From positions 1 to 48,398 of the forward strand of contig CALHNS010000094.1 of assembly GCA_938035125.1 (NCBI GenBank): 48,398 nucleotides of DNA, written 5' to 3'. This document shows positions 1 through 48,398 of the stretch, piece by piece. The DNA comes from an uncultured Granulosicoccaceae bacterium. Its GTDB lineage: Bacteria > Pseudomonadota > Gammaproteobacteria > Granulosicoccales > Granulosicoccaceae. The notes below the pieces were generated by a model. That model was given only the letters and a program-made list of their open reading frames with translations, made no database searches and was not told the DNA's origin. Positions within the stretch are counted from its first letter, which is position 1, and every line of letters begins with the position of its first letter. The translations under genes and the position numbers were made by a program.

Positions 1-3000
1 GTTAGTTCTGAACTACTAGGATCAGCGCTAAGATTACCTGCCAAGTCAATTATCGCAGCTGTTACCGAATAAACCGCTTCAGGCAAAGCATCCGCTACAG
101 GAATGCTTAACTGCCAAGTTCCATCGTTGTTATTAACTAAGTTACCATCTCCAGCAACATACGTTATTCCATTGACAAGAACCGTCAAGGTTTCCCCAGC
201 ACTGATTGTGGCCGTGCCTTCAATTACCGGCACTGTTGTATTGGTAACTTGGCTCGTCACGCCAGGGGTTATAGGCGATACCGTATCAACAACCAGCTCA
301 TCGATACCAGAATCCACTGAAGTATTGCCTGCTAAATCAGTAACAGTGGCAATCACTTGATACAAACCATCTACTAAAAGGTTCGCAGGCGGAATGGTTA
401 AACCCCAAGTGCCATCATTATTAACAACTAAATTCCCATCACCTTCTGTATAAACAACACCGTTCACCATAATGGATAATGTCAGCCCCGCATTGATAGG
501 CGTTACCCCACTTATTAACGGCGTTGAATCTGGTGTGGTTTGGCTCGTTACACCAGGCGCTTGAGGCGCCATCGTGTCAACCGTAAGTTCATTCACTGAA
601 ATATCGATTGATGTGTTCCCAGCAGGGTCGGTTAATGACACTGCCACATCGTAGATGGCATCAGCCAACGAATCAGAAGCAGGAATTACCAATGTCCAAG
701 TGTTGGCACCATCGTGACTTAAAAAACCATCACCATCTACATATGTAACACCATTAACCGTAACGGTTAAACTATCCCCTGGCCCCACCGCCGCATTTCC
801 AGTAAGCGTTGGTGTGGCATTGTTGGTAATTTGAAAATGCGCTGTTGGAATAAACGGAGCTGACGTATCGACAACGGCGGTGTCATTCACTGTAGCCGTT
901 GAATTCCCGGCAGGATCAGTGAGGAATGCTTCAGCCACCACAGCCGCCCCATTTACAGGAACCAGTGTGGTTAAATTTACAACACCAGTGGATACTTCAA
1001 TGACATTAAGTGTAATCGATGAAACTACACCGTTTAGAGTAACAGTGAGAATATCTCCAACCATCACATCGGCAGGCAACTGCACCGATACATCAACAGG
1101 CCCATTGGATTCAGTGATATTCAATAAACTATTATCATCAACATCTTCTGCAATGATGATCATCGGTGGTGATGGCACGGTGGTATCCACTACGGCTAAA
1201 TCGGTATCGCTAGGCGAAACATTGCCCGCTTGATCAACAATATTTGCTGACACACTAAGCGTATTGCCATCAGCAACCAATGCTACTGTGGTAGACACAA
1301 CACCTGCTGCAATATCTGCAGCCGTTAATACGGTACTGCCAGGAGTGGTTCCATCGGTCCATAGCAACGAATCACCTACCATCGCATCTACCGGCAAACC
1401 GATATCCACAGGTTGCGGGTTTATCGCCTCAGCTGAGCCAAGTAACGCATCGTTGTTGCTATCGGCTGTTAACGTAACCGTAGGCGCAGCTGTTGCGGTT
1501 AGATCTATAACAAGTTCATTAAGCGTACCTTCTGAAATTGAGTTTCCAGCCAAATCTACCACCGTTACCACAACATCGTAAAACGCTTCTGGCAAAGCAT
1601 CCGCTGCTGGAATGGGTAAGCTCCAAGTGCCGTTAGCATTAGCCACTAAATTGCCATCACCTGCGGTATACACAACCCCATTGACAAGCACCGTAAGCAC
1701 ATCGCCTGGTAATAGTGTTGCAGAACCTGTAACCACAGGAACTGAAGAATTACTCAGTTGAAAATCTACCGTTGGAGCCACTGGTGCTGTTAAATCAACA
1801 GTAAGTTCTGTACTACTTGGATCAACACTGACATTGCCAGCAACGTCAGTAACCATTGCAGTAACATCATAAGTCGCCTCTGGCAAAGCATCAGATGCAG
1901 GAATCGTTAAATTCCATGTACCGTTGCCGTTATCAATCAAATTTCCATCGCCGGCGGTATAAGTAATACCGTTAACTTCAACCTGTAACACCTCCCCTAT
2001 TACAACCGTTGCGGTTCCTGCAATAGTTGGCGTTTGTATGTTCGTAACCAAACTAGTCACACCCGGGGTAGACGGTGACACGGTATCGATAACTAAATCG
2101 TTAACACCAGCATCAAAAGATTGATTGCCAGCGGCATCCGTTACTGTTGCAACCACTTGATACAATCCATCAATCATTACGTTAGCTGCAGGAATCGTTA
2201 AATCCCATGTTCCATCAGCGTTATCCACTAAGTTGCCGTCGCCAGCTGTATATATAACACCATCGACTAACACACTTAACACCAACCCAGTGCCAACAGG
2301 TGTTGTACCACTAATCAATGGCGTAGTATCTTGCGTGGTTTGACTGGTTACGCCTGGTGCTGGCGCAGGTGTTAAATCAACAATTAATTCATTGACTGTT
2401 ATATCTGCTGAGGTGTTTCCGGCAGCATCGGTTATTACCGCATCAACCTCATAAACCGAATCAACCAAGGCATCGGATGCAGGGATGACCAGTGACCATA
2501 CACCGCTTGCGTTAAACGATAGATTGACATCCCCTTCGATGTACGTTACACCGTTCACAGCAACCGATAAGCTTTCACCCGTTACGATAATTGCAGTACC
2601 TGATAATGTTGGGGTAGCGTTATTAGTCAGTAAGCTATTCACCGTAGGAATGGCAGGCGGCAACAAATCCACAATGAGTTCATCGATGGTAGCATCAACA
2701 GATGAATTTCCAGCCGGGTCTTCAATCTGAACAACAACATCGTAAACAGCACTGACCAATGCGTCTGCAGCGGGAATAGCTAATGACCAAGCACCGCTGC
2801 CGTTGTAAACCAGATTTCCATCACCTTCTGTATAAATCACTCCATTGACCGTAACGCGTAAAATATCTCCCGGCCCAACTGCTGCATTTCCCGTTATTGT
2901 TGGTGTACCACTGTTAGTAATTTGAGAATTCACAGTTGGGATAAAGGGAGGCGAAATATCCAAACTCGCCACGTCATTAGCTGTAGTGGATACATTGCCA

Positions 3001-6000
3001 GCAGGGTCAGTAATGAACGCCTCAGCAACAATCACAGCTCCATGGGAAGGTGCTGTGGTGCTTAAATTAACGACACCGGCTGCAATATTAACAGCCGATA
3101 ATACTTGCGTTGCAACCACCCCTCGAATGCTAGTGGTTAATACATCGCCTGCTGATGCGGTACCTGGCAATAACACCTGCACATCGACCAAACCTAAATT
3201 TTCAGCCACATTAATGAAAGCGTCGTTATTCGTATCTTCACTAATTACAATTGAAGGCTGTGTTGGCATGGTGAGATCAACCAATGCCAAATCTCCGCCA
3301 TTGGCAGACACATTACCAGCTACATCTTGAATGTAAGCTAATACATTAAAAAGAATTCCATCTGCAGGCAAAGCCCCTGAAGTGGATACAATACCTGCGG
3401 CAATGTCAGCTCCTGTCAGCACAAAACTGGATACGGACGTGCCATCATCTACAAACAGCGTATAACCCACATTCGCCGTTGGTGGGAGCACGATATCTAA
3501 AGGCTGAGGTGTAACAGCCTCAACGATGCTGAGCAAACCATTATTATCAGCATCGGCCACAATAATCGGCTGTGGTGGCGCGCTTGGTGTTAAATCAACA
3601 ATGAGTTCATCGGTAGTTGCATCGGCAGAACTATTTCCAGCAGCATCTTCAACTGTTGCGATAACATCGTAGGTGGCTTCAATTAACGCATCCACAGCAG
3701 GAATTGTTAAATCCCACGTGCTGTCGGTATTGACAACTAAGTTTCCATCGCCTTGAGTGTAAATAACACCATTGACTTCAACCGTTAGCACTTCACCCAC
3801 TCCAACCGTTGCCGTACCAGAAACAACGGGGGTTGGATTGTTTGTAAGCAATGGATTAACTGTGGGTGCTGTGGGCGCTGTTAAATCTATAACAAGCTCT
3901 GCACTACTTGGATCGGTACTGGCATTACCTGCAATATCCATAACGAGCGCGGTAACGTCATAACCTGCTTCTGGCAACGCATCACTAATCGGTATATTTA
4001 AATCCCATGTGCCATCAGCGTTATCTACTAGATTGCCGTCACCTGCGGTGTACGTTATGCCATTAACCTCTACAGTTAAAATTTCTCCAAAACCAACAAT
4101 GGCTGTGCCCGATATGACAGGTGTTGTATTATTAGTAACTTGACTGGTAACACCCGGTGTTGGTGGAGCGGTGGTATCCACAACCAAGTCGTCTACACCC
4201 GCATCAATAGCACTATTACCAGCAGCATCTGTTAAGGTGGCTAGTACTTGATATAAACCATCACTTAGTAAGTCTGCAACTGGAATCGTAAGGTCCCATG
4301 TACCGTTCGGATTAACAACAAGATTGCCATCACCTGCGGTGTAAACCACACCATTGACTTCAACGGTTAATGTCAAACCCGTACCTACCGGCAAGGTGCC
4401 AGAGATTAACGGCGTATTATCCTGTGTTGTTTGACTGGTAACACCTGGTGCAATTGGTGGCGTGGTATCCACTACCAATTCATTCACCGTGATATCAACC
4501 GCTGCGTTACCCACGCTGTCTGTTACCGTTACGATCACATCATAGGCACTATCAGCTAGCGCATCTGTAGCAGGAATAGTTAAATTCCAAGTCCCGTTCC
4601 CGTTGTCCACTAAGTTGCCATCCCCTGCGGTATAGACAACTCCGTTCACCTCTATATTGAGCACATCGGTTGCAGCAACAACCGCGGTACCCATCAATAC
4701 AGGCGTTGGATTATTAGTTAATAAACTACTCACCGCTGGAACCGTTGGCGGTGTTAAATCAACAATCAGTTCATCGGTGGATACATCTGATGAAGCGTTA
4801 CCCGCCCCATCGGTTACCGTTGCAATTACCTCAAAGGTTGCTTCAAACAATGCATCCGATGCAGGTATAGTTAAATTCCAAGTTCCATCGGTGTTATCCA
4901 CTAAGTTGCCATCACCTGCTACATAGGTAACGCCATTCACTTCAACGGTTAGAATCTCTCCGATACCTACCGTAGCGGTACCTGAAACGGTAGGCGTTGG
5001 GTTGTTCGTACTTTGGTCTATAACAGTGGGTGCAACCGGTGCGGTTAAGTCGATAGTTAGCTCTGCACTACTGGGGTCGGTTGCAGGGTTGCCCGCTGCA
5101 TCGGTAACCGTTGCCGTAACGTTGTAGTTCGCCTCAGCCAAAGCATCAATGGAAGGGATTGTTAAATCCCATGTACCATCACCGTTATCAACCAGATTGC
5201 CGTCACCCGCGATGTACACAACACCGTTCACTTCAACCGTGAGCACTTCACCAGTCAAAATCACAGCCGTTCCTGATAGGGTTGGTGTGACATCGTTAGT
5301 GACCAAACTGGTTACACCAGGGGTCGCTGGCAGCACAGTATCAACAACTAAATCATCAACACCAGGATCAGTCGCCACATTGCCTGCGGCATCACTTAAG
5401 GTGGCAACCACTTGATAAAGCCCATCTGGCAATGCATCAATTAAAGGTAGTGTTAGATCCCACGTGCCATCGCCGTTATCCACTAAATTACCATCGCCAG
5501 CGCTATAGCTTACACCGTTAACTTCAACGCTCAGTGCTAAGCCTAAGCCAACAGCGGTAGTACCACTAATTAAAGGTGTCGTGTCTTGAGTGGTTTGACT
5601 CGTTACACCCGGTGCAGGAGGAGGCGTATTATCAATAACCAATTCGGTGGAAGTTACATCTACGGCTACATTACCAACAAAATCAGTGACTGATGCAATC
5701 ACTTCATAACTGCCATCAACCAATACATCCCCTGCAGGAATGTCTAGGCTCCAGGCACCACTGGCGTTTAACGTTAAATTTCCATCACCTTGTGTGTACA
5801 CTACACCATTAATTTCAACGGTGAGTACATCACCCGTACTCACCATCGCTGTTCCATTTACCGTAGGTGTTGTATCGTTGGTAAGTTGAGACGCCACCGT
5901 TGGAATGGGAGGCGCAACTAAATCAATGACCAATTCGTTGGTTGTTCCATCGCTTGAACCATTTCCTGCACCGTCAGAAACGGTAGCCGTCACATCATAG

Positions 6001-9000
6001 GTAATACCTAGTAACGCATTGGCAGCGGGTATGGTTAAATCCCAAGTTCCGTTCCCGTTATCAACAAGATTGCCGTCACCTGCTGTGTACACCACACCAT
6101 TAACCTCTACGGTTAGTGTTTCACCCGCAAGCACCGCTGCCACCCCCGAGATAACCGGAGTTGAATCGTTAGTTACTTGAAAGAAAACAATAGGTGTTGC
6201 TGGGGCTGTTAAATCAACAGTAAGTTCTGCACTACTGGGGTCTGTAGCAACGTTGCCAACGGCATCGGTTACGCTAGCGGTTACATTGTAGTTAGCTTCA
6301 GGCAATACATCAGTAGGCGGAATGGTTAAATCCCAAGTACCGTTACCGTTGTCAACCAGATTACCATCACCTGCCGTATAGGTAATACCATTAACTTCAA
6401 CAGTTAACGTATCTCCTACTCCTACTAAAGCGGTGCCAGAAACAATCGGAGTATCATCGTTTGTAACTAAGCTTGTAACACCTGGGCTTGGCGGTGCAGT
6501 CGTATCAACCAGTAAATCGTCCACACCCGGATCTGATGCGCTATTACCACCAGCATCGGTTAATGTCGCCACCACTTGATATAACGCATCGGGCAATGCA
6601 TCCGCGGCAGGAATGGTTAAATTCCAAGTGCCGTTTCCGTTAACCACTAAGTTGCCATCGCCTTCAATGTACGTTACTCCATTCACCACCACAGATAAAA
6701 CAAACCCAGTACCAGGCGTTGCCGTACCACTGATTACCGGAGTTGAATTTTGTGTAGTTTGGCTGGTGACACCGGGCGCCGGAGGCGGTGTTAAATCAAT
6801 GACTAATTCACTGCTGGTTGTATCAGTTGCCGCTGAACCCCCACTGTGAGACTTTTCAGCCACAACACTGTAAGTACCTTCTGGAATAGCATCGTTGGCC
6901 GGAATGGTTAAATCCCATGTGCCATTAGCATTTACCACCAGATTGCCATCACCTGCGCTATACGTAATACCGTTAACAGAAACACTAAACGTTTCACCAG
7001 GCGCTAGAACTACATCGCCTGAGATTACAGGGCTGCTTTGATTGGTTGTTTGAGAAACCACTGTGGGAATATCAAAGATATCTAACTGAAATGTATCCGT
7101 AATATTGACAATATCGTATTCATCAGCGCCCACGCTGTTAGCGCCATCGTCAATGACACCGCTGCCATCTAAATCATTTTCATCTTCTTGAACACCTAGA
7201 ACGAACACTGTTGCCGAAGCGGCTATAGGTGATGACGCTTGCAAAGATGCCAATGCTGTATCTGAAACCTCCCAAGTTCCACTACTGCTATTGGTTACAG
7301 AGCCTGCGCTAGAGCTCAAAACAACACTGGGCGGCACACCTTGCAGTGTAAGAAAACTGGGCTCGATTTCTGAGCCATCGACATCTATCGACGCACCTAA
7401 ACCGATGGACAACGGAAAAGGGGTTGCCACATAACCTGCCGCATCACTCGTCGTTAAACTAACCGCATCTACCACAGGCTCGATATACACCTCAATGCTT
7501 TCGGTTTCGCCACTAGAAGACAACACAAAATCTAGATTCACAACATCAGAGGAATGATCCTGCGGAATATAAGACAACAAAGGCAGCTGACTAAAATCGA
7601 TTTGCCAGTTACCGTTCGCGGTAGGTGATCCATGGGAAAGCGCACCAGTGACCGGCACCCCTTGAATTTCAAACGGTTCACTTCCCAACCAGGAAATTTG
7701 CATATTTCCTTGGTATTGTCGAAAAAACTGAGTTCCATTGCCATTCTCGGCAGTAAACACTAAGGTTCTGGATCCGTCCGCGTTATTAACCAAGGTAAAC
7801 TTAGCCGTCTGCCCATAAAGATCGGTAAAGGTACCTATCGTTTTATTACTTTGATACAGCGGATTACCTGATGAGTCTGTTGCACCAAAGATTGTCGAAT
7901 TCAATGGCACACCGTCCCAAGAGATTAAATCAGGAGTGGATGCTCGAATGAACGTTATGGAACCCGAACTAATGGCGTTATCAAAATCAATTACCGCGAA
8001 TCCAAAGCCCACATTCTCGTTAGTGTCATTCCCACCGATGGTATTCCACGACATTTGTGCCAAGCCAATTCGAGCACTGGCAGGCACATCGAAATGCAAT
8101 TCGTTAATAGGACCACCATCGGAATCCACTCCGCCGCCAGTATTAAATAACGTATCGTCGGAGCTGACATTAACAAACGAAGCTATAGAACTAAACCCGG
8201 TTCGCTCGTAGGCCTCTCCGGTGTACATTGTGGTGTAGGTATTAGCAAAACCATTGGCACGCGTTATAACCAAATCACCTGCAGCATCAATGTATAACGT
8301 GGGGTTGTCCAGCACTTCAGGCGTACCTGTCACATCTCCAGTTATCAATGCACTGCCAGTTAATACATCCGAGATTACTGCTGGTCCGTTCCGCAAATCC
8401 ACTAACGGATAGCCTTCAAAACCGTAGGTGACCGTGTTGGCTTCAGTCTCACCACGAAGGGCTGCGATTGCACCCGAAATGGTGCGTGAATCAAAATCAA
8501 TTACGATACGACTGAAGCCTTTATGCTCATGCGCAAAATTAGTAGACGCAGCACCACTGAAACCACTTAAGACGATGATTCCCTGCTTACCGGTTGCAGG
8601 TTCAACTCCAGGGTCAATAGTAACGGTTGATGAATTAACCCCTTCCACTTGAACCGAACTGGCCGCACCTAAAAAGTTAGTGCTGTCTCCATTGGCGGTC
8701 GTGAATTCCACGTGATACACCGTCTCTAACGTATGGGTTTCGACAATGTGTAATTTGTCCCCCACCACGTTAAACACAGGATCTGAAGCGCCCGTACTAA
8801 AACCAGTAACTTTCGAAGGATCAGCCAACACCGACTGCCCAAGCGATACATCTTGCCAACTGTATTGATCTAAAAATTGAATCCTGCCGTGAACCAAGTT
8901 AGCCAAACGCCCACTCGACGTTCCACTATTCAGATCGATGCGTACATTCAACAGTTGGTAATCATCATCAGAGATGTTATCGCCACCGGTATCTCTAGAT

Positions 9001-9608
9001 TGTGTTGAGAATGCAGTTATGGTTATACCCGTAACCCCAGATGGAATCGTGGTAATTAACGGTGTAAGACCTGCGTTGTCAGGTCGAAATAGAACATCGG
9101 TGCTAACGATGTCTTGTAACGCTCCACCATCGAATAAGTCTTGCGCAACCGATATATTTAAAGGTGCTGGTGTATCTTCTGGTGTAATAACCAAAGGGCT
9201 TGCAGCACTTAAGAAATTGGTTGCGGACGCAACGGCTATCGTTACCGTAGCAGAGGATTGACCGCCCGCTCCATCACTAACGGTGTAGGTGAAAGTGTCA
9301 TCGCCGCCGGCAAAACCCGCATTAGGCGTATAGGTGAAACTACTGTCGGCATTGACTACAGCGTTGCCATTTACCGGTGCGGTGCTCAAGGAATAGGTAT
9401 CTGCCGGGCCATCTAGCCCAGCGTCGTTCGCAGCCAAAACTCCTGATACTGCCACACTCGGATTGGTTGAGAACGCATCATCAACTGCCACGGGGGCCGC
9501 AGCGTTGGCTGTTGCAAATCCAAACAGACCGGCAACAAATGTAAGAATGACGCGTGCACGGAAAATTTTCCGTGCGAGTGGCTTGGCCCTGAGTACCATC
9601 GAGTTCAT
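1..9608 (-). CDS. Giant Sec-exported Ig-like repeat surface protein (C-terminus outside window)
   Basis: A single open frame starts at the ATG at 9608 and runs off the left edge with the frame preserved, giving at least 3202 residues. An in-frame stop at 9627-9629 fixes the N-terminal limit. Residues 1-36 look like a signal peptide: a basic n-region, a hydrophobic core VILTFVAGLFGFA, then ATANA before the predicted cut. Residues about 38-126 resemble a cadherin-like/Big_9 domain (FTYTPNAGFAGGDDTFTYTV). Residues about 130-845 are a less repetitive region with two related segments sharing the pattern GF..xVIDFD (near 8515-8540 and 8000-8035). From about residue 850 the protein is tandem Ig-like units of about 97 residues (motifs VNGVxYTAGDGNLV, GTWxLTIP, VTDxAGN). 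Such architecture is typical of adhesins and biofilm matrix proteins. The Sec signal argues against a purely type I-secreted RTX adhesin, but the anchoring C-terminus is not visible. Function as an adhesin is inferred. The gene lies about 130 bp downstream of the gamma-glutamylcyclotransferase-like gene; no strong ribosome site or terminator was seen between them. Confidence 0.9.
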   Translation of the reverse strand, partial: MNSMVLRAKPLARKIFRARVILTFVAGLFGFATANAAAPVAVDDAFSTNPSVAVSGVLAANDAGLDGPADTYSLSTAPVNGNAVVNADSSFTYTPNAGFAGGDDTFTYTVSDGAGGQSSATVTIAVASATNFLSAASPLVITPEDTPAPLNISVAQDLFDGGALQDIVSTDVLFRPDNAGLTPLITTIPSGVTGITITAFSTQSRDTGGDNISDDDYQLLNVRIDLNSGTSSGRLANLVHGRIQFLDQYSWQDVSLGQSVLADPSKVTGFSTGASDPVFNVVGDKLHIVETHTLETVYHVEFTTANGDSTNFLGAASSVQVEGVNSSTVTIDPGVEPATGKQGIIVLSGFSGAASTNFAHEHKGFSRIVIDFDSRTISGAIAALRGETEANTVTYGFEGYPLVDLRNGPAVISDVLTGSALITGDVTGTPEVLDNPTLYIDAAGDLVITRANGFANTYTTMYTGEAYERTGFSSIASFVNVSSDDTLFNTGGGVDSDGGPINELHFDVPASARIGLAQMSWNTIGGNDTNENVGFGFAVIDFDNAISSGSITFIRASTPDLISWDGVPLNSTIFGATDSSGNPLYQSNKTIGTFTDLYGQTAKFTLVNNADGSRTLVFTAENGNGTQFFRQYQGNMQISWLGSEPFEIQGVPVTGALSHGSPTANGNWQIDFSQLPLLSYIPQDHSSDVVNLDFVLSSSGETESIEVYIEPVVDAVSLTTSDAAGYVATPFPLSIGLGASIDVDGSEIEPSFLTLQGVPPSVVLSSSAGSVTNSSSGTWEVSDTALASLQASSPIAASATVFVLGVQEDENDLDGSGVIDDGANSVGADEYDIVNITDTFQLDIFDIPTVVSQTTNQSSPVISGDVVLAPGETFSVSVNGITYSAGDGNLVVNANGTWDLTIPANDAIPEGTYSVVAEKSHSGGSAATDTTSSELVIDLTPPPAPGVTSQTTQNSTPVISGTATPGTGFVLSVVVNGVTYIEGDGNLVVNGNGTWNLTIPAADALPDALYQVVATLTDAGGNSASDPGVDDLLVDTTAPPSPGVTSLVTNDDTPIVSGTALVGVGDTLTVEVNGITYTAGDGNLVDNGNGTWDLTIPPTDVLPEANYNVTASVTDAVGNVATDPSSAELTVDLTAPATPIVFFQVTNDSTPVISGVAAVLAGETLTVEVNGVVYTAGDGNLVDNGNGTWDLTIPAANALLGITYDVTATVSDGAGNGSSDGTTNELVIDLVAPPIPTVASQLTNDTTPTVNGTAMVSTGDVLTVEINGVVYTQGDGNLTLNASGAWSLDIPAGDVLVDGSYEVIASVTDFVGNVAVDVTSTELVIDNTPPPAPGVTSQTTQDTTPLISGTTAVGLGLALSVEVNGVSYSAGDGNLVDNGDGTWDLTLPLIDALPDGLYQVVATLSDAAGNVATDPGVDDLVVDTVLPATPGVTSLVTNDVTPTLSGTAVILTGEVLTVEVNGVVYIAGDGNLVDNGDGTWDLTIPSIDALAEANYNVTATVTDAAGNPATDPSSAELTIDLTAPVAPTVIDQSTNNPTPTVSGTATVGIGEILTVEVNGVTYVAGDGNLVDNTDGTWNLTIPASDALFEATFEVIATVTDGAGNASSDVSTDELIVDLTPPTVPAVSSLLTNNPTPVLMGTAVVAATDVLNIEVNGVVYTAGDGNLVDNGNGTWNLTIPATDALADSAYDVIVTVTDSVGNAAVDITVNELVVDTTPPIAPGVTSQTTQDNTPLISGTLPVGTGLTLTVEVNGVVYTAGDGNLVVNPNGTWDLTIPVADLLSDGLYQVLATLTDAAGNSAIDAGVDDLVVDTTAPPTPGVTSQVTNNTTPVISGTAIVGFGEILTVEVNGITYTAGDGNLVDNADGTWDLNIPISDALPEAGYDVTALVMDIAGNASTDPSSAELVIDLTAPTAPTVNPLLTNNPTPVVSGTATVGVGEVLTVEVNGVIYTQGDGNLVVNTDSTWDLTIPAVDALIEATYDVIATVEDAAGNSSADATTDELIVDLTPSAPPQPIIVADADNNGLLSIVEAVTPQPLDIVLPPTANVGYTLFVDDGTSVSSFVLTGADIAAGIVSTSGALPADGILFNVLAYIQDVAGNVSANGGDLALVDLTMPTQPSIVISEDTNNDAFINVAENLGLVDVQVLLPGTASAGDVLTTSIRGVVATQVLSAVNIAAGVVNLSTTAPSHGAVIVAEAFITDPAGNVSTTANDVASLDISPPFIPTVNSQITNSGTPTITGNAAVGPGDILRVTVNGVIYTEGDGNLVYNGSGAWSLAIPAADALVSAVYDVVVQIEDPAGNSSVDATIDELIVDLLPPAIPTVNSLLTNNATPTLSGTAIIVTGESLSVAVNGVTYIEGDVNLSFNASGVWSLVIPASDALVDSVYEVDAVITDAAGNTSADITVNELIVDLTPAPAPGVTSQTTQDTTPLISGTTPVGTGLVLSVLVDGVIYTAGDGNLVDNADGTWDLTIPAANVMIDGLYQVVATVTDAAGNQSFDAGVNDLVIDTVSPSTPGVTSLVTNIQTPTIAGTATVVIGEVLQVEVNGITYTAGDGNLIDNGNGTWNLTIPASDALPEATYDVTAMVTDVAGNVSVDPSSTELTVDLTAPVAPTVDFQLSNSSVPVVTGSATLLPGDVLTVLVNGVVYTAGDGNLVANANGTWSLPIPAADALPEAFYDVVVTVVDLAGNSISEGTLNELVIDLTATAAPTVTLTADSNNDALLGSAEAINPQPVDIGLPVDAMVGDSLLWTDGTTPGSTVLTAADIAAGVVSTTVALVADGNTLSVSANIVDQAGNVSPSDTDLAVVDTTVPSPPMIIIAEDVDDNSLLNITESNGPVDVSVQLPADVMVGDILTVTLNGVVSSITLNVIEVSTGVVNLTTLVPVNGAAVVAEAFLTDPAGNSTATVNDTAVVDTSAPFIPTAHFQITNNATPTLTGNAAVGPGDSLTVTVNGVTYVDGDGFLSHDGANTWTLVIPASDSLADAIYDVAVSLTDPAGNTSIDISVNELTVDTMAPQAPGVTSQTTPDSTPLISGVTPINAGLTLSIMVNGVVYTEGDGNLVVNNDGTWGLTIPPANLLVDGLYQVIATVTDLAGNTSVDSGIDELVVDTVSPITPGVTSQVTNTTVPVIEGTATISAGETLTVLVNGITYVAGDGNLVNNNDGTWQLSIPVADALPEAVYSVTAAIIDLAGNLSADPSSSEL
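850..1500 (-). repeat. Second copy of interspersed type-B repeat pair with EF-hand-like loops
   Basis: Two consecutive domains differ from the flanking Ig-like units: they lack GDGNLV and share AEAxNPQPVDI, ADIAAGVVST and DQAGN/DPAGN. Each starts with a 12-residue acidic loop matching the EF-hand spacing (1, 3, 5, 8, 12): DSNNDALLGSAE at 1428-1463 and DVDDNSLLNITE at 1110-1145. Calcium binding is inferred from the pattern only. Confidence 0.75.
2946..3590 (-). repeat. First copy of interspersed type-B repeat pair with EF-hand-like loops
   Basis: This is the same pair as at 850-1500, earlier in the protein. Its loops are DADNNGLLSIVE at 3519-3554, a full match to the canonical EF-hand loop including Gly at position 6 and Glu at position 12, and DTNNDAFINVAE at 3201-3236. 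Both pairs are followed by an Ig unit opening with FIPT(V/A)xxQITN. This suggests that the pair and the flanking unit were duplicated together. Confidence 0.75.
9556..9575. other. Perfect 20-bp palindrome inside the signal-peptide codons
   Basis: GCACGGAAAA is followed directly by TTTTCCGTGC, a perfect inverted repeat. It lies 33 bases into the giant ORF and encodes ARKIFRA in the signal-peptide n-region. In the mRNA it could form a hairpin close to the start codon; on DNA it could be a protein-binding palindrome. No regulator is recognised. Confidence 0.6.
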
Positions 9609-9738
9609 TCTCAGAAATTGCGGAGATTACCTATGCTCATGGCAATTACCGAGCCACCAATATGGCACTGACTAGCGAATTAACTGATTTTGGAGAGACT
9701 CTTAGCCACAGTTCACTAAAACGTAGGGGATCACCCTC

Positions 9739-10978
<1,240 letters not shown>

Positions 10979-11021
10979 CACAGTGCCTCAATAGTGGGTC
11001 GATTCAGTGGTTAGTTTGCAC

Positions 11022-11612
11022 CTATCGCAACGCGCCTGCAATGCATAAACGAGCACGCACATCGCCATAAATCTTATCCTGTTGAACTTCCCAGCCTTTA
11101 GGAAGCAAAACTTCGGCATCATTCAGGTTTTTGGGGCATTCGATGTAAATGGATGCATTTGCAGCTACCACTTTCTGAACACCGTTAAGCACGTCGGTAA
11201 AATCTGTTTGATGAAAGGGAGGGTCGACGAAAACCACATCAAAAAGCTCAGGCTTTGAGGCAACATAGGCCTCAAAGCGGGTTTGCACGACACTGACGTG
11301 ATCCGCTTGCAAAGTGGCCCTACTTTGCTCTAATGCTTGGGCAACGCTAGGGTGTGCTTCAACCAGTGTCACCGATTCAGCATACCTGGAGGCTGCCTCG
11401 AAACCCAAGGCACCCGTACCAGCGAAAGCATCCAGACAGCGCGCCCCGGGCACTTCATTCTGCAGCCAATTAAACAGAGTTTCACGCACCCTATCGCCAG
11501 TGGGCCTTAAGCCATCTACACTTAGTACCGGCAAACGACGACCGCGATATTGGCCTGAAATAATTCTGACCATTCCGGCATTTTTCGGGGTTCGAGTTTG
11601 ACGTTTTGACAT
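11022..11612 (-). CDS. rsmD: 16S rRNA (guanine(966)-N2)-methyltransferase RsmD
   Basis: RsmD methylates G966 of 16S rRNA during small-subunit assembly, using S-adenosylmethionine. Visible signatures are VRIISGQYRGRRLPV at the N-terminus, LRPTGDRVRETLFNWL, the SAM-binding segment CLDAFAGTGALGFEAASR, and the catalytic VFVDPPF (N/D-PPF/Y motif for amino-group methylation). I use the ATG at 11612, which follows TAGGTAG, giving 196 residues; the frame is open six codons further to an ATG at 11630. It is divergent from ftsY, the standard gammaproteobacterial arrangement, and is separated from coaD by about 40 bp. Confidence 0.95.
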   Translation of the reverse strand: MSKRQTRTPKNAGMVRIISGQYRGRRLPVLSVDGLRPTGDRVRETLFNWLQNEVPGARCLDAFAGTGALGFEAASRYAESVTLVEAHPSVAQALEQSRATLQADHVSVVQTRFEAYVASKPELFDVVFVDPPFHQTDFTDVLNGVQKVVAANASIYIECPKNLNDAEVLLPKGWEVQQDKIYGDVRARLCIAGALR

Positions 11613-11692
11613 AGTTCTACCTAGGCGCATATCACTTTCGCACTGAAGTCAGATGGTAGGATATACACAGCGATTCAGGTAGCGATGGTTTC

Positions 11693-12694
11693 ATGGGCAT
11701 ATTCAGTTTTCTTAAGCGTCAACGCGACACCCAGCAGGACCAGAACGATGCCCCGCTAGATAAAAAACTCAACCGCACTCGCTCCACTTTCAAAGAGAAC
11801 CTAATGGGTTTTCTACGTGGCAAGAAACCCATCGATGCCGATTTACTTGAAGAGCTTGAAAATCAGCTCATCATGGCAGATGTGGGCGTTGATGCCACCG
11901 CCTCCATCATGGATTCGCTCAATGAGCAGGTTTCCAATACGAAAATGGCCGATTCCGAAGGCTTACGCCTTGCGTTGCAAAATGAACTTAAGCGTTTGCT
12001 GAATCCTGTAGAGCAGCCGCTGATCATTCCTGAACAAGACACCCCCTTCGTTATTTTGGTCGTGGGTGTAAATGGTTCGGGCAAAACCACCACCATTGGA
12101 AAATTAGCCAAGCAATTGCAGCAAGGTGGAAAGAGTGTGATGTTGGCCGCAGGGGATACGTTTCGAGCGGCAGCCATCGAGCAATTGCAAACCTGGGGTG
12201 AGCGCAATGATGTGCCGGTTATATCTCAGCAGCACGGTTCAGACTCAGCATCAGTAATTTTTGATGCGTTGCAATCGGCTACGGCGAAAAATATTGATGT
12301 ACTCATCGCTGATACAGCCGGTCGCTTACATACCCAAGCAGGCTTGATGGATGAGCTTAAAAAAGTCAAACGAGTGATGAGCAAATTGGATGAACATGCG
12401 CCTCACGAAACACTGATTGTGTTAGACGGTGGCACAGGCCAAAATGCACTAAGCCAAGCGCGAGAGTTTCATGCCGCCATGGACTTAACAGGGCTTGTCA
12501 TAACCAAACTGGATGGCACCGCTAAGGGCGGCATCGTTTTCGCCATAGCTAATACCCTCGGCATCCCTATTCGCTTTATCGGTGTCGGCGAAAAAGTAGA
12601 TGATTTAGAAGTGTTCCAAGCCGAGCGATTTGTAACCGCCTTAACCGATACAGGCACCGATTCAGGCATAGATACCGATACGGAAGCCTCATGA
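11693..12694 (+). CDS. ftsY: Signal recognition particle receptor FtsY
   Basis: FtsY is the membrane-associated SRP receptor GTPase that delivers ribosome-nascent chain complexes to the Sec translocon. The 333-residue protein has a short charged N-terminal region (about 30 residues, much shorter than the acidic domain of E. coli FtsY), then the N domain (LLEELENQLIMADVGVDAT). The G domain follows with P-loop GVNGSGKTT (125-133), DTAGRLH, VLDGGTGQNAL and TKLDGTAKGG. The stop overlaps the ftsE ATG by 4 bp, so ftsY-ftsE-ftsX form one coupled operon. A TATACA hexamer at 11662-11667 may be the -10, but no good -35 was seen. Confidence 0.97.
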   Translation: MGIFSFLKRQRDTQQDQNDAPLDKKLNRTRSTFKENLMGFLRGKKPIDADLLEELENQLIMADVGVDATASIMDSLNEQVSNTKMADSEGLRLALQNELKRLLNPVEQPLIIPEQDTPFVILVVGVNGSGKTTTIGKLAKQLQQGGKSVMLAAGDTFRAAAIEQLQTWGERNDVPVISQQHGSDSASVIFDALQSATAKNIDVLIADTAGRLHTQAGLMDELKKVKRVMSKLDEHAPHETLIVLDGGTGQNALSQAREFHAAMDLTGLVITKLDGTAKGGIVFAIANTLGIPIRFIGVGEKVDDLEVFQAERFVTALTDTGTDSGIDTDTEAS

Positions 12695-13398
12695 TTTCGT
12701 TCCAACATGTTAGCTTGGCCTATCGCACAGGCCAGCTCGCACTTGACGATCTTAGCTTTCATTTAAGGTCGGGTTCGTTTACCTTTTTAACCGGGCATTC
12801 AGGCGCTGGCAAAAGCTCTTTACTTCGACTGATTGCACGCTTAGAAAAACCCACCAGCGGTGAAATTCAAGTAGGCAACACAGCCTACAGCACCTTAAAA
12901 ACTCGGCAAGAGCCCAAGCTGAGACGCCAAATGGGCATAGTATTTCAAGACAACCAACTGCTTTACGATCGAAGCGTGTTTGATAACGTAGCGTTGCCGT
13001 TAATCATTGGTGGGTATAAATTTAAAGATATAAAAACTCGAGTAATGGCGGCATTGGAGCGTGTGAACTTAGCCAGCCGATACGCAGAGAACCCCATCAA
13101 TTTATCTGGGGGTGAACAGCAACGTGTGGGCATCGCACGCGCTGTGGTTGCACGTCCCAAGTTACTGCTGGCCGATGAACCTACCGGTAACCTAGATGCA
13201 GAAATAAGTGAAGAAATCATGAAACTGCTGTTGCAATTCAACGCATCTGGCGTATCTGTTTTATTTGCTACACACGATCGTGAGTTGTTAAACAGTTTCA
13301 AATTTCCGCAATTAGTGCTTGAAGCAGGTCGTTTATCAAACGCATCCGATGCCAGTTTACATCTTCATGCTAAACAAGCACCTGAGACAGTTTCATGA
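12691..13398 (+). CDS. ftsE: Cell division ATP-binding protein FtsE
   Basis: FtsE is the ABC ATPase that with FtsX activates periplasmic murein hydrolases through EnvC-type partners at the division septum. It shows Walker A GHSGAGKS (35-42), the Q-loop VFQDNQLLYDR, signature LSGGEQQRVGIARA, Walker B LLLADEPTGNLD and the switch His in FATHD. The 235-residue length is slightly above the usual 220, with the excess at the C-terminus. It overlaps both ftsY and ftsX by 4 bp. Confidence 0.97.
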   Translation: MISFQHVSLAYRTGQLALDDLSFHLRSGSFTFLTGHSGAGKSSLLRLIARLEKPTSGEIQVGNTAYSTLKTRQEPKLRRQMGIVFQDNQLLYDRSVFDNVALPLIIGGYKFKDIKTRVMAALERVNLASRYAENPINLSGGEQQRVGIARAVVARPKLLLADEPTGNLDAEISEEIMKLLLQFNASGVSVLFATHDRELLNSFKFPQLVLEAGRLSNASDASLHLHAKQAPETVS

Positions 13399-14342
13399 AA
13401 GAACCGGTTCTAGGCTCTCGCTGGAATTACACCCAGCGCGGCTACGCTTTAACTCAGAGCATTCGTCAACTAAGACAACGAAGCGCTGCCACTTTATTAA
13501 CTTTATTTGTACTGGGCACCACCCTGGCGTTGCCTGCCGTTTTCTGGTTCGGTTCGGCATCATTATCAAATCTTGTCAATGGCTCTGTGGGCGAGGAAAG
13601 CCTAACTGTGTATTTGTCTCTGGACGTGCCAGATTTGGAAGGTGCAGCGCTTGCTAAAGAGTGGCAGGAACACCCCGCTATTCGAAAAACCACTTACGTA
13701 TCACGCGATGAAGCATTAGCCTTATTTCAAGAACAAACAGATTTACAAGACGCTATCGCAGCCCTAGGATCGAACCCCTTACCAGGTGCCATCGTGGTTT
13801 ACCCCAGCTCATCGGATTCGGCATCGGCTATGGCAGAAAATGCAGAAGCATTAGCGGCCCGATTTAACCAAATGCAAACCGTTGAGCGAGTTCAAATAGA
13901 TCTAGATTGGGTTCGAAAGCTGCAGTCCGCACTGAATTTATTTCAAATCATTGTCTCTTTACTGGCAATTTTCTTAACCCTTACTGGGCTGTTAGTGATT
14001 GGCAATACCGTTCGACTAGAGCTACTACGCCGTCAACGCGAAATGCAGGTCAGTACTTTATTAGGTGCCAGTCGTTCATTCTTAAATCGCCCCATCGTGT
14101 ACACCGGCACGCTGTATGGGTTGCTGGGAGGAGCCGTGGCGGCCGTATTGGCAACTGTTTCGTACAGCTTCATTAAAACCCCGGCCGATCAACTGGCAGC
14201 TCAATACGCCAGCCCATTTAGGCTTGCTTTGCCTTCAGCTGGTCAATTTTTGACCATTGTGGCTGTATGCACCTTACTGGGCCTGATTGGTGGGCTAATG
14301 ACCGTACTACGACCCTCTCCATCTATTCTCACGAATCGGTAA
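13395..14342 (+). CDS. ftsX: Cell division protein FtsX
   Basis: FtsX is the membrane partner of FtsE. The 315-residue protein has a cytoplasmic N-terminus containing RQRSAATLLTLFVLGTTLALPAVFW (first membrane segment). A periplasmic loop follows (VYLSLDVPDLEGAALAKEW and YVSRDEALALFQEQTDL, typical of the FtsX extracellular domain). Three more membrane segments surround ELLRRQREMQVSTLLGASRSFLNRPIVYTG, the FtsX/MacB-like coupling loop. It starts at the ATG overlapping the ftsE stop. About 160 bp separate it from rpoH. Confidence 0.95.
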   Translation: MKEPVLGSRWNYTQRGYALTQSIRQLRQRSAATLLTLFVLGTTLALPAVFWFGSASLSNLVNGSVGEESLTVYLSLDVPDLEGAALAKEWQEHPAIRKTTYVSRDEALALFQEQTDLQDAIAALGSNPLPGAIVVYPSSSDSASAMAENAEALAARFNQMQTVERVQIDLDWVRKLQSALNLFQIIVSLLAIFLTLTGLLVIGNTVRLELLRRQREMQVSTLLGASRSFLNRPIVYTGTLYGLLGGAVAAVLATVSYSFIKTPADQLAAQYASPFRLALPSAGQFLTIVAVCTLLGLIGGLMTVLRPSPSILTNR

Positions 14343-14362
14343 GAACATAGTAACTAATTGTT

Positions 14363-14395
14363 TTTATTGATATTTATTTATTTTTTATCAATAAA
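14363..14395. terminator. AT-rich inverted repeat between ftsX and rpoH
   Basis: TTTATTGATA (14363-14372) and TATCAATAAA (14386-14395) are a perfect 10-bp inverted repeat with a 13-base T-rich loop. It lies 20 bp after the ftsX stop. It may be a weak terminator or RNA-processing hairpin, or a binding site for an AT-specific DNA-binding protein. The stem has little GC and is not followed by a T-run, so terminator function is doubtful. Confidence 0.4.
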
Positions 14396-14437
14396 TTAGA
14401 CCTTGAAACTCAATTTAACAGTGAACTACGCCGCTAA

Positions 14438-14464
14438 TTAGCACTCTATCCTTGTGAGTGCTAA
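14438..14464. promoter_or_regulatory. CIRCE operator (HrcA site) upstream of rpoH
   Basis: TTAGCACTC, nine bases, then GAGTGCTAA: an exact match to the CIRCE consensus (TTAGCACTC-N9-GAGTGCTAA). It ends 37 bp before the rpoH ATG, within the likely leader or promoter. CIRCE is the binding site of the repressor HrcA, whose activity is tuned by GroEL. A CTTGAAA hexamer at 14402-14408, like a -35 element of the sigma-32 type, lies upstream, but no convincing -10 was found. The ribosome site GGAGAAG is at 14489-14495. Confidence 0.93.
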
Positions 14465-14501
14465 AATACCAGTAATGGGACTGGACACGGAGAAGTAACT
14501 T

Positions 14502-15386
14502 ATGAGTACTGCCCTAACAATGAACCATTCAGCTGCCACAGCCGTTCCGGTAATCGCCGACGATCTGAACAGCTATTTGGCAAAGATTTCAAACGCTACG
14601 CTGCTTTCTGCCGAAGAAGAGCAGAAGCTTGCTCGCCAACTGCGCAGTCATGATGACTTAGAAGCAGCTCGTCAGCTGGTCATGTCGCAGCTCCGGTTTG
14701 TAGTGCACATCGCTCGTAGCTACAAAGGCTATGGACTGCCAATGGCCGACTTGGTGCAAGAAGGCAATATTGGCCTAATGAAAGCGGTTAAGCGATTTGA
14801 TCCAGACATGAACGTGCGGCTAATTTCCTTCGCCGTTCATTGGATTCGAGCGGAAATTCACGAGTTCGTCATTAAAAATTGGCGCATCGTGAAAGTGGCC
14901 ACCACCAAGGCTCAGCGTAAGTTGTTTTTCAAACTAAGAAGCGCGCCTAAAAAACTCAATTGGTTTAGCCAAGAAGAGGTGAACTCTGTAGCTGAAGACT
15001 TGGGTGTGGATCCGTCCGTAGTCATGGAAATGGAATCGCGCATGCACGGTCATGACAGTGCATTTGATGCACCTATAGGCAGCAGCGAAGATCGTAATTT
15101 AGCTCCTGCCGACGTCTTACACCGAGAAGAGACCGATCCATCTGAGTTGCTGGAAACCGATGATATTCGTCAACAAGCTTTAGCCAGCCTATCCAATAGC
15201 ATGGATGATTTAGACGAGCGTAGCCGCACCATTTTGCAACGTCGGTGGTTAGCTGATCAGAAGTCAACACTTCATGATTTAGCAAACGAGTTCGGTGTGT
15301 CTGCTGAACGCATCCGCCAAATTGAAAAAGCGGCCATGAAAAAGTTAAAACTTGCCATGACCGGCAACGTATCCGTAGCTCACTAA
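14502..15386 (+). CDS. rpoH: RNA polymerase heat-shock sigma factor RpoH (sigma-32)
   Basis: RpoH directs RNA polymerase to heat-shock promoters. The 294-residue protein shows region 1.2/2 (LNSYLAKISNATLLSAEEE, VVHIARSYKGYGLPMADLVQEGNIGLMKAVKRFDP), region 2.3-2.4 (VRLISFAVHWIRAEIHEFV) and the RpoH box QRKLFFKLR (138-146) that distinguishes sigma-32 from RpoD and RpoS. Region 4 contains a helix-turn-helix (TLHDLANEFGVSAERIRQIEKAAMKKL). The ATG follows GGAGAAG by six bases. The gene follows ftsYEX, as in many Gammaproteobacteria, but its leader carries a perfect CIRCE element. This suggests HrcA repression in addition to any RNA-level or chaperone control. Confidence 0.97.
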   Translation: MSTALTMNHSAATAVPVIADDLNSYLAKISNATLLSAEEEQKLARQLRSHDDLEAARQLVMSQLRFVVHIARSYKGYGLPMADLVQEGNIGLMKAVKRFDPDMNVRLISFAVHWIRAEIHEFVIKNWRIVKVATTKAQRKLFFKLRSAPKKLNWFSQEEVNSVAEDLGVDPSVVMEMESRMHGHDSAFDAPIGSSEDRNLAPADVLHREETDPSELLETDDIRQQALASLSNSMDDLDERSRTILQRRWLADQKSTLHDLANEFGVSAERIRQIEKAAMKKLKLAMTGNVSVAH

Positions 15387-15416
15387 GAAGACGCTGACAA
15401 CTCGGCGCGGTATAGG

Positions 15417-15460
15417 TAAAAAAAGAGCCCTAGGTGATTACATTCACCTGGGGCTTTTTA
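15417..15460. terminator. Bidirectional intrinsic terminator between rpoH and sensor kinase gene
   Basis: AGCCCTAGGTGA pairs with TCACCTGGGGCT (one G-U pair) around a six-base loop. A-runs precede it and T-runs follow it on the plus strand, and the mirror image holds on the minus strand. It therefore serves both convergent genes. Confidence 0.9.
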
Positions 15461-15464
15461 TTAC

Positions 15465-16949
15465 TCACACGGGGCATTCTGTTTCAAACTTAACCGTGAT
15501 GGACAAACCAGGATTATTATCATCCAGTGTTACCGAAGCACAGTGCAAATCAGCCACCGCTTTAACTAATGTCATACCTAACCCAGTTCCCGGTGTGGTG
15601 CGGCTCGCTTCTAAGCGAAACATACGTTGAAAGAGCTTCTCGCGTAATTCTTCTGGAACCCCTGGCCCATTATCAGCCACTCGAAACCACGGTTCACCAT
15701 GGTATTCACCCGCATCAATGAAAACGGTTGTCCCATCAGGACAATGACGAATAGCGTTTTCTATTAAATTCACCACGATTTGCATCAGTAACTCTCGATC
15801 ACCCATTACGTGTTGAATTTCGGTGGGATCGAATAATACCTGTATGTGTTTACCAGCCTCTTCCACAACAGGTTCGTACACTTCTGCAACGGTACTAACC
15901 ACTTCAATTATATTCACTGGCTTAAACGCAGATTTTCGAGCACCCGCTTCAATTTGCGCAATGCGAAGAATGGCTTGAAAGGTGGAATTGATGTACTCAG
16001 CCTCATCCATCGCTTTATGTACTTCTTCTATTTCAATACCTTGTTCATATAATTTAGTGGAGGCACCTTCTAGCTGGATATACAAACGATTCAATGGCGT
16101 TTTAAGCTCGTGCGCCATATCTGAACTCATTTGTCGTAAGCCATCAACGTTTTGTTGTAAACGATCTAACGCATCGTTTACCCGAATAGAGAATTCATCA
16201 ATGTCATCACCACTATCATTTATCGGTAACCGACGAGCTAAGTTTCCTGCCGCAACAGATCGCATAACCAGTGTGATTCGATCGATACGACCGTGTGTTC
16301 GCCAAGCCGCATAAGCCGAGCCTAGTAAACCCAACCCCATTGAGAATAAAAAGAGCTTTATAAAACTGCGCGTTGCATCTACGCGTATGTTGTCAGCGTT
16401 TTCTAAATTGTGGGCAATGGCTATAGTGTTCACGCCAAGTAAACCCACAATAATTCGAACAGAACCTTCATACGGCAAGTTCATGTCCGAACCCTTAACC
16501 GTTGATAAACCCGGTTCTTTAACATCAATATTTAAAGTGCCTGCGATATCTTCGCCTTCACCATCGCGAAGTTGAAACCCACCATTAAGCACAAAAGGGG
16601 ACATTCTGCCCGGATGAGCAAGCCCCACGATGGCGTTTTCACCACCTGCTTCGTAAATGTTTAGCATGTTGATGTAACGATGGTTTAAGGTATCGTCCAC
16701 GCGAGACACAATGCCATCTTGCAAGAACTGATAAGACAGCCCCCAAGCAATAGAGAAGCAAAATAAATAAATAGCCGAAATCGCAAGCCCTAAACGAAAC
16801 GCAGAACTTCGATACAACTCTTTACTGAATAGCAGTTCCGAAAAACTGAAGGTGTGAAACTCACCCGGTTGGCGCAACCCTGAATTTTCGTCTAATGCCG
16901 GTGCAGGAAGCGTCGGGATTACAGCTGAATTGGGTTTTGATTCACTCAC
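15465..16949 (-). CDS. Membrane sensor histidine kinase
   Basis: The 494-residue kinase has a cytoplasmic N-terminus of about 50 residues and a membrane segment near 52-72. A periplasmic sensor of about 120 residues (no known fold recognised) and a second membrane segment near 196-216 follow, then HAMP to about 270. The HisKA H-box MAHELKTPLNRL has phospho-accepting His280. The HATPase segment contains NLIENAIRHC (N-box), VADNGPGVPEE (G1) and TGLGMTLVKAV (G2). Its start overlaps the stop of the response regulator gene by 4 bp, so both form one operon. The stimulus is not known. Its neighbours are rpoH (convergent) and the GH16 gene (divergent), which makes envelope or polysaccharide sensing possible but unproven. 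Confidence 0.92.
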   Translation of the reverse strand: MSESKPNSAVIPTLPAPALDENSGLRQPGEFHTFSFSELLFSKELYRSSAFRLGLAISAIYLFCFSIAWGLSYQFLQDGIVSRVDDTLNHRYINMLNIYEAGGENAIVGLAHPGRMSPFVLNGGFQLRDGEGEDIAGTLNIDVKEPGLSTVKGSDMNLPYEGSVRIIVGLLGVNTIAIAHNLENADNIRVDATRSFIKLFLFSMGLGLLGSAYAAWRTHGRIDRITLVMRSVAAGNLARRLPINDSGDDIDEFSIRVNDALDRLQQNVDGLRQMSSDMAHELKTPLNRLYIQLEGASTKLYEQGIEIEEVHKAMDEAEYINSTFQAILRIAQIEAGARKSAFKPVNIIEVVSTVAEVYEPVVEEAGKHIQVLFDPTEIQHVMGDRELLMQIVVNLIENAIRHCPDGTTVFIDAGEYHGEPWFRVADNGPGVPEELREKLFQRMFRLEASRTTPGTGLGMTLVKAVADLHCASVTLDDNNPGLSITVKFETECPV

Positions 16950-17626
16950 TGACGGGGCACGTGCAAACTGTATCCAAGATTTCGAACGGTATGAAGAAGC
17001 TGGGTATCAAATGGCTTATCAATTTTGCTGCGCAAACGGCTTATGTGAGTTTCCACCACACTGGTTTTAGGATCGAAATGGAAATCCCAAACTTGCTCTA
17101 ATAGCATGGTTCGACTAACCACTCGTCCTTCATTGCGCATGAGCACTTCAAGCAACAAAAATTCTCGCGGTTGCAGTTCTATCTCAGTGCCACTGCGGCG
17201 TGCCACACGTTGTAATAGATCCAATTCAAGATCGCCCACTTGCAATTGTGTAACTTCGACGGTTGCCGCAGGTCGGCGACTGAGGGCGGTAACTCGTGCT
17301 AATAATTCTGAAAACGCGAAAGGTTTTGTTAGGTAGTCATCGCCGCCCGCCTCAAGGCCCTGAACGCGATCATCAACCCCGGACACAGCGGTAAGAAATA
17401 TAACGGGAGTTTTATTACCCGATGCCCGCAGCGCCTTTACCATTGATAGTCCGTCCATACCCGGCAACATGCGATCGACAACCAGCACGTCGTAGTTGGT
17501 TTGTAGGCACTGAACCATGCCTTCTTTGCCATCGTGCAGTACGTCCACAACATGGCCAGCTTCAGTAAAGCCTTTGGCGGCGTAATTCGCCGACTCAATG
17601 TCGTCTTCAATGAGCAATATATGCAC
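16946..17626 (-). CDS. OmpR/PhoB-family response regulator
   Basis: The 226-residue protein has a receiver domain with acidic pocket EDD (7-9), phospho-acceptor Asp51 (VVDRMLPGMDG), Thr79 and Lys101 (DDYLTKPF). A winged-helix DNA-binding domain follows (LQPREFLLLEVLMRNEGRVVSR, VVETHISRLRSKIDKPF, LHTVRNLGYSL). It is the partner of the kinase encoded just downstream. About 165 bp separate its start from the divergent GH16 gene, so it could control that gene, but I saw no clear direct-repeat operator. Confidence 0.93.
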   Translation of the reverse strand: MHILLIEDDIESANYAAKGFTEAGHVVDVLHDGKEGMVQCLQTNYDVLVVDRMLPGMDGLSMVKALRASGNKTPVIFLTAVSGVDDRVQGLEAGGDDYLTKPFAFSELLARVTALSRRPAATVEVTQLQVGDLELDLLQRVARRSGTEIELQPREFLLLEVLMRNEGRVVSRTMLLEQVWDFHFDPKTSVVETHISRLRSKIDKPFDTQLLHTVRNLGYSLHVPRQ

Positions 17627-17791
17627 GATTATATCTCTGTGTAACCACTTTTCTTACATCTTCGACAGCAATATTAGTAAGGCGTTCAGCCAAGAACCGT
17701 GATGTTGCTGAGCCAATCTTCCCAGTGGCAACCAATTGACAGCTAAAGGTCACAATGTCTAACAGCGCGTGCGTAATACTACCACCGAAAA

Positions 17792-20398
17792 ATGACGCAA
17801 TCTGATAGTTTGGCCTCCATCACACTAACTGAAAAAACGACCCACATGACCCCAGCAAATAACCGTCTGACGCTGTTAGCAGGTGCCATATCGCTGACTT
17901 TGCTAAGCCCTCTTAGCTTGGCTCAAAGCCCAACCATTCCAGACAATCTGTTGGCAACTTTCAATGATGGCGAAGTGGTCTTAAGCTGGTCAGAATCAAG
18001 CGATGATGATGCCGTTGCAGGCTACAACGTGTACCGAAATGATCGCTACCTGACCACCATCGCAGGTACTGAATACTCGATCAGTGAGGCCGATAGTTTG
18101 GGGCAGACTTTTTACGTGGTGTCATTTGATCAACCCAGCGCGGGAGAATCCAGATCGTATTCCGCACGTTCTGCGGTTATCGAAGTGCCCACGCAAGCAC
18201 CAGCCCCACAAACCAACCCAAATCCATCCCCAGCACCAGAAAACCCCACCCCAACATCCGGTCCAAACCCAACAGCGCCAACGGCATTATCAGCCCAGCG
18301 CAACGCCTCAAATGTTGAATTGCTGTGGTCGGGTGCCAGCGATGATACGGCCGTTGATGGCTACAACGTTTACCGCGACGGCACTTATTTGGCCACAGTG
18401 TTCACGACAAGCTTCCTCGACATCAATGCAATAGCCGGCACTGAACACGACTATTACATCGTGGCCTTCGATGAACCGCGCAACTTCTCGCCGCGTTCAC
18501 CGGTCGTGACGATAGCTGGCTCGGTAGGAAGTACGGCCATCGTGGGTGTGATGAGCCCCGAACCAACACCGCAGCCAACACCTGAACCTACACCGGAACC
18601 TGAGCCGATTCCTACACCGGAACCTACACCAGAGCCAGAGCCAGAGCCAACCCCTGAGCCTGAAAACGATACACAAGCTCCAGCTCGCGTAACGGGTTTA
18701 ACTCTCGATTCAGCTGATTCAAACCGAGTTATTTTCAGTTGGTTAGAAGATGACTCTGATAGCTCACTTCGCGGTTACAACGTTTACCGAAACGGTGGGT
18801 ACTTAGCCACAGTGTTCAACAACACCTACATTGATAACAGCGTCCCGGACGCAACTCTTTTTGAATACAGCGTGGTGGCTTTTGATGGCACACCAAACTT
18901 CAGCCCACAATCGCAAACGCTAACCGTCAATCTTGATCAAACCGGTTCGACACCATTTGGTGAGGTGCCACCAACCTTACCCGATCCGTTTGCACCACCA
19001 ATTCCTGGCCCGTCCCTTTCAGATCCGTTTAACTCCTTACTCGATATTGACAATGAACAAGCGGTTGCTGGTGGCCCACCAACAACGCCGAAAAATCTAC
19101 GCATTGATTTAGTCAGTAACGATTGGGCAGAAATTAACTGGGCTCCATCGAACGACGATGGGGACGTAGTTGCTTACAAAGTGTATCGAAGCGATGGTGT
19201 GATTTACGATGTGGGTAGAGATCAAACAGATATAAATTCCGGCGCACAAGCTGAAATTGACAAGTTCTTTAGAACCACCGCGTTTATCGACTGCAACTAC
19301 ACACGCTTTTTTGATCGTGTGCACAACTGCGCCGCCAACAGCCCGATTCCAGGCGAAACTTACAGCTACCAAGTTACCGCCATTGATGATGAGGCACAGG
19401 AATCACCACGTTCAAACGCCATTACCATTACCTATCACGCTGATCGTGGAGCGCCCATACCTCGCTATCAAGACCCCTTCTTAAGTCATTTAGATGACTT
19501 TGCTCAGCGTAACGATTTATCTGAAACTCGTTTTTTCCTTGATGAATTCGACACAATGTTTGAAGACGAATTTGACGGTACTGAAATTGACGAAACCAAA
19601 TGGACAACCGGATTAGTGTGGGGTGATACGCGCATCATCAATGGTGAACAGCAGTACTTCGTTAACCCACAACAAGATCCTGACTTTGGCTACAACCCAT
19701 TTAGCTTTACAGGCGATTCATTAATTATTGAAGCGATACCGGTTCCAGACGAACTCAGAGACAGCTTGCCTCCAGTGTGCGATGAACCTGATCCAACAGG
19801 GCTTGATCGCTGCGAATTTTTATCAGGCGCCATCTCTTCACATCGTCAAGATGGTAGAAACGGTGGCCATAAGTACGGATTCATTTACGGCTATACAGAA
19901 AGTCGCTTGCGCGTTAGTGGAACTCCAGGGGCATTGTCAAGCAACTACTTGTATCACCGCTTCCCCGGTGAAGGTGTGAACCGTCACGGGCCCGAAATCG
20001 ATATCGTTGAGTTCTTAGGTGAAAACCCGTTTGGTGATGAAGATGCATTCCAAACCTATCACTATCAAGATCCTGATACAGGTGAAATTCGGTCGGCGCC
20101 TACCATGTCATTTGCCAATCCCGATGGCAGTTCATACAGCGGTGACTGGCACACCTTCGGCGTTCTATGGGAGCCATCATTAGTCATCTGGTACATCGAC
20201 GGTGTTGAAATTAAGCGCATTACCGGCCCTCAGGTTTCAAGACAGCCTATGAACATCGTTAATTACTTAGTGGCGGGTTCAGCTTGGGCACCCACCCCGG
20301 ACATTACCAATCCAAACTTATTTCCGATTCAGTTCGAAGTGGACTACATCCGAGTAATGCAGCGTGAAGCATTCCAGGGCACTTCCTCTTATCGATAA
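17792..20398 (+). CDS. Secreted GH16 glycoside hydrolase with four FN3-like modules
   Basis: The 868-residue exported enzyme ends in a glycoside hydrolase family 16 domain (about 565-868). This opens with FEDEFDGTEIDETKW and carries the catalytic signature EIDIVEFLG (nucleophile Glu735, Asp737, acid/base Glu740). GH16 enzymes cleave beta-1,3/1,4 glucans, laminarin, agar or carrageenan; the exact substrate cannot be read here. Upstream are four fibronectin-III-like modules with recurring GYNVYRxGxYLATV (about 45-130, 160-240, 292-375, 425-548). Pro-rich linkers separate them, notably a (PEPTPEPE)n stretch near 255-290. Met19 starts a standard signal peptide (NNRLTLLAGAISLTLLSPLSLAQS), so translation may really begin at 17846; neither ATG has a good ribosome site. 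A terminator follows. Confidence 0.9.
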   Translation: MTQSDSLASITLTEKTTHMTPANNRLTLLAGAISLTLLSPLSLAQSPTIPDNLLATFNDGEVVLSWSESSDDDAVAGYNVYRNDRYLTTIAGTEYSISEADSLGQTFYVVSFDQPSAGESRSYSARSAVIEVPTQAPAPQTNPNPSPAPENPTPTSGPNPTAPTALSAQRNASNVELLWSGASDDTAVDGYNVYRDGTYLATVFTTSFLDINAIAGTEHDYYIVAFDEPRNFSPRSPVVTIAGSVGSTAIVGVMSPEPTPQPTPEPTPEPEPIPTPEPTPEPEPEPTPEPENDTQAPARVTGLTLDSADSNRVIFSWLEDDSDSSLRGYNVYRNGGYLATVFNNTYIDNSVPDATLFEYSVVAFDGTPNFSPQSQTLTVNLDQTGSTPFGEVPPTLPDPFAPPIPGPSLSDPFNSLLDIDNEQAVAGGPPTTPKNLRIDLVSNDWAEINWAPSNDDGDVVAYKVYRSDGVIYDVGRDQTDINSGAQAEIDKFFRTTAFIDCNYTRFFDRVHNCAANSPIPGETYSYQVTAIDDEAQESPRSNAITITYHADRGAPIPRYQDPFLSHLDDFAQRNDLSETRFFLDEFDTMFEDEFDGTEIDETKWTTGLVWGDTRIINGEQQYFVNPQQDPDFGYNPFSFTGDSLIIEAIPVPDELRDSLPPVCDEPDPTGLDRCEFLSGAISSHRQDGRNGGHKYGFIYGYTESRLRVSGTPGALSSNYLYHRFPGEGVNRHGPEIDIVEFLGENPFGDEDAFQTYHYQDPDTGEIRSAPTMSFANPDGSSYSGDWHTFGVLWEPSLVIWYIDGVEIKRITGPQVSRQPMNIVNYLVAGSAWAPTPDITNPNLFPIQFEVDYIRVMQREAFQGTSSYR

Positions 20399-20452
20399 TT
20401 TTGAGCGATAAGTTGGCCACCAACAAGTAAAGGTGACCAATAATAAAAAATA

Positions 20453-20479
20453 ACGGTCCGCTTGCGGGCCGTTTTTTTT
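20453..20479. terminator. Bidirectional intrinsic terminator after GH16 gene
   Basis: ACGGTCCGC and GCGGGCCGT form a nine-pair stem (one G-U) with a two-base spacer, followed by eight T on the plus strand. A T-rich tract also follows on the minus strand. It serves the GH16 gene and the convergent GNAT gene, whose stop codon touches it. Confidence 0.88.
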
Positions 20480-21119
20480 AGTCCAGCGCGTACACCATGG
20501 TGGTGGTTGCACCAAAACCCAGTAACGGGCGCAACACTTCAAAGGTGTTCGTACGCTCAGCGCTAAATCCCAGACGTTCATATAAACGGCGCGCATCGGG
20601 GTTAGTATCAATCACATCCAATCGAATACGTTGATAGTTATTGTCTTTTGCATAAGCGATGAGCGCGTCAAATAATGCGGTACCGACGCCCTGCCCACGA
20701 TAGGATTCACTAACAGCAATACCGTCCATTAACAGCTCATTCTCTAACGCTTTACGTTCAAACAATCCCAATACAATGGCCGCTTTTTGACCTTTAAAAA
20801 AACCTACTTGTTTAAGAATACTTCGGTAAGTAATTCCAGAGGTAAGTGAATTTTTCTGGGTGCAAAAACCTGCCAAGCCCACAAGATACTCACCTTCTGA
20901 AGCGGTGATGGCGTGACTGAGCTGAAAGCCATCTCGCAATAATGCAACGCGATGCTCTTTTTGGCGAATGGCAATACCCAGCTTTGCCCCAAACGCCTCT
21001 TCATAAAGCTCAGCTGCACGTTGTCTGTCGTGGCCAGCGATGCCTATATCTGTTCGAACGGTTGATGCATTCAAGACCGATTGCCTTCGGTGGTTTGTGG
21101 TAGCGAAAGCGTCATGCAA
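20478..21119 (-). CDS. GNAT-family N-acetyltransferase
   Basis: The 213-residue protein has the acetyl-CoA pyrophosphate loop RGQGVGTALFDALIAYA, preceded by LLMDGIAVSESY (beta-4). The C-terminal DVIDTNPDARRLYERLGF is typical of the GNAT fold. The target amine is unknown. An N-terminal extension of about 20 residues precedes the fold (TDIGIAGHDRQRAAELYEEAFG). It lies 3 bp after cyoE on the same strand and may be the last gene of that transcript, though its function has no obvious link to cytochrome oxidase. Confidence 0.85.
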   Translation of the reverse strand: MHDAFATTNHRRQSVLNASTVRTDIGIAGHDRQRAAELYEEAFGAKLGIAIRQKEHRVALLRDGFQLSHAITASEGEYLVGLAGFCTQKNSLTSGITYRSILKQVGFFKGQKAAIVLGLFERKALENELLMDGIAVSESYRGQGVGTALFDALIAYAKDNNYQRIRLDVIDTNPDARRLYERLGFSAERTNTFEVLRPLLGFGATTTMVYALD

Positions 21120-21122
21120 CTA

Positions 21123-22040
21123 TTAATAGTGAAAACCAAGAAGCGGAAGATAATGATCTACCAACATAACGCCAAAAAGCCACATGAGATAGTTAATCGA
21201 GAACACAAACGTTTTCATTGGTTGTTTCTCGGCTGTATCGTCAAACATTTTCCAAGAGTGATAAAGAAAACGCCCACCTAAAATTAACGCGCACACCAAG
21301 TAAACCAATCCACTCATGCGAATTAAATACGGGAAAATCGTAACGATAAGAAGCAGCACGGTGTACAACAAAATTTGCACACGAGTAAACGGGATTCCAT
21401 GGGTTACCGGCAACATAGGAATATCCACTTTGGCGTAGTCATCACGTCGATGAATGGCTAGCGCCCAAAAATGCGGTGGCGTCCAGATGAACACGATAAG
21501 AAACAACAGTAACGCCCCAGCGGTTACTTCTCCAGTTACCGCAGCCCAACCAAGCACCGGTGGCATTGCACCTGCTGCGCCTCCGATTACGATGTTTTGT
21601 GGTGTGGCGCGTTTTAAATACACGGTGTAAACAATGGCGTAACCAATCAAAGATAAAAACGTGAGCACCGCCGTTAGTACATTAACGAACACAACCAATA
21701 CGAACATGCCCAACGCACCAATGAGTAAAGCAAACACTACACATTGTTTGGTGGTCAGCGCTCCTTGTGGCAGTGGGCGATTTTCCGTTCGTTTCATAAT
21801 GGCATCAGTGCGCTGATCGATCACATGATTAATAGCCGCTGCTGATGATGAGGCTAATCCGATGCCCAACAATCCAAAAAATGTTTCTTGTAAAGGTAAC
21901 CAGCTAGGTACCGCTAACGCCATGCCCACTAATGCTGTAAACACCAGCAGCAACACCACTTTAGGCTTAGTGATTTCTAAGTAGTCACGCCAGTGCGCCA
22001 GTGCATGGGAAACGGGATTGTTAATACTGTCTGTACTCAT
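21123..22040 (-). CDS. cyoE: Heme O synthase (protoheme IX farnesyltransferase)
   Basis: CyoE/CtaB attaches a farnesyl group to heme B to give heme O, the precursor of heme A for terminal oxidases. The 305-residue protein is an integral membrane UbiA-family prenyltransferase. The first Asp-rich motif is [21 protein letters not shown] and the second is [35 protein letters not shown] at the N-terminus and about seven to nine hydrophobic segments fit the family. It closes the cox assembly gene set. No ctaA (heme A synthase) is found beside it. Confidence 0.96.
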
Positions 22041-22056
22041 AAGCTATGGTAAAGGG

Positions 22057-22797
22057 TTACCCGATGCGTGATACTTTGAGAAGGTGCTTAAGATCTTTAA
22101 GCATTTTCCCAGGATCTAAATCCGGCTTAAAGCGCATCATTACATTGCCAAACGGATCAATCACGTAAATGGCATCAGGAAGGGGATCCATCTTTCTTTC
22201 AGCTTCTGCTGCACGAATTTGATCTCGTAACGCGCCCACCTCATTCGCATCCCCACTGAGTACTTGTAAGCCTAAGTGCTCGGACAACAATTGTTCATCA
22301 AATTGATCGGCGGAATCCACAAGCGTGACACGCTGCACGCGGTTCATTCGATTATTCAATGCCAGCCGCACTTGGCGCATGTGATAAATATTTTTCTCGC
22401 AAACTTCTGTGCACGCGCCTTCAGGCATGTAGAAAACCGACCAAATACCGCGAAAATTTTCCACAGTGAACGCATCCTGTGGTTCTCGGTAAGCCTCTTC
22501 AGCGGTGTTCCCATCGTTCTTCATAATGAACTGATTTAATGAAAAGTCGCTCAATGGCAGCGCCGGATGAATCAATTCGCCACGCGAGGTGTTGCCCCAA
22601 GTACCGCCTTGTGTGCGCACCACTTGCAACCAAATGATGGCCAAAATTAACGGAATGGCGAAGCACGCGATGATTAATAAAAATCGCTTTCGAGCTTGTT
22701 TGGCATTTTTTTCGTTGCCTTCTGGATTAGATTCAGAAGCATCGGAATTTACGCTGGACGTCATACTGGGATCGATGTTGCCACTTGTATTACTCAT
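22057..22797 (-). CDS. SCO-like membrane-anchored thioredoxin-fold protein (atypical)
   Basis: With the ATG at 22797, which lies just before the SURF1 stop on the coding strand, the protein has 246 residues; a longer frame from 22842 would overlap SURF1 by about 50 bp and is less likely. A single membrane anchor (RKRFLLIIACFAIPLILAIIW) is followed by a periplasmic domain. This domain has the copper/thiol motif CTEVC in the position of SCO1/SenC CxxxC, and ends PDAIYVIDPFGNVMMRF, the conserved SCO C-terminal strand. The His that normally precedes this strand in copper-carrying SCO proteins is not seen; DPLPDA stands there. It probably assists CuA assembly or thiol reduction of CoxB (inference from context between SURF1 and cyoE). 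Confidence 0.75.
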   Translation of the reverse strand: MSNTSGNIDPSMTSSVNSDASESNPEGNEKNAKQARKRFLLIIACFAIPLILAIIWLQVVRTQGGTWGNTSRGELIHPALPLSDFSLNQFIMKNDGNTAEEAYREPQDAFTVENFRGIWSVFYMPEGACTEVCEKNIYHMRQVRLALNNRMNRVQRVTLVDSADQFDEQLLSEHLGLQVLSGDANEVGALRDQIRAAEAERKMDPLPDAIYVIDPFGNVMMRFKPDLDPGKMLKDLKHLLKVSRIG

Positions 22798-23590
22798 ACG
22801 ATGTTGTGTCCTTTTCAGCGCCCCGAAACAGCCTGATTTCATACCATAAATACAAAAATATCAGCGTTATCAGTAACGCGAACCACTGCACCGCATAACC
22901 CAAATGCCGAGAAGGCCCAAAACTTTCTGTGGGCTCCCAATTGGCTAGATAGTGCCACGGGGCCTCTATCTTAGCGCCTAATAAACGCGTTTGGATAAGA
23001 GCGGGCACTATATCAAGCTTCAGCTCGTCGGCGATTGCCTCATAATCAAGATATTGCAGGCGTTTGGGCCATTGCTCACTGGCTTCAACAGCAGGCCCGC
23101 TGGCAAGCCCTTTCGAAGGCCGGGTCACAACACCTTGAAGTTGCCAAACCTGAGCATCGGCAACCCCATCACCTACCTCCGGCAGTATGCTTCGAGAAGC
23201 GCCCACAGGCACCCAACCGCGATTCAACAAAACGATGGAGCCATCATCGGATTGAAATGGGGTGATCACTTCGTAACCTGCCTTACCCGCTGCAATTCGG
23301 TTGTCCCATAACAGTTGTTTTTCAGGCAACCAGACACCGGATAAACTCACCCGGGCATAAATCGATGCAGCTCCCCCCACATCGTTTAATATCTCTTTCA
23401 TAGGAACAGGCTGCGCAGCTGAACTGGCAGCCTCTAAGGACAACAGGGTGCGTTTTTCTTCGGCGCGATTAAGCTGCCAGATGCCCAATGAAAGCAACGC
23501 GGCACTGATCAGCACGAAGGCTCCGTGCACGATTAACGACTGCACAAAACTTCTGGGACGCTGTGGGTTGTTACTGGAGTCGGCGTTCAT
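22790..23590 (-). CDS. SURF1-family cytochrome oxidase assembly protein
   Basis: The 266-residue protein has two terminal membrane segments (LIVHGAFVLISAALLSLGIWQLNRAEEK near 18-45, and YAVQWFALLITLIFLYLWY near the C-terminus). The SURF1 landmarks lie between them: G.W.....LWDNR, GYEVITPF, LLNRGWVPVG and the C-terminal HLGYAVQWFALLITL. SURF1 proteins aid heme a insertion into subunit I. It is divergent from the small DUF2909 gene and slightly overlaps the SCO-like gene downstream. Confidence 0.92.
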   Translation of the reverse strand: MNADSSNNPQRPRSFVQSLIVHGAFVLISAALLSLGIWQLNRAEEKRTLLSLEAASSAAQPVPMKEILNDVGGAASIYARVSLSGVWLPEKQLLWDNRIAAGKAGYEVITPFQSDDGSIVLLNRGWVPVGASRSILPEVGDGVADAQVWQLQGVVTRPSKGLASGPAVEASEQWPKRLQYLDYEAIADELKLDIVPALIQTRLLGAKIEAPWHYLANWEPTESFGPSRHLGYAVQWFALLITLIFLYLWYEIRLFRGAEKDTTSYE

Positions 23591-23617
23591 GGTTTAGATG
23601 GTGGTACCCTTCTATGC

Positions 23618-23836
23618 ATGCTACTTGTAAAACTTTTAGTGTTACTGCTGCTTGGGTTTACCATTGTCAGCCTATTTTCAGCCATGTTCTTCATGGTGAA
23701 AGATAAAGGTCAAACCAAGCGATCGGTTAATGCACTGTCAGTGCGCATTGGATTATCCATTGTGATCATCATTATTATCATGATCGCAGGATTCACAGGC
23801 ATCATTGAATTGAATCCGAACCCCACTTTTCAGTGA
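23618..23836 (+). CDS. DUF2909-family twin-transmembrane protein
   Basis: This is a 72-residue protein with two hydrophobic helices (LLVKLLVLLLLGFTIVSLFSAMFF and IGLSIVIIIIIMIAGFTGII) joined by a short charged loop MVKDKGQTKRSVNALSVR. It matches the DUF2909 small membrane proteins commonly encoded beside SURF1 in cox clusters. The role is unknown, probably oxidase assembly or stability. It is the only plus-strand gene within the cox cluster and ends 3 bp from the convergent LOG-family gene. Confidence 0.8.
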   Translation: MLLVKLLVLLLLGFTIVSLFSAMFFMVKDKGQTKRSVNALSVRIGLSIVIIIIIMIAGFTGIIELNPNPTFQ

Positions 23837-23839
23837 GAG

Positions 23840-24436
23840 TTAGAGTTTTTTATCTTGCAATGGCTTTGCGTTTTGCAATAAATCAAACAACTCAGCAGCG
23901 TTTGATGCCACGTGCAATAAATCACGATGCGATTGCCTCATGAATCCGCGCGCGGCGGAATTATCTAGAAAGCGCAGTAAGTCGTCATAGTAGCCGTCTA
24001 CGTTAAGAAGGCCTATGGGCTTTGTGTGATAACCCAGCTGTGCCCACGTTAACACTTCAAACAGCTCTTCAAGTGTGCCTAATCCACCCGGCAAGGCAAT
24101 AAACGCATCCGACTCGTCTGCCATTTTTGCCTTCCTTTGGTGCATACCATCGGTTACGTGCAGCTCTGTCAACCCATCATGAGCCACTTCCACATCAACT
24201 AAAGACTGGGGAATAACACCAATCACCCGACCGTTTTTTTCCAACACACGATCAGCTACCGCCCCCATCAAACCGATATGGGCGCCACCATAAACCAAAG
24301 AAATTTGAGCGTTTCCGAGAATATCAGCCAGTTCAAGACTTGCAGTGCGGAAAATTGGGGAATCACCTGCACTCGAACCGCAAAACACACAGATCGAGCG
24401 CAGGTTATTGGAAGGGGTATTAGAAGAGGTAGACAA
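23840..24436 (-). CDS. LOG-family (TIGR00730) nucleoside-monophosphate phosphoribohydrolase
   Basis: The 198-residue Rossmann-fold protein carries ICVFCGSSAG, LVYGGAHIGLMGAVAD and the family hallmark PGGLGTLEELFEVLTW (PGGxGTxxE). Family members cleave cytokinin ribotides or other nucleoside 5'-monophosphates to base and ribose 5-phosphate; the physiological substrate in bacteria is often unclear. The start lies 17 bp inside the 3' end of coxC, so it is probably co-transcribed with the oxidase genes. A metabolic link with the oxidase is not apparent. Confidence 0.92.
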   Translation of the reverse strand: MSTSSNTPSNNLRSICVFCGSSAGDSPIFRTASLELADILGNAQISLVYGGAHIGLMGAVADRVLEKNGRVIGVIPQSLVDVEVAHDGLTELHVTDGMHQRKAKMADESDAFIALPGGLGTLEELFEVLTWAQLGYHTKPIGLLNVDGYYDDLLRFLDNSAARGFMRQSHRDLLHVASNAAELFDLLQNAKPLQDKKL

Positions 24437-25292
24437 AGACGAACAAGCCTAACCAAACCACATCTACAAAGTGCCAGTACCAAGCCGCCGCTTCAAACGC
24501 GAAGTGATTTTTCGCACTGAAGTGCCCTTTCATACCACGCAACATAACCACCGCTAACATGATGGCACCCATGCACACATGAAAGCCGTGGAAGCCTGTC
24601 AGCATGAAGAAGGTTGAACCGTAGATACCGCTGGACATTTTTAAGCCTAAGTGAGCGTAGGCTTCGTAATATTCAACCGCTTGGCACAATACGAAAATGA
24701 AACCCAAAGCAACTGTTGCACCTAACCAACGCACCATTTTTTTACGGTCATCGGCTTGGATAGCATGGTGAGCCACTGTGCAAGTGAAACCACTGGTTAA
24801 TAACAGCAGCGTGTTGATTAACGGCAAGCCAAACCAACCCATTTGCTGAAAACCACCGCCTACGTTCGCAGGACCATCACTTGGCCAAACGTAGTTATGG
24901 CCTGCCCAAAGCACGGCATTGGTTACGTCAGCGCCACCGGCACCCTCACCACCTAACCAAGGACCTGAGAATTGCCTGGCGTAAAACAATGCGCCAAAGA
25001 AGGCTCCGAAAAACATCACTTCGGAAAAAATGAACCACATCATGCACATGCGGAATGAGATATCCACTTGGCCGTTGTAGGTGCCGCCCACGCTTTCTTT
25101 TACTACGGTGCCGAACCAACCAAATAGCATAAACACCATGATGGCAAGACCAAGGTAGAACGCCATCTGGCCTGCGCCCGATCCGTTTAACCAACTGCCA
25201 AGACCCATAAAGGTGATGAACAATCCAATGGATCCCACGATAGGCCACTTGGCTTCATGGGGAATGTAATAGCCGTCGGTAGCTGCACTCAT
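24420..25292 (-). CDS. coxC: Cytochrome c oxidase subunit III
   Basis: Subunit III of the aa3/caa3 oxidase has seven membrane segments. Visible hallmarks are KWPIVGSIGLFITFMGLGSWL, FRMCMMWFIFSEVMFFGAFFGALFYAR, NTLLLLTSGFTCTVAHHAI and GFHGFHVCMGAIML, ending with WYWHFVDVVWLGLFVFVYLF. The length of 290 residues is normal for proteobacteria. Its start overlaps the Cox11 stop by 4 bp and its 3' end overlaps the LOG gene by 17 bp. Confidence 0.97.
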   Translation of the reverse strand: MSAATDGYYIPHEAKWPIVGSIGLFITFMGLGSWLNGSGAGQMAFYLGLAIMVFMLFGWFGTVVKESVGGTYNGQVDISFRMCMMWFIFSEVMFFGAFFGALFYARQFSGPWLGGEGAGGADVTNAVLWAGHNYVWPSDGPANVGGGFQQMGWFGLPLINTLLLLTSGFTCTVAHHAIQADDRKKMVRWLGATVALGFIFVLCQAVEYYEAYAHLGLKMSSGIYGSTFFMLTGFHGFHVCMGAIMLAVVMLRGMKGHFSAKNHFAFEAAAWYWHFVDVVWLGLFVFVYLF

Positions 25293-25921
25293 TGGCTGAT
25301 TTCCTGTGTAAAACCGGTTAACGAAGGACTCAAACTGGCTGACTGGTCAGCCGCAGGTGTCGCACCGGGAGAATTGAAAAAAGTGTAAGACAGTGTCACC
25401 CGGTCTACAGTCAACGGCAGATCGGGGTCAATGATAAAGACTAAAGGCATGTCTTTTGAAGCCAATGGCTCAAATAATTGCTGGGTAAAGCAAAAGCACT
25501 CAGTCTTATTGAAGTATTTAGCCGCCTCTGATGGCGACACACTCGGCGTTGCCTGCCCAACGGTTGTGGCGTTGGTTAGGTTTTCAGCGTAGTACGAAGT
25601 TTGATAGGTTTGACCCGGTTTCACTCGCATTTCACGCACGGTTGGCTCAAATTTCCACGAACCTGATGCATTGATGGTGGAGGTAAACTGCACAACAATT
25701 TCTCGATTTTCGTCCAATTTTGCAGCTTCTGCTTCTGCAATGGACACGCGACCTGTTTTACCGTTTAAACCCGTAACTTCGCAAATGATGTCGTAGATTG
25801 GCACCATCGCGTACCCGAACCCAAACATCCCCACCGCCAAGGCCAGCATTTTGCCAGCAACAGCTGCGTGAGATTTATTCGTTGCACGTGGGTGCGGTTG
25901 ATCGGCTTGGTGATCACTCAT
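25289..25921 (-). CDS. ctaG: Cytochrome c oxidase assembly protein Cox11/CtaG
   Basis: Cox11 delivers copper to the CuB site of subunit I. The 210-residue protein has one N-terminal membrane segment (MLALAVGMFGFGYAMVPIYDIICEVTG). The periplasmic beta-domain carries the copper-binding motif ECFCFTQQ, preceded by KYFNKT and followed by MPLVFIIDPDLP. The start codon overlaps the stop of the small upstream gene by 4 bp. Position between coxA and coxC is standard. Confidence 0.96.
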   Translation of the reverse strand: MSDHQADQPHPRATNKSHAAVAGKMLALAVGMFGFGYAMVPIYDIICEVTGLNGKTGRVSIAEAEAAKLDENREIVVQFTSTINASGSWKFEPTVREMRVKPGQTYQTSYYAENLTNATTVGQATPSVSPSEAAKYFNKTECFCFTQQLFEPLASKDMPLVFIIDPDLPLTVDRVTLSYTFFNSPGATPAADQSASLSPSLTGFTQEISQ

Positions 25922-26064
25922 CCGATCTGACCTTTACCAAACATGATGTACAAGATGCTAAACGCATAAAGACACACCGCCAGAATACCCAAAAAAATGG
26001 GTAATCGATAACGCTTAAAAAAGCTTGGCGATGTGTTTTCAGTCATGGCTGTGCTTGTGCTCAC
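25918..26064 (-). CDS. Small single-pass membrane protein of the cox operon
   Basis: With the GTG at 26064, placed ten bases after GAAGGA, the product is 48 residues: a short hydrophilic N-terminus, then RLPIFLGILAVCLYAFSILYIMFG as a single membrane helix. An in-frame ATG at 26046 would give 42 residues. Tiny membrane proteins occur at this position between coxA and Cox11 in many proteobacteria and probably take part in oxidase assembly (inference). It overlaps the Cox11 start by 4 bp. Its leader, including the start region, is a tandem copy of the sequence just upstream. Confidence 0.75.
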   Translation of the reverse strand: MSTSTAMTENTSPSFFKRYRLPIFLGILAVCLYAFSILYIMFGKGQIG

Positions 26065-26178
26065 GGTTCTAGTTTCCTTCGAACAATCAAAACACGGCAC
26101 GCGCGTGATGCGTTGTCGGAAGTGTAAGTCAACTCGAATGTGTTTACGCTCACGGTTCTAGTTTCTCTCGAACAATCA
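26059..26178 (-). repeat. Tandemly duplicated leader segment (31-bp units, 89-bp period)
   Basis: The 31 bases at 26059-26089 recur at 26148-26178 with two differences, both in the ribosome-site region (CCTT versus CTCT). The unit contains the ribosome site, the spacer and GTGAGC start region of the small cox gene. The 89-bp offset gives two successive initiation regions after coxA. Confidence 0.85.
26061..26153 (-). CDS. Possible 30-residue upstream ORF coupled to the small cox gene
   Basis: In the upstream copy of the duplicated leader a GTG at 26153 opens a frame of 30 codons (begins MSVNTFELTY). It ends in TGA at 26061-26063, overlapping the GTG of the next gene as GTGA. The ribosome site is degenerate (GAGAGA instead of GAAGGA). 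The peptide has no recognised domain. It may be a by-product of the duplication, or a translated, coupling leader ORF. Confidence 0.35.
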   Translation of the reverse strand: MSVNTFELTYTSDNASRACRVLIVRRKLEP

Positions 26179-26195
26179 CGCTATCGCGTGATTGT
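26172..26195 (-). other. Perfect hairpin spanning the coxA stop codon
   Basis: ACAATCACGC, a four-base loop, and GCGTGATTGT form a perfect 10-bp stem that includes the last coxA codons and its TAG stop. No T-run follows on the minus strand, so it is more likely an mRNA-stability or processing element than a terminator. It overlaps the upstream leader copy, which shares the AATCA end. Confidence 0.65.
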
Positions 26196-27785
26196 CTCAG
26201 GAGTAATAGTCGGTGAGTCTTCGAAGGTGTGGTATGGGGCTGGAGAATCTACCGTCCATTCCAAACCACGTGCACCTTCCCACACTTCGCCGGTGGCTTT
26301 TTCGCCCCCTTTGATGCACTTGAAGATGATGTACACAAACATCAACTGGCTAAATCCAAATCCAAACGCACCGATTGTGGCGATCGCATTCCAATCAGCA
26401 AACTGCAAGCTGTAATCGGGAATACGACGTGGCATACCTGCCAAGCCCACAAAGTGCATTGGGAAGAACAACACGTTAACGAAGATGGTAGAAATCCAAA
26501 AGTGCATTCGACCCAGTTTTTCGTCGTACATGTTGCCAGTCCACTTCGGAATCCAGAAGTAGCAGGCTGCCATTAACGAATAGATTGCGCCTGGCACCAA
26601 TACATAGTGGAAGTGAGCCACCACAAAGTAGGTGTCGTGGTATTGGATATCAGCTGGCGTGATCGCCAGCATTAACCCTGACAAGCCACCGATAGTGAAC
26701 ATAATCACGAAGCCGATGGCGAATAACATGGGGGTTTCAAACGTCATGGAACCGCGCCACATGGTTGATACCCAGTTGAACACTTTCACACCGGTAGGCA
26801 CCGATATCATCATGGTGGAGAACATAAAGAACAGTTCGGCCGCCAGAGGCATACCCGTGGTAAACATGTGGTGTGCCCAAACGATGAACGACAAGAACGC
26901 AATGGATGCGGTGGCGTACACCATGGAGTCATACCCAAACAATTGCTTGCGAGAGAAGGTTGGAATGATGTGAGAGATGATGCCAAACGCAGGCAAAATC
27001 AGAATGTACACCTCTGGATGACCAAAGAACCAGAAGATGTGCTGATACATAACCGGATCACCGCCGCCCGCCGCGCTAAAGAAGCTGGTTTCAAAGAAGC
27101 GATCGGTTAGTAGCATGGTTACTGCACCTGCAAAAACCGGAATGGTGGCAATTAACAAGAACGCAGTAATTAACCAAGTCCATACGAACATGGGCATTTG
27201 CATAAGCGTCATGCCGGGGGCACGCATATTAAAAATGGTGGCGACGATGTTGATCGAACCCATCACCGATGAGATACCCATAAAGTGGATAGCAAAGATA
27301 ACGTACGCAAAGCTATCGCCCATCTGCAGTACTAGGGGCGGATACATAGTCCAACCACCAGCCGGACCACCTGAATCCATAAACAACGTGGACAGCATGA
27401 TGGTGAAGGCAAACGGCATGATCCAAAAAGACCAGTTATTCAAACGCGGCAATGCCATGTCTGGTGCGCCTAGCATCATCGGAATCATCCAATTCGCAAG
27501 ACCTACAAAAGCTGGCATAACCACACCAAATATCATCACGATAGCGTGCATTGTGGTCATTGAATTGAAGAACATGGGGTCAACAATTTGAATACCCGGC
27601 GCCCAAAGTTCGGCCCGGATAATAAGCGCCATACCGCCGCCAATAAAGAACATGATTAGCGAGAACCACAGGTACAAGGTACCGATGTCTTTATGGTTGG
27701 TGGTGGTCACCCAACGCATTAAACCTGGCGCTGGGCCGTGGTGATCGTGATCGCCGTGATGTGCGTCTGCGTCTGAATAGCTCAT
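26181..27785 (-). CDS. coxA: Cytochrome c oxidase subunit I
   Basis: The 534-residue catalytic subunit carries heme a, heme a3 and CuB and pumps protons. The His-rich N-terminus is followed by TTNHKDIGTLYLWF. His80 (MTTMHAIVMIF) is a heme a ligand. GAPDMALPRLNNWSFW has the D-channel Asp. WFFGHPEVYILILPAFG has CuB His, the D-channel Glu and the cross-linked Tyr, and AHHMFTTG gives the two further CuB His. HDTYFVVAHFHYV contains the heme a3/a ligands. It abuts coxB (one shared base) and ends in a hairpin. Confidence 0.98.
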   Translation of the reverse strand: MSYSDADAHHGDHDHHGPAPGLMRWVTTTNHKDIGTLYLWFSLIMFFIGGGMALIIRAELWAPGIQIVDPMFFNSMTTMHAIVMIFGVVMPAFVGLANWMIPMMLGAPDMALPRLNNWSFWIMPFAFTIMLSTLFMDSGGPAGGWTMYPPLVLQMGDSFAYVIFAIHFMGISSVMGSINIVATIFNMRAPGMTLMQMPMFVWTWLITAFLLIATIPVFAGAVTMLLTDRFFETSFFSAAGGGDPVMYQHIFWFFGHPEVYILILPAFGIISHIIPTFSRKQLFGYDSMVYATASIAFLSFIVWAHHMFTTGMPLAAELFFMFSTMMISVPTGVKVFNWVSTMWRGSMTFETPMLFAIGFVIMFTIGGLSGLMLAITPADIQYHDTYFVVAHFHYVLVPGAIYSLMAACYFWIPKWTGNMYDEKLGRMHFWISTIFVNVLFFPMHFVGLAGMPRRIPDYSLQFADWNAIATIGAFGFGFSQLMFVYIIFKCIKGGEKATGEVWEGARGLEWTVDSPAPYHTFEDSPTITPETITR

Positions 27786-28981
27786 TAGTTAACGCCCCCT
27801 GTTAAATCGAATTGGTCGAGTACGGCGTTGCTTTGCAGTAAGCCTTGACGCAGTGACTTCATTTGATATGGCTGCACGGTGTCACCTAAATCGTTGCCGA
27901 ACGCGTTGCGTTGGTAAGTAATGACCGCAGCAAGGTCTGTATCACTTAACTTTGAACCGTAAGCTGCCATTGAGGTATCGGCCACACCCATTAATACCGT
28001 TTGCACGTGAGTACTGACATCACCCGTTGCTACAGCACTTCCAGCAATCGCTGGGAACATGCCCGGAATGCCTTGGCCTTGAGCTTGATGACAACCCATG
28101 CAGTTTGCACCGTAAACCATCTCGCCTTGAGCAATCAGTTCTTCCTTGCTCCACTGCCGATCTTTTTGTAAATCATTAGCGGCCATTTGTTCTTGTTGCT
28201 CAGCAACCCATTGGTCGTATTCTTCTTGAGGGACAGCATGGACCACCACGGGCATAAAGCCGTGGTCACGACCGCATAATTCAGTGCACTTACCTCGATA
28301 AATACCAGGCTCTTCAATTAATGCCCAGTTCTCATTGATAAACCCAGGGTTCGCATCTTTCTTAACAGACAAAGCAGGCACCCACCATGAGTGGATAACA
28401 TCAGCCGCTGTGTGAAGGAAGCGAATTTTCTTACCTACAGGAACCACGAGAGGTTTATCTACTTCAGACAGATAATTCTCAATGGTTTCAAGATCAACAC
28501 CTGAATCCATTTGCCGTGCCGCGTTGTGCTCTGGATGCAACTGGCTGTAGAAAGCAATGCCTTCATCTAAATACTCGTATTGCCAGCGCCATTGGTAACC
28601 TGTGATTTTGATAGACATTTCAGAATCGGTGAAATCTTCCATCTTGATTAACACGCGCGCAGCCGGAATGGCCATGGCGATAAGGATCACTAAGGGGACA
28701 ACTGTCCATACTATTTCTACTGTGGTGCTTTCGTGAAAATCAGCCGCTACCGCACCTTGAGATTTTCGGTGTTTGAATATGGAGTAAAACATCACACCAA
28801 AAACCAACGCACCAATAATGCAGCAGATGTAGAAAATAGCCATGTGCAACCCGTAAACGCGACGGCTAATATCCGTCACACCTTCGGTCATGTTTAGCGC
28901 ACCCCAGTCGGCCAACGCAACGCTCGGCAATGCCGTCGCTACAAGTCCGAGGAGCATCCATCGAATGATGCCAAACCTCAT
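27785..28981 (-). CDS. coxB: Cytochrome c oxidase subunit II fused to cytochrome c (caa3 type)
   Basis: The 398-residue subunit II has a signal-like N-terminus, two membrane segments (about 45-66 and 89-110) and a CuA domain. The CuA ligands are His197 (HSWWVPALSVKKD), Cys232, Glu234, Cys236, His240 and Met243 (CTELCGRDHGFM). A C-terminal cytochrome c domain follows, with heme motif CMGCH (294-298) and a likely Met ligand further on. The fusion makes the enzyme a caa3-type oxidase that can take electrons directly into its own heme c. The ATG has GGGAGAG seven bases upstream. Confidence 0.97.
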   Translation of the reverse strand: MRFGIIRWMLLGLVATALPSVALADWGALNMTEGVTDISRRVYGLHMAIFYICCIIGALVFGVMFYSIFKHRKSQGAVAADFHESTTVEIVWTVVPLVILIAMAIPAARVLIKMEDFTDSEMSIKITGYQWRWQYEYLDEGIAFYSQLHPEHNAARQMDSGVDLETIENYLSEVDKPLVVPVGKKIRFLHTAADVIHSWWVPALSVKKDANPGFINENWALIEEPGIYRGKCTELCGRDHGFMPVVVHAVPQEEYDQWVAEQQEQMAANDLQKDRQWSKEELIAQGEMVYGANCMGCHQAQGQGIPGMFPAIAGSAVATGDVSTHVQTVLMGVADTSMAAYGSKLSDTDLAAVITYQRNAFGNDLGDTVQPYQMKSLRQGLLQSNAVLDQFDLTGGVN

Positions 28982-29001
28982 ACCGTTACTCTCCCAAAGT
29001 C

Positions 29002-29046
29002 AAAACTAAATTTAAATTCCGCACCTTAGTTTTCATTGATGAAAAC
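29002..29046 (-). promoter_or_regulatory. Leader of coxB with two mutually exclusive stems
   Basis: On the minus-strand transcript GTTTTC pairs with GAAAAC (29029-29046, 6-8 bp). The GAAAACTAA arm can instead pair with TTAGTTTT at 29002-29009. Both pairings use the same central arm, as in an attenuator or switch, and the second ends about ten bases before the ribosome site of coxB. The stems are AT-rich and may be chance. Confidence 0.3.
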
Positions 29047-29068
29047 AAGGCTTCGGTGACTGCCAAAC

Positions 29069-29539
29069 CTAAGGCAACCACACCTTTAATTTGTTGTACA
29101 ACGTTCGTTTTTCTGCGCGTCCGAGCGCTCGACCTAATGAGTAACGACGTCCGTGTGCCGAAACTTCTAAAACACCCACTTCAAATTCACTGTCTGGGCA
29201 GTGGTAGCTTAAACGCGACCAATGCCTAGGAAGCTCCACTTGCCGATCCGGCTGGGTTTCTCCCCATTCTAATTTCACAGCGTCTGTTGCCACTGTGATG
29301 ACTTCTTTTCTTGCTAAGCGCTTAACCGTTAGGTACAAGCAGTACAGCACAAATAACACCTCGGCCCCCGCGAACGGAATGACCAACCAAAGCCCTTGAC
29401 TGGCTAACGCCAACGCTATGCCCATAATGAACACACCAAGAAAGGCTGCAAGCCAACAGTTAGCCCGCCAACTCATTGACTGATTACCTTGAACGATAAA
29501 ACGTACCGAATCGGGAGCTAGGGCTTGTTCACTGATCAT
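29069..29539 (-). CDS. DUF2244-family membrane protein
   Basis: The 156-residue protein has two adjacent membrane segments (ANCWLAAFLGVFIMGIALALAS and GLWLVIPFAGAEVLFVLYCLYLTV), followed by a soluble domain with VKLEWGETQPDR, LPRHWSRLSYH and GRALGRAEKRTLYNKLK. This is typical of DUF2244 proteins found directly upstream of coxB. The start at 29539 is chosen because AGGAGG stands nine bases before it; the frame is open 16 codons further. Function unknown, linked to the oxidase by gene order. Confidence 0.85.
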   Translation of the reverse strand: MISEQALAPDSVRFIVQGNQSMSWRANCWLAAFLGVFIMGIALALASQGLWLVIPFAGAEVLFVLYCLYLTVKRLARKEVITVATDAVKLEWGETQPDRQVELPRHWSRLSYHCPDSEFEVGVLEVSAHGRRYSLGRALGRAEKRTLYNKLKVWLP

Positions 29540-29638
29540 TAAACAATGCCTCCTGACACTGCGCGTAATGTTCGTAAGCCACGCCAAGGAATTTTAGCTG
29601 ACTGTGCAAATCTTTTCCGCACCCACAGGTGCATAATT

Positions 29639-30565
29639 CTAACGCTTCCAAGAACCTTTCAGTTCACTAATCGAAATTCTGTACTCATCATTAGAGCTGT
29701 TCCGTTTCGGGCTGTATTCTGCTTTCCATGCGTGCCCGTGCACCAGCTCCAGACCAACGGTAAATCGAGACGTACCGGCCTGCACTTGCGACACAGATTG
29801 TGATGACAACAAACCTTTTCGACGTCCAAAGGCGGTATTCACTAACCCAAACACCTGCAATTCGTTTTCCAAAGCAGCAACCGATGGGTAATCTAAATTC
29901 AAGGTATCTCGATCCAAAACTGGGTCGCCTAAACCGGCTTTAAGCATTGCATCGCCTAAATCGTGCATATCGATAAGACCAGAGACACGAGGGTAGGAAT
30001 CGACCGCTGCCCAGCGTCTTCGGTATTCAACCAAAGTATCCGGGCCTAAACTGCTGAACAGAAACGCACCACCGGGCTTCAATACGCGGGAAACCTCTTT
30101 GAACACCGCATTGGGGTTCTGGCAAAAGGGCAGGCATAAATTAGACACAACCAGTTCAAATTGCGCATCGGGGAACGGCATAGCATGAGGATCGCCGCTT
30201 ATCATTTTATGGCGCGACTTGCGACCAATTGATGCCAATCGGTTCAACCAATTTTTTTTAGGCCCACTGTTATCATTCTTTTGAGCTTCCACTAGCGATG
30301 CGTGCCCAAGAGCCAAACCCGTAATATCAGCTTCAGGATAAACATTCGACAAAGCCTCAAGCGAAGACTGACCCCAACAGCCCAGATCTAGCACTTGGGT
30401 TGGCTCGATCAATAACAGCGGCAAACGCTCCAGCACTTGATCGCTCACCGTGCGCAAAACCGCATCATCAGCCTGCAAGCCGCGGGCTTTTGCACGCAAT
30501 CGAGCCTTAGCTTGAGCACGCACCACAACAGCCATGGAGTCAGGCGCAAAGTCGTCAGTGCTCAT
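29639..30565 (-). CDS. BioC-like SAM-dependent methyltransferase
   Basis: The 308-residue class I methyltransferase has motif I VLDLGCWGQSSLEAL, ADITGLALG (motif II region), GDPHAMPFPDAQFELVVSNLCLPFC (motifs III-IV) and EVSRVLKPGGAFLFSSLGPDTLVE. The last part and DMHDLGDAMLKAGLGDPVLDRD are shared by BioC (malonyl-ACP methyltransferase) and the NDUFAF5/BioC-like group. Glycine loop GCWGQ is degenerate relative to GxGxG. No other bio genes are nearby, so a role in biotin synthesis is uncertain. Confidence 0.75.
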   Translation of the reverse strand: MSTDDFAPDSMAVVVRAQAKARLRAKARGLQADDAVLRTVSDQVLERLPLLLIEPTQVLDLGCWGQSSLEALSNVYPEADITGLALGHASLVEAQKNDNSGPKKNWLNRLASIGRKSRHKMISGDPHAMPFPDAQFELVVSNLCLPFCQNPNAVFKEVSRVLKPGGAFLFSSLGPDTLVEYRRRWAAVDSYPRVSGLIDMHDLGDAMLKAGLGDPVLDRDTLNLDYPSVAALENELQVFGLVNTAFGRRKGLLSSQSVSQVQAGTSRFTVGLELVHGHAWKAEYSPKRNSSNDEYRISISELKGSWKR

Positions 30566-30617
30566 CTACCGGTACACTCAGCTGAATACAATTTTCTAAC
30601 CTTAGGATTTAACACTC

Positions 30618-31205
30618 GTGCTTCCAGCTCTTGTCGCCAGCGTGTTGGCGTACTTCATCGGATCTATCTCTGCCGCTATTTTAGTCTGTCGAGCACTCGG
30701 ATTACCGGATCCTCGTACTGATGGCTCGGGAAACCCTGGGGCCACCAATGTTTTGCGCATTGGCGGCAAGAAACCTGCTGCTATGACACTGGCTGGGGAT
30801 TTATTGAAAGGCCTAATACCTGTGGCCATCGCAAACCTTTTCAGCGACAACACGGTACTTATCGCTTTGGTTGGCTTAGGCGCGCTACTGGGGCACTTGT
30901 ACCCGATATTTTTCAATTTTGAAGGTGGCAAAGGTGTGGCAACAGCCTTTGGCGTGATGTTTGGCTTGCACCCGCTCGCTGGTATCGTAGCGGCGCTATT
31001 GTGGGGCGCATCCGCTTTTATATTCAAGCGCTCGTCTTTGGCCGCATTAATCGCTTTCTCATTACTGCCACTGTACTGGTTTTGGGCCCAAGAACCTCGT
31101 TACGCTATTTTGTCGGTGATGATTGCAGGCTTTCTTTATTACACCCATCGCAGCAATATCCAGCGCCTCATTGATGGCACTGAACCCAAGATTGGTAAGC
31201 GTTAA
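30618..31205 (+). CDS. plsY: Glycerol-3-phosphate acyltransferase PlsY
   Basis: PlsY transfers the acyl group from acyl-phosphate to glycerol 3-phosphate, the first step in phosphatidic acid synthesis, in the inner membrane. The 195-residue protein has the three PlsY motifs: [13 protein letters not shown] and [17 protein letters not shown] (motif 1), [21 protein letters not shown] (motif 2), and YWFW followed by the C-terminal [17 protein letters not shown] (motif 3). The start is GTG, with AGGAT about nine bases upstream. Its stop codon overlaps that of the convergent tsaD. Confidence 0.96.
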
Positions 31206-32281
31206 AACGTTGATTCAATGCCGCTGAGTTCTGTAAGCGGCCATCGAGGTCGAACGCTTTGGGCATCGGCTGTGTCTTTTTGGCCCGCTGCCAAACGATA
31301 AGCCCCTGCCAGTGCGATCATGGCGCCATTGTCCGTGCAAAATTCCAGCGCTGGGTAAAACGCGTGCCACGAATTTTCTGCGCATAATTCATCCACCCGT
31401 GCACGAAGTTTTTTATTAGCGCTTACCCCACCTGAAATCACTAAACGCTGATGTCCTGTGGCTTTCAATGCCCGAACACTTTTCTTAATTAAGGTATCCA
31501 CTACCGCCTCTTCAAATGAAGCGGCAAGATCGGATAACCAGCGTTTGGCGTCTGCCTCACAGGCTTTTTGCCCTGTTTTTTCAAACAACGCATCTTGATC
31601 GGCCTGCCAAGCACGATGGTGCACAATGGCGGCTGTTTTCAGCCCACTAAAACTAAAATCCATACCCGGCCTGTCGAGCATCGGCCGAGGCAGCTTCACA
31701 GCAGCAGGGTCTCCAGTTTCCGCCATTGCAGCCAAATGGGGCCCACCTGGATAAGGCAAACCAAGCATTTTGGCCGTTTTATCAAAGGCCTCGCCCGCTG
31801 CATCATCAATGGATTCACCCAGCAACTCATATTGCCCAACGCCCGTTACATTCACTAATTGGGTGTGCCCACCAGACACCAGCAAACACACAAAGGGAAA
31901 TTCTGGCGCTGGATCTTCGAGCATCGGGGCGAGTAAATGCCCTTCCATATGGTGCACTCCTAACGCAGGAATGCCCAAACCAAAGGCCAAAGAACGCGAA
32001 AATTGAGCACCGGTGAGCAACGCACCCGCCAATCCAGGCCCTTGTGTGTAGGCAATGGCGTCCAAATCTGTGCGCTTGAGATTGGTTTGTTCCAACAGGG
32101 AATTAAACAAGGGCGACAGCCTTTGTATATGGTCTCGAGAGGCTAATTCAGGCACAACACCGCCGTAGAGCGCGTGTTCATCGATCTGACTGTGTAACAC
32201 ATGGCCCAAAAGGCCTGCATTTGTGTCGAAAATAGCGAGCCCGGTCTCGTCACACGAGGACTCACATCCAAGGATTTTCAT
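31202..32281 (-). CDS. tsaD: tRNA N6-adenosine threonylcarbamoyltransferase TsaD
   Basis: TsaD completes the universal t6A37 modification of ANN-decoding tRNAs, with TsaB, TsaC and TsaE. The start [16 protein letters not shown] at 32281 is chosen by family alignment (359 residues); the frame is open 26 codons further upstream. Metal ligands His111 and His115 (GVHHMEGH) and the ASKHA nucleotide motifs [25 protein letters not shown] and [13 protein letters not shown] are visible. It is divergent from rpsU, as in most Gammaproteobacteria. Confidence 0.96.
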
Positions 32282-32287
32282 CTGTGA

Positions 32288-32317
32288 TTGAAATTTATAC
32301 TCAATGGTCGCTATACT
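32288..32317 (+). promoter_or_regulatory. Sigma-70 promoter of rpsU
   Basis: TTGAAA (32288-32293) and TATACT (32312-32317) are separated by 18 bases. The predicted transcription start near 32324 leaves a leader of about 40 bases before rpsU. The promoter begins 6 bp from the divergent tsaD start codon. Confidence 0.75.
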
Positions 32318-32362
32318 AACGGGCTTTTCGCGTTCCAGCTTTCTTTCAGAGTCAAACAATCC

Positions 32363-32578
32363 ATGCCGTCAGTTAAGGTAAAAGAAAACGAGCCCTTCGA
32401 AATGGCTCTACGTCGTTTCAAGCGTTCCTGTGAAAAAGCAGGCGTGCTCACTGAGACGCGTCGCCGCGAATTTTACGAAAAACCAACGGCTGAGCGTAAG
32501 CGCAAAGCTGCTGCTGCCGTAAAACGCCACCAAAAGAAATTATCTAAAGAGCAATCGCGCCGAAACCGTCTGTACTAG
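32363..32578 (+). CDS. rpsU: 30S ribosomal protein S21
   Basis: The 71-residue basic protein begins [27 protein letters not shown] and ends [14 protein letters not shown], matching bS21 over its whole length. bS21 lies near the 3' end of 16S rRNA and helps initiation. The ATG at 32363 is chosen by family alignment. In many Gammaproteobacteria rpsU is followed by dnaG and rpoD; here yqeY and then gltD follow instead. Confidence 0.97.
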
Positions 32579-32597
32579 GTCGTATTCAGGGCATTGC

Positions 32598-32640
32598 GCG
32601 TAAATCATTGCTCTTAAGATTATGACGAGATGATTTACGC
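32598..32640. terminator. Inverted repeat after rpsU
   Basis: GCGTAAATCAT and ATGATTTACGC form a perfect 11-bp stem around a 21-base loop, 20 bp after the rpsU stop. A short T-stretch but no clear U-run follows (CGTTTAGATAATTTC). A second imperfect pair, CCTAAAACCT with AGGTTTAGG, follows near 32665-32700. One of these may terminate or process the rpsU transcript before yqeY. Confidence 0.45.
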
Positions 32641-32791
32641 CGTTTAGATAATTTCGAAGCATTTCCTAAAACCTCTGGTTGATTTATCCAAGGTTTAGGT
32701 ATTGGCCAACACGTTGCCCCGTGTCCATATTTTCTGGCACGGACCACCAAGGCCTATTTACAAAACAGTTTCACTTTTTCGGGAAAAGTTC

Positions 32792-33241
32792 ATGAGTGAC
32801 ACCCGTACCCGCCTGCTGGACGATATCAAAGCAGCAATGAAAGCTGGCGACAAAACCCGCCTAGGCACACTGCGACAAATTTCTGCAGCGGCAAAACAGA
32901 AAGAAGTCGACGAGCGTATCGAAATCGACGATGACGCCATGCTGCTTATTTTGGACAAGCAGCTTAAGCAGCGTCGCGAATCGATTGCTCAGTACCAAGA
33001 AGCGGGCCGCGATGATTTAGCCGATGTTGAAATTGCCGAAGCTGCCATCATTCAAGAATACTTACCCGCAGCCCTTACCGATGCAGAAGTGGATGCGCTG
33101 ATTGATAAAGCCATTGCCGATTCTGGCGCGGCTAGCATTAAAGACATGGGTAAAGTCATGGGCCTTGTGAAGGCACAAGCCCAAGGCCGTGCCGACATGG
33201 GCAAAATAAGCGGCATAATTAAAACCAAACTTTCAGGATAG
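32792..33241 (+). CDS. yqeY: GatB/YqeY-domain protein
   Basis: The 149-residue protein has the YqeY fold sequence: LLDDIKAAMKAGDKTRLGTLRQISAAAKQKEVD, YQEAGRDDLADVEIAEAAIIQEYLP and the C-terminal GKVMGLVKAQAQGRADMGKIS. It is related to the tRNA-binding tail of GatB amidotransferase; its own function is not established. The start at 32792 is preceded by GGGAAAAG; an upstream in-frame ATG at 32702 is less likely. It lies 13 bp before gltD and may share a transcript. Confidence 0.92.
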   Translation: MSDTRTRLLDDIKAAMKAGDKTRLGTLRQISAAAKQKEVDERIEIDDDAMLLILDKQLKQRRESIAQYQEAGRDDLADVEIAEAAIIQEYLPAALTDAEVDALIDKAIADSGAASIKDMGKVMGLVKAQAQGRADMGKISGIIKTKLSG

Positions 33242-33245
33242 TTAG

Positions 33246-35722
<2,477 letters not shown>

Positions 35723-35762
35723 ATACAGCAATCCACTACAGCTAACCAAAACGGCAAATCCG

Positions 35763-36884
35763 ATGCGACACTTTGAATTAGAAAAGTATTTCTCGCGCTG
35801 GGAATTTAAAGCCAAGTACCATATGACGGCCTCAGATACTGAGAGCATGTCATTAAAAGAATTGCTGGCCTTAGGAACACAAAGCCAGCAAGATGATTTT
35901 CATAACCTATGGCTTGGCTACACAGAAACGTGGGGCGCCCCTGCGTTACGCGAAACCATAGCCACCACTTACGACTCCATACAGCCATCAGAAGTATTAA
36001 CCTTCGCAGGTGCCGGTGAAGGTATTTATGCTGCGATGCGAGTCATGCTTCAACCCACTGACCATGCCATTGTAGTAGTACCAAATTATCAAAGCGCAGA
36101 AACGGTGCCATTACAAATCTGCCAAGTATCGGGGGTGCTGTTGCATGAAGACAACCAATGGCGCTTAGATATGGACGAGGTGCGAGCCGCTATTCGGCCA
36201 ACCACTAAACTGATTTCCATCAACTTCCCGAATAACCCCACCGGTGCATTAATGCCCGCTGAGGATTTAAACGCACTGATTGCACTGTGCCGAGAATTTG
36301 ATCTGTACTTATTCAGTGATGAAGTGTATCGATTAACTGAACAGAACGATAAGCTGCGCATGCCGCAAATTGCTGATGCTTACGAAAAAGGGTTATCACT
36401 TAATGTGATGTCGAAAGCTTATGGATTACCTGGGCTTAGAATTGGCTGGTTGGCCACTAAAGACAAAGCGTTATTGCAAGAAATTGAACGTTACAAACAT
36501 TACTTATCTATTTGTAACTCTGGGCCCAGCGAGTCATTGAGTGTGATTGCTTTAGAAAATCGCAAAGCTTTGCTAGATCGCAATCGTTCAATTATTAATA
36601 AAAACCGAGCCCTACTCGATAGCTTCTTATCTCGGCATCAAAACCGAATGCAATGGACACCCCCTCAAGGCGGGTGTGTGGGTTTCATTCGCTATACCAG
36701 CGATGAATCCGCCACTGAATTTTGCCATCGTATCGTGGAAAATCACGGCGTATTACTGTTACCTGCGTCTTTGTATCGATCCGACCTGATGCACTACACA
36801 CCTAATAGTTTTCGCATAGGATTTGGACGGGCACATTTTGAAACAGGCTTACAGGCTTTTGAAAACGCATTAACGCGTGACTGA
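35763..36884 (+). CDS. PLP-dependent class I/II aminotransferase of unknown substrate
   Basis: The 373-residue protein is a fold-type I aminotransferase: AGAGEGIYAAMRVML (cofactor phosphate loop), NFPNNPTGALM, LFSDEVYR (Asp that holds the pyridine nitrogen) and the Schiff-base lysine in MSKAYGLPGLRIGW. The early segment YFSRWEFKAKYHMTASDTESMSLKELLAL resembles capreomycidine synthase-like or related stand-alone aminotransferases rather than AspC. It follows hemE by 40 bp and is not part of a recognised pathway cluster, so the substrate is open. Confidence 0.82.
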   Translation: MRHFELEKYFSRWEFKAKYHMTASDTESMSLKELLALGTQSQQDDFHNLWLGYTETWGAPALRETIATTYDSIQPSEVLTFAGAGEGIYAAMRVMLQPTDHAIVVVPNYQSAETVPLQICQVSGVLLHEDNQWRLDMDEVRAAIRPTTKLISINFPNNPTGALMPAEDLNALIALCREFDLYLFSDEVYRLTEQNDKLRMPQIADAYEKGLSLNVMSKAYGLPGLRIGWLATKDKALLQEIERYKHYLSICNSGPSESLSVIALENRKALLDRNRSIINKNRALLDSFLSRHQNRMQWTPPQGGCVGFIRYTSDESATEFCHRIVENHGVLLLPASLYRSDLMHYTPNSFRIGFGRAHFETGLQAFENALTRD

Positions 36885-37327
36885 AACCGCCAACTTTCGA
36901 CAGTTAATCTGAATCCTTGAGCGCATACACTCGATAAGTGAGACTTGATTCTGCGCACTGCATCAAAAAGCGTTAAGCAACATCGACTTATCACTGAAAA
37001 CTACAAATCACCAGGCCGACACATGCTCTAAGACTGCGAAAGTAGATGACTTTGAACCATGTATAAAAATATTATCTTCAGACTCAATGTACTTTTTAAA
37101 AATAAAACAAGTGTGTACTTGAGTCATCACAGGCAGTGAGTGGTAAGGGGCACCGACTCTGAGGGGAGTCAGTGCTCCTGATTTACTACTGATTTAGTGG
37201 AATGTTCATCCAATGGCTCGATCATAAAATGCGGTTTCTGAAGGTGTGTTCAACCAAATGCGCGTTCAACCAATAGTTTTTTATGGTGTAGTCCCGGGGC
37301 GCAAGGCAGCAAACCGGGAGTGGCCGA
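36885..37327. other. 443-bp intergenic stretch with two hairpins and no gene
   Basis: No coding frame with family support is present. GACTCAATGTAC (37081-37092) pairs with GTACTTGAGTC (37115-37125) apart from one bulged base. GGGCAC-C-GACTC (about 37148-37160) pairs with GAGTC-A-GTGC-TCC (to 37178). TCCCGG at 37292-37297 and CCGGGA at 37314-37319 form a third, short inverted repeat just beyond the mrcA stop. None is followed by a clear U-run. The stretch may hold the 3' ends of the convergent aminotransferase and mrcA transcripts, or an unannotated structured RNA. Confidence 0.5.
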
Positions 37328-39949
37328 TTAGAACAGTTCCTCTACCGCTTCTTTTTGACTTTGTCGTGTTACCGGTGCAGCTACACTGCCTGAACTATTG
37401 TTTGTGCTGGGAGCACGAGGAGCTGCAACGGTTCTAACAGCTTCGGGCCTATTCTCTGCGTAAAAGTACTCAAGTAATGACTCACCCGATCCACCGGCTG
37501 TGGGTTCACCTGATTTCCAATCAATGCGAATTTGTTCTAAGCCCTGAGGCTCATCTAAGGTTTTCTCTTCTGAATCAGCCAACATAGTTTGCATATATTC
37601 AGTCCACATCGGTAACGCCGCAACTCCACCCGCCTCACCTCGGCCTAATGGATCTAAACCGTCTGATCCAATCCAAGCCGCTGCCACCATGTCGCTACTA
37701 AAGCCTGAAAACCAAGCATCCAACTGATTATTCGTGGTGCCCGTTTTACCGCCTAAATCTGATCGACCCAACGCCTCACCTGCTCGTCTAGCGGTGCCGC
37801 GTCGAACCACATCGCGCATCATGCTGTTCATGATGAAAGCATTTCGCGGCTCAATTATTAATGGTGCGTTTACCACATCAAGCTGGGTAACCGCATCCCG
37901 CGGGTCGAAGTCTGGATTGATTTCTCCTGTTTCAGGATCGATGCCTGCAAGCACGGCCGACTCATCTTCATCACCTGCTGCCTTACCCGTAGTTTCAATT
38001 TGCATCTCACTAAGTAATGGGCTGACATCTAAGGGGTCACAGTCATCGCACATAACCACTTTAGGGGCTGTGTATATAACGTTGCCACGCGGATCTTCAA
38101 TGCGCTCAATAAAGTGCGGTTGAACTTTATAACCTCCATTGGCAAACACCCCAAAGGCTGCCGCCAACTCCATCGGTGTTACGCTGGCACTGCCTAAAGA
38201 CAATGACAAGTCGGGCGGCATGTACTTCTCTTCGAAACCAAAACGCTTAGCGTAATCAATGGCGTAAGGCACCGTTATTTCTCGCAGCACACGAATAGAC
38301 ACCAAATTACGACTTTTCACCAACGCCTCGCGCAGGCGTGTTGGCCCAAAGAATCGGCCACTGTAATTTTGAGGCCGCCACTCATCTTCTAAGGCATCGT
38401 CTTGGAAGACCACAGGCGCATCGTTATAAACGGTAGCTGCGGTATCGCCATACTCTAAAGCGGCGGAGTAGATGAACGGTTTGAATGTAGAGCCTGGCTG
38501 TCTTCTGGCTTGCGTTACGCGGTTAAATTTACTGCGGTAATAATCGAACCCGCCCACAAGCGCTTGAATTTGACCACTGGTGGGAGACACGGAAACAAAA
38601 GCACCTTCCACCGAAGGCTCTTGGACAAATCGTGCACCACCACCTGCCAGGTTTTGGATATGCACCACATCACCTAATGCAAAAACTTGATCGACAGACG
38701 TAATCTCATCGCCTAAGTCATCAATAGCGATGCGCTCTCGTGCCCACTCAACATCTTCTAAAGTAAAGCCGTGCTCGGTTCCTTCCTTCGTAACGACAAT
38801 GGCTTGCTCAGGGTTTACATCAACCACGGCTGCTGGAACCATGTCACCGTACTCTGGGTAGGTATCTAACTGTTCAAAGAGTTTATCAGCGTCGGTTAAG
38901 AGCTCGGCATCTAGTGTGTCGATAGGGCCTTTATACCCGTGACGAGACTCATAGTTATATAACGCGTTTCTAAGCGCTAAGTTGGCCGCTTGTTGCGCTT
39001 TAGAATCGATGCTGGTGAACACCCGATACCCGGCATTTGCCCAAGTATCACCGAACAGTTGTTTAATGCGAGCCCGCGCCATCTCTCCTACATAGTTTGC
39101 TTCCACATCAGGGCGAACCACATATTGGCTAGCCGATACCGGCTCTGCCTTAGCTGCGGCGTATTCAGATGCGCTGATCATGTCCAAAGCGTACATTCGG
39201 CCCAGCACATAATCACGGCGAATAATGGCCCGTTCAGGGTTAACAATGGGGTTAAAAGTTGATGGTGCTTTTGGTAATCCAGCCAACATGGTGGCTTGCG
39301 CTAAGGTTAAATCGCCAATGTCTTTGTTGTAGTAAACCCTGGCTGCTGCTGCGAAACCATACGATCTTTGACCTAAATAAATCTTGTTGATGTACAGCTC
39401 TAGAATTTGGTCTTTAGCTAGCTCGCGCTCAATTTTAAGTGCGAGAAAAATTTCAGTGATTTTTCGTGCGTAGGTTTTATCGCGGTTTAGGAAGAAATTT
39501 CTAGCCACCTGCATGGTGATGGTACTGCCACCAGGCCCTTTCTTACCGGTTTTAATCAGGTGCAAGCCGGCACGAGCCAAACCCTGCCAAGCCACCCCAG
39601 GGTGGGAATAAAAGTGCTGATCTTCCGATGCAATGATGGCGTTGGACAAAATCTCAGGCACTTCAGAAATAAACACCGGTTCTCGGCGCTTTTCACCGTA
39701 TTCAGCCACCAGCTGGCCATCACTGGTCATCACGCGCATGGGCATTTGTAACTGAACCTCGGCCAAACGGCCTACATCCGGCAAGGTTGGCTGAATCTTT
39801 GAGTACAAATAAAACACGCCAATCGCTGCAATTATTACGCAGCAAATGCCAGTTATGGCAAGCCATTTGAATGCAATACGCCACCAGCTGGGACTTTTGC
39901 GGTTGCTACGGCGACGTCTGCGGTTTCGGCGGGATGAAGATTGAGGCAT
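37328..39949 (-). CDS. mrcA: Bifunctional penicillin-binding protein 1A
   Basis: PBP1A polymerises and cross-links peptidoglycan. The 873-residue protein has a very basic cytoplasmic tail (residues 7-18), a membrane anchor (about 26-48) and a GT51 transglycosylase domain with catalytic Glu109 (ASEDQHFYSHPG) plus GGSTITMQVARN and KITEIFLALKIE. An OB-like insert precedes the transpeptidase domain, with nucleophile Ser487 (SxxK: STFK), the SRN motif (VKSRNLVS) and KTGTTN (Lys735). The C-terminal tail is Ser/Pro/Ala-rich. It is divergent from pilM, the standard arrangement in Pseudomonas and relatives. Confidence 0.97.
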   Translation of the reverse strand: MPQSSSRRNRRRRRSNRKSPSWWRIAFKWLAITGICCVIIAAIGVFYLYSKIQPTLPDVGRLAEVQLQMPMRVMTSDGQLVAEYGEKRREPVFISEVPEILSNAIIASEDQHFYSHPGVAWQGLARAGLHLIKTGKKGPGGSTITMQVARNFFLNRDKTYARKITEIFLALKIERELAKDQILELYINKIYLGQRSYGFAAAARVYYNKDIGDLTLAQATMLAGLPKAPSTFNPIVNPERAIIRRDYVLGRMYALDMISASEYAAAKAEPVSASQYVVRPDVEANYVGEMARARIKQLFGDTWANAGYRVFTSIDSKAQQAANLALRNALYNYESRHGYKGPIDTLDAELLTDADKLFEQLDTYPEYGDMVPAAVVDVNPEQAIVVTKEGTEHGFTLEDVEWARERIAIDDLGDEITSVDQVFALGDVVHIQNLAGGGARFVQEPSVEGAFVSVSPTSGQIQALVGGFDYYRSKFNRVTQARRQPGSTFKPFIYSAALEYGDTAATVYNDAPVVFQDDALEDEWRPQNYSGRFFGPTRLREALVKSRNLVSIRVLREITVPYAIDYAKRFGFEEKYMPPDLSLSLGSASVTPMELAAAFGVFANGGYKVQPHFIERIEDPRGNVIYTAPKVVMCDDCDPLDVSPLLSEMQIETTGKAAGDEDESAVLAGIDPETGEINPDFDPRDAVTQLDVVNAPLIIEPRNAFIMNSMMRDVVRRGTARRAGEALGRSDLGGKTGTTNNQLDAWFSGFSSDMVAAAWIGSDGLDPLGRGEAGGVAALPMWTEYMQTMLADSEEKTLDEPQGLEQIRIDWKSGEPTAGGSGESLLEYFYAENRPEAVRTVAAPRAPSTNNSSGSVAAPVTRQSQKEAVEELF

Positions 39950-39979
39950 GAGGTGCCATGAAATCGTTGATTTGTACGG

Positions 39980-39988
39980 ATTATATCA
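39980..39988 (-). promoter_or_regulatory. Extended -10 promoter of mrcA
   Basis: On the minus strand TGATATAAT is a full match to the extended -10 element (TGnTATAAT). It is 31 bp from the mrcA ATG. The region 17 bases upstream (near 40003-40008) has no good -35, which is usual for extended -10 promoters. Confidence 0.65.
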
Positions 39989-40196
39989 ACTGACACCACG
40001 CTTAAAGCGGATGTTTGTCAGGGTTTCAAATTCGACACAAATCGTCAATTTAGTGCCACCTAGTGCCAATCGACGCGGAACACTCAAGGCCCTACTAGTC
40101 GGCCAACGGAGGATTGCAGTTCAAACTGATGAGTAAGTGTGATTCATTTCACGGTCAAAACGAAAGCTTTCTCGCAGCTTGGGCGCTAAACATGAC

Positions 40197-41255
40197 ATGG
40201 CACTCAAATCTAAAAAACAGGCCCTAATCGGCTTAGACATTACCGCAACCTCGGTTAAGTTGCTCGAACTGAAGTTAACAGGCAAGAAGCCAAAGATTGT
40301 TAGCTACACCGTAGAGCCCTTGCCAGCGAACGCGGTTAACGAAAAAAATCTGCAGGACGTGGAGGCGGTCGGAGACGCAATTCGACGCGCCGTGAAACGT
40401 TCTGGCACCCGCAACAAAGCATGCGCGGTGGCTGTGCCAAGCGCCATGGTTATCACCAAAGTTATCCAAATGCCGGATGGCTTGAAAGATTACGAAATGG
40501 ATGCGCAAATCCAGCTCGAAGCGGATCAATACATTCCTTACGCGCTGGAAGAGGTCAATCTCGACTTTCACGTAATTGGCCCCTCACCTAACGCCAACGG
40601 TTATGTTGATGTGCTTCTTGCTGCATCGCGCAGCGAGAATGTTGAAGACAGAACAGCGGCTGCAGAAATTGGCGGCTTGAACGTCAAAATTGTGGACGTT
40701 GAACCCTATACCGTCGAAAGCGCCTTTGAACTGATCAAGCATCAAGTTCAAAACGAAGGTGAAGAAAAAACGGTAGCGATTCTCGATGTGGGTGCAAGCA
40801 TGACTAGCCTGTCCATCCTTCGAGATCAAAAACTAATTTACACCCGTGAACAACCCTTTGGCGGTAAGCAGCTAACCGAAGAAATCATGCGTCGCTATGG
40901 TTTGTCGTATGAAGATGCTGGCCGTGTAAAACGCGTGGGTGGACTACCCGATAACTACGAACCTGAAGTTCTAGAACCCTTTAGAGATTTGATGGTGCAG
41001 CAAGCTAACCGCTTCTTGCAGTTTTTCTTCTCTGCAGACAAAAACGATTACGTTGATCAAATCGTTCTAGCGGGTGGTTGTACAGGAATACCAGGTATCG
41101 CCGAACTGATCGAACAACGTATCGGCACCCCTACCGTCATAGCTGATCCCTTTGCCAACATGTCAATCAGCTCTGATATTCCAACACAGCGACTTCAGGA
41201 CGACAGCCCAGCGATGATGATTGCCTGCGGCCTGGCTTTGCGAGGAGCCGATTAA
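40197..41255 (+). CDS. pilM: Type IV pilus assembly protein PilM
   Basis: PilM is the actin-like cytoplasmic protein of the pilus alignment subcomplex and binds the N-terminus of PilN. The 352-residue protein has ASKHA motifs IGLDITATSVKLLEL, AILDVGASMTSLSIL and IVLAGGCTGIPGIAELI. The characteristic segment VIQMPDGLKDYEMDAQIQLEADQYIPYALEEVNLDF is present. The ATG at 40197 gives the usual family length; the frame is open to a TTG at 40179. It starts the pilMNOPQ operon. Its stop shares one base with the pilN start (TAATG). Confidence 0.96.
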   Translation: MALKSKKQALIGLDITATSVKLLELKLTGKKPKIVSYTVEPLPANAVNEKNLQDVEAVGDAIRRAVKRSGTRNKACAVAVPSAMVITKVIQMPDGLKDYEMDAQIQLEADQYIPYALEEVNLDFHVIGPSPNANGYVDVLLAASRSENVEDRTAAAEIGGLNVKIVDVEPYTVESAFELIKHQVQNEGEEKTVAILDVGASMTSLSILRDQKLIYTREQPFGGKQLTEEIMRRYGLSYEDAGRVKRVGGLPDNYEPEVLEPFRDLMVQQANRFLQFFFSADKNDYVDQIVLAGGCTGIPGIAELIEQRIGTPTVIADPFANMSISSDIPTQRLQDDSPAMMIACGLALRGAD

Positions 41256-41830
41256 TGAGCACTAAGATAAATCTCCTTCCTTGGCGCGAAGAGCACCGGA
41301 AAACAAAGAACAGCGAGTACTTTGTACTTCTGGGTCTGTGTGCAGCTTTAGCAGGAATGATCGGGTTCGCAGGCTTTAAGTACGCCGAAGATAAAGTCAA
41401 CTATCAAGACAGTCGTAACCAACGATTAAACGATGAGATTGCTTTACTGCAGGAAGAGCTGGAAGAAATCAAAGAACTTGAAGAGACTAAAAACAATTTA
41501 TTAGCTCGAATGGAAATCATTCAACAGCTTCAGGGCCAACGTCCACAGATTGTTCATACGTTTCATGAAGTGGCCACACGTATTCCAGATGGCGTGTTCT
41601 TGCAAGCTCTTGAGCAGTCAGGAAACGAGCAGATGGTTGTAGAAGGCCGCGCTGAATCTAACGCCAGAGTTTCTGCATTAATGCGAACACTGGATCGAAG
41701 TGACTACTTCAAAGAACCAAAGTTAGAAGTTATTGAAGCCAACAGTAACGATGGCATCAGTACTTTCCGCCTGGTGATGAAGCAAACAACACCAAACGCG
41801 CAGGAGGAGTCTGAAGATGGCATTAACTAA
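41255..41830 (+). CDS. pilN: Type IV pilus assembly protein PilN
   Basis: PilN is a bitopic inner-membrane protein that joins PilM in the cytoplasm to PilO in the periplasm. The 191-residue protein opens with the PilM-binding motif INLLPWREEHRK, has one membrane helix (YFVLLGLCAALAGMIGFAGF), a coiled coil (about 55-90, rich in Glu/Leu) and the ferredoxin-like periplasmic domain (GVFLQALEQSG, VVEGRAESNARVSALMRTLDRS). It overlaps pilO by 14 bp. Confidence 0.96.
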   Translation: MSTKINLLPWREEHRKTKNSEYFVLLGLCAALAGMIGFAGFKYAEDKVNYQDSRNQRLNDEIALLQEELEEIKELEETKNNLLARMEIIQQLQGQRPQIVHTFHEVATRIPDGVFLQALEQSGNEQMVVEGRAESNARVSALMRTLDRSDYFKEPKLEVIEANSNDGISTFRLVMKQTTPNAQEESEDGIN

Positions 41831-42464
41831 CGCTATTGATGAATTCAAAAACATTAATTTTGAAGAAGATATTGTAAAGCGTATCGGTACGGCACCAATA
41901 CTTGCTCGACTTCTCGTTATTGTTATTGCCGCCGCTGTGATCATCGGCTTAATTTGGCACTTTCTCATCACCCCACAGTTCAATGAACTGAAAATGGTGG
42001 AACGAAATGAGATCGAGCTTCGAGCGAAGTTTGATAGAGAATCTTCCAAAGCTGCAAATCGCACCGCTTATGTTGAACAGCTTGAAGAGATGAAGAAAAC
42101 GTTTAACGTCATGCTTCGTCAACTTCCCAACCAAACGGACATTGAAAGCTTACTAGTTGACTTATCTCAAACTAGCGTAGCCAGTGGCCTTGAGGTTCAA
42201 TTTTTCAAACCTGAAAGTGAAATTCCCAGAGAGTTTTACGCAGAGTACCCGATCAAAATCAGTGTAACGGGTCAGTACCACCAATTCGGACAATTCGTAA
42301 GTGGCCTGGCAGCCCTGCCTCGAATTGTTACTTTGTCAAATATTGACATTGAAGATTTGTCTGAGAGCGCTCGAAATAACAACGGCGGCGACGACAGCAA
42401 CTCAAATAAGAAACTAAAAATGGATCTTACTGCAACCACTTACCGCTACCTGGAAGAGGAATAA
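41817..42464 (+). CDS. pilO: Type IV pilus assembly protein PilO
   Basis: PilO dimerises with PilN and links to PilP. The 215-residue protein has a short cytoplasmic N-terminus, one membrane helix (LLVIVIAAAVIIGLIWHFLI), a coiled coil (about 60-95), then the periplasmic domain: LRQLPNQTDIESLLVDLSQTSVASGLEVQFFKPE and ISVTGQYHQFGQFVSGLAALPRIVTLSNIDI. The start lies in the end of pilN and is preceded by AGGAGG within that gene. Confidence 0.96.
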   Translation: MALTNAIDEFKNINFEEDIVKRIGTAPILARLLVIVIAAAVIIGLIWHFLITPQFNELKMVERNEIELRAKFDRESSKAANRTAYVEQLEEMKKTFNVMLRQLPNQTDIESLLVDLSQTSVASGLEVQFFKPESEIPREFYAEYPIKISVTGQYHQFGQFVSGLAALPRIVTLSNIDIEDLSESARNNNGGDDSNSNKKLKMDLTATTYRYLEEE

Positions 42465-42468
42465 CAAC

Positions 42469-42996
42469 ATGGCTCGTTTATCAGTGTTGCCAATGCTCGG
42501 CCTAGCTTCAGTGCTAAGTGCCTGCGGAGGAGACATGAGTGATCTTGAGCAGTTCATCGATTCAACCAAGAACAAACATCATGGTTCGGTTGAGCAACTG
42601 CCTGAGTTCCCTCCTTATGAAACATTCGAATACACCTACGCAAATATTCGAGACCCGTTCAGACCGCAAACTGACATCGGTACAGGAGCGATTGCTCAAA
42701 CAACGTCGTCAGGTCCACGACCTGAAGCGCAGCGTTTGAAAGAACCATTGGAAAGTTACCCCGTTGATTCTTTGAAGATGGTCGGTTTATTGCAGCAAAA
42801 ATCACAAATTTGGGGCTTAGTTAAAGACCCCGACGGCATGATTCACAGAGTACAACCGGGAAATTTCGCCGGTCAGAACCACGGCAAGATTGTTGCGGTA
42901 TCCGAAACACGAATAGACATTGTTGAGCTCGTTCCTGACGGACTGAGTGGCTGGGTCAACCGCGATGCTGTACTCGCGATGGCTGAAGAGAATTGA
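42469..42996 (+). CDS. pilP: Type IV pilus lipoprotein PilP
   Basis: PilP is the inner-membrane lipoprotein that bridges PilNO to the secretin PilQ. The 175-residue precursor has a lipoprotein signal with lipobox LSAC (Cys19). A disordered segment with YANIRDPFRP, the PilO-binding type motif, follows, then a beta-domain (VDSLKMVGLLQQKSQIWGLVKDPDGMIHRVQPGNFAGQNHGKI). It starts 4 bp after pilO and is closely followed by pilQ. Confidence 0.95.
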   Translation: MARLSVLPMLGLASVLSACGGDMSDLEQFIDSTKNKHHGSVEQLPEFPPYETFEYTYANIRDPFRPQTDIGTGAIAQTTSSGPRPEAQRLKEPLESYPVDSLKMVGLLQQKSQIWGLVKDPDGMIHRVQPGNFAGQNHGKIVAVSETRIDIVELVPDGLSGWVNRDAVLAMAEEN

Positions 42997-43013
42997 TTGG
43001 AGACATGATAAAA

Positions 43014-45194
43014 ATGACCGTTAGCGAAACTACGCAACGACTCAGCCAGGCTGCGAAACTAAGTCGCAAGACCTTGCTAAGAGTTGCACAATTAGCCACC
43101 TTTGCCGGAATGGCCTTAGCAGCACAAGCTGCTTCTGCTGCGAACGCTTTGGTTGACATTAGCCACGTAACTTTGCCTGGTAACAAGCAACAACTGGCAC
43201 TCACCATGAGCGGGCAAGCACCGGAGCCTAAAGCGTTCACGATTGATAATCCTGCTCGAATCGCTTTAGACTTACCAAATACCAGCAACGCCTTAGACCA
43301 ACGCAACATCCGCGTGAACGCAGGCCTGTTGCAAAACATCACAACGGTTGAAGCCGGTGGTCGCACACGAGTGGTTATTAACTTAGCCAACATGGTGCCC
43401 TACACAACTGCGGTACAAGGCAATCAATTACTGGTTACTTTAGACAGCCCAAGTGATTTCTCAGCACAACCCACTAGCATTCTTGCTGCAGCCACACCGG
43501 CCCCCAGCGCGCTTGTGACAGCTGATGGTTTATCAGGCTCTGATCGTTCTATTAAGAACATTGATTTCCGCCGAGGCCCACTGGGTGAAGGTCGAATCAT
43601 TTTCGAACTGTCAAACCCAGGCATCGTTACTGACATGCGTGAAGAAGGTGGACGCGTTATTGTTGAATTCCCTGACACGGGTATTTCTTCAGAATTGCAA
43701 CGTCGTCTTGATGTTATGGACTTCGGCACACCTGTACAGTTCATTGACACGCTATCAAACAACCGCGGCACACGAATCATTATCCAACCTGCCACGCAAG
43801 AGTTTGAGCAACTGGCTTATCAAACGGATACGTTATTCACCGTTGAATTAAAGCCTATGTCTCGTGAAGAAATCGAATTGAACCGTAAATCTAAGTTTGG
43901 TTATACCGGTGAAAAGCTATCGTTAAACTTCCAAGATATTGAAGTTCGATCTGTTCTTCAATTACTGGCAGATTTCACTGACTTAAACATTGTGGTTAGT
44001 GATACGGTTCAAGGCAAGTTAACGCTTCGCTTAAAGAACACGCCATGGGATCAAGCCCTTGACATTATCCTACAAACCAAAGCATTGGATAAGCGTGAAG
44101 CTGGCGACGTTATCATGGTGGCACCAGCCGAAGAAATCGCAACTCGTGAACGTATCGAGTTAGAAGCCTTACAACAGAAGATTGAATTAGCCCCCATTCG
44201 CACAGAGTACTTCCAAGCGAATTACGCTAAAGCCTCTGAACTTGCCACATTAATGGCTACACAAGAAGGTGGCGGCTTACTCTCTGAGCGAGGCAGCGTA
44301 ACAGTAGACGATCGTACTAACACTTTGTTGATTAGCGATACCGCTGACAAACTGGCTGACATCCGTTCATTAGTGCACCGTTTGGACATCCCTATTCGCC
44401 AAGTTCTTATCGAATCACGCATCGTGATTGCAACCGATGACTTCAACCGCGACATTGGTGTTCGTTGGGGTATTAACCGAAATACAGCTAACCCTGGTGG
44501 CTTAGCCGATCCAGATGGCGGGTTCGCACTATCGGGCAGCTCTAACGGCTTAACCAACCTGATCAACGGCGAAGAGCTAAGCGATCCAGGTCGATTCAAT
44601 GTAAACCTAGGTGCTAACAACGCATTCGGTTCTCTAGGTGTTGCACTGGCTAAACTCCCCTTTGGGACTTTACTAGAACTTGAACTGTCAGCGATGCAAG
44701 CAGAAGGCACGGGTGAAGTAATTTCAAGCCCGCGTATTATTACGGCGAACCAACGTGAAGCGTACATCGAACAAGGTGTGGAAATTCCTTACCTAGAGTC
44801 TTCTTCAGGTGGCGGTGCTACGGTATCTTTCCGAAAGGCGGTACTGGGTTTGAAGGTAACCCCTCAAATCACACCGGATGATCGCATCATTATGGATCTG
44901 ACCATCAATAAAGATTCTGTCGGTGAGATATTCGGCGCAGGCCAATTGCAAGTGCCCAGTATTGACACTCGCGAGTTGGTGACCCAAGTCTTAGTGGACA
45001 ATGGTGAGACGGTTGTTCTAGGTGGTGTTTACGAACAAACCAAGATCAACGAGACCGACTCAGTACCGTTCTTTGGCAGCTTGCCTTTGATCGGCAACTT
45101 GTTCAAACATAAGATTATTGATGACGACAAAACTGAGCTACTGGTTTTCGTTACACCTAAAATCGTTAAGGAAAGCGCTAGCTTGACTTACTAA
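43014..45194 (+). CDS. pilQ: Type IV pilus secretin PilQ
   Basis: PilQ forms the outer-membrane channel for the pilus. The product of about 726 residues has a signal peptide with a long n-region (core LATFAGMALAAQAASA). Two AMIN domains bind peptidoglycan (DISHVTLPGNKQQLALTMS near 47 onward, and NIDFRRGPLGEGRIIFELS near 180). The STN/N1 domains follow (LNFQDIEVRSVLQLLADFTDLNIVVSD, FQANYAKASELATLM), then the secretin domain (QVLIESRIVIATDDFNRDIGVRWG, GEVISSPRIITANQREAYIEQG, VDNGETVVLGGVYE, VPFFGSLPLIGNLFK). The ATG at 43014 lies eleven bases after GGAG; an in-frame ATG at 43005 is only two bases from it. A strong terminator follows the operon. Confidence 0.95.
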   Translation: MTVSETTQRLSQAAKLSRKTLLRVAQLATFAGMALAAQAASAANALVDISHVTLPGNKQQLALTMSGQAPEPKAFTIDNPARIALDLPNTSNALDQRNIRVNAGLLQNITTVEAGGRTRVVINLANMVPYTTAVQGNQLLVTLDSPSDFSAQPTSILAAATPAPSALVTADGLSGSDRSIKNIDFRRGPLGEGRIIFELSNPGIVTDMREEGGRVIVEFPDTGISSELQRRLDVMDFGTPVQFIDTLSNNRGTRIIIQPATQEFEQLAYQTDTLFTVELKPMSREEIELNRKSKFGYTGEKLSLNFQDIEVRSVLQLLADFTDLNIVVSDTVQGKLTLRLKNTPWDQALDIILQTKALDKREAGDVIMVAPAEEIATRERIELEALQQKIELAPIRTEYFQANYAKASELATLMATQEGGGLLSERGSVTVDDRTNTLLISDTADKLADIRSLVHRLDIPIRQVLIESRIVIATDDFNRDIGVRWGINRNTANPGGLADPDGGFALSGSSNGLTNLINGEELSDPGRFNVNLGANNAFGSLGVALAKLPFGTLLELELSAMQAEGTGEVISSPRIITANQREAYIEQGVEIPYLESSSGGGATVSFRKAVLGLKVTPQITPDDRIIMDLTINKDSVGEIFGAGQLQVPSIDTRELVTQVLVDNGETVVLGGVYEQTKINETDSVPFFGSLPLIGNLFKHKIIDDDKTELLVFVTPKIVKESASLTY

Positions 45195-45224
45195 CACAAG
45201 GACCTGCAAAGGGCTTGTGAAGAA

Positions 45225-45257
45225 AAAAGGGCTCTGCCATCTTGGCAGAGCCCTTTT
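45225..45257. terminator. Intrinsic terminator after pilQ
   Basis: AAAAGGGCTCTGCCA and TGGCAGAGCCCTTTT form a perfect 15-bp stem with a three-base loop TCT. It ends the pil operon 30 bp after pilQ and only about 33 bp before the aroK start, so aroK needs its own promoter or read-through. Confidence 0.92.
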
Positions 45258-45289
45258 ACGTTTTACACCAAGGCGCTATAGTTAACCCC

Positions 45290-45820
45290 ATGGTCAATTT
45301 GATATTAATCGGACCGATGGGAGCGGGTAAAACTTCGGTTGGAAGAGCCTTGGCCAATCGGCTGGAACTCCCCTTCTTCGACAGCGATCGAGAAATCGAA
45401 GAACGCTGCGGCGTGGATATCCCCACTATTTTCGAATTCGAAGGTGAAGACGGCTTTCGAGAACGAGAAACCCGCGTTATTGATGAGCTCACCCAAGAAA
45501 CAGGCATCGTACTCGCCACCGGTGGCGGTGCTGTCATTCGCGAAGAGAACCGACAATACCTTGCAGAACGCGGCCATGTGATATTGCTGTCGGTGGAACT
45601 AAAAGAGCAGATCCGGCGAGTGAGCCGCGATGCGAAACGCCCTCTTCTAGCCGATACTGACCCAGAAGCTCGTTTGCAGCAATTGTGGGAAGCTAGGGGG
45701 CCTTTGTATAAATCGGTTGCAGATGTTGAAATATCAACCGATTCTCGGCGATTGTTTCATGTGGTGAACCGAATTTTGAAACACCTTCAAACTCATCAGA
45801 TTATTTCGTCTGACTCTTAA
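45290..45820 (+). CDS. aroK: Shikimate kinase
   Basis: AroK phosphorylates shikimate at the 3-position, step five of the shikimate pathway. The 176-residue protein has P-loop GPMGAGKTSVG, the shikimate-binding FFDSDREIE and ATGGGAVIRE, and the lid region RVSRDAKRPLL. The ATG at 45290 fits the family start; a TTG further upstream lies within the terminator hairpin. TATAGT at 45277-45282 with a poor -35 (TTTTAC, 17-bp spacing) would give an almost leaderless transcript, an uncertain reading. Confidence 0.95.
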   Translation: MVNLILIGPMGAGKTSVGRALANRLELPFFDSDREIEERCGVDIPTIFEFEGEDGFRERETRVIDELTQETGIVLATGGGAVIREENRQYLAERGHVILLSVELKEQIRRVSRDAKRPLLADTDPEARLQQLWEARGPLYKSVADVEISTDSRRLFHVVNRILKHLQTHQIISSDS

Positions 45821-45832
45821 CAGACCCACCCT

Positions 45833-46906
45833 ATGCACACCTTAACTATTGACTTGGGCGATCGTAGCTACCCTATTCTTATCGGGCGCGATTTACTCAC
45901 CGAGCAGCATTTGCTGCCAAACGTAACCCACCAAATCATGGTGGTAACAAACGAGACTATTGCCCCAAACTATTTAGATCAAACCTTAAGCGCGTTAAGC
46001 GCTAAAGACGCTCAACACGTGATTTTGCCCGATGGCGAACAATACAAATCAACCCAAACCCTAGACACCATTTACGAAGCCTTACTCACTCATCGTTTCG
46101 ACCGTGGTTGCACCCTTTTAGCCTTGGGCGGCGGTGTGATTGGCGATATGACTGGGTACGCGGCAGCCAGTTACCAACGTGGCGTCAATTTTGTTCAGGT
46201 ACCCACCACGTTACTGGCGCAAGTCGATTCCTCGGTTGGCGGGAAAACGGCGGTTAATCACCCACTGGGCAAAAATATGATTGGCGCTTTCCATCAACCG
46301 AAGGCTGTGCTGGCTGACATGAGCGTGCTTGAAAGCCTCAGTGATCGTGAATTCAAAGCAGGCTTAGCCGAAGTAATTAAATACGGCTTTATATTAGATG
46401 CCGATTTTTTTGAATGGCTGGAAAATAATATCGACGCTTTATTGTCGCGTGACAGCGATGCCATTGCTTGGGCGGTTCGGCGTTCTTGCGAAATAAAAGC
46501 GCAAATTGTGGAAGCCGATGAGCACGAGCACGGACAACGCGCGTTGTTAAATTTTGGTCATACCTTTGGCCACGCCATTGAGGCTGCGATGGGATACGGC
46601 AATTGGTTGCATGGTGAAGCCATCAGCGCTGGCATGGTGATGGCGCTGGATATGTCGGCCAGAACTGGGCGCATGGGCGGTAATACCGTGCAACGAGGCA
46701 CACATTTGCTTGAACGAGCAGGCCTCCCCATCGCCCCTCCCCAGGAGATGAATCCTGAGCAAATGCACGGCTACATGGCGCGCGATAAAAAGGTGGCGGC
46801 TGGACAACTGAAACTCATTTTGGCTAACGCCATAGGCGAGACAGAAGTTTGTTCAGATTTTAGCGAATCGGATCTTTTTTCAACACTTTCAGCGTTCCTT
46901 GACTAG
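45833..46906 (+). CDS. aroB: 3-dehydroquinate synthase
   Basis: AroB converts DAHP to 3-dehydroquinate, step two of the shikimate pathway, using NAD and a divalent metal. The 357-residue protein has [19 protein letters not shown], the NAD-binding [21 protein letters not shown] and [29 protein letters not shown]. The metal/active site [26 protein letters not shown] is also present. It follows aroK by 12 bp in the conserved aroK-aroB-damX order. Confidence 0.97.
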
Positions 46907-46970
46907 CCAAGTAGCCCATCCTGCAATGGTGTAAAATCAGCGCACTAATAGCACTGCGGCATATGCGCTA

Positions 46971-48398
46971 ATGACTGGGTCCGACGCCATCATCGACAAC
47001 CAAAATCAGTTGTCTTATGCCTCCATGGAGGCGCTGGAACTGCAGCACCAACCGTTCGCAGATGCCCCAGTGGGCGGCGAATTGTTTACCGATTCCACCA
47101 CCACATCGTTACTAACCGACATCAACGCAGCGCTTTATGGCACCGACGATGTGTTGCTGATTTTAGGTAATGAAGGCAGTGGCCGCTCAACGTTACTGCG
47201 TCAATTGGCTTCAAGCCAAAAATCACGTATTGCCTGCTTCAGTGTTAAAGGTTCTGCTCGATTCGATACCGCACATTTATTCGGCAGTGTGTTGGATGCC
47301 TTTAAAACCCCAGTTCCTGCCGATTTGAAAGATGCCTTAGATGCCCTAATACCGAACTTACAAGGCACCTTTGAACGCTATAACCGATTAAGCACCATCG
47401 TATTAGATGATGCTGAATTGGTGCCTGTTGAAGAATTAACGAAACTACTCAGTAGTGCATTGTATTTGAATGGCCACGAAGAGCCTTTACTGCGAATATT
47501 GCTTGCCAGCACGCCTGAATTTGAAGACAAACTCCCCGACGTATTACCGCAAGGTGCCGAGATTCGATACGCCTCTTTAATGATCGATCCGTTGGATGCT
47601 GAACGGGCTGAGAATTATCTAGAGTTTCGGCTCAATCAAGCAGGCTACTTTGACGAATTCCCGTTCACAGAAAGTGACACCGATTCGATCATGGAACAGT
47701 CCGAAGGCTTCCCTGGTCCGTTAAATAAATACGCAGCGCTTAATTTAAATGCACAACATGGCCAACATGCAGATTCTGTTCTACCACCTGAATTAATGGA
47801 AAAACGCGCAGGCGGCAGTATGGTCAAAATGCTGCTCGGTGGGCTTGCCTGCTTAATGATCATGGCAGGACTATTCATGTTCACGCAGAATGATGGAGAG
47901 CGAAGCCCAGCAGCTCTAAGGGGAAGCGATGAGTACCGCACCGTTGAAACAGTTGCCGTAACACCGGGCGCGAATTCCACTACACAAGAGCTTGAATTGG
48001 TGGAATTGGACACAGCAACCAACAACACTGAAGTTGCCAGTAATGCAGCAAACTCAACAGCTGCATCCACACCTTCTGCTGTTCAAGGCAACACTACGGC
48101 GCCCGATTCTGCCGAAGCGCCAGATCCTGAACCAGATTCGCAGCCAGAATCACAACAAGAACCATCGGCCACTCCAACACCAGCGGCAGAACCTACGCAG
48201 CCAACACCTGAACCAGAACCCGCGCCAGAGCCCGACCTTGCGCCAGAACCTGCGCCTACTCCTGAGCCTGAACCCACTCCTGAGCCTACTCCAGCGGCTG
48301 AACCTGCATCGAACCCCGACAGTAATTCTGATGCTGCGCTATTGGCTGACGCAACAAATGGCGCTAACGCAGCATCACCTAGCGCACCTGTTACATCA
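46971..48398 (+). CDS. damX: DamX-like AAA/SPOR-type division protein (3' end outside window)
   Basis: The open frame from the ATG at 46971 covers 476 codons to the edge. Residues about 45-260 are an AAA-type ATPase-like domain with P-loop GNEGSGRST (66-74) and Walker B TIVLDDAEL. The P-loop lysine is replaced by Arg72. A membrane segment near 287-304 (LLGGLACLMIMAGLFMF) is followed by a long Pro/Glu/Thr/Ala-rich periplasmic linker with TPEPEP repeats. In the family a peptidoglycan-binding SPOR domain follows, which would lie beyond the window. Position after aroKB supports the DamX assignment; DamX acts at the division septum. Confidence 0.85.
   Translation, partial: MTGSDAIIDNQNQLSYASMEALELQHQPFADAPVGGELFTDSTTTSLLTDINAALYGTDDVLLILGNEGSGRSTLLRQLASSQKSRIACFSVKGSARFDTAHLFGSVLDAFKTPVPADLKDALDALIPNLQGTFERYNRLSTIVLDDAELVPVEELTKLLSSALYLNGHEEPLLRILLASTPEFEDKLPDVLPQGAEIRYASLMIDPLDAERAENYLEFRLNQAGYFDEFPFTESDTDSIMEQSEGFPGPLNKYAALNLNAQHGQHADSVLPPELMEKRAGGSMVKMLLGGLACLMIMAGLFMFTQNDGERSPAALRGSDEYRTVETVAVTPGANSTTQELELVELDTATNNTEVASNAANSTAASTPSAVQGNTTAPDSAEAPDPEPDSQPESQQEPSATPTPAAEPTQPTPEPEPAPEPDLAPEPAPTPEPEPTPEPTPAAEPASNPDSNSDAALLADATNGANAASPSAPVTS

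Follow-up and report, generated by a model that had tools for sequence, protein, structure and literature searches.

Textbook accounts of proteobacterial heat shock follow Escherichia coli, which does without HrcA, and the repressor and sigma-factor systems are usually described as alternatives. A perfect CIRCE, the HrcA-type operator, in front of rpoH, which encodes the heat-shock sigma factor sigma-32, raises the question of whether both systems act at one gene in an uncultured Granulosicoccaceae bacterium. An earlier reading made from the DNA alone (the sequence-only reading) had proposed exactly such stacking. We analysed the whole 48,398-base stretch carrying this locus (the window), the genome it belongs to, and samples of genomes from the family, class and phylum, and we consider it highly probable that the HrcA operator is merged into the rpoH promoter, where HrcA would repress a sigma70 promoter and an overlapping sigmaE-type promoter.

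The site, TTAGCACTCTATCCTTGTGAGTGCTAA, has 0 mismatches to the CIRCE pattern TTAGCACTC-N9-GAGTGCTAA and was the sole match at up to 3 mismatches in the whole window, for which dinucleotide shuffles gave an expectation of 0.02. Between its last base and the rpoH ATG lie 37 nt, and the rpoH product scored 390.8 bits with the TIGR02392 RpoH model (cut-off 323.1) and 406.7 with the sigma-32 model NF005143 in a profile search; sequence match, ORF call and RpoH models thus confirm the mismatch-free CIRCE 5' of rpoH described earlier. The neighbourhood ftsY-ftsE-ftsX-rpoH is shared with E. coli K-12 (Table 1). By eye, two further repeats were seen around the gene, namely a perfect 10-bp A+T-rich inverted repeat with a 13-nt loop (TTTATTGATA / TATCAATAAA, 14363-14395) between ftsX and the rpoH promoter, and a hairpin-like repeat followed by TTTTT just 3' of rpoH (~15426-15459), a likely intrinsic terminator with only weak Rfam matches. 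An Rfam search of 14000-15600 returned five matches, every one below its own gathering score.

Table 1. Features at the rpoH locus, in window coordinates
Feature	Position	Strand	Basis or remark
ftsY	11693..12694	+	ORF and model search
ftsE	12691..13398	+	ORF and model search
ftsX-like gene	13395..14342	+	upstream neighbour of rpoH as in E. coli; TIGR00439 245.1 bits, just below the 255 cut-off
sigmaE-like -35 TGAACTA	14422..14428	+	5/7 to GGAACTT
CIRCE operator (HrcA-type), perfect	14438..14464	.	sequence pattern match
possible weak sigma70 -35 TTAGCA	14438..14443	+	4/6 to TTGACA; 18-nt spacer
sigmaE-like -10 TCTAT	14445..14449	+	last two left-arm bases and first three of N9; 16 nt after the -35
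sigma70-type extended -10 TGCTAAAAT	14459..14467	+	starts within the right CIRCE arm, ends 3 nt past it
predicted sigma70 transcription start	14474	+	7 nt after the -10 (14462-14467)
Shine-Dalgarno-like GGAG	14489..14492	+	by eye
rpoH, sigma-32, 294 aa	14502..15386	+	ORF and family models

What the sequence-only reading had missed is that the site appears to merge with two promoter-like elements. At the right arm, the TAA runs on as TAA-N-A-T, and the arm completes an extended -10 of the form TGN-TAANAT. To see how far this goes beyond the demands of HrcA alone, we aligned 118 rpoH CIRCE loci (119 from a scan of named genomes, one at an edge dropped) and used 30 groESL CIRCE loci as control (those given, of 102 matching genomes). 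The final T of the -10 was found at 116/118 rpoH sites versus 2/30 groESL sites, and in 24/24 species of the genus that could be scored; the outer arm bases, left free in the search pattern, were kept at 80 to 100%, the six core bases per arm being fixed by the pattern. These signals of promoter fusion, and the sigmaE-type ones given below, changed little when the set was thinned to 100 loci whose flanks were unlike. The geometry at groESL is different: the promoter lies upstream of the operator, and its -10-like TATNAT reaches into the first CIRCE base; relative to the -10, the rpoH operator sits 29 bp further upstream than the operator at the 30 groESL loci. The possible -35 coincides with the start of the left arm and is inseparable from the operator, and the combination TTAGCA-N18-TAAAAT, found once in 261 bases versus 0.7 expected from shuffles, is weak when taken alone.

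The second element, where present, runs through the left arm and the spacer, whose bases are free as far as HrcA goes. At the 118 rpoH loci, GGAACTT (at least 5/7) stood 16 to 10 nt before CIRCE at the exact offset in 48 and within 1 nt in 72, compared with a mean of 1.2 and a maximum of 5/118 at other offsets, and with 0/30 (exact) and 1/30 (within 1 nt) at groESL. The matching TCTNA, formed by the left-arm TC and the start of the spacer, was present at 46/118 rpoH loci versus 1/30 groESL loci. A sigmaE-type signal in the rpoH spacer, together with the different groESL geometry, suggests that the spacer at rpoH is constrained by a second promoter, as it seems to be from these alignments. The window genome encodes rpoE (TIGR02939, 313.3 bits), and the two ORFs after it look, by eye and from their position, like rseA and rseB.

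The strongest rival holds that CIRCE represses the sigma70 rpoH promoter only, and that GGAACTT-N16-TC is a separate, lineage-variable sigmaE promoter which overlaps it and is too weak here. The window's own elements speak for it, since TGAACTA-N16-TCTAT is weak against the sigmaE form, and so does the pattern across the class, which is strong but not universal: 70/118 loci lack GGAACTT at the exact offset and 46/118 even within 1 nt, examples being the Nitrosomonas europaea locus and two Pseudoalteromonas loci. However, in the genus the exact GGAACTT occupies this offset in 14/24 scored species and a match of at least 5/7 in 23/24, and GGAACTT and TCTNA are associated within the 118 loci (Fisher p = 1e-4). 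The spacing is also that found upstream of rpoH in E. coli K-12, where TGAACTT-N16-TCTGAT is what we take to be the sigmaE promoter P3, and a sigmaE-like promoter precedes rpoH in 14/30 hrcA-lacking genomes (2.9 expected from shuffles), as it does in 23/30 hrcA-bearing genomes negative for the strict pattern described below (1.7 expected). On balance we regard the sigma70-only arrangement as less likely and keep to an operator shared by both promoters.

HrcA control presupposes hrcA, and the window genome (3.54 Mb in 111 contigs, 92.5% complete) has a single such gene (PF01628 219.6 bits, TIGR00331 319.3 bits), with the next ORFs reading as grpE and dnaK, so the sequence-only reading, which an absent hrcA would have undone, stands on this point. 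There are two perfect CIRCEs in the whole genome, that at rpoH and one 54 nt before groES (groES and groEL were assigned from their ORFs by eye). The whole-genome pattern search found none at hrcA-grpE-dnaK; one more match, on contig C99 at the end of an ORF, has 3 mismatches and looks like chance. Sigma-32 promoters at the genome's chaperone genes were not convincing by consensus scan: the best scores were 8/13 for both hrcA and groESL versus shuffle means of 8.7 and 8.8, the best dnaK match (10/13) was equalled by 9% of shuffles, and the top match of 11/13, before grpE, is a score without a shuffle control. In the window, CTTGAAA at 14402-14408 had no matching -10. The downstream half of the proposed circuit, from sigma-32 to the chaperone genes, is therefore an assumption.

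The element was kept in close and distant relatives, as the sequence-only reading required. Among 57 relatives' genomes, which yielded 54 rpoH-type loci with 52 scorable, CIRCE with at most 2 mismatches lay upstream of rpoH at 45/52. With at most 1 mismatch it was present before 31/32 scored rpoH genes of the window's family, the exception (G029) being uninformative with its rpoH at a contig end and only ~100 nt upstream, and in 24/24 scored species of the genus. The 9-base spacer and the flanks vary among relatives, the arms hardly. The seven loci without CIRCE belong to G029, G037, G038, G041, G042, G055 and G048; no hrcA was found in G037, G038, G041, G042 and G055, while G048 has one. Two relatives showed peculiarities of their own. 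In one (G045, locus L020), a second CIRCE with 1 mismatch, TTAGCAGTC-N9-GAGTGCTAA, stands in tandem directly upstream of the perfect one and is likewise followed by AAT, which suggests two operator-promoter units, one stacked on the other, at this rpoH. Another (G012) carries a second RpoH-like gene at C77:8516-9316 (296 bits, below the family cut-off) beside a normal CIRCE-bearing rpoH.

We then turned to an evenly drawn sample of the class, comprising 369 genomes from 271 genera. A strict pattern, combining the exact 12-base core, a fixed distance range and the RpoH HWI[RK]AE codons, was met by 154/369 genomes and 117/271 genera, and hrcA was found in 268/369. Both were present in 144 genomes, CIRCE-rpoH only in 10, hrcA only in 124 and neither in 91; hrcA thus occurred in 144/154 strict CIRCE-rpoH genomes versus 124/215 others (Fisher p = 8.5e-16, each genome counted as independent). 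Many sites escape the strict pattern, and the DNA 5' of rpoH in pattern-negative genomes was therefore read directly for CIRCE with at most 3 mismatches; in shuffled versions of these regions the rate was 0. Among the hrcA-bearing ones (first 60/124 searched, 50 with rpoH, 49 scored), the element preceded rpoH in 41/49 and was absent in 8/49, and among those in which hrcA was not found (60/91 searched, 57 with rpoH, 55 scored) it was present in 7/55. For two of these seven, the assemblies reach 81 and 85% completeness, and hrcA may simply be missing from them. Taking the 126 hrcA-bearing class genomes with handles up to G206 together, 107 have CIRCE-rpoH (66 strict plus 41), 8 do not and 11 were unscorable. 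Most of the sampled class members with hrcA thus have CIRCE at rpoH, which is no peculiarity of this organism, and, as read from these genomes, its presence follows the presence of hrcA. Among the named genomes with the site are those of Nitrosomonas europaea, Pseudoalteromonas, Alcanivorax, Dyella, Methylocaldum, Variovorax and Thioalkalivibrio, Pseudoalteromonas luteoviolacea being one of the species. The two RpoH proteins nearest to that of the window among the 119 named loci, each labelled uncultured Granulosicoccaceae bacterium, were 73 and 72% identical to it. For the eight after them identity was 57 to 61%, and near-identical genomes therefore do not account for the pattern. Four sequence features expected of an HrcA/CIRCE regulon are found here together: an operator near a promoter, hrcA in the genome, groESL under the same operator and conservation tied to hrcA. 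The proposal of stacked systems made at the outset is partly supported, namely by operator, hrcA, conservation and co-occurrence with hrcA; it has to be amended in that the arrangement is not special to this organism.

The operator might also be a relic, still in place here after HrcA has ceased to control rpoH. Apparently decaying sites do exist in hrcA-less relatives: two sister genomes of one genus in which no hrcA was found (G237 and G110; loci L248 and L249), both among the seven hrcA-less carriers above, have TGTGCACTC-N9-GAGTGTTAA before rpoH with 3 mismatches each, which looks like a CIRCE decaying after hrcA loss, and a sigmaE-like promoter, TGAACTT-N17-TCTTA, is intact in both. In the window, by contrast, the site is perfect and hrcA intact, and every scored species of the genus keeps the site, which makes a relic very improbable. 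Scarcely credible is a role of the inverted repeat as RNA, a 5' stem-loop for rpoH mRNA stability or translation; CIRCE has been proposed to act so in the leaders of some groESL and dnaK transcripts. The perfect 9-bp repeat could fold into a hairpin in transcripts that enter from ftsX by read-through, but the conserved -10 places the predicted sigma70 start downstream of it, the free outer arm bases are kept to the letter, and retention of the site goes with retention of hrcA.

At the level of the phylum, we searched 200 genomes, 51 of the window's class (its own included) and 149 others, with a looser pattern of exact core and fixed distance. It gave 12 matches, 8 in the class and 4/149 outside, the latter all from one family and before sigma-32-like genes. 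Two of these four genes were assigned by model (NF005143, 286 and 277 bits, cut-off 241; below the TIGR02392 cut-off) and the other two by eye. In this family, at three loci (L347-L349), an element resembling TATAAT or TAAAAT lies, by eye, 6 nt past the CIRCE arm and not within it, the operator being the same and its fit to the promoter different, and at two (L346, L347) the gene preceding the sigma-32-like gene reads as ftsX-like.

E. coli offers the main contrast. No CIRCE was found in the 500 nt upstream of its K-12 rpoH, where the best match had 7 mismatches, and as a control it gave no match in the HrcA search. The E. coli rpoH mRNA is an RNA thermometer, from which the sequence-only reading had distinguished the circuit proposed here. 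No unusually stable 5' fold was detected over the window's rpoH start, which folded worse than shuffles (z +1.80, single-sequence fold), but the test is weak, as the E. coli rpoH 5' region itself reached z -1.15, not significant. CIRCE-bearing 5' regions were then taken from every second named locus (of 119), from 19 further loci and from the window. Of these 80, 78 were usable, and compared with 48 CIRCE-lacking regions they gave mean z-scores of -0.41 vs -0.51 (p = 0.58). The contrast with the thermometer is thus in keeping with the window's own fold and not with the comparison across loci, and finds no clear support; the idea of an RNA thermometer as a class-wide alternative to CIRCE was dropped, the z-scores being alike.

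In other species HrcA is kept active by free GroEL, and both GroEL titration and heat inactivate it. Applied to an operator merged with both rpoH promoters, this would give the following circuit. In unstressed cells, CIRCE-bound HrcA would mask the sigma70 core promoter, the extended -10 of which begins in the right arm; it would mask the -10 of the overlapping sigmaE-type promoter, at the left-arm end and spacer, as well. The operator would be freed when unfolded protein titrates GroEL, or when HrcA itself responds to heat, as in the thermosensor finding in another species (PMC8533110). Derepression of rpoH and groESL would then go together, sigma-32 would turn on the remaining chaperone genes, and the additional GroEL from groESL would make HrcA active again and close the loop, with envelope stress entering through sigmaE at the same spot. 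We infer HrcA binding and repression at rpoH from the sequence patterns above, and likewise infer the use of either promoter, the GroEL link and the sigmaE input in this genome.

Parts of this arrangement have precedents. With CIRCE/HrcA control of groESL it shares the operator, the window genome carrying both the rpoH and the groES site. For beta-, gamma- and epsilon-proteobacteria, Permina and Gelfand (2003), cited in PMC545781, may already list rpoH CIRCE sites, and RegPrecise likewise may. The idea of CIRCE before rpoH is in any case not new: for Geobacter sulfurreducens, a perfect CIRCE at -51 before rpoH was published in 2004 (PMC545781, text and Table 8), with the same operator, gene and a similar distance, and with groESL also a target. 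According to those parts of the paper, this is a single computational case in a delta-proteobacterium, in which hrcA-grpE-dnaK-dnaJ also has a CIRCE, unlike the window genome with none found at hrcA-grpE-dnaK, its promoter-like overlap and the breadth seen in the class sample. In Bordetella bronchiseptica, a sigmaE-type factor acts from a promoter immediately upstream of the rpoH homologue fam, SigE transcribing it in vitro (PMC3490749). That paper uses rpoHP3 as a sigmaE promoter, and its rpoH, fam and promoter parts make no mention of HrcA or CIRCE. Within the parts of the open-access literature on HrcA, rpoH and CIRCE that we covered, only PMC545781 puts CIRCE before rpoH, and neither a sigmaE promoter nested at an rpoH CIRCE nor a class-wide count was found. 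The operator and its combination with rpoH in one species are thus known, and the fused double-promoter anatomy and the breadth, not found described, are new in this sense.

For the gamma/beta class as a whole, we lean slightly towards HrcA control of rpoH being ancestral and prevailing, with one operator gating the sigma70 and sigmaE promoters, and E. coli having lost hrcA and CIRCE and kept the sigmaE promoter. The fused promoter-operator makes HrcA control directly testable. If the two systems are stacked in most hrcA-bearing members of the class, sigma-32 would there be set by transcription through a chaperonin-sensing repressor, and E. coli would be a derived exception; and if one operator gates both promoters, the supply of sigma-32 would respond, at one and the same site, both to the state of the chaperonin and to envelope stress.
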